Positions 1-64,000 of a stretch of DNA of 64,000 nt are shown piece by piece; position 1 is the first letter of the stretch, and each line of letters starts with the position of its first letter. Where the stretch lies: assembly GCA_021851785.1 (NCBI GenBank), contig JAJZBV010000005.1:62001-126000 (forward strand), in the 5' to 3' direction. A program made the position numbers and the translations under genes. The notes beneath the pieces are model-generated. The model was not told the origin of the DNA and made no database searches. It saw nothing but the letters and a program-made list of their open reading frames with translations. Source of the DNA: Pseudomonadota bacterium (GTDB taxonomy: Bacteria > Pseudomonadota > Alphaproteobacteria > Acetobacterales > Acetobacteraceae).

Positions 1-81
1 GGTGAAACCGTCGGCCCGCGCCGCCCCCGCGATGCCGAGCGAAGCCGCCAACGCCGCCGCCATGATCGGAAATTTGCTCAC
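1..81 (-). CDS. Exported protein, N-terminal fragment (runs off the window)
   Basis: Only the first 27 codons are visible. They read as a signal peptide: a short positive start, a hydrophobic Ala/Leu/Gly core, then an Ala-X-Ala-like site (GAARA|DGF). A GTG at 81 is preceded 9 bases upstream by GGGGGA, a good ribosome-binding site. An in-frame ATG at 63 is the alternative start. The gene lies 36 bp downstream of the acyl-CoA ligase on the same strand, so the two are probably co-transcribed. The mature protein lies outside the window and no function can be given. Confidence 0.6.
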   Translation of the reverse strand, partial: MSKFPIMAAALAASLGIAGAARADGFT

Positions 82-117
82 GTTTCTTGTCCCCCAGCAA
101 TGGTTTGATATGAAAGT

Positions 118-1689
118 TTAGCCATTGGCGGGCGGTCTGGCAATCGCCTCACGCAATGTCCGCTTGAGCAGCTTGCCATTGGCGTTACGCGGCAGCGGCT
201 CGGTCGCGAAACTGATACTCTCCGGCCGCTTGTAATCGGCGAGCAAGGGGGCGCAATGGGCCGCGAGGTCGGCGGCGCTGGCGCTGGCGCCGTCACGGAG
301 GCGAACGAAAGCGTGGACCCGCTCGCCGAGCACCGGGCAGGGCCGCGCCACCGCCGCCGCCTCGATCACCTCGGGATGGGCGATGAGGGCGTTTTCCACC
401 TCGACCGAAAACACCTTGTGGCCGCCGCGATTGATCATATCCTTGCCGCGATCGCGGATGTGGACGAAACCCTCGCCGTCGATCACCCCGAGATCGCCGG
501 AATGCCAGAATCCGGCGGTGAAATTCTCCGCCGTCGCCGCCGCGTCCTGCCAGTAGCCGGGCACCACCATCGGCCCCTGGATCCAGATTTCGCCGATCTC
601 TCCCCGCGGCACCTCGCGCCCGTGCTCGTCCATCACCATGATTTCGCCGCAGGTAACGGAAAGGCCGACGCTTGCGGCGTGCTCGGCCGTCGCACTCGCG
701 GGAAGAAACGTCGCCGGCGAGGTGGTCTCGGTCGCGCCATAGCCGTTGATCAGGCGAAGATGCGCAAGTGTCGCCGCGAGCCTGGCGATCACCGCTTCCG
801 GCATCGGCGCGCCGCCAAATGCGCCGATACGCCAGGCACCGAGATCGCGGGCGGCGAAATCGGGCTCCAGCAGCAACAGCGCATACATCGCCGGAACCAG
901 GATGGTGTAGGTGAGGCGCTCGCGCTCGGCGAGATCGAGAAAGGCGCCGGCCTTGAATTCGGGCAGCACGATGAGCGCGCCGGCGGCATGGATGGTGGTT
1001 GCGATCACCGGCACGATGCCGGTGACATGCGCCATCGGCACCGCGGCCATGACACGCTCGCCAGGGCCGAGGTCGAGCGCCATCAGGCAATGCAGCACCG
1101 AATGGACGATCCCGAAATGGGTGAGCATCGCCCCTTTCGGCCGCCCGGTGGTGCCCGAGGTGTAAAGCAGCATCGCGACGTCCTCCTCGCCGACCGGCGC
1201 GTCGGTCTCGCACACGCCGGGGCCGGCGAGATCGGCGAAGCGGCTCACCGGGATGCGATGGCGAAGCGCCGGCACCTCCTCCGGCGCCGGCAGCAGGGGC
1301 GCGAGAAGATCCTCGAACACGCACAGCACGGCGCCGCAATGGCCGAGCAGATAGGCAAGGCCCGGGCGCTGCTCACGGATCGAAAGCGGCACCGCGATGG
1401 CGCCGAGCCGGGTGATCGCAAACAGCAGGATCACGAACTCGGCGCGGTTGCCGAGCAGCATCGCCACCCGGTCGCCGGCCCCGACGCCGCGCGCCGCCAA
1501 CCCCGCCGCCACCTCGCCGACCCGCCGCAAAAGCGCGCGATAGGTGAGCCGGGTCGCGCCATCGATCAGCGCCTCGCCGTCCGGGTTGCGCGCGACCGCG
1601 CCTTCGAGCAGCGCCGAGAGACTGGCCGGGCGCTGTTCGAAGCAACGCATGACGCGGTCGCCGTAATGGCGTTCGAACCTGGTTGTCAT
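118..1689 (-). CDS. AMP-forming acyl-CoA ligase (class I adenylate-forming enzyme)
   Basis: Activates a carboxylic acid to its CoA thioester through an acyl-AMP intermediate in the cytoplasm. All core motifs of the ANL family are visible: the P-loop YTSGTTGRPKG at about residues 176-186, the NGYGATETT motif, the HSGDLG motif, and the C-terminal lysine in PRNANGKLLKR. At 523 residues it has normal length. I chose the ATG at 1689 because GGGGAGGA lies just upstream; a longer frame to 1761 would overlap the protease gene. It lies 34 bp downstream of the Clp-fold protease on the same strand. Substrate chain length cannot be read from sequence; medium/long-chain fatty acid or aryl acid are both possible. 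Confidence 0.88.
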   Translation of the reverse strand: MTTRFERHYGDRVMRCFEQRPASLSALLEGAVARNPDGEALIDGATRLTYRALLRRVGEVAAGLAARGVGAGDRVAMLLGNRAEFVILLFAITRLGAIAVPLSIREQRPGLAYLLGHCGAVLCVFEDLLAPLLPAPEEVPALRHRIPVSRFADLAGPGVCETDAPVGEEDVAMLLYTSGTTGRPKGAMLTHFGIVHSVLHCLMALDLGPGERVMAAVPMAHVTGIVPVIATTIHAAGALIVLPEFKAGAFLDLAERERLTYTILVPAMYALLLLEPDFAARDLGAWRIGAFGGAPMPEAVIARLAATLAHLRLINGYGATETTSPATFLPASATAEHAASVGLSVTCGEIMVMDEHGREVPRGEIGEIWIQGPMVVPGYWQDAAATAENFTAGFWHSGDLGVIDGEGFVHIRDRGKDMINRGGHKVFSVEVENALIAHPEVIEAAAVARPCPVLGERVHAFVRLRDGASASAADLAAHCAPLLADYKRPESISFATEPLPRNANGKLLKRTLREAIARPPANG

Positions 1690-1723
1690 CGCGTCCTCCC
1701 CAAACTCGACGATCGCCGCTGGA

Positions 1724-2542
1724 TCAGGGTTTTTGTCGCGGCACCGGCAGATATTCGACATTGCCGCCCCGGGCCTGCATCGGCTGCGGGTAGAGATCCA
1801 TCAATTGCAGCACATCCTCGGGCATATCGGTGCTGACCGGAAGACCGAGCGCTTTCGCCTCGGCGGCGGAAATCGGGTAGTCATGGGTCCAGGTGCCGGT
1901 GGCGAGGGTCTCGGCGATGCGTTTCGCTTCGGTCTCGGGAAGACGATGGGCGAGCAGTTCCTCTGCCGTTGCTTTCACCTGGGCGATCGCCTTGCGCCCG
2001 ACATCGGCGAGAACCAAGGTCTCGTCGTCGATCTCGGCGATCGGTTTCTGCTCGATCACGCGCAGCAGGGAGGCGGCGGGAAATTTGCCGATCTGCGGAT
2101 CGACCGGGCCGAGCACGGAGTGGCGGCACATCACGATCTCGTCGGCGGCGAGCGCGATCAACGTGCCGCCGGACATCGCGTAATGCGGGACGAAGACGGT
2201 GACCGGGCCCTGGCGGTCGCGGATCGCGCGCGCGATCTGCACCGCCGCCAACACCAGCCCGCCCGGCGTGTGCAGGATGATGTCGAGCGGCATGTCGTCG
2301 GCGGTCATGTGGATCGCCCGCAAAATCTCCTCGGAATCGTGGATATCGATATAGCGCATGAGGGGGAAGCCAAGGAGGCGCATGGTCTCCTGGCGATGGA
2401 CGAGGGCGATCACCCGCGAGCCGCGCCGGCGCTCGATCTGCCCGAGCTTGCGGGCGCGAAGGCGTTCCAGCAGGCGCTGGCGCAGCAGCGGCTGGAGCGC
2501 GCTGAAAATGAAAAAAATCCAGAAAAGATCGAGGATCGTCAT
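1724..2542 (-). CDS. SDH-type Clp-fold serine proteinase, membrane linked
   Basis: A 272-residue protein of the SDH/SppA-like Clp-fold group (the Pfam SDH_sah type). Residues 4-18 form a hydrophobic N-terminal anchor, followed by a basic stretch. The oxyanion region HTPGG is at 91-95 and the likely nucleophile Ser124 sits in AMSGGT, followed by a typical ALAADEIVM segment. Members are membrane-associated peptidases of poorly known substrate, related to stomatin-partner proteases. The gene precedes the acyl-CoA ligase on the same strand. A hairpin repeat separates it from hpnJ, so it probably has its own transcription. No strong ribosome site is visible before the ATG at 2542. Confidence 0.82.
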   Translation of the reverse strand: MTILDLFWIFFIFSALQPLLRQRLLERLRARKLGQIERRRGSRVIALVHRQETMRLLGFPLMRYIDIHDSEEILRAIHMTADDMPLDIILHTPGGLVLAAVQIARAIRDRQGPVTVFVPHYAMSGGTLIALAADEIVMCRHSVLGPVDPQIGKFPAASLLRVIEQKPIAEIDDETLVLADVGRKAIAQVKATAEELLAHRLPETEAKRIAETLATGTWTHDYPISAAEAKALGLPVSTDMPEDVLQLMDLYPQPMQARGGNVEYLPVPRQKP

Positions 2543-2583
2543 GCCGGTTCTAAAGATTAATCAAGTATTATCAGAGATAAATT

Positions 2584-2617
2584 CTTCTTTTTCTGAAGAA
2601 AAAGAAGCAAAAAGACT
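2584..2617 (+). repeat. Hairpin repeat HR1, copy 1 (between hpnJ and the Clp-fold protease gene)
   Basis: A perfect stem CTTCTTTTTC (2584-2593) / GAAAAAGAAG (2598-2607) with loop TGAA is followed at once by CAAAAAGACTT. The same layout recurs at 31016, 34734 and 44085. It lies in the 132-bp gap after hpnJ, but in the opposite orientation to that gene. It could act as a bidirectional transcription barrier; there is no classical T-run after the stem. Confidence 0.7.
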
Positions 2618-2674
2618 TCCCCTTCGTTTTCTTTGCGTGGCATCGTCCGCGCCGCCCCGGTGCCGGCGCCCGTC

Positions 2675-4108
2675 TCAAGCCGCTTTCTGCGCCCGCCTCT
2701 CGCGCAGGAACTGAAAGAACTCCCGCCCCTCGCGCAGCCGGCGCATCATCATCTGCGGGCTGGTCAGCATCTCACCGACGATGGCGGCGATTTTCGGCGC
2801 GCGGAAATAAAAGCGGCGATAGAACGCCTCGACATTGTCGAACATCTCGGTATGCGTCAGATGCGGATAATGGAGCGGCGCGATCTGGATGCCGTGCGCG
2901 TCGACCAATTCGGCATGGGCGGTATCGAGCCAGCCGTTTTCCACCGCCTGCTGGTAAAGCTCGGTGCCGGGATAGGGCGCGGCGAGCGAGACCTGCAAAG
3001 TGTGCGGATTGACCTCGAGGGCGAAGCGGACGGTCTCCTCGATGGTCTCCTTGGTCTCGCCGGGGAGACCAAGGATGAAGGTGCCGTGGATGGTGATGCC
3101 GAGCTCACGGCAATCGCGCGAGAAGCGCTTGGCGACCTCGATCCGCATGCCCTTCTTGATGTTGTGCAGGATTTGCTGGTTGCCGCTCTCATAGCCGACG
3201 AGGAGCAAACGGAGGCCGTTATCCTTGAGCACTTTGAGGGTTTCGCGCGGCACATTGGCCTTGGCGTTGCACGACCAGGTGACGCCGAGTTTGCCCAATT
3301 CGCGCGCGATCGCCTCGGCGCGCGGCAGATTGTCGGTGAATGTGTCGTCGTCGAAAAAGAATTCCCGGACCTCGGGGAAATAAGATTTGGCGAGGCGGAT
3401 CTCCTCGATGACATGCGCCGTGCTCCGCACCCGGTAGCGATGCCCGCCGACGGTCTGCGGCCAGAGGCAGAAGGTGCAGCGCGATTTGCAGCCGCGCCCG
3501 GTATAGAGCGAAATATAGGGGTGCTTGAGATAGCCGATGAAATAATCCTCGATCCGGAGATCGCGCTTGTAGACCTCGGTGACGAAGGGCAGGCGGTCCA
3601 TGTCCTCGAGGATGGCGCGGTCGCGGTTATGGGCGATGCGGCCGGCGCCGTCACGAAAGCTCAGCCCATCGATGGCATCGAAATCCCGCCCCTCGGCGAC
3701 CTCTTTCACGGTAAAATCGAATTCGTTGCGCGCAACCCAGTCCACCGCCGGCGCGTCGCGGAGACTCTCTTCCGGCTGCACCGCGACCTTGGCGCCGACG
3801 AAGCCGATGGAAAGCCGCGGATTGGCGTCTTTCAGCGCCGCCGCGACCTTTGCGTCGGAAGCGAAGGACGGGGAAGAAGTGTGCATCACCACCTGCTCGT
3901 ATTCGCCGGCGACGCCGAGCACGGCGTCGAGCCCGATCCCGGCGGGCGGCGCGTCGATCAAGCGGCTTTCCGGGACCAGCGCCGCCGGCTGGGCGAGCCA
4001 GGTCGGGAACCAGAACGAGCGGATTTCGCGCCGCGCCTGATAGCGCGACCCGGCGCCGCCGTCGAAGCCATCGAAGGAGGGCGGGTGCAAAAACAGGGTT
4101 TTTTTCAT
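2675..4108 (-). CDS. hpnJ: Hopanoid radical SAM/B12-binding protein HpnJ
   Basis: 477 residues. The opening MKKTLFLHPPSFDGFDGG and the following GSRYQ are characteristic of HpnJ, the radical SAM protein needed to convert glucosaminyl-bacteriohopanetetrol to the cyclitol ether form. The 4Fe-4S motif CxxxCxxC is Cys207, Cys211 and Cys214, preceded by a cobalamin-binding-like domain at about 40-150. Start ATG 4108 has AAGGA upstream and follows hpnI by 17 bp. It is last in a dxs-hpnM-hpnI-hpnJ operon. HpnR (C-3 methylase) is a related family, but the N-terminus and the location beside hpnI favour HpnJ. Confidence 0.9.
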   Translation of the reverse strand: MKKTLFLHPPSFDGFDGGAGSRYQARREIRSFWFPTWLAQPAALVPESRLIDAPPAGIGLDAVLGVAGEYEQVVMHTSSPSFASDAKVAAALKDANPRLSIGFVGAKVAVQPEESLRDAPAVDWVARNEFDFTVKEVAEGRDFDAIDGLSFRDGAGRIAHNRDRAILEDMDRLPFVTEVYKRDLRIEDYFIGYLKHPYISLYTGRGCKSRCTFCLWPQTVGGHRYRVRSTAHVIEEIRLAKSYFPEVREFFFDDDTFTDNLPRAEAIARELGKLGVTWSCNAKANVPRETLKVLKDNGLRLLLVGYESGNQQILHNIKKGMRIEVAKRFSRDCRELGITIHGTFILGLPGETKETIEETVRFALEVNPHTLQVSLAAPYPGTELYQQAVENGWLDTAHAELVDAHGIQIAPLHYPHLTHTEMFDNVEAFYRRFYFRAPKIAAIVGEMLTSPQMMMRRLREGREFFQFLRERRAQKAA

Positions 4109-4125
4109 CGGCACAAAATCCTTCG

Positions 4126-5346
4126 TCACATTTTCGGCGAAAGGGACGGCGGCGGTTCGACCACCACCACCTCGCCCCGCCAATAAACCTTGTCGCCGGC
4201 GAAACTCATCACCACGGCGGCCACCGAAAGCAGATCACGGAGCGGCAACAGGGCGACCGGCGCGCGCGGCGTGAGCGCCAGCGCGTGATCAATGCCCCGC
4301 GCGGTGGCGCCGCGCAACAGCCAGCAGAACACGAACCACCCCCACGCCCAAGCCGCGCCAGGGGCCGAGGCCAGGGTCACGAGGGCGAAGGCGAGCGGAT
4401 ACTGCACCACCGAGGCGGCATAGCTGAGTGGGGCGAGCGAACGGTTGACCCGCGCCCAGCGCAGCTCCCGCCGGCAGAGATCGCGCAGCCCATGCTCGGC
4501 GACGGTGGTCGCCGGGATCGCCGGCGCGAGCCGCACCGCGAGACCGAGTTCCCGCACCTTGGCGGCGAGCACGGCGTCATCGGCGATGTGATCGGCGAGC
4601 GCGGCGAAGCCGCCGATGCGATCGAGGGTGGCGCGGGTCAGCGCCATCGTCGCGCCGAGCCCATCCTCGCGGCCGAGGGCGCGCCCGATCAGAACCCCGG
4701 GAATGAAGGCGTGGTTGATCTGGCTCGCGCCGATCCGGGCGGCGAGCGAGCGATCGGCGGGAAGGCCGGTATAGAGCGTCGTCACCATCCCCGTCCCTGG
4801 CGTCGCGAGCGCTGCCTGAACGCTGCGGAGATAATCGGGGGTGGTGTGGATATCGGAATCGGCAACCACCAGCAACTCGTGCCGCGCGTTCTTCATCATA
4901 TTGATGAGATTGCTGATTTTTCGGTTCGTTCCGTGCTGCGTGGCGTCGATCACGAGGCGCGCGTCGCAGGCCGGGAAGCGCGCGCGGAGGCGCTCGACCA
5001 CGGCGATCGCGGGGTCGTTCGGGTCTTGCACGCCAAAAACGATCTGAAACGCGGGATAGTCTTGCGCGAAAAACGAGGCCAAGGCCGCTTCGAGGAGCGG
5101 CTCGTCGCCATGCAGCGGTTTGAGGACGCTGATCGCCGGGCCCGCCAGGGTTTGCGCCTGGCCGCGCTCGCGCCGTGCCCGGTGCAGGAAGCGCGCGAGG
5201 AAGGCCAGGCCGAACAGCCCTTGCAGCAGGCCGAGCGCCGCGAGCACTACCCCGGCGAACGCCACCCCGGACGCGAAGGTGAGGGGCATGTGCATGAAGT
5301 GCGACATAGCGATGAGGAGCGGCATATCGACCAGGGCGGTGTCCAT
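4126..5346 (-). CDS. hpnI: Hopanoid glycosyltransferase HpnI
   Basis: A membrane-bound family 2 glycosyltransferase of 406 residues, predicted to add N-acetylglucosamine to bacteriohopanetetrol. Visible are an N-terminal membrane segment (about 24-52), the GT-A start SVLKPLHGDEP at 73-83, the acidic metal motif DSD at 163-165, a later LRWAR motif, and two C-terminal hydrophobic stretches. The start is uncertain: ATG 5346 is used, and in-frame ATGs follow at codons 8, 14 and 18. It lies 14 bp after hpnM and 17 bp before hpnJ. The deacetylase hpnK, which acts between HpnI and HpnJ, is not adjacent. Confidence 0.88.
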   Translation of the reverse strand: MDTALVDMPLLIAMSHFMHMPLTFASGVAFAGVVLAALGLLQGLFGLAFLARFLHRARRERGQAQTLAGPAISVLKPLHGDEPLLEAALASFFAQDYPAFQIVFGVQDPNDPAIAVVERLRARFPACDARLVIDATQHGTNRKISNLINMMKNARHELLVVADSDIHTTPDYLRSVQAALATPGTGMVTTLYTGLPADRSLAARIGASQINHAFIPGVLIGRALGREDGLGATMALTRATLDRIGGFAALADHIADDAVLAAKVRELGLAVRLAPAIPATTVAEHGLRDLCRRELRWARVNRSLAPLSYAASVVQYPLAFALVTLASAPGAAWAWGWFVFCWLLRGATARGIDHALALTPRAPVALLPLRDLLSVAAVVMSFAGDKVYWRGEVVVVEPPPSLSPKM

Positions 5347-5360
5347 GGACGGGATCCCGT

Positions 5361-6002
5361 CTAGGCCAGCGTGCCGCCGGAAAGAGCGGAGATTTTTTTG
5401 CGGAGATTGGTGATCAGCGCCTGCGGTCCGCCGGTCTCCAGGATGTGGCGGAAATCGGAGCGCTGCACCGCGACCCGGCTGATCGTCCCGTCGAGCAGCA
5501 CATCCACCACCTGCCAATGGCCATCGTTCTCGCGCATCACGTAATCGATCCGCACCGGATCATTTTTTGGAAAAACGATCCGCGTCTCGATCACCGTATC
5601 GCCGCCGACCACATGGGTCGTGGGCAGGATTTCGAGCCGTTCGCCGCTATTGTCGTCGAAATTGGCGACATAGCTCGCGACCGTGAAGCGATGGAACTCC
5701 GCGAGGAGCGCGGTTTGCATCTCGGGCGGAATGTCCGCCCAGTGCGGCCCGACGACGAGACGGAGAATGGCCGCGAGGTCGAAACTCTGCGCGACCACCG
5801 GGGCGAGGGTCTGGTAGCGCGCCGGGAAAGGGGCATCCTTGCCGGCTTTCATGACGTCGGTGAGGGCGACGTTGAGCGCCGCGATCGGCGCCGCGGCATC
5901 GGATGCCGCCGCGGCGGGGGACACGGCGGCGCGGAGCGAGGCAGCGGCGAGGCCGGCCAGCGAAGCCCGGAGCAGCGCCCGGCGGGGAAAATAATTCGGC
6001 AT
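5361..6002 (-). CDS. hpnM: Hopanoid-associated periplasmic protein HpnM (MlaC/Ttg2D-like)
   Basis: 213 residues with an N-terminal signal that contains a twin-arginine-like PRRALLRAS stretch and ends in an Ala-rich cleavage region. The mature part matches the MlaC/toluene-tolerance fold: a conserved region with LAPVVAQSFDLAAILR and GPHWADIPPEMQ, then FTVASYVANFD and a C-terminal VDVLLDGTISRV. Members are periplasmic lipid-binding partners of ABC or RND transporters; HpnM works with HpnN in moving hopanoids to the outer membrane. hpnN is not in the window. The ATG lies 10 bp after the dxs stop, so translation is probably coupled to dxs. Confidence 0.87.
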   Translation of the reverse strand: MPNYFPRRALLRASLAGLAAASLRAAVSPAAAASDAAAPIAALNVALTDVMKAGKDAPFPARYQTLAPVVAQSFDLAAILRLVVGPHWADIPPEMQTALLAEFHRFTVASYVANFDDNSGERLEILPTTHVVGGDTVIETRIVFPKNDPVRIDYVMRENDGHWQVVDVLLDGTISRVAVQRSDFRHILETGGPQALITNLRKKISALSGGTLA

Positions 6003-6012
6003 CGGGATTATC

Positions 6013-7935
6013 TCACGAACGAACGGGAACGATCTTCGGGCGCCCGACCCCCAACGCCCCGAGCACGGTCTGGACGATATGAGCGGCATCGAGGCCAGCC
6101 GCCTCGATTTGGGTGCGCGGGCCGTCATGGTCAATGAAAATATCGGGCAGCGTGAGGGGGCGGAATTTAAGGCCGCCATCGAGCAGACCCTTGCGCGCCA
6201 GATGCTGCATCACCTGCGCCGCGAAGCCGCCGATCGCGCCTTCCTCGATCACCACCATCACCTCGTGCTCGCGGGCCAGGCGTTCGATCAGCTCGGCATC
6301 GATCGGCTTGGCGAAGCGGGCATCGGCGACGGTGGTCGAAAGCCCGCGCGCGGCCAGATCCTCGGCCGCCGCCAGCGCCTCAGGGAGCCGCGTCCCGAGC
6401 GAGAGCAGGGCAACCTTGCCGCCCTCGCGCAGCACCCGCCCGCGCCCGAGCGGCAACGGAACCCCCGCTTGCGGCAGCGCGACGCCGAAACCTTCCCCCC
6501 GCGGATAGCGGAAGGCCGAGGGGCGGTCGCCGATCGCGGCCGCGGTCGCCACCATGTGAACCAGCTCCGCCTCGTCGGCCGGCGCCATCAGCACCATGCC
6601 CGGCAGGCAGCCGAGATAGGCGAGGTCGAAGCTCCCGGCATGGGTCGCGCCGTCGGCGCCGACCAGGCCGGCGCGGTCGATGGCGAAGCGCACCGGCAGC
6701 GACTGGATGGCGACGTCATGCACCACCTGGTCATAGGCGCGTTGCAGAAAAGTCGAATAGATGGCGCAGAACGGCGCCATGCCCTCGGCGGCGAGGCCGG
6801 CGGCGAAGGTCACGGCGTGCTGCTCGGCGATGCCGACATCGAAGCAGCGCTCGGGAAAGCGCGCGGCGAAGCGGTCGAGCCCGGTGCCGGACGGCATCGC
6901 CGCGGTGATCGCGATGACGCGGGGATTCTTCTCCGCCTCCTTGACCAGGGCATCGGCGAAGACCCTCGTGTAGGAGGGCGGGCCGGGCGGCGCCTTGGCC
7001 TGCTCGCCGGTGACGACGTTGAATTTGGCAACGCCATGGTATTTGTCCGGCGCCGCTTCGGCCGGAGCATAGCCCTTGCCCTTTTGCGTGACGACGTGAA
7101 GCAGGATCGGCCCGCTCTCCTCGGCGTCGCGGATATTGCGCAGAACCGGCAGCAGATGGTCGAGATTATGCCCGTCCACCGGGCCGACGTAATAGAACCC
7201 CATCTCCTCGAACAATGTGCCGCCGGTCAGGATGCCGCGGGCGAATTCCTCGGCGCGGCGCGCGGTGCGCTCGATGCCGCGCGGAAAATGCCGCGCCATG
7301 CGCGCCGCGAGTTCGCGCAAGCTGAGAAATCTGCGCGAGGAGATCAGGCGCGAGAGATAGGCGCTCATGGCGCCGACCGGCGGCGCGATCGACATGTCGT
7401 TGTCGTTGAGCACGACGATGAGGCGCGAGCGCAGCGCCCCGGCATTGTTCATCGCCTCATAGGCCATGCCGGCACTCATCGCGCCATCGCCGATGACGCA
7501 GACGACGTGGCGGGCCTCGCCCTTGAGGTCGCGCGCGACGGCCATGCCGAGCCCGGCCGAAATCGAGGTCGAGGAATGGGCGGCGCCGAACGGGTCATAG
7601 ACGCTCTCGGTGCGGCGGGTGAAGCCGGAGAGGCCGCCACCCTGGCGGAGGGTGCGGATACGCCCGCGCCGCCCGGTCAAAATCTTGTGCGGATAGGCTT
7701 GATGGCCGACATCCCAGATCAGCCGGTCATGCGGCGTCTCGAACACCGCGTGCAGCGCGACCGTCAGCTCGACGACGCCGAGCGAGGCGCCGAGATGACC
7801 CCCGGTGACCGAAACCGCGTCCACCAGCTCGGCGCGGAGTTCGGCGGCGAGATCACGCAGCTGATCGATGGAAAAATTGCGGAGATCGCGCGGCTCATCC
7901 ACGCGATCCAGTGTCGGCGTCCGGGGTCTAGCCAT
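6013..7935 (-). CDS. dxs: 1-deoxy-D-xylulose-5-phosphate synthase
   Basis: First enzyme of the MEP isoprenoid pathway. It condenses pyruvate and glyceraldehyde-3-phosphate using thiamine diphosphate. The 640-residue length is normal. The ThDP motif GDGAMSAG...LNDND spans 149-180, the N-terminal region has [11 protein letters not shown], and the transketolase-type pyrimidine and C-terminal domains follow ([15 protein letters not shown] is clear). ATG 7935 has an excellent AAGAGGTGA site. It heads the hopanoid operon hpnM-hpnI-hpnJ and is divergent from ispH, so the first and last MEP enzymes flank a shared 447-bp intergenic region. Confidence 0.97.
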
Positions 7936-8150
7936 CGATCACCTCTTTGTCGTCTCATGGCATCGCCTGGCCGGCGCCGCCACGCTGAACCGCTCGGCCG
8001 CCACGGCCGCCGCCATCGTCCAGGGATAGGCTTGATCCCTCACCCTCAGGGCGGCCCGGATCTCAACGGCGCGCGCGGGAGGGCTTGGGCGGGGAGTTTT
8101 CAGCATCTCTCAAGGTAGAGATTTTCCTTTGCGCGCCGCAAGTCAAGCCC

Positions 8151-8190
8151 GGGCATGAAACTAGGGGGCATGAAACTGGGGGGTGAAAAC
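8151..8190 (+). repeat. 15-bp tandem repeat, about 2.5 units (intergenic)
   Basis: GGGCATGAAACTAGG (8151-8165) is followed by GGGCATGAAACTGGG (8166-8180) and a partial third unit GGGTGAAAAC. The period is exactly 15 bp, as at five other loci in this window. Confidence 0.75.
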
Positions 8191-8238
8191 CCCGGAGCCT
8201 GCCTTGCCGATCGTGACAGGCGCCGGCCGTGACAGGGA

Positions 8239-8268
8239 TTGCCGAGCGACGCCGCGATGCCATATACC
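8239..8268 (+). promoter_or_regulatory. Candidate sigma-70-type promoter for ispH-hpnH
   Basis: TTGCCG (8239-8244) and TATACC (8263-8268) are separated by 18 bp and lie about 115 bp upstream of the ispH ATG. The match is moderate and read by eye only. Confidence 0.35.
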
Positions 8269-8340
8269 AGGGCCGATCGTGGAATTCGTGAGGCACGAGG
8301 TGGCCGGATGGTTTCGCCGCGCCACCGGAAGCCTCGGGTT

Positions 8341-8371
8341 TGATTTTTTACACTCGGTGTGATTTTTTACA
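8341..8371 (+). repeat. 12-bp direct repeat before ispH
   Basis: TGATTTTTTACA occurs at 8341-8352 and again at 8360-8371, 19 bp apart. The second copy runs into the ispH ribosome site AGGAG (8371-8375). Possible operator or leader structure; function unknown. Confidence 0.6.
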
Positions 8372-8382
8372 GGAGCGAGCGG

Positions 8383-9336
8383 ATGTTGCGTGTCGTCCTG
8401 GCCCAGCCGCGCGGCTTCTGTGCCGGCGTCGAGCGGGCCATCGAGATCGTCGAGCGGGCTCTCGCGAAATACGGCCCGCCGATCTATGTCCGCCACGAAA
8501 TCGTGCATAACCGCCATGTGGTCGAGGATCTGCGCACCCGCGGCGCCATTTTCGTCGACGAACTCGACGAGATCCCGACCGGCGCCACCACCATCTTCAG
8601 CGCCCATGGCGTCGCCCGGGTGGTTGAGGAAACGGCCTCGCGCCGCGGCCTCGCGGTGATCGACGCGACCTGCCCGCTGGTTGCCAAGGTGCATAACGAG
8701 GGGCGCCGTTATGCCGCCACCGGGCGCGAGATCGTGCTCGTCGGGCATGCCGGCCATGCCGAGGTCGAGGGGACGATCGGCCAGATCCCCGGCAAGGTCC
8801 ATCTCGTGCAGACCGTCGCCGATGTCGCCGCCCTCGCGGTCACCGATCCCGAGCAGCTCGCCTATATCACCCAGACCACCCTCTCGGTGGACGACACGCG
8901 CCAGATCATCGCCGCGCTCACCGAGCGATTCCCGGCGATTCGCGGGCCGGATGTGCGCGATATCTGCTATGCGACGCAGAATCGCCAGACCGCGGTCCAT
9001 GAACTCGCCAAGGCGGTCGACGTGATCCTCGTCGTCGGTAGCCAGAACAGCTCCAACTCCAACCGCTTGCGCGAAATCGGCGCCGAGCTTGGCAAGCCGA
9101 GCTACCTGATCGACGACGCCAGCGCCTTGTGCGCCGAATGGTTCGCGGGCATCGCCTCGGTCGGCGTCACCGCTGGTGCCTCGGCCCCGGAAACCCTGGT
9201 CCAGGAAGTGATCGCGGGGCTGCGCCGCTTCGCCGCCATCGAAGTCACCACCCTCGAAGGGGTTGCGGAAAACGTGCGCTTCCGCTTCCCGCCCGAACTC
9301 GCCGACAGCGAGCCCGCCGAAGCCGCCTCCGTCTGA
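8383..9336 (+). CDS. ispH: 4-hydroxy-3-methylbut-2-enyl diphosphate reductase
   Basis: Last step of the MEP pathway: an iron-sulfur enzyme making IPP and DMAPP. At 317 residues it has the expected size, and the three cluster cysteines are present: Cys13 (RGFCAGV), Cys97 (DATCPLV) and Cys195 ([10 protein letters not shown]). The HGV and SQNSSNS substrate motifs are intact. ATG 8383 is chosen for its AGGAG; a GTG frame start at 8359 would lie inside the direct repeat. hpnH follows after 15 bp, so IspH and the first hopanoid-tailoring enzyme are co-transcribed. Confidence 0.97.
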
Positions 9337-9351
9337 AAGGCCGAGAGAAGA

Positions 9352-10491
9352 ATGCCCGTTCCCTTGAACCAAATGATCCGCGTCGGCGCCTATGTCGTCA
9401 AACAGCATCTCGCCGGGCGCAAGCGCTATCCGCTGGTCTTGATGCTGGAGCCGCTGTTTCGCTGCAATCTCGCCTGCGCCGGCTGCGGCAAGATCGATTA
9501 CCCGGCGCCGATCCTCAATCAGCGGCTTTCGGTCGCCGAATGTCTCGAAGCGGTCGATGAATGCGGCGCGCCGGTGGTGGCGATCGCCGGCGGCGAGCCC
9601 TTGCTGCACAAGGAGATGCCGGAGATCGTCGAGGGGATGCTGGCGCGCGGCAAATTCGTCTATCTCTGCACCAACGCCCTGCTCCTTGAAAAAAAGCTCG
9701 ATCTCTTCAAGCCGCACCGCAATTTCGCCTGGGATGTCCATCTCGACGGCGACCGCGAGATGCATGATCACGCGGTCAGCCAGGGGGGCGTCTTCGAACG
9801 CGCCGTCGCGGCGATCCGGGCGGCGAAGGAGCGGGGCTTCCGGGTGTGCATCAACACGACGCTGTTCGACGGCGCCGATCCCGCCCGCGTCGCCGAATTT
9901 CTCGACGACGTGACGGCGGTCGGCATCGATGGGGTGATGATTTCTCCGGGTTATGCCTATGAACGGGCCCCGGATCAGCAGCATTTCCTCAATCGTCAAA
10001 AGTCGAAAGAGCTGTTCCGTGGTATTTTCGCGCGCGGCAAGGGCAAGAAGTGGAAATTCAACCAGTCCTCGCTGTTCCTTGATTTCCTGGCTGGCAACCA
10101 GACCTATCACTGCACCCCCTGGGGCAAGCCGACCCGCAACGTCTTCGGCTGGCAGCGCCCCTGTTACCTGCTCGGCGAAGGCTATGCCAAAAGCTTCAAG
10201 GAGCTGATGGAAACCACCGATTGGGACGGCTACGGCACTGGCCAGTATGAAAAATGCGCCGATTGCATGGTCCATTCCGGCTATGAGGCGACGGCGGTGA
10301 TGGATGCGGTGCGTCATCCGCTGAAGGTCGCTTCTGTCGCGCTCCGCGGGCCGCGCACCGAGGGGAAGATGGCGCCGGAAATCCCGCTCGACCGTCAGCG
10401 GCCAGCGCAATATGTCTTCAGCGGCCATGTCGAGAAGGCGATGGCCGCGATCCATGACGGCAAGGCGAGCCTGCTCGACGCGGCGGAATGA
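9352..10491 (+). CDS. hpnH: Adenosylhopane synthase HpnH (radical SAM)
   Basis: 379 residues. Members add the 5'-deoxyadenosyl group to diploptene, the first step in making extended C35 hopanoids. The radical SAM cysteines are Cys38, Cys42 and Cys45 (CNLACAGC). Conserved family features include AGGEPLLH, DVHLDGDREMHD and a C-terminal cysteine region with CADCMVHSGYE. The start has GAGAAGA upstream. It follows ispH by 15 bp and converges with the lipoprotein gene, the stop codons being 2 bp apart. Confidence 0.95.
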   Translation: MPVPLNQMIRVGAYVVKQHLAGRKRYPLVLMLEPLFRCNLACAGCGKIDYPAPILNQRLSVAECLEAVDECGAPVVAIAGGEPLLHKEMPEIVEGMLARGKFVYLCTNALLLEKKLDLFKPHRNFAWDVHLDGDREMHDHAVSQGGVFERAVAAIRAAKERGFRVCINTTLFDGADPARVAEFLDDVTAVGIDGVMISPGYAYERAPDQQHFLNRQKSKELFRGIFARGKGKKWKFNQSSLFLDFLAGNQTYHCTPWGKPTRNVFGWQRPCYLLGEGYAKSFKELMETTDWDGYGTGQYEKCADCMVHSGYEATAVMDAVRHPLKVASVALRGPRTEGKMAPEIPLDRQRPAQYVFSGHVEKAMAAIHDGKASLLDAAE

Positions 10492-10493
10492 CA

Positions 10494-11432
10494 TCAGCGC
10501 GGGGTCTGGTTGCCGCCATTCCCCGCGACCGCGACGAATACCGTTCGCCGCGAGAATGACAGCCAGACCCGGTGGGTTTGGAAAAAATCGGCGCCGAGCA
10601 GCATATCGGCGGGCACGAGCGGCATGTCGCTGACCCAGACGGCGCTGTCCGGAAAGATCTCCGCCCCGATCCGGATCGCGTGGAAATGGTGCAGATAGGA
10701 GAGGCGTCGGTGCATGTCGATGCCGATTTCCGCCCGCTGTGGATCATTCGCGAGCATCGCCGGGGTGAGGCCGAGCCGGTTTTCCACGCGGCTGCTGATC
10801 GCCGTGGTCTCTGCCCCGGAATCGATCATCGCCGTGATCGCGACGCCATCGACCGTCACCGTGACGAGGAACTGCCCGCCATCGGTCATGCGCGCCGGCA
10901 AGCGGTAGATTGTCGCGCCCGGCCAGGGTGGCGCGAAGGCGGCCGCGCACGGATGGGCGCGGTAGAGGGTCACGTGGTTTGCCGGCAGATCGATATCGGC
11001 ATCGAAATGTGATAGGAAATCGCCGCCGATGATGCCGTCGGGCGGCGGGTCGAAGCCGCCGAACAGCCCCTGCTCGGTGACCATGACGCTCTGCTTGCCG
11101 AGATCGAGCGCGCCGATCTTGAAGCTCTCCACCACCATCCGCCGGGTCAGCGTGACCCCGCCGATGCCGTTGACGGGGCTCGGAAACATCTGGTGATCGG
11201 GCATCAGCGCCAGGCGGTCGGCGAGGGCGCGGCTCAGCATCGTCGCCCCCGCGCCGGTATCGAGCAGCAGGCGCGCATCGACGTCATTGAGCCGCGCCGG
11301 CAAAAGCGCGAAATCGCGGGTCTTGGTGAGCGGGAGATCGGTGATGCGTTCGACGCGGCATTGCTGCGGTGCCGCGCAGGCGCCCAGCGATAGCGCGAGC
11401 AGCAGCGCGGCGAACTTAGAAGGGGATGACAT
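10494..11432 (-). CDS. Lipoprotein with two retropepsin-like aspartic-protease motifs
   Basis: 312 residues. The N-terminus is a lipoprotein signal with lipobox LGAC (Cys19). There are two separate aspartic-protease active-site motifs, LLLDTGAGAT (Asp58) and AMIDSGAETT (Asp204), each followed by a hydrophobic-Gly segment (IIGGDFL and LLGADFF). This looks like a pepsin-style two-lobed protein built from two retropepsin units, anchored in a membrane. The start codon and first six codons lie inside a MITE-like repeat (11415-11522), and no other ATG, GTG or TTG start fits the signal peptide. Substrate unknown. It is downstream of fhcC on the same strand but functionally unrelated to it. Confidence 0.75.
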   Translation of the reverse strand: MSSPSKFAALLLALSLGACAAPQQCRVERITDLPLTKTRDFALLPARLNDVDARLLLDTGAGATMLSRALADRLALMPDHQMFPSPVNGIGGVTLTRRMVVESFKIGALDLGKQSVMVTEQGLFGGFDPPPDGIIGGDFLSHFDADIDLPANHVTLYRAHPCAAAFAPPWPGATIYRLPARMTDGGQFLVTVTVDGVAITAMIDSGAETTAISSRVENRLGLTPAMLANDPQRAEIGIDMHRRLSYLHHFHAIRIGAEIFPDSAVWVSDMPLVPADMLLGADFFQTHRVWLSFSRRTVFVAVAGNGGNQTPR

Positions 11433-11522
11433 CGCCTTCGCTCAGCCATCCCCCTCCCAATCTTTGTTTGATCGCGTGATTCAGACCTACGGCGATTCCG
11501 CCTTCGGTCATCACGCGCTAAG
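11415..11522 (-). mobile_element. MITE-like element, copy A (108 bp)
   Basis: A near-identical inverted copy of the element at 35833-35938, with only a few differences in the core. Its ends read CTTAG...CTAAG, and the inner terminal repeats GGATGAC and GTGATGAC are inverted relative to each other. It occupies the junction between fhcC and the lipoprotein gene exactly: the fhcC TAG stop lies in one end and the lipoprotein ATG in the other. No transposase is encoded. Confidence 0.75.
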
Positions 11523-12330
11523 CCGCCGCGGCGATCAGTAACTCGCCTTTGCCGAGCCCGGCGAGATCGCCGCTGAAACGGGCGAGGGCGGCCCCGCCGA
11601 TCAGCGTCGCGGCCTTGGCGCTCAGGGGGGCGAGGGCGCGGGCGAGGAGGGCGCGGAACACGTGATCGACGCTGCCGGTCGCTGAAAAAGTGGCGAGCGG
11701 GGTGGCGTGCTGCGCGAACATCGTGCCGCGGCGCATCAGATAGCCGGGAGCCGCACCGGCGCGCCCGCAAATGACCAGCGTGCCGGCGAGCATGCGGCTT
11801 GCCGGCGTGTCGCCGCTATCGCCCTCGATGACGATCACGCCGCGGCGGAGGCGGTCGGCGGCCCGCGCCCCGGCCGAGCCACGCACCACCACCACCCCAC
11901 CCGCCATGCCGGCTGGCTCGCCCGCGCCGGGGGCGCCGAGGAAATCCCCAGCGTCGCCGCCGATCTCGATTTCGCCGCCGAGCAGGCCGGTCGCGGCATA
12001 GGGGCCGGCATTGCCGGTGATGCGAAGCCGGCCGCCACGCATGCCGTGCCCGGCGCGGATGCCGACCTCGCCTTCGATGGTGATGGTCCCCGCCGTCATC
12101 CCGGCGCCGATGTCATCCATCAGCGGCGAGCCACCCGCGATGACGATGTCGCCGGCATCGCCCGCGGCGATGGTGAAAACATCGCCGACCGAGAGCGCCG
12201 CGCGCGTCGTCTGCAATGGGAGGCGCGCGATCTCGGCGAGGCTCACGCCACGCAGCCGGTCCGGCGTCAGGGCCGAACAATCGAGCCGCTGCGGCGGGGG
12301 GGCGCGGAGCTGAAAGCGAAGCGCGCTCAC
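11518..12330 (-). CDS. fhcC: Formyltransferase/hydrolase complex subunit C (FwdC-like)
   Basis: 270 residues. The C-terminal region has the Gly-rich beta-helix repeats of the FwdC/GltB-C-like fold (repeated G-D-A-G, G-G-x-I-x-I and G-x-A-G strands). FhcC is the structural subunit of the FhcABCD complex, which moves the formyl group from H4MPT and hydrolyses it to formate. The GTG start overlaps the fhcD stop (GTGA), indicating coupling. The TAG stop lies within the terminal repeat of a MITE-like element, so its last codons abut an insertion. Confidence 0.88.
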   Translation of the reverse strand: MSALRFQLRAPPPQRLDCSALTPDRLRGVSLAEIARLPLQTTRAALSVGDVFTIAAGDAGDIVIAGGSPLMDDIGAGMTAGTITIEGEVGIRAGHGMRGGRLRITGNAGPYAATGLLGGEIEIGGDAGDFLGAPGAGEPAGMAGGVVVVRGSAGARAADRLRRGVIVIEGDSGDTPASRMLAGTLVICGRAGAAPGYLMRRGTMFAQHATPLATFSATGSVDHVFRALLARALAPLSAKAATLIGGAALARFSGDLAGLGKGELLIAAAA

Positions 12331-13256
12331 GGCATAAGATCCTTGAGATGGAAATGATGTTTGCCGAGCTTGCCGCCGTAATTGCCGGCGCCGATGCGCG
12401 CCACCCCCGCCTCCGGCCCGAGGGCGCAGGCAGCGGCGAGGCCCACCCGCATCGCCTCGGCGACCGCTTCTGGCGTGAGGCCGTCGATCACGATCTCGAG
12501 CACGCTCGCGATATCCGCCTCCAGCGCGCTGGCGGCGAGACCGCGCAGCGTCGGGCAATAGGCATCGTTGGTGGAGGCGACCAATCCCTTATATTTGCTG
12601 CCGACTTTCGAACCCGAGCGCACGATGCCGCCGGGGAACGGCATGATCGCGCCGGCGACCGCTGCCATCGCCGCGACCGCGGTCTCGGCGGCATGCCGCG
12701 TCGCCGCGACGGATTTTCCCATCAGGAGAAGATTGCCGCCGCCGACCGCGGATTTGGTGAGGCCGGTGGTGCCCTCGCAGACGAATTCGCCATCCATCAC
12801 CGGCAGGCGCCAGAAGCGCCGCCCGCCGAAGCGCTTGCTGATCTGAAACCCGTCGGCGAAATAGCGCAGCGCATCGCCCAGTTTCAGGGGCTCGATCCCG
12901 GCCAGGCCGGCATAGCAGGCCGCGCCCGGGCTGGTGAGGACGCATTGGCCGACACGGTTTTGCAATTGCTTCTGCAATTCGCCGGTGGACCCGGCGAAGA
13001 GCAAAACCCGCACGCCTGGCCGCCCATCCGGGGTTTCCTCGGGCGAGAGACGCGCATCGATTCCGGCCTCGACACCGCAGGCGATGATCGAGGTCGCGAA
13101 CCCGGTGAGGCTGACGGCCGCGGTTTCCGCCCAGGCCGGGGTGTCGGCGGTGATGATCAGGGCGGTTCCGCGCATGTCGAACGCCTCGGCGAAACTCTCA
13201 TCGATGCGCACGCCGTTGACGATCATGCCCGCCTCGATCATGCCCGCCTCGTTCAT
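12327..13256 (-). CDS. fhcD: Formylmethanofuran:H4MPT formyltransferase subunit
   Basis: 309 residues, homologous to archaeal Ftr. It transfers the formyl group from formyl-H4MPT to the methanofuran-like cofactor of the Fhc complex. The core begins with IVNGVRIDESFAEAFDMR, and the later region TSPGAACYAG and the C-terminal GAGNYGGKLGKHHFHL are typical. ATG 13256 overlaps the fhcA stop (ATGA). However, ATG 13226 (MIVNGV) matches the usual family start and has GAGG upstream, so the first ten residues, which repeat EAGMI, may be untranslated. They come from a 15-bp tandem repeat. Confidence 0.9.
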   Translation of the reverse strand: MNEAGMIEAGMIVNGVRIDESFAEAFDMRGTALIITADTPAWAETAAVSLTGFATSIIACGVEAGIDARLSPEETPDGRPGVRVLLFAGSTGELQKQLQNRVGQCVLTSPGAACYAGLAGIEPLKLGDALRYFADGFQISKRFGGRRFWRLPVMDGEFVCEGTTGLTKSAVGGGNLLLMGKSVAATRHAAETAVAAMAAVAGAIMPFPGGIVRSGSKVGSKYKGLVASTNDAYCPTLRGLAASALEADIASVLEIVIDGLTPEAVAEAMRVGLAAACALGPEAGVARIGAGNYGGKLGKHHFHLKDLMP

Positions 13257-13265
13257 GCCCGGCAT
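13221..13265 (-). repeat. 15-bp tandem repeat, three units, at the fhcA/fhcD junction
   Basis: On the plus strand GATCATGCCCGCCTC occurs twice (13221-13235, 13236-13250), followed by a diverged third unit (13251-13265). It creates several successive in-frame ATG codons for fhcD and spans the fhcA stop. Confidence 0.75.
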
Positions 13266-14863
13266 GGCACGCTCTCGAACGCCGGCTGATCTTTGCGGGC
13301 GATGGCCGCCTCGGGAACATCGAAGGCCTGGAGCGGCACGCCGAAGACGTTGTCGTAATAGGCTTCGAGGCGGGATTCGATGGCGCGGTCGAATCCTGGC
13401 GCGACGCGGAGTGCCTGGCCAAAATGCCGGCGCACCACCTCGCCGCGGCGAAGAATGAGCTTGCCGTCCTTGAACACCATCTCGGCATTGCGAAACATCG
13501 CCGCGCGGTCGGCTTGCGGGCGATAGACGGCGATATCGGCGCGGGCGCCGGGGGCGAGATGGCCGCGATCCCGGAGCCCGAGCAGCCGCGCGGGGGCGGC
13601 GCGCGTCATGATCGCGATCTCGCGCCAATCATATTCGCGCGTGAGCGAGGGAAGTGTCGTCATCGCCATGGCGTCTTCCGGCAAGCCGGCGATCCAGCGG
13701 GCGCGGAGATCGCGATCCATCAGCAGCGCGAAAAGATCGGGATAAGCGGTGAACGGCGCCCCGTTCGGATGGTCGGTCGTGAAAAAAACCCGCCACGGAT
13801 CATGGATCAGCAAAAACAGCTCCAAACCCGCGGCCCATTGCACGGCGTTGAAGAAATTCTTTCGCCGGTAGCGATAGGGAACGATGCCGCCGCCATTGCC
13901 CTCGGCCTCGGTGATCGCGAATTTGCGTGGGCTCGCCTGGGCGCGGGCGCCGAACTGGCGGAGCACGTCGGAGGAAATCGTCACCGTCTGGCCGAACATC
14001 ACCTGCCCGACATCGACACTGATATTGGGCGCGGCGTTCACCGCCTCGGCGAGGCGGGCGGCGGCGGAGGAAAATTTGCGCGGCCCTTCGGCGCCATAGG
14101 AATAGAATTGCAGATGCGCAAGATGCAGGCGCTCGCCCTCGGCGGCGGCGATGGTCGCGAGCGCGGTCTCGACATTGCCGGGAAGTCCGAGATTATTGCT
14201 GTGCAGATGCAGAGGATGCGGAACGCCGAGTGCCGCGACCGCGCCTTGGAGTGCCCGCATGATCGCGCGCGAGGACAAGCCCCAGCGCGGCACCTCGTCA
14301 TCGAGCGAGAAACTGCGGGCATTTTCACGAAACGCGACGGCGCCGCCGGGATTGATGGTCTTGATCCCGAGGCCGCCGCTGGCCCCGAGCGTGCGCGCGG
14401 CATAATCGGCGAGCGCCGAGGTTTCGCCGGCGCGGATCAGGCGCAAGGTGAAATCGTCGTTGCCGAGAACGGCGAGAATCGCCTTGTCGATGAACGGAAT
14501 CGCGGCGAGTTCGCGCTGTGCCTGCAAGGCGGCGTGCGGCGAAATCGCCGGCTCGACAACCGTGGTATAGCCCATCGCCGCGAACAGCCGGCCGATCCAT
14601 TCGCCGGGCGGCGCGCCGGCGAACATCGCGCCGTCATGCAATTCCGGCAGCAAAAGCCGCGCCGTGTTCACGTTCGCGCCGGCGATATGGGAATGGATAT
14701 CGATCGCACCGGCGAGCACGATCATGCCACTGGCATCGCAGTCGAGATCGGCGGCGCGGCCGGGCGCGGCGACGATCCGCTGATCCTCGATCCAGAGATC
14801 GCCGATCTCATCGCGCCCGGTCGTCGGGTCGATGATTCGCCCGCCACTGATCCGGGTCAGCAT
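13253..14863 (-). CDS. fhcA: Formyltransferase/hydrolase complex subunit A (amidohydrolase)
   Basis: 536 residues, FwdA-like metal-dependent amidohydrolase. It hydrolyses the formyl-cofactor to formate. The metal motif DIHSH is at 55-59, followed by AGANVNTAR; further conserved parts are INPGGAVAFRENA, HLHSNNLGLPGN and FFTTDHPNGAPF. ATG 14863 overlaps the end of fhcB by 7 bp, and the stop overlaps fhcD (ATGA). The subunit order B-A-D-C matches known methylotroph fhc operons. Confidence 0.93.
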   Translation of the reverse strand: MLTRISGGRIIDPTTGRDEIGDLWIEDQRIVAAPGRAADLDCDASGMIVLAGAIDIHSHIAGANVNTARLLLPELHDGAMFAGAPPGEWIGRLFAAMGYTTVVEPAISPHAALQAQRELAAIPFIDKAILAVLGNDDFTLRLIRAGETSALADYAARTLGASGGLGIKTINPGGAVAFRENARSFSLDDEVPRWGLSSRAIMRALQGAVAALGVPHPLHLHSNNLGLPGNVETALATIAAAEGERLHLAHLQFYSYGAEGPRKFSSAAARLAEAVNAAPNISVDVGQVMFGQTVTISSDVLRQFGARAQASPRKFAITEAEGNGGGIVPYRYRRKNFFNAVQWAAGLELFLLIHDPWRVFFTTDHPNGAPFTAYPDLFALLMDRDLRARWIAGLPEDAMAMTTLPSLTREYDWREIAIMTRAAPARLLGLRDRGHLAPGARADIAVYRPQADRAAMFRNAEMVFKDGKLILRRGEVVRRHFGQALRVAPGFDRAIESRLEAYYDNVFGVPLQAFDVPEAAIARKDQPAFESVPCRA

Positions 14864-15858
14864 GTCGCCACCGTCTGATCGCAGAGCGCCGCGATCGCCT
14901 CGAGGATCGCCGCCGGCGGGGACAAGGTGTTTTGCGGCACGGCGGCGCGCTGAAAACGAAGCGCGCCGATCATCGGGTCGAACAAAATCGCATCCGCATC
15001 GCGCCCGGGCGTTGCGGTGGAAATGACGATCTCGGCGTTGCCGGTATCGCTGCCTTCCGGGGCGAGCACGGCGAGAAACATCCCCGCCGGAACCGAAGGC
15101 GCCTCGTCCCCGATCCACAGCACGCCATCGGTCTCATGCGCGGCGATCATGCGGGCGGCATCGAAGCGCCACGGATCATGCTCGGCGCGTCCGCGCGCAT
15201 AGCCGAGGCGGAACGGAAACCCGCTTTTCCAGGCCAGCGCCTGCGCGACCCCGGCGGCATTGCCGGGCGCCGGCGTCGGCAGGCCGAAACAGCGGGTGGT
15301 GTCATTGAGATCTTCGATGAGTCGGCAAAGCATTTCGATCGCGAGCGGGCTGATGTCCGCCGCCGACCAGCAGATCACCGCATACCGCGCCGCCCGCAAC
15401 GCCTGCGCGATCGTGGTGAGATCGGCGTCGGCGGCGATGCGCCGCCCGGCCAGCATCGCGCGCAGAAGCCCGAGCCGCAGCATCATATCTTCCCCGGCGA
15501 GGCGGAACACGCGCCGCGCGCGCTCGGGCGCGAAGGGCGGCGGCGAGTGCGGCAAATCCGGCGGCGTCGTCCCCACCAGAACCACGCAATCGGCCATCGC
15601 GCGGGCCTCCATCGGCGTCGTCACCAGCCAGCCGCTCTCGCGCATCACCGCGAGATCGGCGAGGGCGGCGGGTGAATGCCGATGATCGAGCACCGCGCCA
15701 AGGCGTTGCGCGAGATCATGCGCGGCTTCGGCGCCGGCGATATCGGTCGCGAGGCCGGCGACCAGCGGATTGGCGCTGGCGACCAGCCGCCGCGCGATCG
15801 CCGCGATCGCCGCCCCGCGCGTGGCCTCGCGGCCGGCGATCCACGCCTCCGCCGTCAC
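14857..15858 (-). CDS. fhcB: Formyltransferase/hydrolase complex subunit B (FwdB-like)
   Basis: 333 residues. Related to the molybdopterin subunit FwdB of formylmethanofuran dehydrogenase but, as in other bacterial Fhc complexes, much shorter and without an obvious cysteine-rich redox site. It therefore probably has a structural or cofactor-holding role. Recognisable parts are VTTPMEARAMADCVVLVG and the C-terminal DADAILFDPMIGALRF. The GTG start overlaps the stop of the preceding pterin dehydratase gene (GTGA), so the five genes 16226-11518 form one tightly coupled operon. Confidence 0.87.
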   Translation of the reverse strand: MTAEAWIAGREATRGAAIAAIARRLVASANPLVAGLATDIAGAEAAHDLAQRLGAVLDHRHSPAALADLAVMRESGWLVTTPMEARAMADCVVLVGTTPPDLPHSPPPFAPERARRVFRLAGEDMMLRLGLLRAMLAGRRIAADADLTTIAQALRAARYAVICWSAADISPLAIEMLCRLIEDLNDTTRCFGLPTPAPGNAAGVAQALAWKSGFPFRLGYARGRAEHDPWRFDAARMIAAHETDGVLWIGDEAPSVPAGMFLAVLAPEGSDTGNAEIVISTATPGRDADAILFDPMIGALRFQRAAVPQNTLSPPAAILEAIAALCDQTVATC

Positions 15859-16226
15859 GGCTCGGCCTTGTCGTATTTGATATAGGCGAAGCGTGCGTCT
15901 TTCTCCGGTGTGCCTTCGAGCGGCGGGCCCGGCCGCCAGGTGACCACGTCCTCGATCTTGGCGGCGAGCGCGAAATCCTTCTCCGTGATGCCCTTCGCCG
16001 AATGGGTGCAGAGGCGCACCTCGACCCAGGCATAGGAGGCGGTGATGTCGGGATGATGCCAGGCGGCTTCGGCGAGATGGCCGACGGTGTTGATCACCAT
16101 CAGCGTCCCCTTCCAGGAATGGGTGCGGAAAGTGCGGCGGATCCAGCCTTTCTCATACCGCCAATGCGGCAACTCGCGCGCGAGACGGGCGATGATTTCC
16201 GGCTCGGCATAAGCGGTTTCGTCCAT
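15855..16226 (-). CDS. Pterin-4a-carbinolamine dehydratase-like protein (DCoH family)
   Basis: 123 residues. The family signature is present: AAWHHPDI, then SYAWVEVRL, THSAKGIT and a following Asp. In this family the two histidines act in dehydrating 4a-hydroxy-tetrahydropterins. Here it is the first gene of the fhc operon, with its stop overlapping the fhcB start, so a pterin role in H4MPT biosynthesis or repair is a stronger guess than amino-acid hydroxylase recycling. No phenylalanine hydroxylase gene is nearby. Start ATG 16226 has AAGGA upstream. Sequence does not fix the substrate. Confidence 0.85.
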   Translation of the reverse strand: MDETAYAEPEIIARLARELPHWRYEKGWIRRTFRTHSWKGTLMVINTVGHLAEAAWHHPDITASYAWVEVRLCTHSAKGITEKDFALAAKIEDVVTWRPGPPLEGTPEKDARFAYIKYDKAEP

Positions 16227-16348
16227 CCTGGTGTTCCTTGCCCCGGTTCCTTGTATCAGTCATGTCCCCTCGGTTGCTCTCGTGGGGGGCATTGTGGAAT
16301 ATGCGTCATCATGAGGTCGCAATACAACCGCGCCGTCACGGCACAGCG

Positions 16349-17296
16349 ATGATTGTCCCGGGGACGATCGTCCGGGTCGCAGCGACCGCGCGGCTCCATC
16401 TCGGGTTTTTCGATCTCGGCGCCGGGCCGGGGCGGCGCTTCGGCAGTCTTGGTCTCGCGCTCGACCGTCCGGCGACGCGGCTTACGATCGCTTTTGCCGA
16501 TCACCCGATCGTCGATGGCGAGGAATGCGAACGCGCTAGGCGCTATCTCATGACGTTGGTGGCGGCGCACGGGTTTTCGGGCCATCACGCGCTCACCGTC
16601 CGGGAAGCGATTCCCTCGCATGCCGGGCTCGGTTCGGGAACCCAGCTCGCGCTCGCGATCGGCGCCGGCCTTCGCGCGTTGCATGGTCTGCCGGCGGATC
16701 CGCGGCGGGATGCGGCGCTGCTCGGGCGCGGCGCGCGTTCGGGCATCGGCATCGCCCTGTTCCAGGCCGGCGGTCTCGCCGTCGATGGCGGGCGTGGCCA
16801 CGCCGAGCAGCCGCCGCCGCTGCTCGCCCGGCTTTGCGTCCCCGAGGATTGGCGGGTGATCCTGATGCTCGACCGGGCGCGCGCCGGGCTTTCCGGCGCC
16901 GGCGAAACCGCCGCCTTCGCCGCCCTCCCGGCGATGGCCGAGGGGGTCTCGGCGACGCTGTGCCGGCTGGCGCTGATGGCGGTGCTGCCGGCCCTCGTCG
17001 AGGACGATCTCGCGGCCTTCGGCGCCGCGATCACCCGCATGCAGGAAATCCTCGGCGACCATTTCGCCCCCGCCCAGGGCGGACGCTTCACCAGCAAGGC
17101 GGTCGCCGCGGCGCTCGAACGGCTCGCCGAGGCCGGCGCGGTCGGCCTCGGGCAAAGCTCCTGGGGGCCGAGCGGCTTCGCCTTCGCCCGCGGCGATCAG
17201 GAGGCCGCGCGTCTCGCGGCGCGGGCGGCGGCGCCGGGGCTTGAGATCCATGTCTGCCGCCCGCGCAACCACGCCGCCCTTTCCGTCGCCGCATGA
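16349..17296 (+). CDS. mptG: Beta-ribofuranosylaminobenzene 5'-phosphate synthase
   Basis: GHMP-fold enzyme of about 315 residues. It joins 4-aminobenzoate or 4-hydroxybenzoate to PRPP with loss of CO2 and PPi, the committed step to methanopterin. The N-terminal TARLHLGFFDL and the Gly-rich PSHAGLGSGTQL (about 89-100) are diagnostic. The C-terminal GQSSWGPSGFAF is also conserved. The start is uncertain: ATG 16349 is used, and an in-frame ATG at 16301 is possible. It leads the plus-strand operon mptG-mtdB-ATP-grasp-mch, divergent from the fhc operon across about 75-120 bp that must hold both promoters. Confidence 0.9.
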   Translation: MIVPGTIVRVAATARLHLGFFDLGAGPGRRFGSLGLALDRPATRLTIAFADHPIVDGEECERARRYLMTLVAAHGFSGHHALTVREAIPSHAGLGSGTQLALAIGAGLRALHGLPADPRRDAALLGRGARSGIGIALFQAGGLAVDGGRGHAEQPPPLLARLCVPEDWRVILMLDRARAGLSGAGETAAFAALPAMAEGVSATLCRLALMAVLPALVEDDLAAFGAAITRMQEILGDHFAPAQGGRFTSKAVAAALERLAEAGAVGLGQSSWGPSGFAFARGDQEAARLAARAAAPGLEIHVCRPRNHAALSVAA

Positions 17297-17311
17297 TCGA
17301 GGAGCAACGCC

Positions 17312-18211
17312 ATGGCCGAAAAACATATCCTCCACCTTCTGAGCCCGCTCAAACACGCGAGCCCGTTCGACGTCCACATGGCGCTCGATGCCGGCTATGA
17401 CGCCGTTCTGCCGTATACCGACGTAACCCTCGAGGATGTGACGCCGCTGGTCCAGGATGCGATCTTCTCGCGCCCGCCCAAGGCCGGTGTGCGCACCGGC
17501 ATTTTCTTTGCCGGCAAGGATGCGCTCACCGCGCTCGACATGATGGCGGCAGCGAAGAAGGCGATGGTGCCGCCTTTCATCGTCTCGCTGTTCGCCGACC
17601 CCGCCGGCTCCTTCACCACCGCCGCGGCGATGGTGGCGCGCGCCGAGAAACTGCTGAAAACCGCCCATGGCGCCGAACTCGCCGGCCAGAGCGTCGCGAT
17701 TTTCGGCGCGACCGGCGTGGTCGGCTTCGCCGCCGGCGTGATCGCCGCCCTCAACGGTGCCAACGTCACCCTGGTCGGCCATGACGGCATTGCCCGGGTG
17801 GAGACATCCGCCGCCGAGATCAGCCGCCGCTTCAAGGTTTCGGTCGCCGCCGCCGATGGCAGCACGGAAGCGCGCAAATCGGCCCTGGTCGCCGAGTCTG
17901 GGGTGGTATTCTGCGCCGGCAAGGCGGGGGTGCAGATTCTCTCCGCCGTGCAGGTCGCGACCGCGCAGAGCCTGCTCGTCGCCGCCGATGTCAACGCCGT
18001 CCCGCCCTCCGGCATCGAGGGGCTCGACGTCATGGCCGATGGCGCCCCGCTCGGCGCCGGTTCCGCGCGCGGGCTCGGCGCGCTCGCCATCGGCCAGACC
18101 AAATATCAGACCGAGTTCGGCCTGTTCCGGCGCATGATCGCGGCCGAAAAGCCGGTTGCCTTCGATTTCCGCGACGCTTTCGCGCTCGCCCGCGAACTCG
18201 TCGCGGCCTAG
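17312..18211 (+). CDS. mtdB: Methylene-tetrahydromethanopterin dehydrogenase
   Basis: 299 residues. Oxidises methylene-H4MPT to methenyl-H4MPT with NAD(P)+ in formaldehyde oxidation. The N-terminal domain opens with ILHLLSPLKHASPFDVHMALDAGYD, typical of MtdB. The Rossmann motif is FGATGVVGFAAG at about 131-142. GAGGAG stands 8 bp before ATG 17312. It lies between mptG and the ATP-grasp gene. MtdA is the related NADP enzyme that also uses tetrahydrofolate; the linkage to mch and fhc favours MtdB. Confidence 0.93.
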   Translation: MAEKHILHLLSPLKHASPFDVHMALDAGYDAVLPYTDVTLEDVTPLVQDAIFSRPPKAGVRTGIFFAGKDALTALDMMAAAKKAMVPPFIVSLFADPAGSFTTAAAMVARAEKLLKTAHGAELAGQSVAIFGATGVVGFAAGVIAALNGANVTLVGHDGIARVETSAAEISRRFKVSVAAADGSTEARKSALVAESGVVFCAGKAGVQILSAVQVATAQSLLVAADVNAVPPSGIEGLDVMADGAPLGAGSARGLGALAIGQTKYQTEFGLFRRMIAAEKPVAFDFRDAFALARELVAA

Positions 18212-18224
18212 CCATCAGAGCGGC

Positions 18225-19367
18225 ATGGCCGGGCGGAAACCGGGCGCGGTGATGGTCGTCGGGCTCTCCGCCCGGGCGCTGGCGATGGCGGCGCGGCGGG
18301 CGGGCCTGGTGCCCTTCGCCGTCGATCTCTTTGCCGATGCCGATACAAGGGCGCTTGCCGCCGCCTATCGCCAGGTGCCGGGCGATGGCGCCGGCGGGCT
18401 CGAGCCGGACGCCCTCGCCGGCGCGGCCGAAAGTCTCGCGCGTGCCGCCCACGAAGCCGGCCACGCGCTCGCCGGCCTCATCTACGCGAACGGCTTCGAA
18501 GCCGCGCCGGCGACCCTCGCTTGCCTCGGCAGACAATGGACGCTGCTCGGCAATTCGCCGGAAACCCTGGCGAAACTCAAAAATCCGCGCGTTTTCGCCG
18601 CGCTTTGCCGCAACGCCGGCATTCCTCACCCGCCCCCCCGCTTTGCCCCGGCGCCGGACGCGCAGTGGCTGGAGAAGCGGATCGGCGCCGCCGGCGGTGG
18701 CCATATCCGCGTCGTCCCCGCCGGCACCCGGCCGCGTCCCGGCCATTATCTCCAGCGCCGCTGGCCCGGGCGGCCCGTCTCCGCCTTGTTCGTCGCCAAT
18801 GGCCACGCCGCGATGCCTTTGTTTTTCAGCGCGCAATGGCCCGATCCCGCGCCCGAGGCGCCGTTTCGCTACGGTGGCGCGGTGCGCCCGGCGGCGATCG
18901 CGCCGAGGGTCGCGGCGCGGCTGGAGGCCGCGATCGCCGCGATCACCGCAGCCGCCGGCCTGGTCGGCCTCAACAGCGCCGATTTCCTGCTCGATGGCGA
19001 GGATTGGGCGCTGCTGGAGATTAATCCGCGTCCCGGCGCGACCCTCGATCTCGCGCCGCGCGAGGCGCTAGCCTGGCATCTCGCGAGCCTCCGCGGCCAG
19101 CTTCCGGCGCGGCACCTGACGCCGGGGGATTCGACACTGGGGCGGGCGGGTGCCGCGGCGATTTTCTATGCGCCCCGCCGGATCAGCGTCGATGCCGCCT
19201 TCTCCTGGCCGGATTGGACGATGGACCGGCCGGCGCCGGGGACGGAAATCGCCGCCGGCGCCCCCTTCTGCTCGCTCCGCGCTCAGGGCCACAGCGCGGA
19301 AGCCGCCCTCGCCCGCCTCGGCCAACGCATGAAACGCCTCGCAACCCGCGCGGAGAAAGCGCCATGA
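18225..19367 (+). CDS. ATP-grasp protein of the H4MPT gene cluster
   Basis: 380 residues. An N-terminal Rossmann-like half (MVVGLSARALAMAARRAGL) is followed by an ATP-grasp core: GGGHIRVV, the YLQRRWPGRPVS strand, then VGLNSADFLLDGEDWALLEINPRPGATLD, which holds the metal-binding Glu-x-Asn of the family. The stop overlaps the mch start (ATGA). ATP-grasp proteins of this kind recur beside H4MPT genes in methylotrophs, and archaea use ATP-grasp ligases to add glutamates to H4MPT. A ligase step in making or tailoring the cofactor is therefore a reasonable inference but is not shown. Confidence 0.8.
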   Translation: MAGRKPGAVMVVGLSARALAMAARRAGLVPFAVDLFADADTRALAAAYRQVPGDGAGGLEPDALAGAAESLARAAHEAGHALAGLIYANGFEAAPATLACLGRQWTLLGNSPETLAKLKNPRVFAALCRNAGIPHPPPRFAPAPDAQWLEKRIGAAGGGHIRVVPAGTRPRPGHYLQRRWPGRPVSALFVANGHAAMPLFFSAQWPDPAPEAPFRYGGAVRPAAIAPRVAARLEAAIAAITAAAGLVGLNSADFLLDGEDWALLEINPRPGATLDLAPREALAWHLASLRGQLPARHLTPGDSTLGRAGAAAIFYAPRRISVDAAFSWPDWTMDRPAPGTEIAAGAPFCSLRAQGHSAEAALARLGQRMKRLATRAEKAP

Positions 19368-20362
19368 CCCCTCTTTTCAGCCTCAACCAAATGGCCTGGG
19401 ATCTGTTTACCGCGCTCGAGCGTGACGCCGCGACGCTTCGCCTCGGCCTTGCGCGCGGCGCGCTCGGCGAGCGTCTGATCGATGCCGGCAGCGCTTATGC
19501 TGGCGGGATCGGGGCTGGCGGGATCGGGTCTGGTGGGATCGGGTCTGGCGGGATCGAGGCCGGGCGCCGCATCGCCGAGATCTGTCTCGGCGGGCTCGGG
19601 CGTGTCAGCCTGATCTCCGACGCCACCCAGACGCGCTGGCCGCTGACCCTCAGCGTTGCCTCCTCGCAGCCGGTGCTCGCATGCCTTGCCAGCCAGTATG
19701 CCGGCTGGAGCCTCCAGGAGGGCAAATTCTTCGCGCTCGGTTCGGGGCCGGCGCGGGCGCTGGCGCGCAAGGAGGCCTTGTTCGCGGAACTCGATTACCG
19801 GGATCAGGCCGAGCACGCGGTGCTCGTGCTGGAGAGCGCCAAGCCGCCGCCCGCCGCCATCGTCGAGAAGGTCGCCTCCGATTGCGGCGTCGCGCCGGAC
19901 CATCTCGGGGTCATCTACGCCCCGACGCAAAGCCTCGCCGGCTCCGTCCAAGTGGTGGCGCGGGTTCTCGAAGTCGCGCTGCACAAGGCGCATGAGCACC
20001 ATTTCCCGCTCGATCGCATCCGGGATGGCGCCGCCGCAGCCCCGCTCGCGCCGCCGCATCCGGATTTCGTCACCGCCATGGGCCGCACCAACGACGCCAT
20101 CATCTTCGGCGGCCGCGTCCACCTCTTCGTCACCGGGCCGGAAGCCGCCGCCCGCGATCTCGCCGAACACCTGCCCTCCAGCACCTCGCGCGACTACGGC
20201 AAACCCTTCGCCGATATCTTCCGCGCCGCCAAAGGCGATTTCTACGCCATCGACGGCGCCCTTTTCAGCCCCGCCGCGGCGCTGGTCACCGCGCTGGAAA
20301 CCGGCAGAACCTTCCACAGCGGCCAGATCAACCCGATCGCGCTCGATGCCTCCTTTGCCTGA
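19364..20362 (+). CDS. mch: Methenyl-H4MPT cyclohydrolase
   Basis: 332 residues. Converts methenyl-H4MPT to N5-formyl-H4MPT, the step between MtdB and the Fhc complex. Family features include SLNQMAWDLF at the start, LASQYAGWSL, FALGSGPARALA, DYRDQAEHAVLVLE and the C-terminal GRTFHSGQINP. The unusual part is at residues 46-65: four tandem pentapeptides (AGGIG, AGGIG, SGGIG, SGGIE) encoded by a 15-bp repeat, lying just before the EAGRRIAEICLGG segment. It looks like an expanded surface loop. A long hairpin follows the stop codon. Confidence 0.94.
   Translation: MTPLFSLNQMAWDLFTALERDAATLRLGLARGALGERLIDAGSAYAGGIGAGGIGSGGIGSGGIEAGRRIAEICLGGLGRVSLISDATQTRWPLTLSVASSQPVLACLASQYAGWSLQEGKFFALGSGPARALARKEALFAELDYRDQAEHAVLVLESAKPPPAAIVEKVASDCGVAPDHLGVIYAPTQSLAGSVQVVARVLEVALHKAHEHHFPLDRIRDGAAAAPLAPPHPDFVTAMGRTNDAIIFGGRVHLFVTGPEAAARDLAEHLPSSTSRDYGKPFADIFRAAKGDFYAIDGALFSPAAALVTALETGRTFHSGQINPIALDASFA
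19499..19558 (+). repeat. mch: 15-bp tandem repeat, four units, inside mch
   Basis: GCTGGCGGGATCGGG (twice), TCTGGTGGGATCGGG and TCTGGCGGGATCGAG follow without gaps and in frame. They encode (A/S)GGI(G/E) four times. Confidence 0.9.
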
Positions 20363-20367
20363 GCAAC

Positions 20368-20414
20368 GCGCGGCGCCTGGGGTGAGTGCCTAAAAAACAG
20401 GCGAAACGCCGCGC
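20368..20414 (+). terminator. Long stem-loop after mch
   Basis: GCGCGGCG (20368-20375) pairs with CGCCGCGC (20407-20414), and inside it CCTG (20376-20379) pairs with CAGG (20398-20401). No T-run follows, so it may be a processing or weak termination structure separating the C1 operon from the urea operon. Confidence 0.45.
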
Positions 20415-20465
20415 CCAACGGCCGTGTCCGGCGCCAGCGCGGTGATCACGCGCTCCGGCGCCGCG

Positions 20466-20481
20466 TGGCACGCCCGTTGCA
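20466..20481 (+). promoter_or_regulatory. Sigma-54 (RpoN) promoter of the urea operon
   Basis: TGGCACG, four bases, TTGCA: an exact match to the -24/-12 consensus TGGCACG-N4-TTGCW. It lies about 98 bp before the urtA ATG, with transcription expected near 20492. An imperfect palindrome around GTGATCAC (near 20442-20449) lies just upstream and could be an activator site, though it is not a clear NtrC match. Confidence 0.75.
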
Positions 20482-20520
20482 CTTCTCCGTCCGTTGGTCT
20501 CGCGTCGGCGGCCCGGACTG

Positions 20521-20565
20521 GTCGTAGGAACCCTGGTCGTAGAAACGTTGGCCGTAGGAACAAAA
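20521..20565 (+). repeat. 15-bp tandem repeat, three units, in the urtA leader
   Basis: GTCGTAGGAACCCTG, GTCGTAGAAACGTTG and GCCGTAGGAACAAAA are consecutive. They lie in the transcribed leader between the sigma-54 promoter and the urtA ribosome site. Confidence 0.75.
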
Positions 20566-20578
20566 GGGAAGAAAAACG

Positions 20579-21910
20579 ATGGCAAATGATGATTTGTCTC
20601 TCACGCGCCGGCGGTTTGGCGGGCTTGGCATGGCGGCCATGGCGGCGGCGACACTCGGGGGGGGGAAGCTCGCCACCTCGGCCGCGCGTGCCGCCGAAAG
20701 CGGGCCGATCAAGATCGGTATCCTGCATTCGCTTTCCGGCACCATGGCGATCAGCGAAACGACGCTGAAGGACGTCATGCTGATGCTGATCGAGGAGCAG
20801 AACAAGAAGGGTGGCGTGCTCGGGCGGAAACTGGTGCCGGTGGTCGTCGATCCCGCGTCGAACTGGCCGCTTTTCGCCGAGAAGGCGCGCGGGCTTTTGA
20901 CCTCCGACAAATGCGCCGCGGTGTTCGGCTGCTGGACCAGCGTTTCGCGCAAATCGGTGCTGCCGGTGTTCGAGGAGCTGAACGGCCTGCTCTTCTATCC
21001 GGTGCAGTATGAAGGCCAGGAATGCAGCCGCAATGTCGTCTATACCGGCGCCGCGCCGAACCAGCAGGCGATCCCGGCGGTCGATTACCTGATGCAGGAG
21101 GATAAGGTCCAGCGCTGGGTTCTCGCCGGCACCGATTATGTCTATCCCCGCACCACCAATCAGATTCTCGAATCCTATCTCAAGAGCAAGGGTGTCGCAG
21201 CAGGCGACATCATGATCAACTACACGCCCTTCGGTCATTCCGACTGGCAGAACATCGTCGCGCAGATCAAGCAATTCGGCTCGGCGGGCAAGAAGACCGC
21301 GGTCGTCTCGACGATCAATGGCGACGCCAATGTGCCGTTCTACAAGGAACTCGGCAATCAGGGCATCAAGGCGACCGACATCCCCGTCGTTGCCTTCAGC
21401 GTCGGCGAGGAGGAACTCGCCGGCATGGATACCAAGCCGCTGGTCGGGCATCTCGCGGCGTGGAACTATTTCATGAGCGTCGATACGCCAGAGAACAAGG
21501 CGTTCATCAAGAAATGGCATGAATTCATCAAGAATCCGAAGCGCACGACGAATGATCCGATGGAGGCGCATTACATCGGGTTCAATATGTGGGTCAAAGC
21601 GGTGCAGAAGGCCGGCACCACCGACACCAACGCGGTGATCGACGCGCTGGTCGGCGTTTCCGTCCCGAATCTTTCTGGTGGCTACTCGACCCTGATGGGC
21701 AACCATCACATCACCAAGCCGGTGCTGATCGGGGAAATCCAGGATGACGGCCAGTTCAACATCGTCTCGCGGACACCGGGTCTGGTGGTCGCGCAGGAAT
21801 GGTCTCCTTACGTCGCCGAGACCAAGGATCTGATCGGCGATTGGCGGGCGCCGCTTTCCTGCGGCAATTTCAACGTCAAAACCGGCAAATGCGGCGGCGC
21901 GAGCAAATAA
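20579..21910 (+). CDS. urtA: Urea ABC transporter substrate-binding protein
   Basis: 443 residues. The N-terminus has a twin-arginine signal (TRRRFGGLGMAA) followed by an Ala-rich cleavage region, so it is probably exported folded by Tat. The mature part is a type I periplasmic-binding fold of the amide/urea class: KIGILHSLSGTMAISE, VFGCWTSVSRKSVLPVFE, LFYPVQYEGQECSRN and a conserved Cys-containing C-terminus. It binds urea in the periplasm for UrtBC. AAGGGAAG stands before the ATG. First gene of urtABCDE-ureDABCEFG behind a sigma-54 promoter. Confidence 0.95.
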   Translation: MANDDLSLTRRRFGGLGMAAMAAATLGGGKLATSAARAAESGPIKIGILHSLSGTMAISETTLKDVMLMLIEEQNKKGGVLGRKLVPVVVDPASNWPLFAEKARGLLTSDKCAAVFGCWTSVSRKSVLPVFEELNGLLFYPVQYEGQECSRNVVYTGAAPNQQAIPAVDYLMQEDKVQRWVLAGTDYVYPRTTNQILESYLKSKGVAAGDIMINYTPFGHSDWQNIVAQIKQFGSAGKKTAVVSTINGDANVPFYKELGNQGIKATDIPVVAFSVGEEELAGMDTKPLVGHLAAWNYFMSVDTPENKAFIKKWHEFIKNPKRTTNDPMEAHYIGFNMWVKAVQKAGTTDTNAVIDALVGVSVPNLSGGYSTLMGNHHITKPVLIGEIQDDGQFNIVSRTPGLVVAQEWSPYVAETKDLIGDWRAPLSCGNFNVKTGKCGGASK

Positions 21911-21915
21911 CCGCC

Positions 21916-23496
21916 ATGCGTTTTGCCCTCCTCCTTCTGGGCCTCGTCCTCCTGCCCGTGCTCGCGCGGGCAGGAGAGCCGACCGACGCCTTCAGTGCCT
22001 TTTCCTCAGGCGATTACGACGCGATGGCGGCGGCGGTGACGGAGCTTGCCGTCTCCGGCGATCCGCGTGCCGGCGCCGTGATCACCGCGCTGCAGGCGGG
22101 ACGGCTCTATGCCAACGCGGCGGGACAACTCCTCATCCGTGAAGCGGACGGCAGCTTTCGTGATATCGCGAGCGGCAAGCCGGCGACGGTCGATGAGGAC
22201 GACGTCCGAAAAATCCGCATGAACAACGCCGTCCGCCGCGCCGCCGACGCGGCGCAGGGCGGGCTGCGGCTCTTTGCCGCCGATCCGGCGACCCGCCGCC
22301 TCGCCGCGGCGGCGCTGTTCAAATCTCATGATCCTGCCTCTCTTCCCGCGTTGTCGCGTGCGCTGGCCAAGGAGCAGGATCCCTCGGTGCGCGCGCTGAT
22401 GGCCGAGGCCGAGGCCGCGGCGATGGTGATGAGCGCGGATGCGCCGGAGGCAAAAAAGCTTGCTGCCATCGCCATCATTCGCGCGCGCGGCGATCTCGAT
22501 GCGAGCGCGCTCCTGGCATCGATCCCGAACCCGACCCCGGCGGTTGCCGCCGCCGCGCATGACGGCGTCGTCGCCATTCAGCGCGTTCTGCAATTATGGG
22601 ATGTGCTGGAGAGCGTGTTTTATGGTCTCAGCCTCGGTTCCGTCCTGCTGCTGGCGGCGATCGGATTGGCGATCACCTTCGGCGTCATGGGCGTGATCAA
22701 CATGGCGCATGGCGAGATGGTGATGATCGGCGCCTATGTGACTTTCGTTGTCCAGGACGTCATCCGCAGCGAGGCGCCTTCTCTGTTCGGGGCGAGCGTG
22801 CTGATCGCCGCCCCACTTGCATTTGCGGTCGCCGGGGTGATCGGCATCGCGATCGAGCGCAGCTTGATCCGCTTTCTCTATGGCCGTCCGCTCGAAACCC
22901 TGCTCGCGACATGGGGATTGAGCCTGGTTCTCCAACAAGCGGTGCGGTCGATTTTCGGCCCGACCAATCGTGAGGTCGGAACCCCCTCCTGGATGAGCGG
23001 CGCGGTGCCGCTCGGCGGGCTCACCATCACGCTCAATCGGCTTACCATCATCGCTTTCGCCATTCTGGTGTTCGCCGCCCTGATGGCGTTGCTGCGCTAC
23101 ACCGCGCTCGGCCTCAAGATGCGCGCGGTGACACAGAACCGGGCGATGGCGGCGGCGATGGGCATTCGCACGCCGTGGATCGACGCGCTCACTTTCGGCC
23201 TCGGCTCCGGCATTGCCGGCATGGCCGGGGTGGCCTTGAGCCAGATCGACAATGTCAGCCCCAATCTCGGCCAAAGCTACATCATCGACAGTTTCATGGT
23301 GGTGGTGTTCGGCGGCGTCGGCAATCTCTGGGGCACCGCGCTCGGGGCGTTGCTGCTCGGCGTCGTCAATAAATTTTTGGAGCCCGTCGCCGGTGCCGTG
23401 CTTGGCAAGATCGCGGTCCTGGTCCTGGTGATCCTGTTCATCCAGAGGCGTCCACGCGGATTGTTCCCGCTCAAGGGCCGGGCAGCGGAAGCATGA
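21916..23496 (+). CDS. urtB: Urea ABC transporter permease UrtB
   Basis: 526 residues. An N-terminal signal (MRFALLLLGLVLLPVLARA) leads a periplasmic part of about 200 residues, partly alpha-helical and HEAT-like, typical of long proteobacterial UrtB. The permease domain starts near residue 235 (VFYGLSLGSVLLLAAIGLAITFGVMGVINMAHGE) and has several membrane segments and the GGVGNLWGT loop. ATG 21916 is 5 bp after the urtA stop. The stop overlaps the start of urtC (ATGA). Confidence 0.94.
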   Translation: MRFALLLLGLVLLPVLARAGEPTDAFSAFSSGDYDAMAAAVTELAVSGDPRAGAVITALQAGRLYANAAGQLLIREADGSFRDIASGKPATVDEDDVRKIRMNNAVRRAADAAQGGLRLFAADPATRRLAAAALFKSHDPASLPALSRALAKEQDPSVRALMAEAEAAAMVMSADAPEAKKLAAIAIIRARGDLDASALLASIPNPTPAVAAAAHDGVVAIQRVLQLWDVLESVFYGLSLGSVLLLAAIGLAITFGVMGVINMAHGEMVMIGAYVTFVVQDVIRSEAPSLFGASVLIAAPLAFAVAGVIGIAIERSLIRFLYGRPLETLLATWGLSLVLQQAVRSIFGPTNREVGTPSWMSGAVPLGGLTITLNRLTIIAFAILVFAALMALLRYTALGLKMRAVTQNRAMAAAMGIRTPWIDALTFGLGSGIAGMAGVALSQIDNVSPNLGQSYIIDSFMVVVFGGVGNLWGTALGALLLGVVNKFLEPVAGAVLGKIAVLVLVILFIQRRPRGLFPLKGRAAEA

Positions 23497-24602
23497 CGCG
23501 CGGTTCGTTCGCGACTTTCACCCCGCCGGCTCTTGTGCTCGCGATCGCGGCGCTCTTGGTTGCCGGCAATGTCGCGCTGCCGCCATCCTCGCCGCTGCAT
23601 GTGTCGATTTTCGTGATTTCGCTCGCCGGGAAATATCTCTCCTATGCGATGCTCGCTCTGGCACTCGATCTCGTGTGGGGCTATGCCGGGATTCTCAGCC
23701 TCGGCCACGCCGCGTTTTTCGCCCTCGGCGGCTATGCGATGGGCATGTATCTCATGCGTGAGATCGGCACCCGCGGCGTCTATGGCAATGCGACGCTGCC
23801 CGATTTCATGGTGTTTCTCAACTGGACCGAACTGCCCTGGTACTGGCACGGCTTTCATCATTTCGCATTCGCCGCTCTCATGGCGCTCGTCGTGCCGGGG
23901 TCGCTCGCGCTGGTGTTCGGCTTTCTCGCCTTTCGCTCGCGGGTGTCCGGCGTCTATCTCTCGATCATCACCCAGGCGCTGACCTTCGCCCTGATGCTGG
24001 CGTTTTTCCGCAACAACATGGGGTTCGGCGGCAATAACGGCCTGACCGATTTCAAGGACATCATCGGCTACCCCCTGCAAGCGGATGGCACCCGCGATGG
24101 CCTGCTGCTCGCGACGGCGCTTTTGCTTTCTCTCGCCTTCCTATGCGCACGTTTCGTCGTCACCTCGCGGCTCGGCAAAATCCTGGTCGCGGTGCGCGAT
24201 GCCGAAAGCCGCACCCGCTTTCTCGGCTACCGTCCGGAATCCTACAAGCTCTTCGTCTTCGTCCTCTCCGCGATCATCGCCGGCACGGGCGGCGCGCTTT
24301 ATGTGCCCCAGGTCGGGATCATCAACCCCGGTGAGTTCTCGCCCGCCAATTCGATCGAGGCGGTGATCTGGGTCGCGGTCGGGGGGCGCGGAACGCTTGC
24401 CGGGGCCATGCTCGGCGCTGTCCTCGTCAATCTCGGGAAAACCTATTTCACCAGTGCGCTGCCGGAGTTCTGGCTCTATGCGCTCGGCGCCCTGTTCATT
24501 CTGACCACCCTCTTCCTGCCGCAAGGCCTGATCAGGATGTTTGCCCGCAAGCCCGCCGTCGCAAGGCCCGAAATTCCGTCCGCGAAGGAACGCCCGGCAT
24601 GA
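23493..24602 (+). CDS. urtC: Urea ABC transporter permease UrtC
   Basis: 369 residues with about eight to ten hydrophobic membrane segments. LivM-like features include YAMLALALDLVWGYAGILSLGHAAFFALGGYAMG and the cytoplasmic RDAESRTRFLGY coupling loop, followed by VGGRGTLAGAMLGA. It pairs with UrtB to form the inner-membrane channel. The start overlaps urtB and the stop overlaps urtD, both as ATGA. Confidence 0.95.
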   Translation: MTRGSFATFTPPALVLAIAALLVAGNVALPPSSPLHVSIFVISLAGKYLSYAMLALALDLVWGYAGILSLGHAAFFALGGYAMGMYLMREIGTRGVYGNATLPDFMVFLNWTELPWYWHGFHHFAFAALMALVVPGSLALVFGFLAFRSRVSGVYLSIITQALTFALMLAFFRNNMGFGGNNGLTDFKDIIGYPLQADGTRDGLLLATALLLSLAFLCARFVVTSRLGKILVAVRDAESRTRFLGYRPESYKLFVFVLSAIIAGTGGALYVPQVGIINPGEFSPANSIEAVIWVAVGGRGTLAGAMLGAVLVNLGKTYFTSALPEFWLYALGALFILTTLFLPQGLIRMFARKPAVARPEIPSAKERPA

Positions 24603-25360
24603 GCGGCCGCATCGGCGAAGCCTCCGACACCATCCTTTATCTCAATGGCGTCAGCGTCAGCTTCGATGGCTTTCGCGCGCTCAATAATCTCTCTCTCGTT
24701 TTGGCGCCGGGCGAGATGCGCGCGGTGATCGGCCCCAATGGAGCCGGCAAGACGACGATGATGGATGTCATCACCGGCAAAACCCGCCCCGATTCCGGGG
24801 AAGTGATCTTCCGCGCCGATACCGATCTCACCCATCTCGATGAGCCGGCGATCGCCGCACTCGGCATCGGGCGGAAATTCCAGAAACCCACGGTGTTCGA
24901 GCCGCATAGCGTCCATGACAATCTGCTGCTCGCGCTCGCCGGCAGCCGGACGCCGCGGCGCGTCCTTTTCGCCCGTGAAACGGCGGCGGAACGCGCCCGC
25001 ATCGAGGCGCTGCTCGACACCATTCGTCTGACGGAACACCGCGACCGCCGTGCCGGCGACCTCTCCCATGGCCAGAAACAATGGCTCGAAATCGGCATGT
25101 TGCTCGCCCAGGAGCCCGATCTTCTGCTCGTCGACGAACCCGTCGCCGGCATGACCGACGCCGAAACCGCCGAGACCGCGCGGCTGCTGCGCGATATCAA
25201 CCGCAGCAAGAGCGTCGTCGTCGTCGAGCACGACATGGACTTCGTCCGCGCCCTCGATGTCAAGGTGACGGTTCTGCACGAAGGTTCCGTGCTCTCCGAG
25301 GGTAGTATCGATCATGTCAGCCGCGATCCTCGGGTGATCGAGGTCTATCTCGGACGGTGA
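24599..25360 (+). CDS. urtD: Urea ABC transporter ATPase UrtD
   Basis: 253 residues, LivG-like ABC ATPase. Walker A is GPNGAGKTT, the signature region is DLSHGQKQWLEIGM, Walker B is LLLVDEPVAGM, and the H-loop is VVVEHDMDFV. It powers urea import at the cytoplasmic face with UrtE. Translationally coupled to urtC by ATGA; urtE follows after 16 bp. Confidence 0.96.
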   Translation: MSGRIGEASDTILYLNGVSVSFDGFRALNNLSLVLAPGEMRAVIGPNGAGKTTMMDVITGKTRPDSGEVIFRADTDLTHLDEPAIAALGIGRKFQKPTVFEPHSVHDNLLLALAGSRTPRRVLFARETAAERARIEALLDTIRLTEHRDRRAGDLSHGQKQWLEIGMLLAQEPDLLLVDEPVAGMTDAETAETARLLRDINRSKSVVVVEHDMDFVRALDVKVTVLHEGSVLSEGSIDHVSRDPRVIEVYLGR

Positions 25361-25376
25361 GGGAGCCGAAGCCATT

Positions 25377-26072
25377 ATGCTCGAAATCGTTGATGTCGAC
25401 TTGTATTATGGCGCGGCGGTGGCCCTGCGCGGGGTATCGTTGCGGGCGTCCCTGGGGGAGGTGACCTGCCTACTCGGGCGCAACGGCGTCGGCAAGACGA
25501 GTTTGCTGCGCGCGGTGATGGGGGCGCATGCCATCACGCGGGGCACGATCCGCTGGGAGGGCGTCGAGATCGACCGTCTCGCGCCCTATGAGCGGGCACG
25601 GCGCGGCATGGCCTATGTGCCGCAGGGACGCGATGTGTTTCCGCTGCTCACGGTGGAGGAAAATTTGGAAACCGGGTTTGCGGTTCTGCCGCGCCGCCAG
25701 CGCCGCATCGCGGACGAGATTTTCGACCTTTTCCCGGTCTTGAAAACCATGCTGCGGCGGCGCGGCGGCGATCTTTCCGGCGGTCAGCAGCAGCAACTCG
25801 CGATTGCCCGCGCGCTGGTGACGCGCCCGCGTCTTCTGGTTCTCGACGAGCCGACGGAGGGCATACAGCCCAGCATCATCAAGGATATCGGCCGTGTCAT
25901 CGGCCTGTTGCGTTCGCGTGGCGAAATGGCCATCCTGCTGGTCGAGCAGTATTTCGATTTCGCCCGCGATCTCGCGCAAAGCATCGCCGTGATGGAGCGT
26001 GGCGCGATCGTGCTCGCGGGTCGTGCCGGGGAGCTTGACCACGCCGATGTCCGCCGCCGCCTCTCTGTATGA
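25377..26072 (+). CDS. urtE: Urea ABC transporter ATPase UrtE
   Basis: 231 residues, LivF-like. Walker A is GRNGVGKTS, the signature is LSGGQQQQLAIARAL, Walker B is LLVLDEPTEGIQPS, and the H-loop is ILLVEQYFDFA. The EGIQPS sequence after Walker B is typical of the urea/branched-chain group. Its last 26 bp overlap the start of ureD, linking urea uptake directly to urease assembly in one transcript. Confidence 0.95.
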   Translation: MLEIVDVDLYYGAAVALRGVSLRASLGEVTCLLGRNGVGKTSLLRAVMGAHAITRGTIRWEGVEIDRLAPYERARRGMAYVPQGRDVFPLLTVEENLETGFAVLPRRQRRIADEIFDLFPVLKTMLRRRGGDLSGGQQQQLAIARALVTRPRLLVLDEPTEGIQPSIIKDIGRVIGLLRSRGEMAILLVEQYFDFARDLAQSIAVMERGAIVLAGRAGELDHADVRRRLSV

Positions 26073-26895
26073 CCAGGCCTCATCCCGGCGCCAGCGCGCG
26101 GAAGGGCGGCTCCGGCTCGCGTTTCAGACGCGCGCCGGGGCCAGCGTGCTCGCCTCGCTCTATCAGCAAGGCTGCCTCAAAGCGCGCTTTCCCCGCCCCG
26201 AGGATGCCGCATGGCCGGAAGCGTTAGTGCTCAACCTCTCGGGCGGTGTCGCCGGCGGCGATCATCTGGAAACCGAGATCGCACTCGCCGAGGCGACGCG
26301 CGCGATCGTCGCCGCCCCGGCGGCGGAGCGGTTTTATCGCGCGCTCAGCTTGGAGGTTCCCGCGCGGGTGACCACCGCGATCACCCTCGCCCCTGGCGCG
26401 CGTCTGGAATGGCTGCCGCAGGAGAGCATTCTGTTCAACGCCTGCGCGCTCACGCGGCGCACCGAGATTGCGCTCTCCGGAGACGCGGTGTTTCTCGGCG
26501 TCGAGATGCTGGTCTTCGGCCGTGCCGCCATGGGCGAGCGCCTGACCTGCGCGCGGGTGCATGACAAGATCAGCATCTCCCGCAACGGCACGCTTCAGCT
26601 TCTGGAGGCGACACGGCTTTCCGGCGAGATCGCGACACGGCTCGTGGCCACGGCCGCGGCCGCGGGGGCGGCGGGGACGGCGCTCTTGATCTACGCCGGC
26701 GGGGATGCCGGGGCCTATCTTGCGGCGCTGCGGGACGCTCTGGCGGGGGTGGAGGCGGGGGCAAGCCTGGTTTTGCCCGATCTGCTCTTGGCTCGCATCC
26801 TTGCCCCGAGCGCATGGGCGCTGCGCCGGGCGGTGGTGGCGGGCTTGCAAGTTTTGCGCGATCGCCGGAGGATGCCACGGGTTTGGCAAGGCTGA
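26047..26895 (+). CDS. ureD: Urease accessory protein UreD
   Basis: 282 residues. UreD is the scaffold on which UreF and UreG dock to apo-urease for nickel delivery. Conserved parts: [56 protein letters not shown] and a late [15 protein letters not shown]. The start used (ATG 26047) lies inside urtE. At 282 residues it is of normal size. Confidence 0.93.
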
Positions 26896-26921
26896 GTGGC
26901 AAGACCGAGGGAGAGCGGAAC

Positions 26922-27224
26922 ATGAACCTGACGCCGCGCGAGAAGGACAAGCTCTTGATCGCCATGGCGGCGATGGTGGCGCGCAGGCGCCTGGAACGCG
27001 GGGTCAGGCTCAATTATCCCGAAGCCGTCGCGCTGATCAGCGATTTCGTCGTCGAGGGCGCGCGCGATGGGCGCACGGTCGCCGAACTCATGCAGGGCGG
27101 GGCCGCGGTGATCACGCGGGCGCAGGTGATGGAGGGGGTCGCCGAGATGATCCATGACGTGCAGGTGGAAGCAACTTTTCCCGACGGCACCAAGCTCGTC
27201 ACCGTGCACGAGCCGATCCGATGA
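26922..27224 (+). CDS. ureA: Urease gamma subunit
   Basis: 100 residues, the exact family size. [39 protein letters not shown] and [13 protein letters not shown] are diagnostic. GAGGGAGAG lies before ATG 26922. The stop overlaps the ureB start (ATGA). It forms the (ABC)3 urease with UreB and UreC. Confidence 0.97.
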
Positions 27225-27526
27225 TCCCGGGCGAGATCATCCCCGCCGCCGGCGAGATCGCGTTGAACGTCGATCTGCCGCGGCTCGTTTTATTCGTCGA
27301 AAACACCGGCGATCGTCCGATCCAGGTCGGAAGCCATTATCATTTCGCCGAAACCAACCCCGCCTTGCGCTTCGACCGCGAGCGGGCACGCGGCCATCGC
27401 CTCGATATCGCCGCTGGCACCGCGGTGCGTTTCGAGCCGGGAAGCTCGCGCGAGGTGACGCTGATCCCTTATCGCGGCGATCGCGTGGTTTTTGGATTTC
27501 GCGGCATGGTGATGGGAAAGCTCTAA
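27221..27526 (+). CDS. ureB: Urease beta subunit
   Basis: 101 residues, the usual size. The sequence [51 protein letters not shown] is typical of UreB. ATGA-coupled to ureA; ureC follows after 4 bp. Confidence 0.97.
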
Positions 27527-27530
27527 AGCA

Positions 27531-29236
<1,706 letters not shown>

Positions 29237-29237
<1 letters not shown>

Positions 29238-29725
29238 TGCGCGCCATTGCCGTTCATAAGGCCGGCCATTGGCCCCCCGGGGCGCGGGAGATCGATGCCA
29301 TCGCCCTCGATTTCGATCATCGCCATCGCCGCCGGGTTTTGCTGACCTCGGCGGCCGGACGGGAGATTCTGCTCGATCTCGGCGAGGTGGCGCGGCTTGG
29401 CGATGGCGACGGTTTGGTGCTCGATGAGGGCGGCGTTGTCCGTGTCATCGCCGCCCCCGAAGCGGTGCTCGACCTTCATGCCGCGCCGGAGACCCTGCTT
29501 CGCATCGCCTGGCATCTCGGCAACCGTCATCTGCCGGTGCAGATGCTGGGCGGCGCCTTGCGCATTCGCGCCGATCACGTCATCGCCGCGATGGTGGCCG
29601 GGCTCGGCGGTCATGTCCATGCGCGCGAGGCGCCGTTCGACCCCGAACCCGGCGCCTATGCCGGTCTGCACACGGCGCATGATCACGGGCATCATCGTGA
29701 TCACGGGCATCATCATGATCATTGA
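29237..29725 (+). CDS. ureE: Urease nickel chaperone UreE
   Basis: 162 residues. N-terminal peptide-binding domain, central metal-binding domain with WHLGNRHLPVQ and the conserved RADHVIAAM, and a histidine-rich tail of about 16 residues (repeated DHGHH), expected to bind extra Ni2+. The tail is encoded by an 18-bp duplication near 29690-29725. The end overlaps ureF by 11 bp. Confidence 0.95.
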
Positions 29726-30377
29726 GCCGCGCGCCTTCCTGCATCTCCTGACCTGGCTGTCGCCGGCGTTCCCGACCGGGGCCTTCGCCTATTCGCATGG
29801 TCTGGAATGGGCGGTCGCCGCCGGTGATGTCGGGGATGGCGAAAGCTTGCGCGCCTGGCTCGCAACCTTGCTTGGTGATGGCAGCGGGCGGAACGACGCC
29901 ATTCTGCTGCGCGCCGCTCACCGCGCGAGCGCGGCCCCGGCGCGGCTCGACGAGATCGCCGCGATCGGCGCCGCCCTCGCCCCGGCCGCCGAGCGGCGCG
30001 CCGAGACGTTGGCGCAAGGCGCTGCCTTCGCCAAGGCGGCGGTGCCATGGGGTGGCCCCTGGGGTGGCGGCAGCGTCGCCGCGCCGCTGCCGATTGTGCT
30101 CGGTGTTCTCGCCGCGCGGCATGGCATCGGCGAGGAGGTGGCGGTGATCGGCTATCTCCATGCGTTTGCCGCCAATCTGATCTCCGCCGGTGTCCGGCTC
30201 ATCCCGCTCGGCCAATCGGCGGGGCTCGTCGTGTTGGCGGCGCTCGAGGCCGATATTCTCGCGATCGCGGCGGAAAGTCGCGGCCAGGATCTCGATGACC
30301 TCGGCGCCGCCTGTTTCCGCGCCGATATCGCGGCGATGCGCCATGAAACCCAATATACGAGGCTGTTCCGCTCATGA
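29715..30377 (+). CDS. ureF: Urease accessory protein UreF
   Basis: 220 residues. All-alpha GTPase-regulating partner of UreD and Ure[24 protein letters not shown] near the start is diagnostic, as are [25 protein letters not shown] and the C-terminal [14 protein letters not shown] Gly/Trp-rich stretch (WGGPWGGGS) sits mid-protein. The ATG used lies within the end of ureE. Coupled to ureG by ATGA. Confidence 0.95.
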
Positions 30378-30997
30378 TTCCGTCCCCCACTGGCCCGCTT
30401 CGCGTCGGCATCGGCGGCCCCGTCGGCAGCGGCAAGACCGCGCTGATGGATGCGCTGTGCCGCCAGTTCCGCGACCGCTTCGAGATCGCGGCCATCACCA
30501 ATGACATCTACACCAAGGAGGACGCCGAATTCCTCACCCGCGCCGGCTCGCTCACCAGCGATCGCATTCTCGGCATCGAAACCGGCGGCTGTCCGCACAC
30601 CGCGATCCGTGAGGACGCCTCGATCAATCTCGCCGGCGTCGCCGAGCTTCGCGCGCGTTTCCCGCGGCTCGATCTCATCCTGATTGAAAGCGGCGGCGAC
30701 AATCTCGCCGCCACATTCAGCCCCGAACTCGCCGATATCACGATCTATGTCATCGACGTTTCGGCGGGCGATAAAATCCCGCGCAAGGGCGGCCCCGGCA
30801 TCACCCGCAGCGATCTTCTGGTGATCAACAAGACCGATCTCGCGCCCTTCGTCGGCGCCAGCCTCGCGGTGATGGATCGCGATGCGCGCAGGATGCGCGG
30901 CGAGCGGCCGTTCGTGTTCGCCAATGTGCGCGCCGGGCGCGGGGTTGCCGACATCGCCGCCTTCATCGCACGCGCCGGCGGGCTCGGGCGCGAGTGA
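30374..30997 (+). CDS. ureG: Urease accessory GTPase UreG
   Basis: 207 residues. SIMIBI-class GTPase that drives nickel insertion into urease. P-loop GPVGSGKT at 15-22, the metal-binding CPH motif ([11 protein letters not shown]), [15 protein letters not shown] and NKTDLAP for guanine recognition are intact. Last gene of the urea operon; an HR1 hairpin repeat follows 18 bp after the stop. Confidence 0.97.
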
Positions 30998-31015
30998 AAC
31001 GCGACAAGAGAAGGA

Positions 31016-31053
31016 GCTTCTTTTTCTGAAGAAAAAGAAGCAAAAAGACTTTT
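31016..31053 (+). repeat. Hairpin repeat HR1, copy 2 (after ureG)
   Basis: An 11-bp perfect stem GCTTCTTTTTC (31016-31026) / GAAAAAGAAGC (31031-31041), loop TGAA, then AAAAAGACTTTT. It lies 18 bp after the urea operon and is a likely transcription end or mRNA 3' structure. Confidence 0.75.
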
Positions 31054-31110
31054 CCCTGGGATAGCGCATGCGGCGCCGTCCAGCGGCGGGAAATAGCCGA
31101 CGGAGAAGAC

Positions 31111-32652
31111 ATGAACGGCGCGGAAAGTCTGGTGCATACGCTGCTCGCGTGCGGCGTGGATACGTGTTTCGCCAATCCCGGCACGAGCGAGATGCATTTC
31201 GTCGCCGCTCTCGACCGTATTCCCGGCATGCGTTCCGTGCTCGGCCTGTTCGAGGGGGTGGTGACCGGCGCCGCGGACGGGTATGCGCGGATGACCGGCA
31301 AGCCGGCTGCCTGCCTCCTCCATTGCGGGCCCGGCCTCGCCAATGGCCTCGCCAATCTCCACAATGCTCGACGCGCGAGGACACCGCTCGTTGCCATCAT
31401 CGGCGATCAGGCGACCTATCACCGCCCGCTCGATGCGCCGCTGACCGCTGATACCGAGGGCTGGGCGCGCCCGGTTTCGGGGTTTGTGCGCACCGTCACC
31501 ACGGCGGCCGAGGTCGGACGTTGCGCAGCAGCGGCGGTGCAGGCGGCGCAGGCGGCGCCGGGCCAGATCGCGAGCCTGATCCTGCCCGCCGATACCGCTT
31601 GGGACGAAGGCGGCGTGGTTGCCGCGCCGCTCCCCGTCCCGCCGCCGCCGGCGGTCGATCCCGGCGCCGTGCGCCACGCCGCGCGGGTGTTGCGCCGGGG
31701 CGAGCCGGCGATGCTGCTGCTCGGCGGGGCCTCGCTTTTCGCCACTCCGCTCGAAGACGCGGCGCGGATCGCGGCCGCGAGCGGCGCGCGCCTGATCGCG
31801 CAGCAGCAGAACGCTCGCATCGCGCGCGGGCGCGGGCGGGTTGCGCTCGGGCGCGTCCCTTACCCGCTCGATCAGGCACTCGCCGCCTTTGCCGGCATCC
31901 GCCATCTGATCCTGGTGGGGGCTGCGCCGCCGGTGTCCTTTTTCGCCTATCCCGGCCGGCCGAACCGGCTCACGCCGCCCGACTGCGAGATCCATATCCT
32001 CGCGCGCCCGGAGCAGGACGGGCCGGCGGCGCTGGCGGCGCTCGCCGACGAACTCGGCGCCAAGGCCGCGCCAGCACCGGCGGATTTCCTGCCGCCTTCC
32101 CCGGTGCGCGGCGCGCTGACCCCCGAGAGCGCGGCCGAGACCATCCTCGCGCATCTCCCCGAAAACGCGGTGGTGATCGATGAGGCGGGGAGTTTTGGGC
32201 GCGGGATTTTCGCCCGGTCCCATCGCGCCGCGCCGCATGACTGGCTGCAACTGACCGGCGGCGCGATCGGCGACGGCCTGCCGATGGCGACGGGGGCTGC
32301 GATCGGCGCGCCGGGGCGGCGGGTGGTTTCACTCCAGGCCGATGGCTCGGCGATGTATACGCTCCAGGCGCTCTGGACCCAGGCGCGCGAGCGGCTCGAT
32401 GTCACCACCATCGTCTTCGCCAATCGCCGCTATGCCATCCTGCTCGGCGAACTGGCCAATGTCGGCGCCAATCCAGGCCCGCGCGCGCTCGGCATGATGA
32501 GCCTCGACGACCCCGATCTCGACTGGGTGAAGCTTGCCGGCGGCATGGGGGTGGAAGCGGCGGCGGCCGCGGATGGCGCCGGGCTCGCCGACCTTCTGGC
32601 CTATGCCGCGACCCGGCGGGGGCCGTTCCTGATCGCGCTCGCGGTGCCGTAG
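31111..32652 (+). CDS. Thiamine diphosphate enzyme, acetolactate-synthase-like
   Basis: 513 residues with the three-domain layout of the acetolactate synthase/benzoylformate decarboxylase superfamily. The activating Glu sits in LFEGVVTGAADGYARMTGKPA; the C-terminal ThDP-Mg motif is ADGSAMYTLQALWTQARE...FANRRY. It is shorter than biosynthetic IlvB and has no small-subunit gene beside it. It more likely acts on another 2-oxo acid. GGAGAAG stands before the ATG. Probably monocistronic, convergent with pdxY. Substrate unknown. Confidence 0.8.
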   Translation: MNGAESLVHTLLACGVDTCFANPGTSEMHFVAALDRIPGMRSVLGLFEGVVTGAADGYARMTGKPAACLLHCGPGLANGLANLHNARRARTPLVAIIGDQATYHRPLDAPLTADTEGWARPVSGFVRTVTTAAEVGRCAAAAVQAAQAAPGQIASLILPADTAWDEGGVVAAPLPVPPPPAVDPGAVRHAARVLRRGEPAMLLLGGASLFATPLEDAARIAAASGARLIAQQQNARIARGRGRVALGRVPYPLDQALAAFAGIRHLILVGAAPPVSFFAYPGRPNRLTPPDCEIHILARPEQDGPAALAALADELGAKAAPAPADFLPPSPVRGALTPESAAETILAHLPENAVVIDEAGSFGRGIFARSHRAAPHDWLQLTGGAIGDGLPMATGAAIGAPGRRVVSLQADGSAMYTLQALWTQARERLDVTTIVFANRRYAILLGELANVGANPGPRALGMMSLDDPDLDWVKLAGGMGVEAAAAADGAGLADLLAYAATRRGPFLIALAVP

Positions 32653-32659
32653 CCGCCGC

Positions 32660-33514
32660 TCAGCACGGCTCGGGGGCGAAGCTTTGCCGGGGCGCCGCGA
32701 GGGCGTCCTGGGCGGCGATGAGAGCGAGTTCGCGGGCGTCTCCGCTCGCGCTGAGAACGGCGAAGAGCCGCGCCGCCATCGCGGCCAGCGCGGCGGGGCC
32801 GTTCCGCGCGCGCAGGAATTCGAGGAAAAACAGCGCCGCCGCCAGATCACCGGCGCCGCTCGCGGCGAGCGGGAGTTTCGGCGTGCGCACCCGAAAACAC
32901 GAGTCTTCATCCACCAACACACAGTCGATCGCATCCGGCGGCGTCTCGGCGAGGGTGAGGCCGGTGGCGAGCACGAGGCGCGGCCCATTTGGCCGAAGCC
33001 GCGCCGAGAGCGCCCGCGCCGCCTCCCGCGCGTCGTCAAAACATGTCACCGGCGCGCCGTGCAAGAGGCCGAGTTCAAACAGGTTCGGGGTGATGAGATC
33101 GGCCATCGGCAGCGCTTTTTCGGCCAGTAACGCGGCGATGCCGGGGCGGACATAGACGCGGCCATGATCGCCGATCACCGGATCGCAGGCGTAGAGCGCG
33201 CCGGGGCTCTCCGCTGTGGCGCGCGCAAGCGCGGCCAGCACCGCTCGCGCCGTCTCGGCACTCCCGAGATAGCCGGAGAGCACGCCGGCGAGCCCGGCGA
33301 GCGCGCCGATCGCGCTCAACCCCTCGGTCAAGGCGGCGATTTCCGCCGGCGCGGTGATCTCGCCCTGGAAATTTCCATAGCCGGGGTGGTTGGAAAACCG
33401 CACCGTCGCCACCAACGCGACCTCCGCGCCAAGGCGCTGCAAGGGAAAGATCTGGGCTTGCGCGCCGACATGGCCATGCGCGACCCAGGAATTGAAGAGG
33501 AGGAGCCGGGTCAT
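32660..33514 (-). CDS. pdxY: Pyridoxal kinase
   Basis: 284 residues, PdxY/PdxK class of the ribokinase superfamily, phosphorylating pyridoxal to PLP in the salvage pathway. Seen: NSWVAHGHVGAQAQIFPLQRLG, SGYLGSAE, ACDPVIGDHGRVYV and the anion-hole motif SGAGDLAAALFF, with the catalytic Asp in GAGD. Its 5' end abuts a 15-bp tandem repeat that supplies the AAGGG in front of the ATG. Convergent with the ThDP enzyme (7 bp between stops). Confidence 0.92.
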   Translation of the reverse strand: MTRLLLFNSWVAHGHVGAQAQIFPLQRLGAEVALVATVRFSNHPGYGNFQGEITAPAEIAALTEGLSAIGALAGLAGVLSGYLGSAETARAVLAALARATAESPGALYACDPVIGDHGRVYVRPGIAALLAEKALPMADLITPNLFELGLLHGAPVTCFDDAREAARALSARLRPNGPRLVLATGLTLAETPPDAIDCVLVDEDSCFRVRTPKLPLAASGAGDLAAALFFLEFLRARNGPAALAAMAARLFAVLSASGDARELALIAAQDALAAPRQSFAPEPC

Positions 33515-33521
33515 CGGCGCC

Positions 33522-33566
33522 CGCCCTTGTCGTGCCCGCCCTTGTCGTGCCCGGCCTTGTCATGCC
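33522..33566 (+). repeat. 15-bp tandem repeat, three units, between pdxY and the OYE gene
   Basis: CGCCCTTGTCGTGCC occurs twice (33522-33536, 33537-33551), followed by CGGCCTTGTCATGCC (33552-33566). It occupies the divergent promoter region. Confidence 0.8.
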
Positions 33567-33627
33567 GAACGCGGCGCTTTATCCGAAGAGCCGAGAAATC
33601 GCGCCGTTTTCGAGGAAGCCAAGCCCC

Positions 33628-34710
33628 ATGAGCGCCGTCCCGCATCTGTTTCAGCCCGTCACCTTCCGCTCGGTCACCGCCCGTAACCGCATAACCGTCT
33701 CGCCGATGTGCCAGTACAGCGCCGAGGATGGTCTCGGCAATGACTGGCATGTCCAAAACCTCGGCGCCAAGGCGGCGGGCGGCGCCGGCATCGTGTTCAC
33801 CGAGGCGACGCATGTCTCGGCGATCGGGCGCATCACCCCGGGCTGCCTTGGCCTGTGGAACGAGGCGCAGGAGACGTTTCTCACCCGCGTCGCGGCTCTG
33901 ATCAGCCGCCTCGGCGCGGTGCCGGCGATCCAGATCGCCCATGCCGGGCGCAAGGCGAGCGTGACGCCGCCATGGGAGGGCAACAAGCCGGTTCCGCTCG
34001 ACGCCGGCGGCTGGACGCCGCTGGCCCCGAGCGCGGTGCCCTCTGCCGAGGGCCACACCATCCCCGAGGCGCTGCGGCCCGGCCAGATCGCCGAGATCGT
34101 CGGGCAATTCGCCGAGACCGCGCGGCGGGCGCGCCGAGCCGGGTTCAAGATCGCCGAAATCCACGCCGCCCATGGCTATCTGCTCCATTCTTTCCTCTCG
34201 CCGCTCGCCAACCGTCGCGACGATTCCTACGGCGGCGATCTCGCCGGGCGGTCGCGGGCGCTGATGGAGGTGATCGACGCGGTGCGCGGCGAATGGCCGG
34301 CGGAATTGCCGCTTTTCGTCCGTCTCTCCTGCACCGACTGGGTGGAGGGCGGATTGACCGTCGAGGAGTCGGTGACGCTGGCCAAGCGCCTGAAATCCCG
34401 CGGCGATGTCGATCTGATCGATTGCTCCTCGGGCGGGGTTTCGCCGGCGCAGCGGATTCCCTCGCTCCATCCCGGCTATCAGGTGCCGTTCGCCGAGCGT
34501 ATCCGGCGCGAGGCGGGGATCGCGACCGGCGCTGTCGGGCTGATCCGCGACCCCTTCCACGCCGAGGAAATCCTCGGCAACGGCCGCGCCGATCTGGTGT
34601 TCCTGGCCCGCGCCCTGCTCGCCGATCCCGCCTGGCCGCAGCGCGCGGCGCGCAGCCTCGGCCTCACCCCGGAGCTGCCGCTGCCATACCAGCGCGCGCA
34701 TTTGGGGTAG
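33628..34710 (+). CDS. Old Yellow Enzyme family NADH:flavin oxidoreductase (YqjM-like)
   Basis: 360 residues. FMN-dependent ene-reductase for activated C=C bonds. Thermophilic-like (YqjM) traits: Cys28 in SPMCQYS, which tunes the flavin, the HAGRKAS motif, the paired histidines in EIHAAHGYLLHSFLSPLANRRDD, and a C-terminal LARALLADPAWPQRAA. ATG 33628 has GAGGAAG upstream. It probably acts in detoxifying quinones or enones. An HR1 hairpin follows the stop. Confidence 0.9.
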   Translation: MSAVPHLFQPVTFRSVTARNRITVSPMCQYSAEDGLGNDWHVQNLGAKAAGGAGIVFTEATHVSAIGRITPGCLGLWNEAQETFLTRVAALISRLGAVPAIQIAHAGRKASVTPPWEGNKPVPLDAGGWTPLAPSAVPSAEGHTIPEALRPGQIAEIVGQFAETARRARRAGFKIAEIHAAHGYLLHSFLSPLANRRDDSYGGDLAGRSRALMEVIDAVRGEWPAELPLFVRLSCTDWVEGGLTVEESVTLAKRLKSRGDVDLIDCSSGGVSPAQRIPSLHPGYQVPFAERIRREAGIATGAVGLIRDPFHAEEILGNGRADLVFLARALLADPAWPQRAARSLGLTPELPLPYQRAHLG

Positions 34711-34733
34711 GAGTGTCATAGAAAAGAGAGATT

Positions 34734-34768
34734 GTTCTTTTTTGAAAAAAAGAACCAAAAAACTTTTG
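34734..34768 (+). repeat. Hairpin repeat HR1, copy 3 (after the OYE gene)
   Basis: GTTCTTTTTT (34734-34743) pairs with AAAAAAGAAC (34746-34755), followed by CAAAAAACTTTT. Same layout as at 2584 and 31016 but with a G-C closing pair in place of C-G, a compensatory change. Confidence 0.75.
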
Positions 34769-34902
34769 CCTGTTTGCGCCGAACCGCTGGCAATAGTTTG
34801 AAACCTGGCACACTGGTTTCCGTTACAGTCTTCGGGCATGGTCCAGCTTCCGCCGGCTTCGGGCCCGGCCCGATGCGGCGGAACAAAAGATGGAGAGAAC
34901 AT

Positions 34903-35466
34903 ATGACACGCTCGCCCCGGCTTCACGCGCTTGCCCTCTCGCTCGGGCTCCTCGCCGCGCCCTCGCTCGCCACCCCCGCCCTCGCCCAGCAGATGGGGAT
35001 GCCGGACGGCCAGGGAATGCCGCCGCAAGGGATGCCTGCCGCCAAGCATGACCCGATGGAGCGGGTGAACCGCCAGATCGCGCAGTTGCACCAGACCCTC
35101 AAGATCACCGCGGCACAGGAGCCGCAATGGCAGGCGCTGGCGAAGGTGATGCGCGAGAACGCCGCCGATATGGAGACGCTGTTCAAGGAGCGCGCCAGCC
35201 ATTTCGACCAGATGAACGCGGTCGAGAGTCTGAAATCCTATGAGCGGATCGCCGAGGCCCATGTCGCCAACATGCATCGCCTGATCCCGGCCTTCGCGTC
35301 GCTTTACGAAACCCTCTCGCCCGAGCAGCGCCGCGCCGCTGACGCCGCTTTCCGCTACCAGGAGGCGCGACGCAAGGCACGGATGCAGGGCGGCCAGATG
35401 CCGAACGGGCAAATGCCCAATGGCCAGATGCCGCAGATGCCGATGAGCCAGCCGGGGCAAAATTGA
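34903..35466 (+). CDS. Periplasmic Spy/CpxP-like protein (LTxxQ family)
   Basis: 187 residues. Signal peptide with AHS-type end (ATPALAQQ). The mature helical part contains the family motif ITAAQEPQWQALAKVMRENA and later LSPEQRRAADAAF, as in Spy/CpxP chaperone-like proteins and their alphaproteobacterial relatives. N- and C-terminal tails are Met/Gln/Pro/Gly-rich; the C-tail has three pentapeptides GQMP(N/Q) encoded by a 15-bp repeat. A Met-rich tail could bind copper, but that is a guess. GGAGAGA precedes the ATG. Confidence 0.78.
   Translation: MTRSPRLHALALSLGLLAAPSLATPALAQQMGMPDGQGMPPQGMPAAKHDPMERVNRQIAQLHQTLKITAAQEPQWQALAKVMRENAADMETLFKERASHFDQMNAVESLKSYERIAEAHVANMHRLIPAFASLYETLSPEQRRAADAAFRYQEARRKARMQGGQMPNGQMPNGQMPQMPMSQPGQN
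35392..35436 (+). repeat. 15-bp tandem repeat, three units, in the Spy-like gene
   Basis: GGCCAGATGCCGAAC, GGGCAAATGCCCAAT and GGCCAGATGCCGCAG run in frame and encode GQMPN, GQMPN and GQMPQ. Confidence 0.85.
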
Positions 35467-35484
35467 TCTGACCAATTTTGTCCC
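35454..35484 (+). terminator. Stem-loop across the stop of the Spy-like gene
   Basis: CAAAATTG (35458-35465) pairs with CAATTTTG (35473-35480), extended by flanking GGG and CCC. It includes the stop codon. There is no T-run downstream, so termination is not certain. Confidence 0.45.
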
Positions 35485-35579
35485 ACCGGGCGCCGTCGGC
35501 TTGCTCGCCGGCGGCGTTGCCGCTATCACCCTGGCCTCGCCCGCCGGTCGGTATCGGCGGGGCAGTTCTGGAGCGTGCG

Positions 35580-35807
35580 ATGAAACAGGGCATTCACCCC
35601 GATTATCATGAGATCAACGTCGTCATGACCGACGGCACCCAGTTCACCACCCGCTCCACCTGGGGCAAGGCCGGGGATACGCTCCGGCTCGACATCGACC
35701 CCAAATCCCATCCCGCCTGGACCGGCGTGCAGCGTATCGTCGACACTGGCGGCCAGGTCGCGAAATTCAACAAGAAATTCGCCGGGATCGGCCTCAAGCG
35801 CGGCTGA
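35580..35807 (+). CDS. rpmE: 50S ribosomal protein L31
   Basis: 75 residues. [22 protein letters not shown] and the following [24 protein letters not shown] are typical of the alphaproteobacterial L31. It has no cysteines, so it is the non-zinc form. GGAG lies upstream of ATG 35580. A MITE-like element follows 25 bp after the stop. Confidence 0.95.
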
Positions 35808-35832
35808 GGCGCGGCGCCGGCGCCATGTCCGG

Positions 35833-35938
35833 CTAGAGCGTGATGACCGGAGGCGGAATCGCCGTAGGTCTGAATCACGCGATCAAACAAAGATTTGGAG
35901 GGGGATGGCTGAGCGCAGGCGATGTCATCCTGCTCTAG
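35833..35938 (+). mobile_element. MITE-like element, copy B (106 bp)
   Basis: Terminal inverted repeats CTAGAGCGTGATGAC (35833-35847) and, on the other strand, CTAGAGCAGGATGAC (35938-35924) match at 13 of 15 bases. The core is almost identical to the inverted copy at 11415-11522. Both ends are CTAG. No coding capacity. It sits between rpmE and the hsp20 promoter. Confidence 0.8.
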
Positions 35939-35948
35939 CTGGCGCCCT

Positions 35949-35979
35949 CTTGAAGCCCTGCGCGATTTTACCAATATCC
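35949..35979 (+). promoter_or_regulatory. Candidate heat-shock (RpoH) promoter for hsp20
   Basis: CTTGAA (35949-35954), 16 bp, then CCAATATCC (35971-35979). The -35 is a perfect RpoH hexamer; the -10 is only a partial match. It lies just before the thermometer-like leader. Confidence 0.45.
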
Positions 35980-35985
35980 AGTGTC

Positions 35986-36081
35986 GCCGGAATGCTCTTG
36001 GGAGATTCCGGCGTGATCGTCGGTCGGCCCAAACGGGCGGCCAAAGTGAAACCTTGCTGGATACTGGAGGGTTGCTCAATG
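35986..36081 (+). promoter_or_regulatory. ROSE-like RNA thermometer in the hsp20 leader
   Basis: Three successive hairpins can be drawn: 35986-36012 (GGAAT...ATTCC based), 36022-36042 (GGTCGGCCC/CGGGCGGCC) and a final one pairing CCTTGCT (36052-36058) with TGGAGGG (36065-36071), which hides the ribosome site. The last stem has the imperfect G-G and U-U pairings that mark ROSE elements, so translation should rise with temperature. Confidence 0.7.
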
Positions 36082-36531
36082 ACCGGATTCGATTTCGCGC
36101 CGCTGTTCCGCACCGCCATCGGCTTTGACCGTCTGGCGCAGATGATGGATAGCGCCCAGGCCGGGGCCGAGGCCTCGTCCTATCCGCCCTACAACATCGA
36201 GAAACTGACCGAAGACCAATACCGTATCACCATGGCGGTGGCTGGCTTCGCGCAGGAAGATCTGGAGATCACCATCAAGGAAAACGCGCTCTCCGTCGCC
36301 GGGCGCGTCGGCAAGGAAGGGTCGAAGGCGGAGATCCTCTATCGCGGGATCGCCGGGCGGCCGTTCGAGCGCCGCTTCGTGCTTGCCGATCATCTCGTGG
36401 TCGAGGGGGCGGATCTGAAAAACGGCCTTCTCCACATCAATCTGAAGCGCGTGGTGCCGGAAAGCCTGAAGCCGCGCCAAGTGCCGATCCAGGCCGGCGA
36501 AGCGCCGCGAACCCTCGCCCACGCGGCTTGA
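36079..36531 (+). CDS. Small heat-shock protein, Hsp20/IbpA type
   Basis: 150 residues, class A rhizobial-like alpha-crystallin protein and ATP-independent holdase. FDFAPLFRTAIGFDRL at the start, YPPYNIEKLTEDQYRITMAVAGF opening the crystallin domain, and GIAGRPFERRFVLADHL with the later NGLLHINLKR are typical. ATG 36079 has GGAGG, sequestered by the ROSE-like hairpin. A strong terminator follows. Confidence 0.94.
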   Translation: MTGFDFAPLFRTAIGFDRLAQMMDSAQAGAEASSYPPYNIEKLTEDQYRITMAVAGFAQEDLEITIKENALSVAGRVGKEGSKAEILYRGIAGRPFERRFVLADHLVVEGADLKNGLLHINLKRVVPESLKPRQVPIQAGEAPRTLAHAA

Positions 36532-36544
36532 TTTCCTCTTCCAG

Positions 36545-36571
36545 CCGGGGGGCGTTGCCCCCCGGTTTTTT
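36545..36571 (+). terminator. Rho-independent terminator of hsp20
   Basis: CCGGGGGGC (36545-36553), loop GTT, GCCCCCCGG (36557-36565), then six T. The T-run touches the stop codon of the convergent indolepyruvate oxidoreductase gene. Confidence 0.92.
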
Positions 36572-39500
36572 CATGGCCGCGCCGCCGCCCCGGCGCGATA
36601 GCGGGCGAGATGGGTTTCGCGCGCGCGCGCGGTTTCCCGCATCCGCCGCTCCTTTACATGGCCATAGCCGGCGATCTGTTCGGGGAGTGATGCGAGCGCG
36701 ATCGCCGCGACGAGGTTGTCCGCGCCCAGCGTTGCCGAGAATTCATCGAGCAGGGCTTCGTATTCGGTGATCAGCGCGCGTTCGGCACGGCGTTCATCGG
36801 TCCGGCCGAAGATATCGAGGCGTGTCCCGCGCAGAAACTTGCCATACCGCAGCACCGAGAAAACCGGCATCACCCAGCCGCCGAAAGCGCGTTTCCGGAG
36901 ATGCCCGGTGCGGGGGTCGCGCTTGGCGAGAAGCGGCGGCGCGAGATGGAATTCGAGCCGGTAATCGCCCTCGAACTGGCGCGCGAGTTCGGCGCGGAAG
37001 GCGCGGTCGGCGTGGAGCCGCGCGACCTCGTATTCATCCTTGTAGGCGAGCAGCTTGAAGTAATTGCGCGCGACCGTCTCGGCCAGGGCCTGGCCCTCGG
37101 CGCCGAAATCGCGCGCGCGGGCGTGGAATTTTTCCACGCGGGCACGGTAGCGGCGCGCCAATCCCCGCCCCTGATAGCGCACCAACTCGCCGGCGAAACG
37201 CTCGACCAGGGTCGCGACATCGGGTTTTGCCGAAGGCGCCGCGTCCGGCCCCGCCAATCCCGCCAGCGTCCGCACGCGCGCGAGATCAACCGCCGCCGAA
37301 CGGCCCCAATGGAACGCCGCGCGATTGGCCTCGACCGCGGTGCCGTTGAGTTCGATCGCGCGTTCGATCGCCGCCGCGCCGATCGGCACCAGGCCGCGCT
37401 GATAGGCATAGCCGAGCAGGAACAGATTGGTCGCGATGGCATCGCCGATCAGCGCCGTCGCCAGCGCCGTCGCGTCCAGCACCGTCATCGCCTCCGTCCC
37501 CACCGCTGCCGCGATCGTCTCAAGCAGCGGCGAGGCGGCGAGCCGCGTGCCCGGGTTGAGCACGAAATCGGCGGTGATCGTCTCATGGGTATTGACCACC
37601 GCCCGCGTCCGCCCCGGCGCGGCGCTCGCCAGTGCCTCGCCACCGGCGCCGACCACGAGATCGCAGGCGAGCAGAAGATCGGCGCTGGCGCGTGAGACGC
37701 GAAGTGCTCGCAGATCCTCGGCGCTGGCGGCGATCTTGATATGGCTCCAGACGCTGCCGCCCTTTTGCGCGAGCCCGGCCTGATCGAGCACGCTGATCGC
37801 CTTGCCCTCGATATGCGCCGCCGTGCCGAGCAAGGCGCCGATGGTGACGACGCCGGTGCCGCCGACGCCGGCGACCAGCACGCCATAGGGGCGCTCCAAC
37901 GCCGGCAGCGCCGGCTCGGGAAGATCGGCGAAGGGCTTGGCCTCGGCGGGGGCGGCGCGGCGCGGCTTGCCGCCATGGATTGTGACGAAGCTCGGGCAGA
38001 ACCCCTCGATGCAGGAAAAATCCTTGTTGCAGGAGGATTGGTTGATTTCGCGCTTGACCCCGAATTCAGTATCTTTGGGCGTCACCGAAAGACAGTTGGA
38101 GGCGACCGAGCAGTCACCGCAGCCCTCGCACACGCGCGCGTTGATGAAGACGCGCTTGGGCGGATCGACCATCAGGCCGCGTTTGCGCCGCCGGCGCTTC
38201 TCGGAGGCGCAGGTCTGATCATAGACGATCGCGGTGACGCCGGGGATCTCGCGCAACTCGCGCTCGGTCTCTTCGAGGCGCCGCCGATGGCGGACCTCGA
38301 CGCCGGGGGCGAGGTCGGTGACGGCGGCGTATTTCTCCGGCTCGTCGGTGACGACGACGATGCGCGAAACGCCTTCGGCGGCGAGCTGGCGGGTGATCCG
38401 CGCCGGCGTGATCTGGCCGTCGAGATGCTGGCCGCCGGTCATCGCGACGGCGTCGTTGAACAGGATTTTATAGGTCGCGTTCACCCCGGCGGCGATGGCG
38501 GCGCGGATGGCGAGGCTGCCGGAGTGGAAATAGGTGCCGTCGCCGATATTGACGAAGACGTGTTTCTCCTCGGTGAACGGCGCCTGGCCGATCCATTGCG
38601 CCCCCTCGCCACCCATCTGGGAATAGGTGTCGGTATGGCGGTCCATCCACATCGCCATGAAATGGCAGCCGATGCCGGCCAGCGCGCGCGAGCCGTCGAT
38701 CACCTTGGTCGAGGTGTTATGCGGGCAGCCGGAGCAGAAATAGGGTTTGCGCACGGCGTTGGGATTGAGCTTCCCGAGGGCGGCGTCCTTGGCGTCCAGC
38801 GCGCTGACGCGGGCGCGCATGGCCTCGGTCGCGCGGCCCAGAGCGGCGAGGCGGCGGGCCAACGCGCGGGCGATGTCATCGGCGGAGAGTTCGGACGAGG
38901 CGCGGAGCAGCCATTCGCCCGCCGGATCGTGCTTGCCGGTGATCCGCGGGGCGTTGGCGCTGCCGTAGAGGATCTCCTTGACCTGGTTCTCGATCAGCGG
39001 CTGCTTTTCCTCGACGATCAGGATCTCATCGAGGCCGGCGGCGAAATCGCGGATGGTCTCGGGCACGATCGGCCAGGTGAGCGCGAGCTTGAGCACCGCG
39101 ATCCCCGCCTCGGCGCCATCGAGACCGAGATCATCGAGCGCCTGGGCGAGATCGAAGGTCGATTTGCCGGCGGTGATGATGCCGAACCGCGTGCCGGGAT
39201 CGCGCCGCAACACCCGGTCGAGGCCGTTCGCGCGGACATAGTCGCGCGCCATCGGCAGGCCGAACAGATGCACCCGCCGCTCCATCTCCAGCGGCTGGTC
39301 ATGGAGGCGGATGAAATGCCGCTGATCGCGGGCGCGCTCGGGCAAAACGGGGTGAAAATCGTGGAGGTCGAAGCGGATGGTGGTCGAGGTCTCGACCACG
39401 TCGGCGACCGTCTTGAACCCGGTATAGAGGCCGGAATAGCGCGACATCGCCCAGCCATGGAGACCGAGGGTCACGATATCGGCGACCCCGGCCGGCACCA

Positions 39501-40011
39501 GAACCGGGATCAGACCGGCGATGAAAGCGGGCTCGCTCTGGTGCGGCACGGTCGAGGATTTGCAGGCGTGGTCATCGCCGGCGACCAGCAAAACGCCGCC
39601 ATTGGGCGAGGCGCCGGCGAAATTCGCGTGTTTGAAGGCATCGCCCGAGCGATCCACGCCCGGCCCCTTGCCGTACCAGAGGGCGAACACGCCGTCATAT
39701 TTGGCGCCGGCGAGCAGCGGCGAGAGTTGCGTGCCCCAGACCGCGGTCGCCGCCGATTCCTCGTTCACGCCGGGCTGGAAATGGATGTGATGTTCGGCAA
39801 GAGGGGATTTCGCGGCAAAAAGCTGGATATCGAGTCCGCCGAGCGGCGAGCCGCGATAGCCGGAGATGAAGCCGGCGGTGTTGCGCCCGGCGGCGCGGTC
39901 GAGCGCGTGCTGAAGCAGCGGCAGGCGCACCAGGGCTTGCGTCCCGGTGAGGTGGACCTCCTCGATCTCGACGGCATATTTGTCATCGAGCGTGACCGCG
40001 GCATGCTTCAT
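36571..40011 (-). CDS. Indolepyruvate ferredoxin oxidoreductase, fused alpha-beta
   Basis: 1146 residues. Oxidatively decarboxylates aryl or branched 2-oxo acids to acyl-CoA with ferredoxin. The domain order is a pyruvate-oxidoreductase-like N-terminal region, a ThDP domain (CSGCPHNTSTK, then GDGTYFHSGSLA and NDAVAMTGGQ), an iron-sulfur insert (CEGCGDC...SCNKDFSCIEGFCP) and the gamma-like domain (GVGGTGVVTIGALLG). This one-chain architecture is known in proteobacteria. ATG 40011 has GGGGAACGGA upstream. It lies with the CoA-transferase and acyl-CoA synthetase, suggesting acyl-CoA catabolism. Confidence 0.92.
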   Translation of the reverse strand: MKHAAVTLDDKYAVEIEEVHLTGTQALVRLPLLQHALDRAAGRNTAGFISGYRGSPLGGLDIQLFAAKSPLAEHHIHFQPGVNEESAATAVWGTQLSPLLAGAKYDGVFALWYGKGPGVDRSGDAFKHANFAGASPNGGVLLVAGDDHACKSSTVPHQSEPAFIAGLIPVLVPAGVADIVTLGLHGWAMSRYSGLYTGFKTVADVVETSTTIRFDLHDFHPVLPERARDQRHFIRLHDQPLEMERRVHLFGLPMARDYVRANGLDRVLRRDPGTRFGIITAGKSTFDLAQALDDLGLDGAEAGIAVLKLALTWPIVPETIRDFAAGLDEILIVEEKQPLIENQVKEILYGSANAPRITGKHDPAGEWLLRASSELSADDIARALARRLAALGRATEAMRARVSALDAKDAALGKLNPNAVRKPYFCSGCPHNTSTKVIDGSRALAGIGCHFMAMWMDRHTDTYSQMGGEGAQWIGQAPFTEEKHVFVNIGDGTYFHSGSLAIRAAIAAGVNATYKILFNDAVAMTGGQHLDGQITPARITRQLAAEGVSRIVVVTDEPEKYAAVTDLAPGVEVRHRRRLEETERELREIPGVTAIVYDQTCASEKRRRRKRGLMVDPPKRVFINARVCEGCGDCSVASNCLSVTPKDTEFGVKREINQSSCNKDFSCIEGFCPSFVTIHGGKPRRAAPAEAKPFADLPEPALPALERPYGVLVAGVGGTGVVTIGALLGTAAHIEGKAISVLDQAGLAQKGGSVWSHIKIAASAEDLRALRVSRASADLLLACDLVVGAGGEALASAAPGRTRAVVNTHETITADFVLNPGTRLAASPLLETIAAAVGTEAMTVLDATALATALIGDAIATNLFLLGYAYQRGLVPIGAAAIERAIELNGTAVEANRAAFHWGRSAAVDLARVRTLAGLAGPDAAPSAKPDVATLVERFAGELVRYQGRGLARRYRARVEKFHARARDFGAEGQALAETVARNYFKLLAYKDEYEVARLHADRAFRAELARQFEGDYRLEFHLAPPLLAKRDPRTGHLRKRAFGGWVMPVFSVLRYGKFLRGTRLDIFGRTDERRAERALITEYEALLDEFSATLGADNLVAAIALASLPEQIAGYGHVKERRMRETARARETHLARYRAGAAARP

Positions 40012-40117
40012 TCTGTCCGTTCCCCGTATGCGCCCGCCGGCTTCCGCGGCGCGCGCGCAAGCGGCCATTCATCAAGATATGGCAGCATGCCACGCGCCAC
40101 GAAGGGAAGGAAAGCCA

Positions 40118-40144
40118 CGGACAAAAATAGACTTTTTGTGTCCG
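40118..40144 (-). terminator. Hairpin between the CoA-transferase and indolepyruvate oxidoreductase genes
   Basis: GGACAAAAA (40119-40127) pairs with TTTTTGTGTCC (40133-40143) with a 2-base bulge. It stands in the 197-bp gap after the CoA-transferase gene and before the next gene on the same strand. The remainder of that gap holds no gene that I can see. Confidence 0.45.
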
Positions 40145-40208
40145 CGCACCCCGCCCCGCGAGATATTTTCGAGCGGATGCGCTGGCCAGCGCATCCGCAA
40201 CCGCTTGT

Positions 40209-41363
40209 CTAGCCGAGCACGCCGGCGGCGCGGAGGGTTGCGGGGTCGAACCCGGCTTCCGCGAGGATGGCATCACTCTCGGCCCCCGGTGCCGCCGGCG
40301 GGCGCGGGACAGCGGCCGGGGTGCGGCTGAAGCGTGGCGCCGGCGCCGGCTGGGTCACGCCATTGATCTCGACAAAGCTCCGCCGCGCGACATTATGGGG
40401 ATGGCGCGGCGCCTCGGCGAGGGTGAGCACGCCATGGGCGCAGGCATCGCTCCCTTCGAGCAGCGCCACCCACTCGGCGCGGGTTTTGCCGGCGATGATC
40501 GCGGCCAATTGCGCGCGGAGCGCCGGCCATTGGGCGCGATCATATTGCGTCGTGACGAACGCCTCCGGCAACCCGATCAGGGCCGCGAGTTCGGCGAAGA
40601 ATTTCGGCTCGAGCGCGGCGATGGCGAGATAGGCGCCATCCTGCGTGCGATAGCTGTCGTAAAACGGCGTCCCGCCATCGAGCAGGTTCTCGCCCCGCGC
40701 ATCACGCCAGAGCCCGGCGGCGTGGAGCCCGTAAAACGGTGTCATCAGCAGCGCCGCCCCCTCCGCCATCGCCGCGTCCACCACCTGCCCGCGCCCCGAG
40801 CGCTGGCGTTCGATGAGGGCGGCGAGCACACCGAAGATCAGGAACATGGCGCCGCCGCCATAATCGCCGACCAGATTGAGCGGCGCAACCGGCGGCCCGC
40901 CGGCCCGGCCGATGCCATGCAAGGCGCCGGCGAGGGCGATATAGGTGAGGTCATGCCCGGCCGCCTGCGCCAGCGGCCCATCCTGGCCGAACCCGGTCAT
41001 GCGGCCATAGACGAGGCGCGGATTGCGTTCGAGACAGATCTCGGGGCCGAAGCCGAGACGCTCGGCAACGCCGGGGCGAAAGCCCTCGACCATGACATCG
41101 GCGCGCTCGACGAGGCGGAGCAGCACGGCAACCGCTTCCGCCCGCTTGAGATCGAGGATGAGATTGCGCCGGCCGCGCCGCGTCGGGTCGCGCTCGGGGG
41201 GAAGGCGCGAGAGGCTTTCCCCCGGGCGATCGATGCGGATCACCTCGGCGCCGAGATCGGCCAGCAGCATTGCCGCCAGCGGCCCCGGCCCGATGCCCGC
41301 GAGTTCCAGCACCCGCACCCCGAAAAGCGGCCCGCGCGCCACGGTTTCCTGCGCCAATGCCAT
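40209..41363 (-). CDS. Family III CoA-transferase, alpha-methylacyl-CoA racemase-like
   Basis: 384 residues. The opening GVRVLELAGIGPGPLAAMLLADLGAEVIRID is the family signature. The catalytic region AAGHDLTYIALAGALHGIGR holds the Asp and the nearby His pattern of methylacyl-CoA racemases rather than formyl-CoA transferases. Racemases epimerise 2-methylacyl-CoAs before beta-oxidation. AAGGGAGGAAG precedes the ATG. It is divergent from the acyl-CoA synthetase across 133 bp. Confidence 0.85.
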   Translation of the reverse strand: MALAQETVARGPLFGVRVLELAGIGPGPLAAMLLADLGAEVIRIDRPGESLSRLPPERDPTRRGRRNLILDLKRAEAVAVLLRLVERADVMVEGFRPGVAERLGFGPEICLERNPRLVYGRMTGFGQDGPLAQAAGHDLTYIALAGALHGIGRAGGPPVAPLNLVGDYGGGAMFLIFGVLAALIERQRSGRGQVVDAAMAEGAALLMTPFYGLHAAGLWRDARGENLLDGGTPFYDSYRTQDGAYLAIAALEPKFFAELAALIGLPEAFVTTQYDRAQWPALRAQLAAIIAGKTRAEWVALLEGSDACAHGVLTLAEAPRHPHNVARRSFVEINGVTQPAPAPRFSRTPAAVPRPPAAPGAESDAILAEAGFDPATLRAAGVLG

Positions 41364-41496
41364 CGTTGTCTTCCTCCCTTGCTTTTTGTCGAGGCTGGCC
41401 GGGCGCGGCCGCTCCGTCAACCGCCGAGACTTGCAGGGGCCGAGGGTTTCATCGCAATGTTGCCATAATCCGAGAAATGACACAGGGGAGAGGCGC

Positions 41497-43056
41497 ATGG
41501 CCGAAGCGCAGAGGGACGAGCTGCACGCCTTCGCGGTGCGGACGCCGGAGAAGCCCGCGATCATTTTTCCGCAATCCGGTTTCGTGGAAAGTTTCGCGAG
41601 CCTCGACGCCAGCGCCAACCGTCTCGCTCAGGCGCTGATCGGGCGCGGGTTGGAGGCCGGGGCGATGATCGCCGTTCTGCTTGAAAACCGCCCGGAGATT
41701 TTCACCATCGCCTGGGCCGCGCGCCGCGCCGGGCTCTATTACGCGATGCTGAACACGCATCTGAAACCGCCCGAGTTCGCCTATCTGATCGCGGATAGCG
41801 ATGCCCGCCTCCTGATCACCAGCCGCGCTTTGCTCGCCGAGGTGCCGGGCGAGATCCGCCGGCGCCTGGCGGTGGTGGTGGTCGATGGCGAGGCAGGCGA
41901 AGGGGAGGTCTCGCTCGCCGAATTGGTCGCGCCCTTCGCTCCCGCCGCCCTCCCTTCACTGCCGATCGGGCGTGAATTCCTCTACTCCTCGGGCACGTCC
42001 GGGCGGCCCAAGGGGGTTCGCTTTCCGCTGCTCGCGGCCGATCAGCGCGGCGTCACCCAGCCCGGCGAGAAACTCCTCGATCATACCCTCCGCTTCGGCC
42101 CCGCGAGCGTCTATCTCTCGCCGGCGCCGCTCTATCACGCCGCTCCCCATGTCTATTCGCTCCATTCCCTCGCGCGTGGCGTGAGTGTCGTTGCCCTCGA
42201 CAAATTCGACCCCGAATCGGCGCTCTCGGCGATCGCCCGCCACCGCGTGACGCACAGCCAATGGGTGCCGACGATGTTCATCCGCATGCTGGCGCTGCCC
42301 GAGGCGGTGCGCACCCCCTATGACCTCGCTTCGCATCAGCGCGCGGTCCACGCCGCCGCCCCCTGTCCCATCCATGTGAAGGAAAAAATGATCGCCTGGT
42401 GGGGGCCGATCCTGGTCGAATACTATGCCGGTTCCGAGCGCATCGGCACCACCCTGATCGAAAGCGCCGAGTGGCTGCGTCATAAAGGCTCGGTCGGTCG
42501 GGCGATTTATGGGACAATCCATATTCTCGATGAGGACGGGCGGGATCTGCCGCCGGGCGAGGTCGGCGGCATCTGGTTCGAGGGCACCGGCGGCTTCGCC
42601 TACCACAAGGATCCGGAAAAAACCGCCGCCTCCTACAATGCCCGCGGCTTCGCGAGCTATGGCGATCTCGGCTGGCTCGACGAGGAAGGATATCTCTATC
42701 TCAGCGACCGCCGCTCCGACCTCATCCTCTCCGGCGGCAGCAATGTCTACCCCGCCGAAACCGAGAGCGTGTTGCTCGAACATCCGTTGATCGCCGATGC
42801 CGGGGTGGTCGGGCTTCCCGATCCCGATCTCGGCGAGGTGGTGCTCGCCGTCGTCCAGCCGGTCGCGGCGCCGGACCGCCTCGGGCTCACGCCGGAGGCG
42901 GTGATCGCCTTCTGCCGCGAGCGCATGGCGAACCTCAAATGCCCGCGCGCGGTGGTGTTCGTGGAAAAACTGCCGCGCACCCCAACTGGCAAGCTCTTGC
43001 GGCGCGAGCTGAAGGAGCGCTTCCGCTCAGAAATGGCTCCAGCCGCCGGATCCTAG
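41497..43056 (+). CDS. Acyl-CoA synthetase (FadD-like)
   Basis: 519 residues of the adenylate-forming family. P-loop YSSGTSGRPKG, the EYYAGSERIGTT motif in place of the common YGxTE, YGDLGWLDEEGYLYL, DRRSDLILSGGSNVYPAE, and the C-terminal Lys in PRTPTGKLLRREL. The YAGSE form is seen in a subgroup of fatty/steroid acyl-CoA synthetases. GGGGAGAGG precedes ATG 41497. The last 30 bp overlap the end of convergent thiL. Substrate unknown. Confidence 0.88.
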   Translation: MAEAQRDELHAFAVRTPEKPAIIFPQSGFVESFASLDASANRLAQALIGRGLEAGAMIAVLLENRPEIFTIAWAARRAGLYYAMLNTHLKPPEFAYLIADSDARLLITSRALLAEVPGEIRRRLAVVVVDGEAGEGEVSLAELVAPFAPAALPSLPIGREFLYSSGTSGRPKGVRFPLLAADQRGVTQPGEKLLDHTLRFGPASVYLSPAPLYHAAPHVYSLHSLARGVSVVALDKFDPESALSAIARHRVTHSQWVPTMFIRMLALPEAVRTPYDLASHQRAVHAAAPCPIHVKEKMIAWWGPILVEYYAGSERIGTTLIESAEWLRHKGSVGRAIYGTIHILDEDGRDLPPGEVGGIWFEGTGGFAYHKDPEKTAASYNARGFASYGDLGWLDEEGYLYLSDRRSDLILSGGSNVYPAETESVLLEHPLIADAGVVGLPDPDLGEVVLAVVQPVAAPDRLGLTPEAVIAFCRERMANLKCPRAVVFVEKLPRTPTGKLLRRELKERFRSEMAPAAGS

Positions 43057-43980
43057 CGCCATCTCGCCGCCGGCGGCGTCGCGGACCAGAACCCGCGCCG
43101 GGTCGGCCCGGAAATGGCCGATGCGGGTGACTTCGACGCCGGCCGCCGCCGCCGCCGCCTGGAGTGCCGCGGCGCGTTCGGGCGGGACGGCGAGCACCAG
43201 TTCGTAATCATCGCCGCCGGTGAGGCAGCGCGCGAGATGGTCGGGCCCGGCGGCGCGCGCCGCCGGTGACAGCGGCACCGAGGCGGCCTCGATCACCGCG
43301 CCGATCCCGCCGGCGCGGCAGAGATGGCCGAGATCCTGGACCAGGCCATCGGAAATATCCGCCCCCGCCCGCGCGATCCCGGCGAGCGGCAGGAAGAGCC
43401 GCGGCTCGGGCAGCAGGTAGCGGCGGAGCAGCGTCCCGCTCGGATCGGCAAGCTCGCCGCGGCGCACCAGAAGTCCGAGCGCGGCATCGCCGATGGTGCC
43501 GCTCACCCAGACCTCATCGCCGGGCTGCGCCCCCGTCCGGCGCAGCGCCTTGCCGGTGGCGACCGCGCCGAAAATGGTGAGCGAGAGCACAAGCGGTCCC
43601 GGCGTCGCGGTGGTATCGCCGCCAAGCAGCGTCAGATCAAACCGCGTCTGGTCCTCGGCCAATCCGGCGGCGAAGCCGGCGAACCAGGCATCCGGCGTCG
43701 TGCCGGGCGCGGCCAGCGTCAGCAGATAGCCGAACGGTTGCGCCGCCATCGCCGCGAGATCGGAGAGATTGACCCGCAACAGCTTGCGGGCGATCAGATC
43801 GGGCGGATCATCGGCCAGGAAATGCACCCCGGCGACCATGGCATCGACCGACACCACCCATTCGCGGCCGGGGATCTCCGGCAGGATCGCCGCGTCATCG
43901 GCGAGCGCCAGCCCCGCCGGCCCGGCCAGCGGGCGGAAATAGTTTTCTATCAGGGCGAATTCACGCGGAAGGTTGGTCAT
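43027..43980 (-). CDS. thiL: Thiamine-monophosphate kinase
   Basis: 317 residues. Makes thiamine diphosphate from TMP with ATP. Typical: FALIENYFRPL start, DDAAILP, VVSVDAMVAGVHF, the RVNLSDLAAMAA helix, GGDTTAT and the C-terminal TGGDDYELV. GGGGGGCAG precedes ATG 43980. It converges on the acyl-CoA synthetase with a 30-bp overlap of coding sequence. No TPP riboswitch was seen upstream. Confidence 0.93.
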   Translation of the reverse strand: MTNLPREFALIENYFRPLAGPAGLALADDAAILPEIPGREWVVSVDAMVAGVHFLADDPPDLIARKLLRVNLSDLAAMAAQPFGYLLTLAAPGTTPDAWFAGFAAGLAEDQTRFDLTLLGGDTTATPGPLVLSLTIFGAVATGKALRRTGAQPGDEVWVSGTIGDAALGLLVRRGELADPSGTLLRRYLLPEPRLFLPLAGIARAGADISDGLVQDLGHLCRAGGIGAVIEAASVPLSPAARAAGPDHLARCLTGGDDYELVLAVPPERAAALQAAAAAAGVEVTRIGHFRADPARVLVRDAAGGEMALGSGGWSHF

Positions 43981-44073
43981 CTTGCTGCCCCCCGGCGCTT
44001 CGTCATGGGCTGACGGCCAAAGCATGGTATTAGAACCAGGGAGAAAGTCGCCAATGGCGCTGCCTAAACGGAG

Positions 44074-44106
44074 AAAGTTTTTTGGTTCTTTTTTTCAAAA
44101 AAGAAC
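44074..44106 (-). repeat. Hairpin repeat HR1, copy 4 (after atpC)
   Basis: On the minus strand GTTCTTTTTT and AAAAAAGAAC form a perfect 10-bp stem with a 2-base loop (44106-44085), followed by CAAAAAACTTT. It is 24 bp after the atpC stop, in the same orientation as the operon. Confidence 0.75.
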
Positions 44107-44129
44107 AATTCTTCTCCTTCGCCGCCGGT

Positions 44130-44536
44130 TTACGGCGCTTCGGCCACCGCCAGCATCGCCCGCGCCGATTGCAACTGATCGAGGGTCGCGTCCCGCGCCG
44201 CGATATCGGCCTTATCGACCGCTTCATAGGCGGCCTCGGCCTCATTGATGCGGCGTTCGGCAGCACTTTTCGAGACCTCGGCGAGCGGCATGACTTCGTC
44301 CGCGAGCACGGTGCAGCGCTCGGGCGTGATCTCGGCGAAACCGCCGGCGACGAACATCCGGCTGGTTTCCTGCGGGCCCTCGAAAATGCGCAGAAGGCCG
44401 CCGCGCAGCAGGACGATCATCGACGCGTGGCCGGGGAGGACGCCGAGTTCCCCCTCGGCGGCCGGGATCACCACCATATCCACGGCGCGCGAGAGCAAAA
44501 GCCGCTCCGGCGAGACGATTTCGAGCGCGGTCGGCA

Positions 44537-44537
<1 letters not shown>
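44130..44537 (-). CDS. atpC: ATP synthase F1 epsilon subunit
   Basis: 135 residues. LEIVSPERLLLSRAVDMVVIPAAEGELGVLPGHA is the family signature; the C-terminal part is helical. It is part of the central stalk and regulates ATP hydrolysis. Start overlaps the atpD stop as TGATG. Last gene of atpHAGDC. Confidence 0.95.
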
Positions 44538-45991
<1,454 letters not shown>

Positions 45992-46876
45992 TCAAACGGC
46001 TTCCGCGCCGGAGATGATCTCGATCAGTTCCCTGGTGATGTTGGCTTGGCGGCTGCGGTTGTAAACCAAGGTCAGCCGCTTGATCATGTCGCCGGCATTG
46101 CGGGTCGCGTTGTCCATCGCCGTCATCCGCGCGCCCTGCTCGCCGGCGGCGCTCTCGATCAGCGCCTTGTAGATCTGAACGGCGAGGTTTTGCGGCAGGA
46201 GATGCGCGAGCAGCGCTTCTTCCTCGGGCTCGAATTCATAGACCGCGGGGACGCCGGCAGCCGCCGCGGCCGGCGCCTCGGCGACCGGGGCCGGGATCAG
46301 CCGCGCCTCCGTCGCCACCTGCGAGATCACCGAAACGAAGCGATTATAGACCAGCGTGCAGACATCGAACGCGCCCTCCTGCATCAGGGCGATGACCCGG
46401 GCGGCGATCGCCTCGGCGTCGGCGAACTCGATCTGCTTGCGCCCGGCATAGGAGACGTCGAAAATGATGCGATCGCCATGGTCGCGGCGCAGAAAATCGC
46501 GCCCCTTGCGTCCGATCGCGGCGATTTTGACCTTTTTCCCCTCGGCTTCGAGGCGCTGCGCGAGCGTCCGCGCGGCGCGCCCGACATTGGTGTTGAAGGC
46601 GCCGGCGAGGCCGCGATCGGCGGTGACGGCGATGATCAGATGGGTCGCGTCGCGCCCGTTGCCGACCAGAAGCGGCGGCGCCGAGGGATTGCCGGCGGCA
46701 CTCGCCGCGAGGGTCGCCAGCATGCGCTGCATGCGCTCGGCATAGGGGCGCGCCGCCTCGGCGCGGATTTGCGCCCGGCGCAGCTTGGACGCCGAGACCA
46801 GCTTCATCGCACTGGTGATCTTCTGCGTCGATTTGACGCTGTCGATCCGTATGCGGAGCGCTTTGAGATTGGCCAT
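45992..46876 (-). CDS. atpG: ATP synthase F1 gamma subunit
   Basis: 294 residues. [36 protein letters not shown] at the start and the C-terminal [34 protein letters not shown] are diagnostic of the rotary shaft. An Ala/Pro-rich insert (about residues 200-215) is typical of alphaproteobacteria. Between atpA and atpD. Confidence 0.97.
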
Positions 46877-46885
46877 GGGCTTGGA

Positions 46886-48417
<1,532 letters not shown>

Positions 48418-48418
<1 letters not shown>

Positions 48419-48996
48419 CACGCGGCTCCCTTCATGGCGTACTGCAGGCGCTGCAGACGGGATTTCAGACTGGAATCGTAAAGGCGGGTGCCGATCCTGA
48501 CGATCAGCCCGCCGAGCAGGCTGGGATCGACGTCCTGGATCAGGCGCACCTGGCTGTAGCCGGCCTCGATCAGCCGGGCGCGGAGCGCCTGCTCCTGCAC
48601 GTCGCTGAGCTTATGAGCGGCAGCGACATGGGCGATGACGACGCCGCGCTTTTCGGCCGCGAGGGCGGCGAAGGCATGGACGAACTCGGGGAGTTGGCGC
48701 AGCCGGCGATTGCTGATCACGACGCCGACGAAGTTGCGCACGGTGGCGCCGAACCCTTGCGCCGTGAGCACCGCGAAGGCGGCATCGCGCGCCGCGATCA
48801 CGTCGATGAGCGGGCTTTCGATGAGGCGGCGGAAATCCGCGCTTTCCTCGATCAGACGGCCGAGACTCTCCATCTCGGCGACGACGTGGTCGAGTTCGTG
48901 GGTCTCGTCGGCATGGCCGTAGAGCGCCATGGCGTAGCGCCCGGCGAGGCCGGAGGCATGGGGTGCGCCGATCGAAACTACGCTGTCAGTGGCCAC
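48418..48996 (-). CDS. atpH: ATP synthase delta subunit
   Basis: 192 residues. [18 protein letters not shown] at the start and the C-terminal [29 protein letters not shown] are typical. It connects F1 to the peripheral stalk. GTG start 48996 with GGAAAG upstream. First gene of the F1 operon; the F0 genes are not in the window, as usual in alphaproteobacteria. Confidence 0.95.
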
Positions 48997-49070
48997 GCTG
49001 TCACTTTCCGATCAAGTGGGTTCCAAGGCGGTGGGCAGACGAGGTGCGGCGGGTGAGCGCCGGCGCGCGG

Positions 49071-49098
49071 CCTCTAGCATGGGGGGGGGACGTGTGCA
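49071..49098 (-). promoter_or_regulatory. Candidate promoter of atpHAGDC
   Basis: On the minus strand TTGCAC (49098-49093) and TAGAGG (49076-49071) are 16 bp apart, within the 132-bp priA-atpH gap. The spacer contains a run of eight C. The -10 match is weak. Confidence 0.3.
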
Positions 49099-49128
49099 AC
49101 GGGCGATGAAACGCCGGGGCGGCGAAAA

Positions 49129-51168
49129 TCACAAAAACGACACCGGATCGATATCGACGACGATACGCGCCCCGCGCGGCGCCGGGACGCCGGCGAGCCA
49201 GGCGCGGAGCAGCGTCTGTAGCGCGACCTCGCGTCGGGCCTTGACCAGGAGCCGCCGGCGATGGCGCCCGCGCAAGAGGGCGAGCGGCGCCGGCGCCGGG
49301 CCGAACATCTCGACCCCGGGCGTCGCCGGCAGCGCGCGGGCGAGGGCGTGGGCGAGGTCATCGGCCACCGCCGCCGTCGCGGCGCTGACGATCACCGCCG
49401 CGAGCCGGCCGTAAGGCGGCCAGTGCCCGGCGCGCCGCGCCGCTTTCTCGGCGGCGAGGAACGCCGTCTGATCGCCGGCCGCGAGCGCCCGCATCACCGG
49501 GTGCTCGGGCGCGAAGCTCTGCAGCAGGACGCGCCCCGGCGCGCTCGCCCGCCCCGCCCGCCCGCCGACCTGGTGCAGCAACTGAAAGCAGCGCTCGGCG
49601 GCGCGCAGATCGCCGCCGGCGAGGCCGAGATCGGCATCGACGACGCCGACCAGCGTCAATTGCGGAAAATGCCAGCCCTTGGCGACGATCTGGGTGCCGA
49701 TGATGAGATCGACCCGGCGCTCCAGGATCGCCGCCGCCGCCGCTTTGGCGTCCGCAGCATTGGCGATGGTGTCGGAGGCCATCACCAGGCGGCGCGCCTC
49801 GGGAAACAGCGCTTGCGCCTCCTCGGTGATCCGCTCGACGCCGGGGCCGATCGGCGCGAGGCTGGCCTGCGCGCCGCAAGCCGGGCACGTCTCCGGCGGT
49901 TTCACCGCATGGCCGCAATGATGACAGAGGAGGCGCGTCACCCCGCCCCGGCGATGCATGACCAGCCAGGCGGTGCAATGCGGACATTGCAGCCGGTGGC
50001 CGCAGGCGCGGCAGAGGGTGAGCGGGGCATAGCCGCGGCGGTTGAGAAACAGCATCGCCTGTTCGCCGCGCGCCAGAGTCTCGGTGATCGCCGCGACCAG
50101 AGCGGGGGCGAGAAACCGCCCGCGCGGCGGCGGCGCGGCGCGGAGATCGATCATCGCCACCTCCGGCAGCGCCGCCCCGCCATGGCGCGCCGGGAGCCGG
50201 AGATGGCGATAGCGCCCGGCCTCGGCATTGGCGAGGCTCTCCAGGCTCGGCGTCGCCGAGGCCAGCACCACCGGCGCCCCGGCCAAGCGCCCGCGCACCA
50301 CCGCCATGTCGCGGGCGTGGTAGATCACGCCGTCCTCCTGCTTGAAGGCGCTCTCGTGCTCCTCGTCGACGATGATGAGGCCGAGTGCCGGAAACGGCAG
50401 AAACAGGGCCGAACGCGCCCCGACCACCACCGGCGCCGCCCCCTCCGCCACCGCGAGCCAGGTGTCGCGGCGGAGCGCCGGGCCGAGATCGGAGTGCCAG
50501 ACCGCGGGGGCCGCGCCGAACCGCGCCTGAAACCGCTCGAACCACTGCGCCGAGAGCGCGATCTCGGGGAGCAGCACGAGCGCTTGCCGCCCGGCTTTGA
50601 GCGCTTGCGCGATCGCCTCGAAATAGACCTCGGTCTTGCCCGCGCCGGTCACGCCTTCGAGGAGGGTCACGGAAAACCGCGCCGCCGCCACCGCCGCGCG
50701 TAGGGACAGGGCGGCCGTATCCTGATCGGGCGCGAGGGTCGGGCCGGGATGGGCGGGATCGGGGGCGGCGAAGGGCCGGGCGCGGCGGCGGCGCTTCGGC
50801 GGGCGCGGATCGATGCGGAGCGCCATCGCCAGCACCTCGCCGGGGGCAGCGAGGGTATAGGCGGCGAGCCAGTCGATCAGCGCGCGGAGATCGCGCGGCA
50901 AGCATGGCGCGCCGGCGACCGGGGCGAGCGGGCGGAGTTCCGCCGGCGGCGCGGGCGGCGTTTCAGGCGGCGCGAACGGCGCCCGGTTGGTCGCGTCCCA
51001 CACCACGCCGAGCACCTCGCGGCGACGCAGCGGGACGAGCACGATCGTCCCCGGCGGCGGCGCGCCTTCCCCGGGGGCGGCGTAATCGAGCGGGCCGGCG
51101 AAGGGATAGGGCAGCAACACCGATACCGGCACCGGCACCCCGCGCTCCCTTTCGTCGTCCGCCGCCAT
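49129..51168 (-). CDS. priA: Primosomal replication helicase PriA
   Basis: 679 residues. Restarts stalled replication forks. Walker [12 protein letters not shown], the DEEH helicase motif, SATPSLES, and the zinc-binding cysteines (LCRACG...CPHC...LLCHHCG...CPACG) are all present. C-terminal motifs [12 protein letters not shown] and QVGGRAGR match. It lies upstream of atpH on the same strand, a common alphaproteobacterial order, and is divergent from xerC across only 17 bp. Confidence 0.96.
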
Positions 51169-51185
51169 CGCCTATCGTTCCCGTC

Positions 51186-52145
51186 ATGCGTGAGACCCCC
51201 GATACCGCCTCGCCCGCGCCCGGCAAAGGGCGGAACGCCGAGGCCGCCCGCGCCGCCTGGTGCGCCTGGCTCGCCGATGAGCGCCGCGCGGCGCCGGCGA
51301 CGCTCGCCGCCTATGGGCAGGACGTGGCCGGATTCTTGGGCTTTCTCACCCGCCATCTCGGCGCCGAGCCCGATCTCGCGGCGCTGGCGGCCCTGCGGCT
51401 CGCCGATTTCCGCGCCTGGCTCGCCGAGGCCGCCGGGGCCGGGATCGGCGCCGCGAGCCGCGGCCGGCGGCTTTCGGCGCTGCGCGGCTTTTTCCGCTTC
51501 CTCGCGCGGAGGGAAGGGGTGGAGAACAGCCAGATCGCCCTTCTCGCCGGGCCGCGCGGCAAGCGCCATCTGCCGCGCGCGCTCAGCGAACGCCAGGCGC
51601 TGCTGATCGCCGACGAGATCGGCGAGGCGGCGCCCGATATGGCCTTCGAGACCCGCGATGTCGCCCTGTTTTCCCTGCTTTACGGCTGCGGCTTGCGGAT
51701 TTCCGAGGCGCTCGGCCTGAACTGCGCCGCCGCCCCGCGCCCGGGCAACGAGGCGCCGATGAAAATCCTCGGCAAGCGGGCGAAGGAGCGGCTGGTGCCG
51801 GTTCTGCCCGCGGTGCGGGACGCGGTCGCCGCCTGGCTCGCGCGGCATCCCTGCCCGGCGCCGGCGGCGCCGCTCTTCATCGGGGCGCGCGGGAGGCGGC
51901 TCAACCCCGGCGTCGCGCAGCGGATTCTGCGCGATTTCCGCCGCCGTCGCGGCCTCCCCGAGCACGCGACCCCGCACGCGCTTCGCCATTCCTTCGCGAC
52001 CCACCTGCTCGGGAGCGGCGCCGATCTCCGCGTCATCCAGGAGCTTCTGGGCCATGCCAGCCTCGCCTCGACCGAGCGCTATACCGCGGTGGATGCGAAT
52101 GCGCTGCTCGCGGTCTGGCGTCGCGCCCATCCGCGTTCGGGCTGA
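51186..52145 (+). CDS. xerC: Tyrosine recombinase XerC
   Basis: 319 residues. Resolves chromosome dimers at dif with XerD. Catalytic residues: Arg171 (GLRISEAL), Lys197 (LGKRAKER), His264 and Arg267 (HALRHSF), His290 (LGHAS) and Tyr299 (ERYT). N-terminal SAM-like core-binding domain at about 20-120. Next to priA, in a housekeeping position, so it is not an integrase of an island. gshB follows after 12 bp. Confidence 0.92.
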   Translation: MRETPDTASPAPGKGRNAEAARAAWCAWLADERRAAPATLAAYGQDVAGFLGFLTRHLGAEPDLAALAALRLADFRAWLAEAAGAGIGAASRGRRLSALRGFFRFLARREGVENSQIALLAGPRGKRHLPRALSERQALLIADEIGEAAPDMAFETRDVALFSLLYGCGLRISEALGLNCAAAPRPGNEAPMKILGKRAKERLVPVLPAVRDAVAAWLARHPCPAPAAPLFIGARGRRLNPGVAQRILRDFRRRRGLPEHATPHALRHSFATHLLGSGADLRVIQELLGHASLASTERYTAVDANALLAVWRRAHPRSG

Positions 52146-52157
52146 ATGAGGACAGAC

Positions 52158-53093
52158 ATGAAAATCGCCGTGCAGATGGACCCGATCGAGAGCCTCAATA
52201 TCGAGGCCGATTCCACGTTCGCGCTGATGCTGGAGGGGCAGGCGCGCGGCCACACGTTTTGTTATTATAACGTCCGCGATCTGGTGCTGGAGGCGGGCAC
52301 GCTCCGCGCCTTGGCGCGTCCGGTCACGGTCCGCCGCCAGGCCGGCGATCATTTCACCGCCGGTGCCCCGGAATGGCGCGATCTCGCGACGATGGATGTC
52401 GTGCTCATGCGCCAGGATCCGCCCTTCGACATGGCCTATATCACCGCGACCCACCTCCTCGAACACATCCATCCGCGCACCTTGGTGGTGAACGACCCGC
52501 GCGCGGTGCGCGATGCGCCGGAGAAGCTGCTGGTGACGCACTTCCCCGATCTCATGCCGCCGACCATGGTTGCCTGGAACCTGGAGGCCATTCGCGGCTT
52601 TCGTCTCGCCCACAACGACATCATCCTCAAGCCGCTCTACGGCAATGGCGGCGCCGGGGTGTTTCACATCCGCCCCGATGACGAGAATTTCGGCGCCCTC
52701 CTGGAATGGCATTTTTCCCGCTCGCGCGAGCCCTTGATGGTGCAGCGCTACGAGCCCGCGGTGCGCGCCGGCGACAAGCGTATCATCCTCGTCGATGGCG
52801 AGCCGATGGGGGCGATCAACCGGGTGCCGGCGGCCGGCGAGGCGCGCTCGAACATGCATGTCGGCGGCCGGCCGGAAGCGGCGACGCTCACCGCGCGTGA
52901 CCGCGATATCTGCGCCCGCATCGGCCCCGTGTTCCGCGAACGCGGGCTGATTTTCGTCGGCATCGACGTGATCGGGAACTGGCTCACCGAGATCAACGTG
53001 ACCTCGCCGACCGGGCTTCAGGAAATCGCGCGGTTTGGCGGCGATACCCTCGCCGCCGCGATCTGGGAACGGATCGAGGCGCGGCGGCGATGA
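52158..53093 (+). CDS. gshB: Glutathione synthetase
   Basis: 311 residues, ATP-grasp enzyme joining gamma-glutamylcysteine and glycine. MKIAVQMDPIESLNIEADSTFALMLEGQARGH, MRQDPPFDMAYITATHLLE, KPLYGNGGAGVF and TEINVTSPTGLQEI are diagnostic. ATG 52158 is chosen for AGGA upstream; ATG 52146 is a poorer alternative. Its stop overlaps the next gene's start (ATGA). Confidence 0.97.
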   Translation: MKIAVQMDPIESLNIEADSTFALMLEGQARGHTFCYYNVRDLVLEAGTLRALARPVTVRRQAGDHFTAGAPEWRDLATMDVVLMRQDPPFDMAYITATHLLEHIHPRTLVVNDPRAVRDAPEKLLVTHFPDLMPPTMVAWNLEAIRGFRLAHNDIILKPLYGNGGAGVFHIRPDDENFGALLEWHFSRSREPLMVQRYEPAVRAGDKRIILVDGEPMGAINRVPAAGEARSNMHVGGRPEAATLTARDRDICARIGPVFRERGLIFVGIDVIGNWLTEINVTSPTGLQEIARFGGDTLAAAIWERIEARRR

Positions 53094-53950
53094 GCGTGGA
53101 GATCATCTCGTTCTTCGATGAAAACACCCATACGGTGAGCTATCTCGTCGCCGATCCCGAGACCGCGATCGCCGCGGTGATCGACCCGGTGCTCGAATTC
53201 GATCCCGCCTCGGGCAAGGCCGCGACCCGCGCGGCGGCGGCGATTTTGGCGCGGGCCGAGGCGCGGGGATGGGCCATCGCCTGGTGCCTTGAGACCCATG
53301 TCCACGCCGATCATCTCTCGGCCTCGGGGTTTTTCAAGCGCAAGACCGGCGCCAAAATCGGCATCGGCGCCCGGATCGGCGAGGTGCAGCAAATCTTCCG
53401 CCCGATTTTCAACGCAACCGACCTCTCCGGCGCGGGCACGGAGTTCGATCATCTGTTCGCGGACGGTGAGACGTTCCGGATCGGTTCGCTCGCGGCCCGG
53501 GTCATGGCGACCCCGGGGCACACCCCGGCCTGCGTCAGTTATTGCGTCGCGGACGCGGTTTTTGTCGGCGATACGCTGTTCATGCCGGATTACGGCACCG
53601 CGCGCGCTGATTTTCCCGGCGGCGATGCCCGCACTCTCTATCGCTCCATTCGCCGTCTGCTTGCCCTGCCGCCGGCGACCCGGCTGTTTCTGTGCCATGA
53701 TTACAAGCCGCTCGGCCGCGCCGATTTCGCCTGCGAAACCACCGTCGCGGCCCAGCGCGCGAACAATATCCATGCGCGGGACGGGGTTTCGGAGGCGGAG
53801 TTCGTCGCCCAGCGCGAGGCCCGCGACAAAACGCTCGCGACACCGCAACTGCTGCTGCCCTCGATCCAGGTCAATCTCCGCTCCGGCGCCCTGCCGCCGG
53901 CGGAAGCCAATGGCGTGAGCTATCTCCGTATCCCGGTGACGCTGGAGTGA
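53090..53950 (+). CDS. Metallo-beta-lactamase-fold hydrolase, persulfide dioxygenase-like
   Basis: 286 residues. Metal ligands: His70, His72, Asp74 and His75 (THVHADHLSA), a further His in ATPGHTPACVSY and Asp in FVGDTLFMPDYGTARADFPGG. The DYGTARxDFPGG sequence is typical of ETHE1/Blh-type persulfide dioxygenases, which oxidise glutathione persulfide to sulfite. ATGA coupling to gshB, which makes the glutathione, supports this. No rhodanese domain is fused. A glyoxalase II role is less likely. Confidence 0.82.
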   Translation: MSVEIISFFDENTHTVSYLVADPETAIAAVIDPVLEFDPASGKAATRAAAAILARAEARGWAIAWCLETHVHADHLSASGFFKRKTGAKIGIGARIGEVQQIFRPIFNATDLSGAGTEFDHLFADGETFRIGSLAARVMATPGHTPACVSYCVADAVFVGDTLFMPDYGTARADFPGGDARTLYRSIRRLLALPPATRLFLCHDYKPLGRADFACETTVAAQRANNIHARDGVSEAEFVAQREARDKTLATPQLLLPSIQVNLRSGALPPAEANGVSYLRIPVTLE

Positions 53951-53956
53951 GCGGCC

Positions 53957-53974
53957 CGCCCGAGCCGTCGGGCG
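53957..53974 (+). terminator. Hairpin after the persulfide dioxygenase-like gene
   Basis: CGCCCGA (53957-53963), loop GCCG, TCGGGCG (53968-53974), 6 bp after the stop, followed only by TT. Probably ends the xerC-gshB transcript. The remaining sequence to 54099 shows nothing recognisable. Confidence 0.5.
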
Positions 53975-54099
53975 TTCATGCCATGGATACGATTATGAAG
54001 GCGCCGCCGCCCCGCGCTTGCGAAGAACATCCACCATAGACGCCGGCTTCACCCGGCGCATCGCCCGCGCCGCGCGATGACATGGATGGCGCGGGGCCA

Positions 54100-54846
54100 T
54101 CATCGTGTGGTGAGGACGCCGTCGGGCGTGACATCGCGCGCGAACCGTTTCAGCCAATCCGCGGTCAGCACACGGCCGGGCACCGGAAATCCTTCGTCCA
54201 GCACGGCAAGGGATTGAACGCGGTCGGCGCGGAAGTGGCGAAAATCGTCCCGCAACTCGCACCAGGCGCTGATCACCGTCGCCTCGACATAATAGGCCAG
54301 GGCGAAAGGCCAGATCGTGCGCGAGGTGCGCCGCTCCTGTTCGTCGGCATAGTCGATGCGGAGCTTGCGTTCCTCGCGGATCGCGGTGCGGATCACTGAC
54401 AGCGCGCCCACCGCCGGCGCGCCGTGCGCCGAGACGAAGGCGATCGGCGAGGTGAGATAGTCCCGCAACATTTCCGGAAGCACGACTTCCACCTTGGAGA
54501 GAACGCGCGCCGCCGCGTCCTGTAGCCCGACATCGCCGGTGCGGCGCAGCAGCCGGGCACCAACCAGGATCGCCTCGATTTCCTCGCGCGTGAACATCAG
54601 AGGCGGCAATTCGAAACCGCGCCGCAGCAGATAGCCGAGGCCGGGCGCGCCCTCGATCGGAACTCTGCGCGCCTGCAAGGTTGCGACATCGCGGTAGATG
54701 GTGCGCGGGGTCACCTCCAGCTTCGTCGCCAGGGCAGACGCCGTGACCGGGCGGCTTGCCGTGCGCAGAAGCTGGATGATGTCGAACAAACGATCGGCCC
54801 GTCTGAGCGGCATCGGCGCCAGGGGGGACACGACCGCGCGGGCCAC
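54100..54846 (-). CDS. WYL-domain transcriptional regulator (YafY-like)
   Basis: 248 residues. N-terminal helix-turn-helix (RRADRLFDIIQLLR...ASALATKLEVTPRTIYRDVATLQ) and a C-terminal WYL-type ligand domain (RKLRIDYADEQERRTSRTIWPFALAYY, then AWCELRDDFRHFRADRV). GTG 54846 has GGAGAG upstream and follows the DUF3883 gene by 4 bp; ATG 54813 is an alternative. WYL regulators often accompany defence genes and sense nucleic-acid ligands. It may control the neighbouring DUF3883/Res remnant, but generic YafY regulators also occur alone. Confidence 0.85.
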   Translation of the reverse strand: MARAVVSPLAPMPLRRADRLFDIIQLLRTASRPVTASALATKLEVTPRTIYRDVATLQARRVPIEGAPGLGYLLRRGFELPPLMFTREEIEAILVGARLLRRTGDVGLQDAAARVLSKVEVVLPEMLRDYLTSPIAFVSAHGAPAVGALSVIRTAIREERKLRIDYADEQERRTSRTIWPFALAYYVEATVISAWCELRDDFRHFRADRVQSLAVLDEGFPVPGRVLTADWLKRFARDVTPDGVLTTR

Positions 54847-54850
54847 GAAA

Positions 54851-55855
54851 TCAGCTCTCCGAAATGGGGATTAGAGTACCAAGGAACACATAGGGTGCGA
54901 TCTCGAACATCTTCTGCACTTGGTCCGCAAGATAGATATCGACCTTCGGATCGTCGCTCAGGGCGTCGGTGACCATCGCGAGACGCCACGCGGGATTGGC
55001 CATCATACCCCTGCCATGCTCGTTCCGGGTCAAGAAGAACTGCGGGACCGAGCCGGCCGTCCCTTTCACCTCGACGTGAATTTCCGTCTCGCCCTTAGAA
55101 AATTTGAAATCGTAGCCGCATGGGAGATGGGTGACGCGTGTGCAGTCGAAGCCCTCTGTCTTGTAGTACGAGATAACTGCGTCTTCGGCTGCTTTTTCCA
55201 CTTTCTTGCGGTGTTCCGTCGTGCCGAAACCCTTCAGCGGATCGCCTGAATCGATCTCGGGGTCGGCTATATTTTTCTCGCTCGGATTCTTGATGGCTCT
55301 CGGAGCAAGCGCCTCCAGCTTCCCTTCCAGCAAGGCGAGCACACGCCGCTTATTCTTGTCGGGGTGAACGCCAGGACCAGCCAAAAACGAGTATTTTCCC
55401 TGTCTGACCGACGGATCCGAGAAGGGCATCGTTCGGGATTCGGGCGGGACGAAATGCGCCGTCTTGCTCGTAATGCAGTATAACCAATCATATGCGGGAC
55501 GCGCCGCGTCCCCGCCCTTGCTGACCATGTTCGCGGGCAGATCGAGCCACTTGCCGTACAACGTGGCGTTCTCGTACCAACCGACGACGTGGATTCCTTT
55601 GTACTTGGGGTTCTTCGCCAGACAAATCACCGTCCAGCCATGCGGGTCATCATTCGATGGCGCGTATTCCTTTTTCTGCGGCGGTACGTAGCAGTAGTAT
55701 GTTCCATCCGGGCCCGGATTGAAATTGAAGGCTTCGTATCCACGTCCCTCGTTCTTCTTTCCTTTGTTGTCGTTTAGCCAGCCGAAATTTCCGCCCACGT
55801 GGCCACCACGATAGAATTTTGACCAGCCAAATTTCACCCAAAGTATCTTTTTCAT
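54851..55855 (-). CDS. DUF3883 (NOV C-terminal) protein, nuclease-like
   Basis: 334 residues. The N-terminal two thirds are unfamiliar, with many Trp, Tyr and Gly. The C-terminal part (about 213-320) matches DUF3883: EKAAEDAVISYYKTEGF, then GYDFKFSKGETEIHVEVKGTAG, giving Asp249, Glu262 and Lys264 as a PD-(D/E)xK-like site. DUF3883 proteins occur beside restriction and helicase genes. ATG 55855 overlaps the stop of the truncated Res gene (ATGA), so they were once an operon. The DNA is visibly richer in A+T than the flanks. Activity without its partner is doubtful. Confidence 0.75.
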   Translation of the reverse strand: MKKILWVKFGWSKFYRGGHVGGNFGWLNDNKGKKNEGRGYEAFNFNPGPDGTYYCYVPPQKKEYAPSNDDPHGWTVICLAKNPKYKGIHVVGWYENATLYGKWLDLPANMVSKGGDAARPAYDWLYCITSKTAHFVPPESRTMPFSDPSVRQGKYSFLAGPGVHPDKNKRRVLALLEGKLEALAPRAIKNPSEKNIADPEIDSGDPLKGFGTTEHRKKVEKAAEDAVISYYKTEGFDCTRVTHLPCGYDFKFSKGETEIHVEVKGTAGSVPQFFLTRNEHGRGMMANPAWRLAMVTDALSDDPKVDIYLADQVQKMFEIAPYVFLGTLIPISES

Positions 55856-56083
55856 TTGGCGACCCCTACCAAGTTCTTCACGAGTGCCGCGAAATCCTCG
55901 TCCATCACCGCCCAATCACGAAATTTCGTGAAGCCCCACCGGCCGAAACCGCCGAGCGCGTTGACGCCAGGCACCCAGATGTCGCGCGTCGTCTGAGCCT
56001 TGGCTTTGTCGCTCTCGTCCTTGATGCCCTTCACCTCGAGCACGAGGTTGAGCGGCTCGTTGCTGCCATCGTCGCCCCGCCGG
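55852..56083 (-). pseudogene. C-terminal remnant of a Res-type restriction helicase-nuclease
   Basis: About 77 codons remain. The frame reads RRGDDGSNEPLNLVLEVKG, then a segment with IWVPGVNALGGFGRWGF and the end EDFAALVKNLVGVAK. These match the C-terminus of type III restriction-like DEAD/DEAH enzymes, including the catalytic E-x-K of the nuclease part. The upstream 800 or so codons are missing; instead the frame runs into the antisense of the DUF4175 gene's last codons. No start or ribosome site remains. The stop overlaps the DUF3883 start. Confidence 0.72.
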
Positions 56084-58801
56084 TCAGAACGGTTGCAGCA
56101 GGCGGTCGATATAGTGCAGTTCCTCCGCCGGGCGTTCGCGTTCGCCGCCGCGGCGGCGGAGTTCGTCCTCGATGGTGCGGCTGCGGGCCTGTTCCATGGT
56201 GTCCGGCACCGAGACATCGTTCGCTTCGTCGGCGCCGGCGCTGCCTTGCTCGACGGCGCGGCCGAGCGGGTCGCGGCGGAGCCGGCGGGCGCGGCCGGCG
56301 CCGTTGGGATCGGTGCCATCCTCGCCGCCGCGCGCCTCGCCGCCGCTCTGGCCGAGCTGGTTTTCGCCCTCGCCCTCCTGATCGGCGCTTTGATCGCTGT
56401 CGTCGCGCGTTTCCGCCTCGGCCCGCGCCTGGCCGCCCTTCATCAGCGCGGTCAGCGCCTCCTGCTCGGCCGCCGCCGCCGCCGCATCCTCACCCTGGCC
56501 GAGTTCCTGCCCGGCGTGACCCATCGCCATGTCGGCCTCGTTGAAATTGGCGTCGGCATTGTCTCGGTGGAGATCGGCGGGGGATGTGTCATGGGGCTGT
56601 CCGCCGCTTTGCGGGTTTTGGGCGTCGCTTCGCGGGCTCTGGGCGCCGCCATTCTGGCCGAATTTGCGGCGCCATTGCTGCAAGGCATGGCGGAGCGCCG
56701 TCTCGCCGCGCTGATCCGCCTGCTGCGCGGCGCTGGCATTGGCCTTGTCCGATGGCGTCGGCGGGCGCGGGGCGAGCATCAGGCCGAGCGGCAAGCCGCC
56801 GGGTTGACGGAACGGCCCCCCCGCGCCCTCGTCGTGCTCTTCGGCGCGGGCCTGGGCACGATCGAGCAACGCGCCCTGCTGGCGGACGAGTTCGCGGAGC
56901 GCGCCCTCCTCCTCGCGGCGCTGCTTGCGGGCGGCCTCACGGGCCGCGTCACGGGCCGGATCGCGGGGATGGGCGCGGGCGTTGCGGAGCGCGTTCAGCA
57001 TCCGCTCCAGCGCCCGCATCTCGGCGCGAGCCTCGTCCATCCGGCCGGCCTCGGCGTCTTCGCGCATCCGCTCGGCCATCTGCCGGAGCTTCTCGGCATC
57101 GACCCGTGTCGCGGGCGCGGATAGCGGCGCGGCTTTTTTCGCGTCCTCGGCGAGAGCCTGGAGATGCGCCGCGAGCGCTTCCTGAAAGCGCTGCATCAAG
57201 CGTTCGATGTCCTCGGGGCTGACCTTCTCGTCGGTGGCACGGCGTTCCAGCGCGTCGTGCAATTCCTGGCGCGCGGCTTCCAGCGCCCGCTCGCTCTCGC
57301 CGGTGCGGCCTTCCTCGAAATGCAGCGCGAGCTGCCACATCCGCGTTTGCGCCTCGCCGATCGCGCCCGGCGCCGGGTCGCGGCGCAGCAGGGCCTCGAT
57401 CGCGCGGTAATTGAGCCAGCCGCCGTAATCGGTGCCGAAGAGAGCGGTGCGCTGGGCGGTCTGGTCGAGAAGCGCGATGGCGCCGAGCCGCGCGCTGGGG
57501 TCGAGGCTCAGGGATTTGCGCGCCTCTGCCAGGGTCTGGGCGATCGGGTTGTGGAAATGGCGTTCCGGGAGGGTGAAGGCGGCGGGCTCGCTCGTCGCTT
57601 CGAGCCCGGCTTCGTCCCGCGCGACCAGCCGCGCCGAGACCGGCAGGCCCGCCCAGGGGTGCGCGGTGAGGTCGAGGATCGCCGTCGCATGGGCGGATTT
57701 CGGGCTGGCGCCGGGCAGCGGGAGGACGGTGTCCAGCGCCGGCGCCTCCGGCCGCGGCGCCAGCGAAAGACGAAGGCCGAGCGCCTTGACGCCGTATTGG
57801 TCGCTCGCCTGCCACGGCACGCGGAGTTCGGGGCGCCGCGGTTCGGAAGAGGACGGGCGCGGCCCGGCGGTTGAAGGCCCCGGCGGCGCGGTGAAGGCGA
57901 CGTTCGGCGGCGTTGCCGGAATCAGCGTCACCTCCCACGCGCCGCGCTCGGCCCAACCCTGACGCACCGAGAGCCGGCCACCGGAGCGGAGCACCGTCTC
58001 GATCTGAAAACTATCGGCGTCGAGCGCCGCGAATTCGGTGCTCCGGCCATCGAACAGAAGGCGAGGCACGGCGCGGCGGCCGCTCAGCGTGACGGCAAGA
58101 CGTGACCCGGCGGGAACGCTCACCTCTCCCCCGGGCGTCCCCCCGGGCTGAGGGAGAAAAAGCGGCGCGAGGCCGGTATAGGCGGGCGGCGTGATCCAGG
58201 CTTGCAAGAGCGGCGCCGGCCTGCCTGCGGCGAAGGCGAGATCCGGGGTCAAGGCGCGGCGGATCCGGGAAGGCGCCTCGGGCCCGGCGATGATCGCGGC
58301 GGCGGCGAGGGCGACGATCAGGGCGGCGCGGAGCGCGAAGCGGTCGCGCCGCGCGAGCCCGGGGTGTGGCCAGCCGCTCCTGAGGCGCCCGATCCGCGTC
58401 AGCACGGCCTTGCGATGGGCGCGCCACAGCGCCTCGCTCTCCGCACCCAGCGGGGCGGGCTGATCGGCGAGGGTGGCGAGCGGGCGATGGGCGAGGCCGG
58501 AGGCGCGCTCCAGCCGCCGCTCCGCAGCCTGGCGATCGGGCCAGGTGAGACCGCGCCCGCCACGCCAGAGAAGAACACCGAGCGCGAGCGCCAGCGCCGC
58601 GAGAAATCCGGCATGCAGCGCCGGCGGCAAGCGCGCCGGCAGATCGAGGAGAGCCGCGAGCAGGGCGAGCCCGAGAAGCCCGAGCGCCGGCCACAGCGCC
58701 GGCCAGAGATGTTCGAAGAAGAGCACGGCCCGGGCGCGGGTGCGCGCCCAGCGCAGCCCAGGGAGCGAGGACGGATCAGCTTGGCGGCGCGGCGCCGTCA
58801 C
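56084..58801 (-). CDS. DUF4175 / TIGR02302 family membrane protein
   Basis: 905 residues, function unknown, conserved in alphaproteobacteria next to lysA. Three hydrophobic segments near the N-terminus (about 28-55, 62-80 and 140-160) anchor it; a large beta-rich part follows, then a long charged helical region with likely coiled coil (about 560-690) and a low-complexity Gln/Asp/Gly-rich tail ending RPAEELHYIDRLLQPF. The GTG at 58801 overlaps the lysA stop (GTGA). Its stop directly abuts the truncated Res gene. Confidence 0.85.
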   Translation of the reverse strand: MTAPRRQADPSSLPGLRWARTRARAVLFFEHLWPALWPALGLLGLALLAALLDLPARLPPALHAGFLAALALALGVLLWRGGRGLTWPDRQAAERRLERASGLAHRPLATLADQPAPLGAESEALWRAHRKAVLTRIGRLRSGWPHPGLARRDRFALRAALIVALAAAAIIAGPEAPSRIRRALTPDLAFAAGRPAPLLQAWITPPAYTGLAPLFLPQPGGTPGGEVSVPAGSRLAVTLSGRRAVPRLLFDGRSTEFAALDADSFQIETVLRSGGRLSVRQGWAERGAWEVTLIPATPPNVAFTAPPGPSTAGPRPSSSEPRRPELRVPWQASDQYGVKALGLRLSLAPRPEAPALDTVLPLPGASPKSAHATAILDLTAHPWAGLPVSARLVARDEAGLEATSEPAAFTLPERHFHNPIAQTLAEARKSLSLDPSARLGAIALLDQTAQRTALFGTDYGGWLNYRAIEALLRRDPAPGAIGEAQTRMWQLALHFEEGRTGESERALEAARQELHDALERRATDEKVSPEDIERLMQRFQEALAAHLQALAEDAKKAAPLSAPATRVDAEKLRQMAERMREDAEAGRMDEARAEMRALERMLNALRNARAHPRDPARDAAREAARKQRREEEGALRELVRQQGALLDRAQARAEEHDEGAGGPFRQPGGLPLGLMLAPRPPTPSDKANASAAQQADQRGETALRHALQQWRRKFGQNGGAQSPRSDAQNPQSGGQPHDTSPADLHRDNADANFNEADMAMGHAGQELGQGEDAAAAAAEQEALTALMKGGQARAEAETRDDSDQSADQEGEGENQLGQSGGEARGGEDGTDPNGAGRARRLRRDPLGRAVEQGSAGADEANDVSVPDTMEQARSRTIEDELRRRGGERERPAEELHYIDRLLQPF

Positions 58802-60141
58802 CCGGACGCCTCGGCAAACGGCGGCACGACCTCGCCACGCCAGAGTTCGTCCCGCGTCTGGCGCGGCCGGATCACCGCCCATTGCGCGCCGTCGATCATC
58901 ACCTCGGCGGCCAGCGGGCGCGCGTTATAGGTGGAACTCATCACCGCTCCATAGGCTCCTGCCTCGAGAATGGCGACGCGCGATCCCGGAACAAGGGGGG
59001 GGAGTGGGCGATTGGTCGCGAAACTATCGCCGCTTTCGCAGACCGGGCCGACGACATCGACCGGCATCGGCGCCGCCCGCGCCGCGGCGGCGGAAATCGG
59101 CACGATGCCGTGCCAGGCGTCATAGAGCGCCGGGCGGAGAAGATCGTTCATCGCCGCGTCCAGCACCACGAAAGGGCGCGGCGCGGCGTTTTTCACCAGC
59201 ACCACGCTCGCGAGCAAGACGCCGGCCGGCCCGACCAGCCAGCGCCCGGGTTCGACCACGAGGTCGAGATCGAGCCCGCCGAGGCTCGCGCGGAGGACGC
59301 CGGCGAGAAGCGCGGGCGCGAGCGCGGTTTCATGGCGATAGGCGATGCCGAGCCCGCCGCCGCAATCGACGCGGGTGACGCGCTCGCCGGCGGCGCGGAG
59401 AGCGCGAACCAGCCCGGCGATGCGGTCGAGCGCGGCGCGATAGGGGCCGGCTTCGGTGATCTGGCTCCCGATATGAACGGCGAGCCCCACGGTGCGGAGG
59501 CCGGGGAGCCGCGCGGCATGGGCATAGAGCGCCGGGATGTCGTCGAAGGGAATGCCGAATTTATTGCCACGGAGCCCGGTGGTGATTTTGGGATGCGTCC
59601 CGGCGTCGATATCGGGATTGACGCGGAGTGCCACCGGCGCCTCCCGTCCCATCGCGTCGGCGACCGCCGAGACCATCGCCAGTTCCTCGGCGCTTTCGAC
59701 ATTGATCTGCCCGATCCCGGCGGCCAGCGCCTCGCGCAGCTCGGCGACGGTCTTGCCGACCCCGGAGAAAATGACGTCCCCGGCCGCCATGCCGGCGCGG
59801 CGCGCGCGCGCGAGTTCGCCCCCGCTCACCACGTCGGCGCCGGCGCCGAGGGCGGAAAACAGGCGCAAGACGGCGAGATGGTCGTTGGCCTTGACCGCGT
59901 AATGGATGCGGGCAAGCCCATCGAGCGCCGCCGCCAGCGCCCGATAGCGCGCCCGCATCACGCCGGCGGCATAAACCCAGCACGGCGTGCCGAGGGCATC
60001 GGCGATGGCGTTGAGCGGCACCCCTTCCAGCAGCAGCCCGTCCATCGCATGCAGCGAAAATTGCGGCCGCGCGGCGATGAGTTCGGCGGGCGAGGGGTCG
60101 GGATGCATGGCGCCCGCCGTTTCTTGCTGGTTTGCGCGCAT
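58798..60141 (-). CDS. lysA: Diaminopimelate decarboxylase
   Basis: 447 residues from ATG 60141 or 436 from ATG 60108. Last step of lysine synthesis. The PLP lysine is in IHYAVKAND, HIGSQITE and VDCGGGLGI are conserved, and the active-site Cys is in GPVCESGDSF. ATG 60141 overlaps the parA stop (TGATG); ATG 60108 may be the original start, kept from before the parA insertion. Neither has a strong ribosome site. Confidence 0.95.
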   Translation of the reverse strand: MRANQQETAGAMHPDPSPAELIAARPQFSLHAMDGLLLEGVPLNAIADALGTPCWVYAAGVMRARYRALAAALDGLARIHYAVKANDHLAVLRLFSALGAGADVVSGGELARARRAGMAAGDVIFSGVGKTVAELREALAAGIGQINVESAEELAMVSAVADAMGREAPVALRVNPDIDAGTHPKITTGLRGNKFGIPFDDIPALYAHAARLPGLRTVGLAVHIGSQITEAGPYRAALDRIAGLVRALRAAGERVTRVDCGGGLGIAYRHETALAPALLAGVLRASLGGLDLDLVVEPGRWLVGPAGVLLASVVLVKNAAPRPFVVLDAAMNDLLRPALYDAWHGIVPISAAAARAAPMPVDVVGPVCESGDSFATNRPLPPLVPGSRVAILEAGAYGAVMSSTYNARPLAAEVMIDGAQWAVIRPRQTRDELWRGEVVPPFAEASG

Positions 60142-61148
60142 CACTGAGGGAAGCCGGTTTTTTCAAGGATTTTTCGTGTGAGCCGCTCGAAATCGGCATA
60201 GCATCCGGTTACGGCACGCTGATGCCCGCCAAAGGCGCCATCGGCGGGGCGAAGCAGGAACATCGGTTTGCGCGCCTCCTGCGCCAGCGGCATGAGGGAG
60301 CGATAATCCTTGAGCGTGGCAAGGCGGTTCGGGTCGCTCTCGGGATCGCTCTCGGCTGCATTCTGTTCGTCGAGAATGAATTCCCGGTATTGTTGGGGCA
60401 TGCGCGTGATCCATTTCGCGTAAGCCCGCGCCGGTCGGCTTTCGCTGGTCGAGAAGCGCATCACGACATAGCCGATCGGCTGCATTTTGCCTTCCGGAAG
60501 AACGAGAGTTTTATTCGGGTTTTTAGATTTGGCTTCATCCCACATGCTACGCCAATCGCGCATGGTCGGCCCCATATTGCGCAGACCTTGAAGAGAAAAG
60601 AGATCGGCCCCGAGCGGCACGACGACATAATCACAGGCGAGCAACGCCGCGCGATTGAGCGCACCGAGATTGGGGCCGACATCCACCAGAGCGACTTCTG
60701 CCTGATGTGCTGTGCCCGCTGCGGCGATGGTGCGCGCGAAAGCGCTCATGACACGAAAGGCTCTCTCCTCACGATTCTGACAACGAGGCCAGGCGTCCGA
60801 TAACGTATCTTCAATAAGAGAAAGCTTGAGATCTCCAATCAATAATCCTATTGACTCGGAAAATGGATCAATAGGATCGAATACTATTTGAACATGAGGG
60901 AGGTGTATGTCTCCTGTTCCGCGAAATTGCGGCGAAAGCACGTCGTAAATCGTGATTTCATGATTTTCGCTCCCCCAAATTTTCTCTAATTCTTCTTCCG
61001 ACAGAAACATGCTGGTGAGATTCGCCTGTGGGTCGAGATCGACGGCGATCACGCGATAGTTCATCAGGGAAAGCATCCAGGCGACGTGATAGACCAGAGA
61101 CGTTTTGCCGACCCCGCCTTTATTGTTGAAAAAACCAATGGTTTTCAT
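60141..61148 (-). CDS. ParA/CbiA-type ATPase (cassette gene 2)
   Basis: 335 residues. Deviant Walker A KGGVGKTS at 10-17, followed by VIAVDLDPQANLTSMF (A' motif) and LVDVGPNLGALNRAALLACDYVVVPLGADLFSLQGL. It is a full-length ParA-like ATPase, but no ParB, parS or replication gene is nearby, so plasmid partition is unlikely here. The start overlaps the stop of the upstream AlbA_2 gene (ATGA) and its stop overlaps lysA. The DNA, especially 60.75-61.1 kb, is clearly more A+T rich than its neighbours, indicating transfer. Confidence 0.87.
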   Translation of the reverse strand: MKTIGFFNNKGGVGKTSLVYHVAWMLSLMNYRVIAVDLDPQANLTSMFLSEEELEKIWGSENHEITIYDVLSPQFRGTGDIHLPHVQIVFDPIDPFSESIGLLIGDLKLSLIEDTLSDAWPRCQNREERAFRVMSAFARTIAAAGTAHQAEVALVDVGPNLGALNRAALLACDYVVVPLGADLFSLQGLRNMGPTMRDWRSMWDEAKSKNPNKTLVLPEGKMQPIGYVVMRFSTSESRPARAYAKWITRMPQQYREFILDEQNAAESDPESDPNRLATLKDYRSLMPLAQEARKPMFLLRPADGAFGGHQRAVTGCYADFERLTRKILEKTGFPQ

Positions 61149-62332
61149 GGTCGCGCCCGCACCGTCACATGCACGAAATTGGGTTCGATCAAGAATTCGA
61201 GCGGCCGATTGCCATTGTCCGCCAGCGCTTTTTGGGCGCGCGGAATGCCGGAGCCGAAGCGCTGGACAAAACCCATTTCTTTCGCGGCGGACGCAAGCGC
61301 CGGGTTACGGGCGCTGGTCAAACCGCGTTGCGCGAAATTTTCCCTAGTCACTTCGCCATAAGGCCCGCCGGGGCTGAGGATTTCAATCCGATCATTGTAC
61401 CAGGTTATCGTCACCGGAGCGCCGGAATTTTCATAATTCCGGTGAATAACGGCGTTGCGGATGAGTTCGCGCAGAGCGAGCGCGGGGTAGGATGGCCGGG
61501 TTTCTTGTAACACGCCGCGCAAGTCGGCCGGCTCGGAGATGTTGAGATCGATGATCTCATCGAGACGGCGTAACACATCGCTGAGCGGGCCGCTGATTTC
61601 CTTCTGGTCGCGCACGAGATCGCCGATCTCGGTTCCCGGATAACGGACGAACTGAACATAGGCGCCGGGAAAAAAGTCGCGCGGATCCTTGCCACAGACG
61701 AGCAGGCCGACTGCTGTCGGCACGTCATTGGGGCCAATAAATCCAGCCGCGCGCAGTTGCTGCGCCAAGGGCCGCTGATTTTCGGCCAGAACATCGGGGG
61801 CCACGGCGGACGGCAGATATTCCTCACGGAAGCGGAGCGTATCGAGATCCGCCATGGTGGCGCCAGGGACCGGCTGCTGGTCGAAAGGCAAATTTCCCCA
61901 GCGCCGTTTCTCGGTCAGGCGCCGTTCTTCCTCCGCGGTCGCATAGCCGCGCCGCGGACCGATACGCACGCAAACCCGACCATTATATTTGAGCGGCGGA
62001 TTGTCCGAAGGTGTCACTTCGACGATCGCCATCGTACAGCCATCGAGGATATGCCGCCGCACGGCGATGACGGGCGGGGGAAGAATGTTGCCATCGGTGC
62101 GAAACCCCATCAGGGTTTGCAGCATATTCTCGGAAATGTCCTGATTGGCGCAGCTTCCGTCGTCGTTCACGCCGATGAAAATGACACCCATCTCGCGGCG
62201 ATCGGAAAGATCATTGGCGAGAGCGCAAATCGCCTCGCCGATTTTGGCCTTGTCCGCGAGTTGGTGCGTGCGCTCGACGTGATCCGCTTCGCCGTTTCTC
62301 AGAAGCTTGCGCAGTTGGTCATCGGACAGCAT
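61145..62332 (-). CDS. Schlafen/AlbA_2 domain ATPase, COG2865-like (cassette gene 1)
   Basis: 395 residues. Residues about 14-125 are an AlbA_2 (Schlafen) domain: E-x-x-H-V-E-R near the start, ICALANDLSDRREMGVIFIGVNDDG, and a C-terminal NGRVCVRIGPRRGYAT. Residues about 285-395 are a GHKL-like ATPase domain: RELIRNAVIHRNY (288-300), ILSPGG (318-323) and GFVQRFGSGI (354-363). Usually annotated as DNA-binding or RecG-related regulators, and frequent in defence islands. ATG 62332 has GGGA upstream, 16 bp after lptM. The pair with parA was inserted in the lptM-lysA gap. Role unproven. Confidence 0.83.
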   Translation of the reverse strand: MLSDDQLRKLLRNGEADHVERTHQLADKAKIGEAICALANDLSDRREMGVIFIGVNDDGSCANQDISENMLQTLMGFRTDGNILPPPVIAVRRHILDGCTMAIVEVTPSDNPPLKYNGRVCVRIGPRRGYATAEEERRLTEKRRWGNLPFDQQPVPGATMADLDTLRFREEYLPSAVAPDVLAENQRPLAQQLRAAGFIGPNDVPTAVGLLVCGKDPRDFFPGAYVQFVRYPGTEIGDLVRDQKEISGPLSDVLRRLDEIIDLNISEPADLRGVLQETRPSYPALALRELIRNAVIHRNYENSGAPVTITWYNDRIEILSPGGPYGEVTRENFAQRGLTSARNPALASAAKEMGFVQRFGSGIPRAQKALADNGNRPLEFLIEPNFVHVTVRARP

Positions 62333-62348
62333 GGCGCTTCCCGTTTTC

Positions 62349-62492
62349 TCAATACGGCGGATAGACGCGGGGGTAGGTGATCTGGTCTTTCGGCCCTGGC
62401 GCTTGCGGCGCGCCTTTCTTGCCGCAAGCGGCGAGACCCAAGGCCAGGGCGAGGCCGAGCAGCAGCGCCCGCCGCCAGTGCCGCGCCGTCAT
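62349..62492 (-). CDS. lptM: Small lipoprotein LptM (YifL-like)
   Basis: 47 residues. Signal with lipobox LAAC, then GKKGAP and a short Pro/Tyr-rich tail. Small lipoproteins of this form lie between argH and lysA in many alphaproteobacteria and resemble LptM, which helps mature the LPS translocon LptD. Start overlaps the argH stop (ATGA). Confidence 0.85.
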
Positions 62493-63937
62493 CCGAGCGC
62501 CTCCAGCCAGGCGCGCGCGGCGCGCGCGACATTTTCCGGCGCGGTGCCGCCGAAGCTCACGCGCGAGGCGAGCGAGGCATCAATACCGAGCACCGAAAAC
62601 ACCCCCTCGGTGATCCGCGGCTCGATCGCCTGCATCTCGGCGAGCGTCAGATCGGCGAGATCGACGCCCTTGGCCTCGGCGCGGGCGACCAGCCGCCCGG
62701 TCACGTGATGGGCCTCGCGGAACGGGAGACGAAGCGTGCGCACCAGCCAGTCGGCGAGATCGGTCGCGGTCGCGAAGCCGGCGCCGGCGGCCTCGCGCAT
62801 CCGCGCCGTCTCGGGGCGGAGATCGCGCACCATCCCGGCCATCGCCGCGAGCGCGAGCGAGAGCGCGCGGGCGGCGTCGAACACCGGCTCCTTGTCCTCC
62901 TGCATGTCCTTGGCATAGGCGAGCGGGAGGCCCTTCATCACCGTGAGCAGCCCGATCAGCGCGCCATTGATGCGCCCGGTCTTGGCGCGCACCAGCTCGG
63001 CGGCATCGGGGTTGCGCTTTTGCGGCATGATCGAGCTGCCGGTGGTAAAAGCGTCCGAAAGCGTGATGAAGCGATAGGGCGCGCTGCACCAGATCACGAT
63101 CTCTTCCGCGAGACGCGACAGATGCATCGCCATGATCGCGGCGAGAGCGAGGAATTCGAGCGCGAAATCGCGATCCGAGACCGCGTCCAGCGAATTCGCC
63201 ATCGGCTCGTCGAAGCCGAGTGCGGCGGCGACCATGGCGCGGTCGATCGGAAACGAGGTGCCGGCCAGCGCCGCGGCACCGAGCGGGCATTCGTTGAGGC
63301 GCCGCCGGGCATCCATGAGGCGGCCGCGATCGCGCGCCAGCATCTCGACATAGGCGAGGAGATGATGGCCGAAAGTCACCGGCTGCGCGGTCTGGAGATG
63401 GGTGAAGCCGGGCATCGGGTCGGCGGCGTGCTTGGCTGCCCGCGTCGCCAGCGCCCGCATCAGATCGGCCGCCTGCGCATCGAGGCCATCGATGGCATCG
63501 CGCACCCAGAGGCGGAAATCGGTCGCCACCTGGTCGTTCCGCGAGCGCGCGGTGTGGAGACGCTTGCCGGCCTCGCCGATGCGCTCGGTGAGGCGCGCCT
63601 CGATATTCATGTGGATATCCTCGAGCGCGGCGGCGAAGGGAAAATCGCCGGCTTCGATCTCGGCCGCGATCGCCATGAGGCCGGCGCGGATCGCCGCCTC
63701 ATCCTCCCCCGTGATGATCCCGACCTTGGCCAGCATCGCGGCATGGGCGAGCGAACCCCTTATATCCTGGCGCCAGAGGGCGCGGTCGAAGCCGATCGAG
63801 GCGTTGATCTCCTGCATGATCGTCGCCGGGCCGGCGGCAAAGCGCCCGCCCCATTGTTGGTTGGCGGCGGGGGGGCGGTTGACATCCGGGCCGGGATTGG
63901 CAACCCCGGGGCGGATGGTTTTATTGTCGTCGGTCAC
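62489..63937 (-). CDS. argH: Argininosuccinate lyase
   Basis: 482 residues. Last step of arginine synthesis, releasing fumarate. Family signature [11 protein letters not shown] is intact, as are [25 protein letters not shown] and [14 protein letters not shown] at 63937 is the start; the ribosome site is weak. It heads argH-lptM-(insert)-lysA-DUF4175 and is divergent from the next gene across 15 bp. Confidence 0.97.
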
Positions 63938-63952
63938 GAAAGGGATTCCCGC

Positions 63953-64000
63953 ATGGCAGTTCTGACACGCCGCATGGCGCTGGCTCTGGCCGGCACGGTA
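63953..64000 (+). CDS. Exported protein, N-terminal fragment (runs off the window)
   Basis: Sixteen codons are visible, [16 protein letters not shown], the start of a signal peptide. AAGGGA lies upstream of ATG 63953. A TlpA-like thioredoxin commonly stands divergent to argH in this group, so that is the best guess, but nothing in these codons proves it. Confidence 0.5.

Follow-up and report, generated by a model that had tools for sequence, protein, structure and literature searches.

A two-gene cassette in the 64,000-nucleotide stretch of DNA analysed here (the window) pairs a Schlafen-type protein with a ParA-type ATPase and is probably a previously unstudied switch for cell self-sacrifice or defence against phages. 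This conclusion is drawn from the recurrence of the pair at many genome positions and from related ParA proteins that adjoin other enzymes likely to stop the cell. With moderate confidence, we read the cassette more specifically as a conflict module that most likely acts against phages by an abortive-infection type of response, with the Schlafen protein as effector and the ParA protein as switch.

The cassette interrupts a conserved operon

Both genes are located on the minus strand at the coordinates already reported in the preliminary description. The first (61145..62332, 395 aa) encodes a protein with a Schlafen AlbA_2 and a GHKL (HATPase_c_4) domain, the predicted RNase effector, identified by its open reading frame, Pfam, fold comparison and residue counts. 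Its partner (60141..61148, 335 aa) encodes a ParA/Soj-like ATPase, identified by reading frame, Pfam and fold comparison. The genes overlap by 4 bp (ATGA, 61145..61148, minus strand), and the 2.2 kb cassette lies between lptM and lysA, with the gene order argH-lptM-lysA-DUF4175 preserved around it.

Upstream, 16 bp (62333..62348, minus strand) separate the Schlafen start from the stop of the lptM-like lipoprotein gene (62349..62492, minus strand, 47 aa), which is conserved in relatives and has an ATGA overlap with argH. At the right junction (60098..60147, minus strand) the stop codon of the ParA gene and a possible start of lysA overlap as TGATG. The start of lysA (open reading frame 58798..60144, minus strand) is uncertain because homology to relatives sets in further inside, near 60111. 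The 16-bp edge described earlier stands, and the TGATG is present as part of an overlap that depends on this start. The lysA leader at the right junction resembles the Schlafen leader, giving an imperfect 25-nt direct repeat at the two cassette edges that may be due to chance. A minus-strand sigma-70-like promoter for the cassette was not found within 58500-64000; the single sigma-70-like site in this interval is on the plus strand and at chance level.

The pair has a G+C content of 57.3% compared with 67.3% for the window, and no lower value occurred in 124 sampled windows of equal size. Third-position GC is 0.69 and 0.59 in the two genes versus 0.84-0.86 in lysA, argH and the DUF4175 gene. 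Two relatives, the closer congener G003 and G005, lack the cassette and have an empty site, in which the lptM stop is followed by an in-frame lysA ATG after 6 bp and 14 bp, respectively; G001 carries the cassette at the same position, with the left junction filled likewise. The argH-lysA gap in relatives thus bears out the earlier proposal that two overlapping, A+T-rich genes were inserted into a conserved operon.

The Schlafen protein is a predicted RNase

Pfam assigns residues 15-127 (61952..62290, minus strand) to SLFN_AlbA_2 (PF04326; 1.2e-11, 45.6 bits against a cut-off of 25.3) and residues 304-390 (61163..61423, minus strand) to the ATP-binding domain HATPase_c_4 (2.1e-18), whose GHKL type also agrees with the fold. 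Residues 1-198 of the ParA protein match AAA_31 (1.9e-24), so that all three domains named in the preliminary description are recovered. ATP-site residues are kept in both proteins; the deviant Walker A of ParA, NKGGVGKT (residues 9-16; 61101..61124, minus strand), has its K15 retained in 71 of 73 ParA sequences.

The catalytic carboxylates of the Schlafen domain are conserved among full-length members, with E15 and E20 present in 42/42 and D57 in 40/42, and their E-x4-E ... D spacing is nearly that of the SLFN13 triad E205/E210/D248 (PMC5862951). The N-domain fold matches SLFN11, SLFN5, SLFN14 and the SAMD9 tRNase domain with Z scores of 8.5-9.6 (VIA comparison: 8.9 for SLFN11, 8.6 for SLFN5 and 9.6 for the SAMD9 tRNase domain, over 109-136 residues). 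Since the AlbA_2 domain keeps this triad, it reads better as a predicted RNase effector than as the nucleic-acid sensor proposed earlier.

Pfam detected no HTH family in the Schlafen protein at E <= 1, and HATPase_c_4 extends to residue 390 of the 395-residue chain, leaving no sign of a wHTH. NCBIfam contained no family for this protein. PADLOC returned neither a full-length match to system proteins nor a matching system for the pair; its matches were confined to partial domains, to Ago-associated SIR2 and pAgo profiles plus the Walker A. Association of Schlafen domains with Ago has been reported (PMC6299218) and may explain these Ago-type matches. On plasmids, relatives of the Schlafen protein (~28% identity) frequently appear in annotations alongside TrlF-type ATPases. 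In phage records all Schlafen relatives were below 60% identity, the top-ranked one at 31%.

The pair recurs at scattered positions and decays

Among 299 genomes of the family, a strong ParA match (bits 423-610) was found in 13, all 13 of which have an adjacent Schlafen gene; the Schlafen gene itself is present in 15. The adjacent pair was also found at unrelated positions in other genomes, and the pairing spans phyla, so that the co-occurrence earlier proposed as a check is observed. Distances of the Schlafen and ParA proteins are correlated (r = 0.75, 32 pairs, reached in 0 of 2000 permutations), which can be explained by co-inheritance alone. A conserved third gene was not detected, the next commonest families occurring in at most 4 loci by rough gene calls; one of these families consists of frames antisense to ParA. 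L110, a putative viral contig, holds a Schlafen-ParA pair.

The distribution is patchy and decay of the pair is frequent. Gene loss was assessed in a table of 55 rows; the contig-cut loci L062, L144, L109 and the G174 locus (L149 and L156) are among these rows but do not enter the statements on loss. L119 was omitted as a duplicate of L020. An intact Schlafen gene without an adjoining ParA occurs at 8 loci, so ParA is not always needed. Three of these (L019, L124 and L127) are nested among paired loci; a ParA stump remains at L124, and no strong ParA match was found in the genomes of L124 (G246) and L127 (G120). The reverse, an intact ParA beside a broken Schlafen gene, was seen at four loci (L145, L148, L178 and L189).

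Related ParA proteins adjoin other likely effectors

A survey of 398 Pseudomonadota genomes yielded 39 ParA loci, a total for which G344:C183 and G344:C89, overlapping by 122 bases at 99% identity, were taken as one locus. At 33 of them the neighbour is a likely cell-stopping enzyme: Schlafen at 22, SIR2 at 4, RelA/SpoT at 4 and HEPN at 3, in a survey that favours these classes because its query (A9) was derived from them. The ParA type is thus paired with four unrelated effector families, and the SIR2, RelA/SpoT and HEPN partners of diverged ParA proteins retain their family motifs. Essentially, every partner type falls in a ParA clade of its own (7 changes along the tree versus 32.4 after shuffling). 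An E. coli ParA-SIR2 pair is located in the gpA-gpQ region of a P2-like prophage, the P2 antiviral hotspot, and phage Pf1 carries a ParA-HEPN pair.

ParA without an effector neighbour was found at L196, L212 and L214 and in the E. coli prophages L216, L217 and L219. The 244-aa partner at L201 looks cyclase-like by eye and has no Pfam match. The partners at L205-L207 are small, and of the ParA matches listed, that at these loci is the weakest.

Defence context

The preliminary description had expected enrichment near known defence genes, which was for the most part not found: the pair is contained in multi-gene defence systems at 2 of 40 loci, a count made without a matched random control. At L025 it sits between DrmMI and DrmA of a DISARM system; at L029 it lies 33 bp past JetA3-B3-C3 of Wadjet III and is frame-shifted. 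At 37 other loci, 112 neighbour proteins compared with PADLOC matched 31 families, each by 1-3 proteins and without a matched control. Overall, the neighbour scan covered all but 7 of 127 listed proteins. Among the families listed (25 of 31), the matches were mostly methyltransferases and broad enzyme models, with no BREX family. One BrxHI/BrxHII-type neighbour match was seen; when the DISARM and Wadjet loci are excluded, it is not among the families listed.

Proposed function and alternative explanations

If the cassette is a conflict module, the Schlafen protein would be a toxic endoribonuclease that, by analogy, cuts tRNA or rRNA and thereby halts translation. The ParA protein would be its dedicated ATP-driven switch; like known ParA proteins, which bind the nucleoid, it might dimerise with ATP and associate with the nucleoid. 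Infection, the presumed trigger, would alter the ParA state, and the effector would then be released or licensed, possibly through direct contact, depending on whether ParA restrains or activates it. The coupled ParA-type switch suggested earlier is plausible, with a nuclease as its partner. Against the conflict-module reading stand the 2 of 40 loci in recognised multi-gene systems, the Schlafen genes without ParA and the ParA genes without an effector. Overall, the earlier interpretation is supported in part, for the insertion, the recurring pair and a ParA lacking ParB and parS, and is not supported for general defence enrichment.

We think it unlikely, though worth weighing, that the pair is a toxin-antitoxin or addiction module, in which ParA blocks or modifies a Schlafen RNase toxin and the pair is kept mainly through the cost of losing ParA rather than for defence. 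The tight overlap of the genes and the four loci with intact ParA beside a broken Schlafen gene would fit, and ParA has been proposed as antitoxin in HEPN-ParA dyads (Anantharaman et al. 2013, PMC3710099). However, the Schlafen gene stays intact at the 8 loci lacking an adjoining ParA, three of them nested among paired ones, which argues against a strict antitoxin unless those Schlafen proteins are inactive.

More doubtful still is a regulatory or spatial pair that tunes host expression, with ParA localising the GHKL-Schlafen protein to the nucleoid or a pole. Related proteins commonly carry annotations as transcriptional regulators, insertions lie in housekeeping operons, and a rough custom gene caller places the upstream neighbour in the same direction at 26 of 39 loci; ParA/MinD ATPases are also reported to position diverse cargo (PMC10241942). 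On the other hand, no wHTH was found in the protein, which stops just past its ATPase domain, the pair is patchy, with empty sites and decay, and this ParA type also partners SIR2, HEPN and RelA/SpoT proteins.

That the cassette is a partition remnant, in which a ParA left over from a plasmid or chromosome ParABS system happens to adjoin an unrelated gene, is very improbable and was rejected: the ATPase clearly belongs to the ParA/Soj family, but no parB lies beside it (the single ParB-domain match of the genome is on contig C35, the pair on C62), a search of the window for parS-like sites, allowing up to 3 mismatches to a B. subtilis-type consensus, gave no match, as the preliminary description had it, and the ParA-Schlafen pairing recurs across phyla.

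Returning to the conflict module, we tentatively extend it, as a speculative possibility, to one ParA-class switch controlling modular anti-phage dyads with at least four killing enzymes (Schlafen RNase, SIR2 NAD-consuming enzyme, RelA/SpoT alarmone synthetase and HEPN RNase). Its nucleoid-bound ATP form would sense nucleoid degradation or phage takeover and fire the effector, acting as a guard of nucleoid integrity. If true, proteins routinely annotated as partition ATPases would act as switches for cell-stopping enzymes, whether on chromosomes, in prophages or on plasmids, and the E. coli ParA-SIR2 pair would be a laboratory-ready test case for the family that includes the pair in the window.

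Comparison with known systems

Structure comparison ranks 3lmm (DIP2311; Z 24.6 for the full protein) first for the Schlafen protein and 3pg5 (DIP2308) first for the ParA protein, at ~20% identity; the two locus tags are three apart. By eye, 3pg5 looks closer to the SIR2-type ParA. We know of no characterisation of either protein. The fold and the spacing of the E-x4-E...D triad are shared with mammalian Schlafens and the SAMD9 tRNase domain, whereas the protein in the window has one Schlafen lobe and a bacterial GHKL domain, and its RNase role is predicted.

BREX-linked Schlafen RNases with a minimal histidine-kinase ATPase and a wHTH have been proposed as suicidal RNase effectors (PMC12839542). 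They likewise join a Schlafen domain and a GHKL-type ATPase in one chain, but the protein in the window lacks the wHTH and has a ParA partner; the word ParA is absent from the main text of that paper. In other conflict systems, effector domains of MinD/ParA-like type, predicted to be inactive, have been reported (PMC7159879).

The HEPN (MAE_18760)-ParA/Soj dyads predicted as toxin-antitoxin systems (PMC3710099) resemble the pair in being two-gene units in which a predicted RNase accompanies a ParA/Soj-like ATPase. Such pairs, whose HEPN protein Pfam assigns to HEPN_RiboL-PSP, turned up beside relatives of the ParA in the window; their HEPN partners lie downstream of a ParA from a separate clade, whereas here a Schlafen-GHKL gene lies upstream. 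Thus, because Schlafen-GHKL BREX accessories and HEPN-ParA dyads had already been reported, the system is not wholly undescribed, in contrast to the preliminary description, which saw in it the best candidate for an undescribed system. Literature searches yielded no description of Schlafen-, SIR2- or RelA/SpoT-ParA pairs, and what is new here is that diverged relatives of the ParA adjoin further enzymes likely to stop the cell.

The cassette and its insertion

The cassette between lptM and lysA consists of a gene for a 395 aa Schlafen protein with AlbA_2 and HATPase_c_4 domains (61145-62332, minus strand) and a gene for a 335 aa ParA-type ATPase (60141-61148, minus strand), both assigned by gene reading and Pfam. 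The coordinates of both genes and their ATGA overlap reproduce those of the preliminary description. The cassette splits the operon argH-lptM-lysA-DUF4175, with 16 bp separating it from lptM and with lysA directly beyond. It had been described as more A+T rich than its surroundings, and indeed its G+C content is 57.3% compared to 67.3% overall, with none of 124 sampled segments of the same size being more A+T rich. No integrase or transposase gene was found within the cassette. In the host genome an imperfect 25-nt direct repeat (76%) is present at the cassette edges (60098-60122 and 62322-62346), which may be due to chance or is possibly a duplicated leader.

The search for an empty site in close relatives, proposed in the preliminary description, was successful. 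Of five further genomes of the genus that were searched, three yielded lysA: in G001 the pair is located at the same lptM-lysA site as in the host, and in G003 and G005 this junction is empty. In G002 and G004 neither lysA nor the Schlafen and ParA genes were found at the threshold used. The DNA identity to the host is higher for G003 than for G001 in argH (92.5 versus 89.5%), lysA (90.3 versus 86.1%) and DUF4175 (89.4 versus 80.5%). The left cassette junctions of host and G001 agree; the right ones differ. Since G003 is closer to the host than G001 and the left junctions agree, the simplest history would be a single insertion followed by loss in G003. The empty site in G003 may also have been generated by replacement through recombination.

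Predicted folds and conserved residues

The AlphaFold model of the Schlafen protein (mean pLDDT 80.8, pTM 0.57, weak stretch at residues 323-341) resembles 3lmm along the entire chain (Z 24.6 over 347 residues). In its N-terminal region it is similar to SLFN11, SLFN5, SLFN14 and the SAMD9 tRNase domain, with Z scores (8.5-9.6) modestly higher than the value of about 8 below which they have little meaning, and its C-terminal part resembles GHKL ATPases. All 42 full-length members carry E15 and E20, and 40 of the 42 also have D57; in the GHKL domain N293, G322, G323 and G360 are invariant. The spacing E-x4-E-x36-D is close to that of E205/E210/D248 in rat SLFN13, for which a passage in PMC5862951 reports that mutation at any of these positions diminished activity.

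For the ParA model (mean pLDDT 77.7, pTM 0.85) the top structural match is 3pg5, followed by Soj/ParA structures. K10, K15, T16, D37, D39 and D156 are kept in 70-73 of 73 relatives and G14 in 62 of 73, ten having a serine there (GGVSKT).

Schlafen and ParA as an adjacent unit

Scanning genome contigs at the protein level revealed 13 Schlafen relatives, seven with this ParA directly downstream (L017, L018, L020, L022, L025, L028, L029) and six without (L019, L021, L023, L024, L026, L027). In the host's family, surveyed in two draws of 299 genomes each, the Schlafen gene is present in 15 genomes (E <= 1e-60) and a strong ParA match in 13 (bits 423-610; next-best matches 208 or less). All 13 belong to the 15 Schlafen genomes and the genes are adjacent in every one; in G174, what adjoins ParA is a fragment of the Schlafen gene, at the end of a contig. 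Further, overlapping draws contained the Schlafen gene in 17/398 genomes (phylum), 7/289 (class), 5/18 (family of G420) and 1/78 (order of G475). The surrounding genes differ in most loci read, one neighbour family being common to L017, L018 and L020.

Among 55 Schlafen-family rows both genes are intact in 33, Schlafen is intact without ParA in eight, and ParA is intact with a clearly broken Schlafen gene in four (L145, L148, L178, L189), the remainder being decayed or cut by contig ends. In L145 (8244-11508) an IS30-like frame, named by eye, splits the Schlafen gene, with the ParA gene intact. Schlafen and ParA distances correlate (r = 0.746 over 32 pairs, reached by none of 2000 permutations), which could result from co-inheritance alone.

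ParA relatives paired with other effectors

Neighbour reading and Pfam showed that diverged ParA relatives form two-gene units with SIR2_2, RelA_SpoT and HEPN_RiboL-PSP proteins, the HEPN protein of L165 scoring under the Pfam cut-off. Such ParA genes were found in 37/398 Pseudomonadota genomes at 41 places, giving 39 loci after merging split ones. The partner is Schlafen in 22 (some broken or partial), SIR2 in four, RelA/SpoT in four, HEPN in three and a 244-aa protein without Pfam match in one; three loci, having the weakest ParA matches, contain small proteins without Pfam match, one has no partner and one is cut by a contig start. Since the survey profile was derived from ParAs with these four partner types, further classes are under-sampled. 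The Schlafen gene is located upstream of ParA; SIR2, RelA/SpoT and HEPN genes are located downstream.

On a ParA tree of 73 rows, partner type changes seven times in all compared to 32.4 times when shuffled. Schlafen-linked (38) and HEPN-linked (7) rows require one change each, SIR2-linked (17) and RelA-linked (5) rows two each. The residues that we take to be catalytic are kept throughout, namely RN-x3-H in 7/7 HEPN, N120, D122 and H163 in 17/17 SIR2 and E170, Q172 and R174 in 7/7 RelA/SpoT partners. In L201 (2549-4450) a ParA relative is followed by the 244-aa protein, nucleotide cyclase-like by eye. In L205, L206 and L207 a ParA subgroup is followed by small proteins (about 140-170 aa) that are alike by eye and have no Pfam match.

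Genomic settings

In a Desulfovibrionaceae genome the Schlafen-ParA pair is located between DrmMI and DrmA, and a frame-shifted copy from a Desulfovibrio genome is found 33 bp downstream of JetA3-JetB3-JetC3. A ParA-SIR2 pair (L210, 8000-9876; E. coli NZ_CP027368.1) is located in a P2-like prophage between the replication endonuclease and portal genes in the one genome examined for this; its DNA is present at >= 99% in 12/5426 E. coli genomes, the surroundings being read for some. The gpA-gpQ region, in which the pair lies, was shown by Rousset et al. (PMC9122126) to be an antiviral hotspot. ParA-SIR2 is also carried by a Salmonella and a Vibrio ponticus plasmid, and in phage Pf1 (L211, 3061-4534) the ParA-like Orf317 overlaps an unannotated HEPN-like frame downstream of it. 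Together, the DISARM, Wadjet, prophage, plasmid and phage settings suggest a function in defence. Phage WX-TY (L218) carries a ParA-like gene with an overlapping hypothetical gene behind it. Plasmid matches H3-H30 (Klebsiella, E. coli, Pseudomonas) are Schlafen-like and often annotated along with a "TrlF family AAA-like ATPase"; these may represent a parallel pairing of a Schlafen protein with an ATPase.

Counting against a function in defence, the enrichment near known defence genes that had been proposed is not general. A PADLOC scan of 120 of the 127 listed neighbours of 40 pair loci yielded 105 families, DISARM and Wadjet being the strongest models among the matches listed. When the window, the DISARM locus and the Wadjet locus are excluded, 31 families are matched by the 112 neighbours from 37 loci. 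The 25 families listed, each found in one to three proteins, include a type II methyltransferase, the candidate PDC-S01 and the broad models mad2, mad3 and RTasPolA, and no multi-gene defence system is recognisable among them. Therefore, the Schlafen-ParA pair is not an island gene in general.

Possible mechanism and comparison with known systems

The parsimonious reading is that the pair would encode a predicted effector enzyme plus a dedicated ATP switch. Intact Schlafen genes without ParA are nested in paired clades, and a ParA stump is left in L124. As judged from these sequences, such ParA loss with survival of an intact Schlafen gene speaks against a strict antitoxin role of ParA and would slightly favour ParA as sensor or activator, though the surviving Schlafen genes could be inactive by now. 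In E. coli P2-like prophages (L216, L217 and L219, 5982-7040) a solitary ParA family gene lies without an effector neighbour between ogr and a late control/VgrG-like gene; thus ParA may also serve a separate function.

No description of Schlafen-ParA, SIR2-ParA or RelA-ParA dyads was found in the literature searched, chiefly open-access papers, and term look-up did not find them where applied to the body text of PMC3506569, PMC9503650, PMC7159879, PMC9122126, PMC13092281, PMC10799925 and PMC9519451. HEPN-ParA dyads are known: passages of a 2013 study (PMC3710099) describe them and postulate that they are toxin-antitoxin systems.
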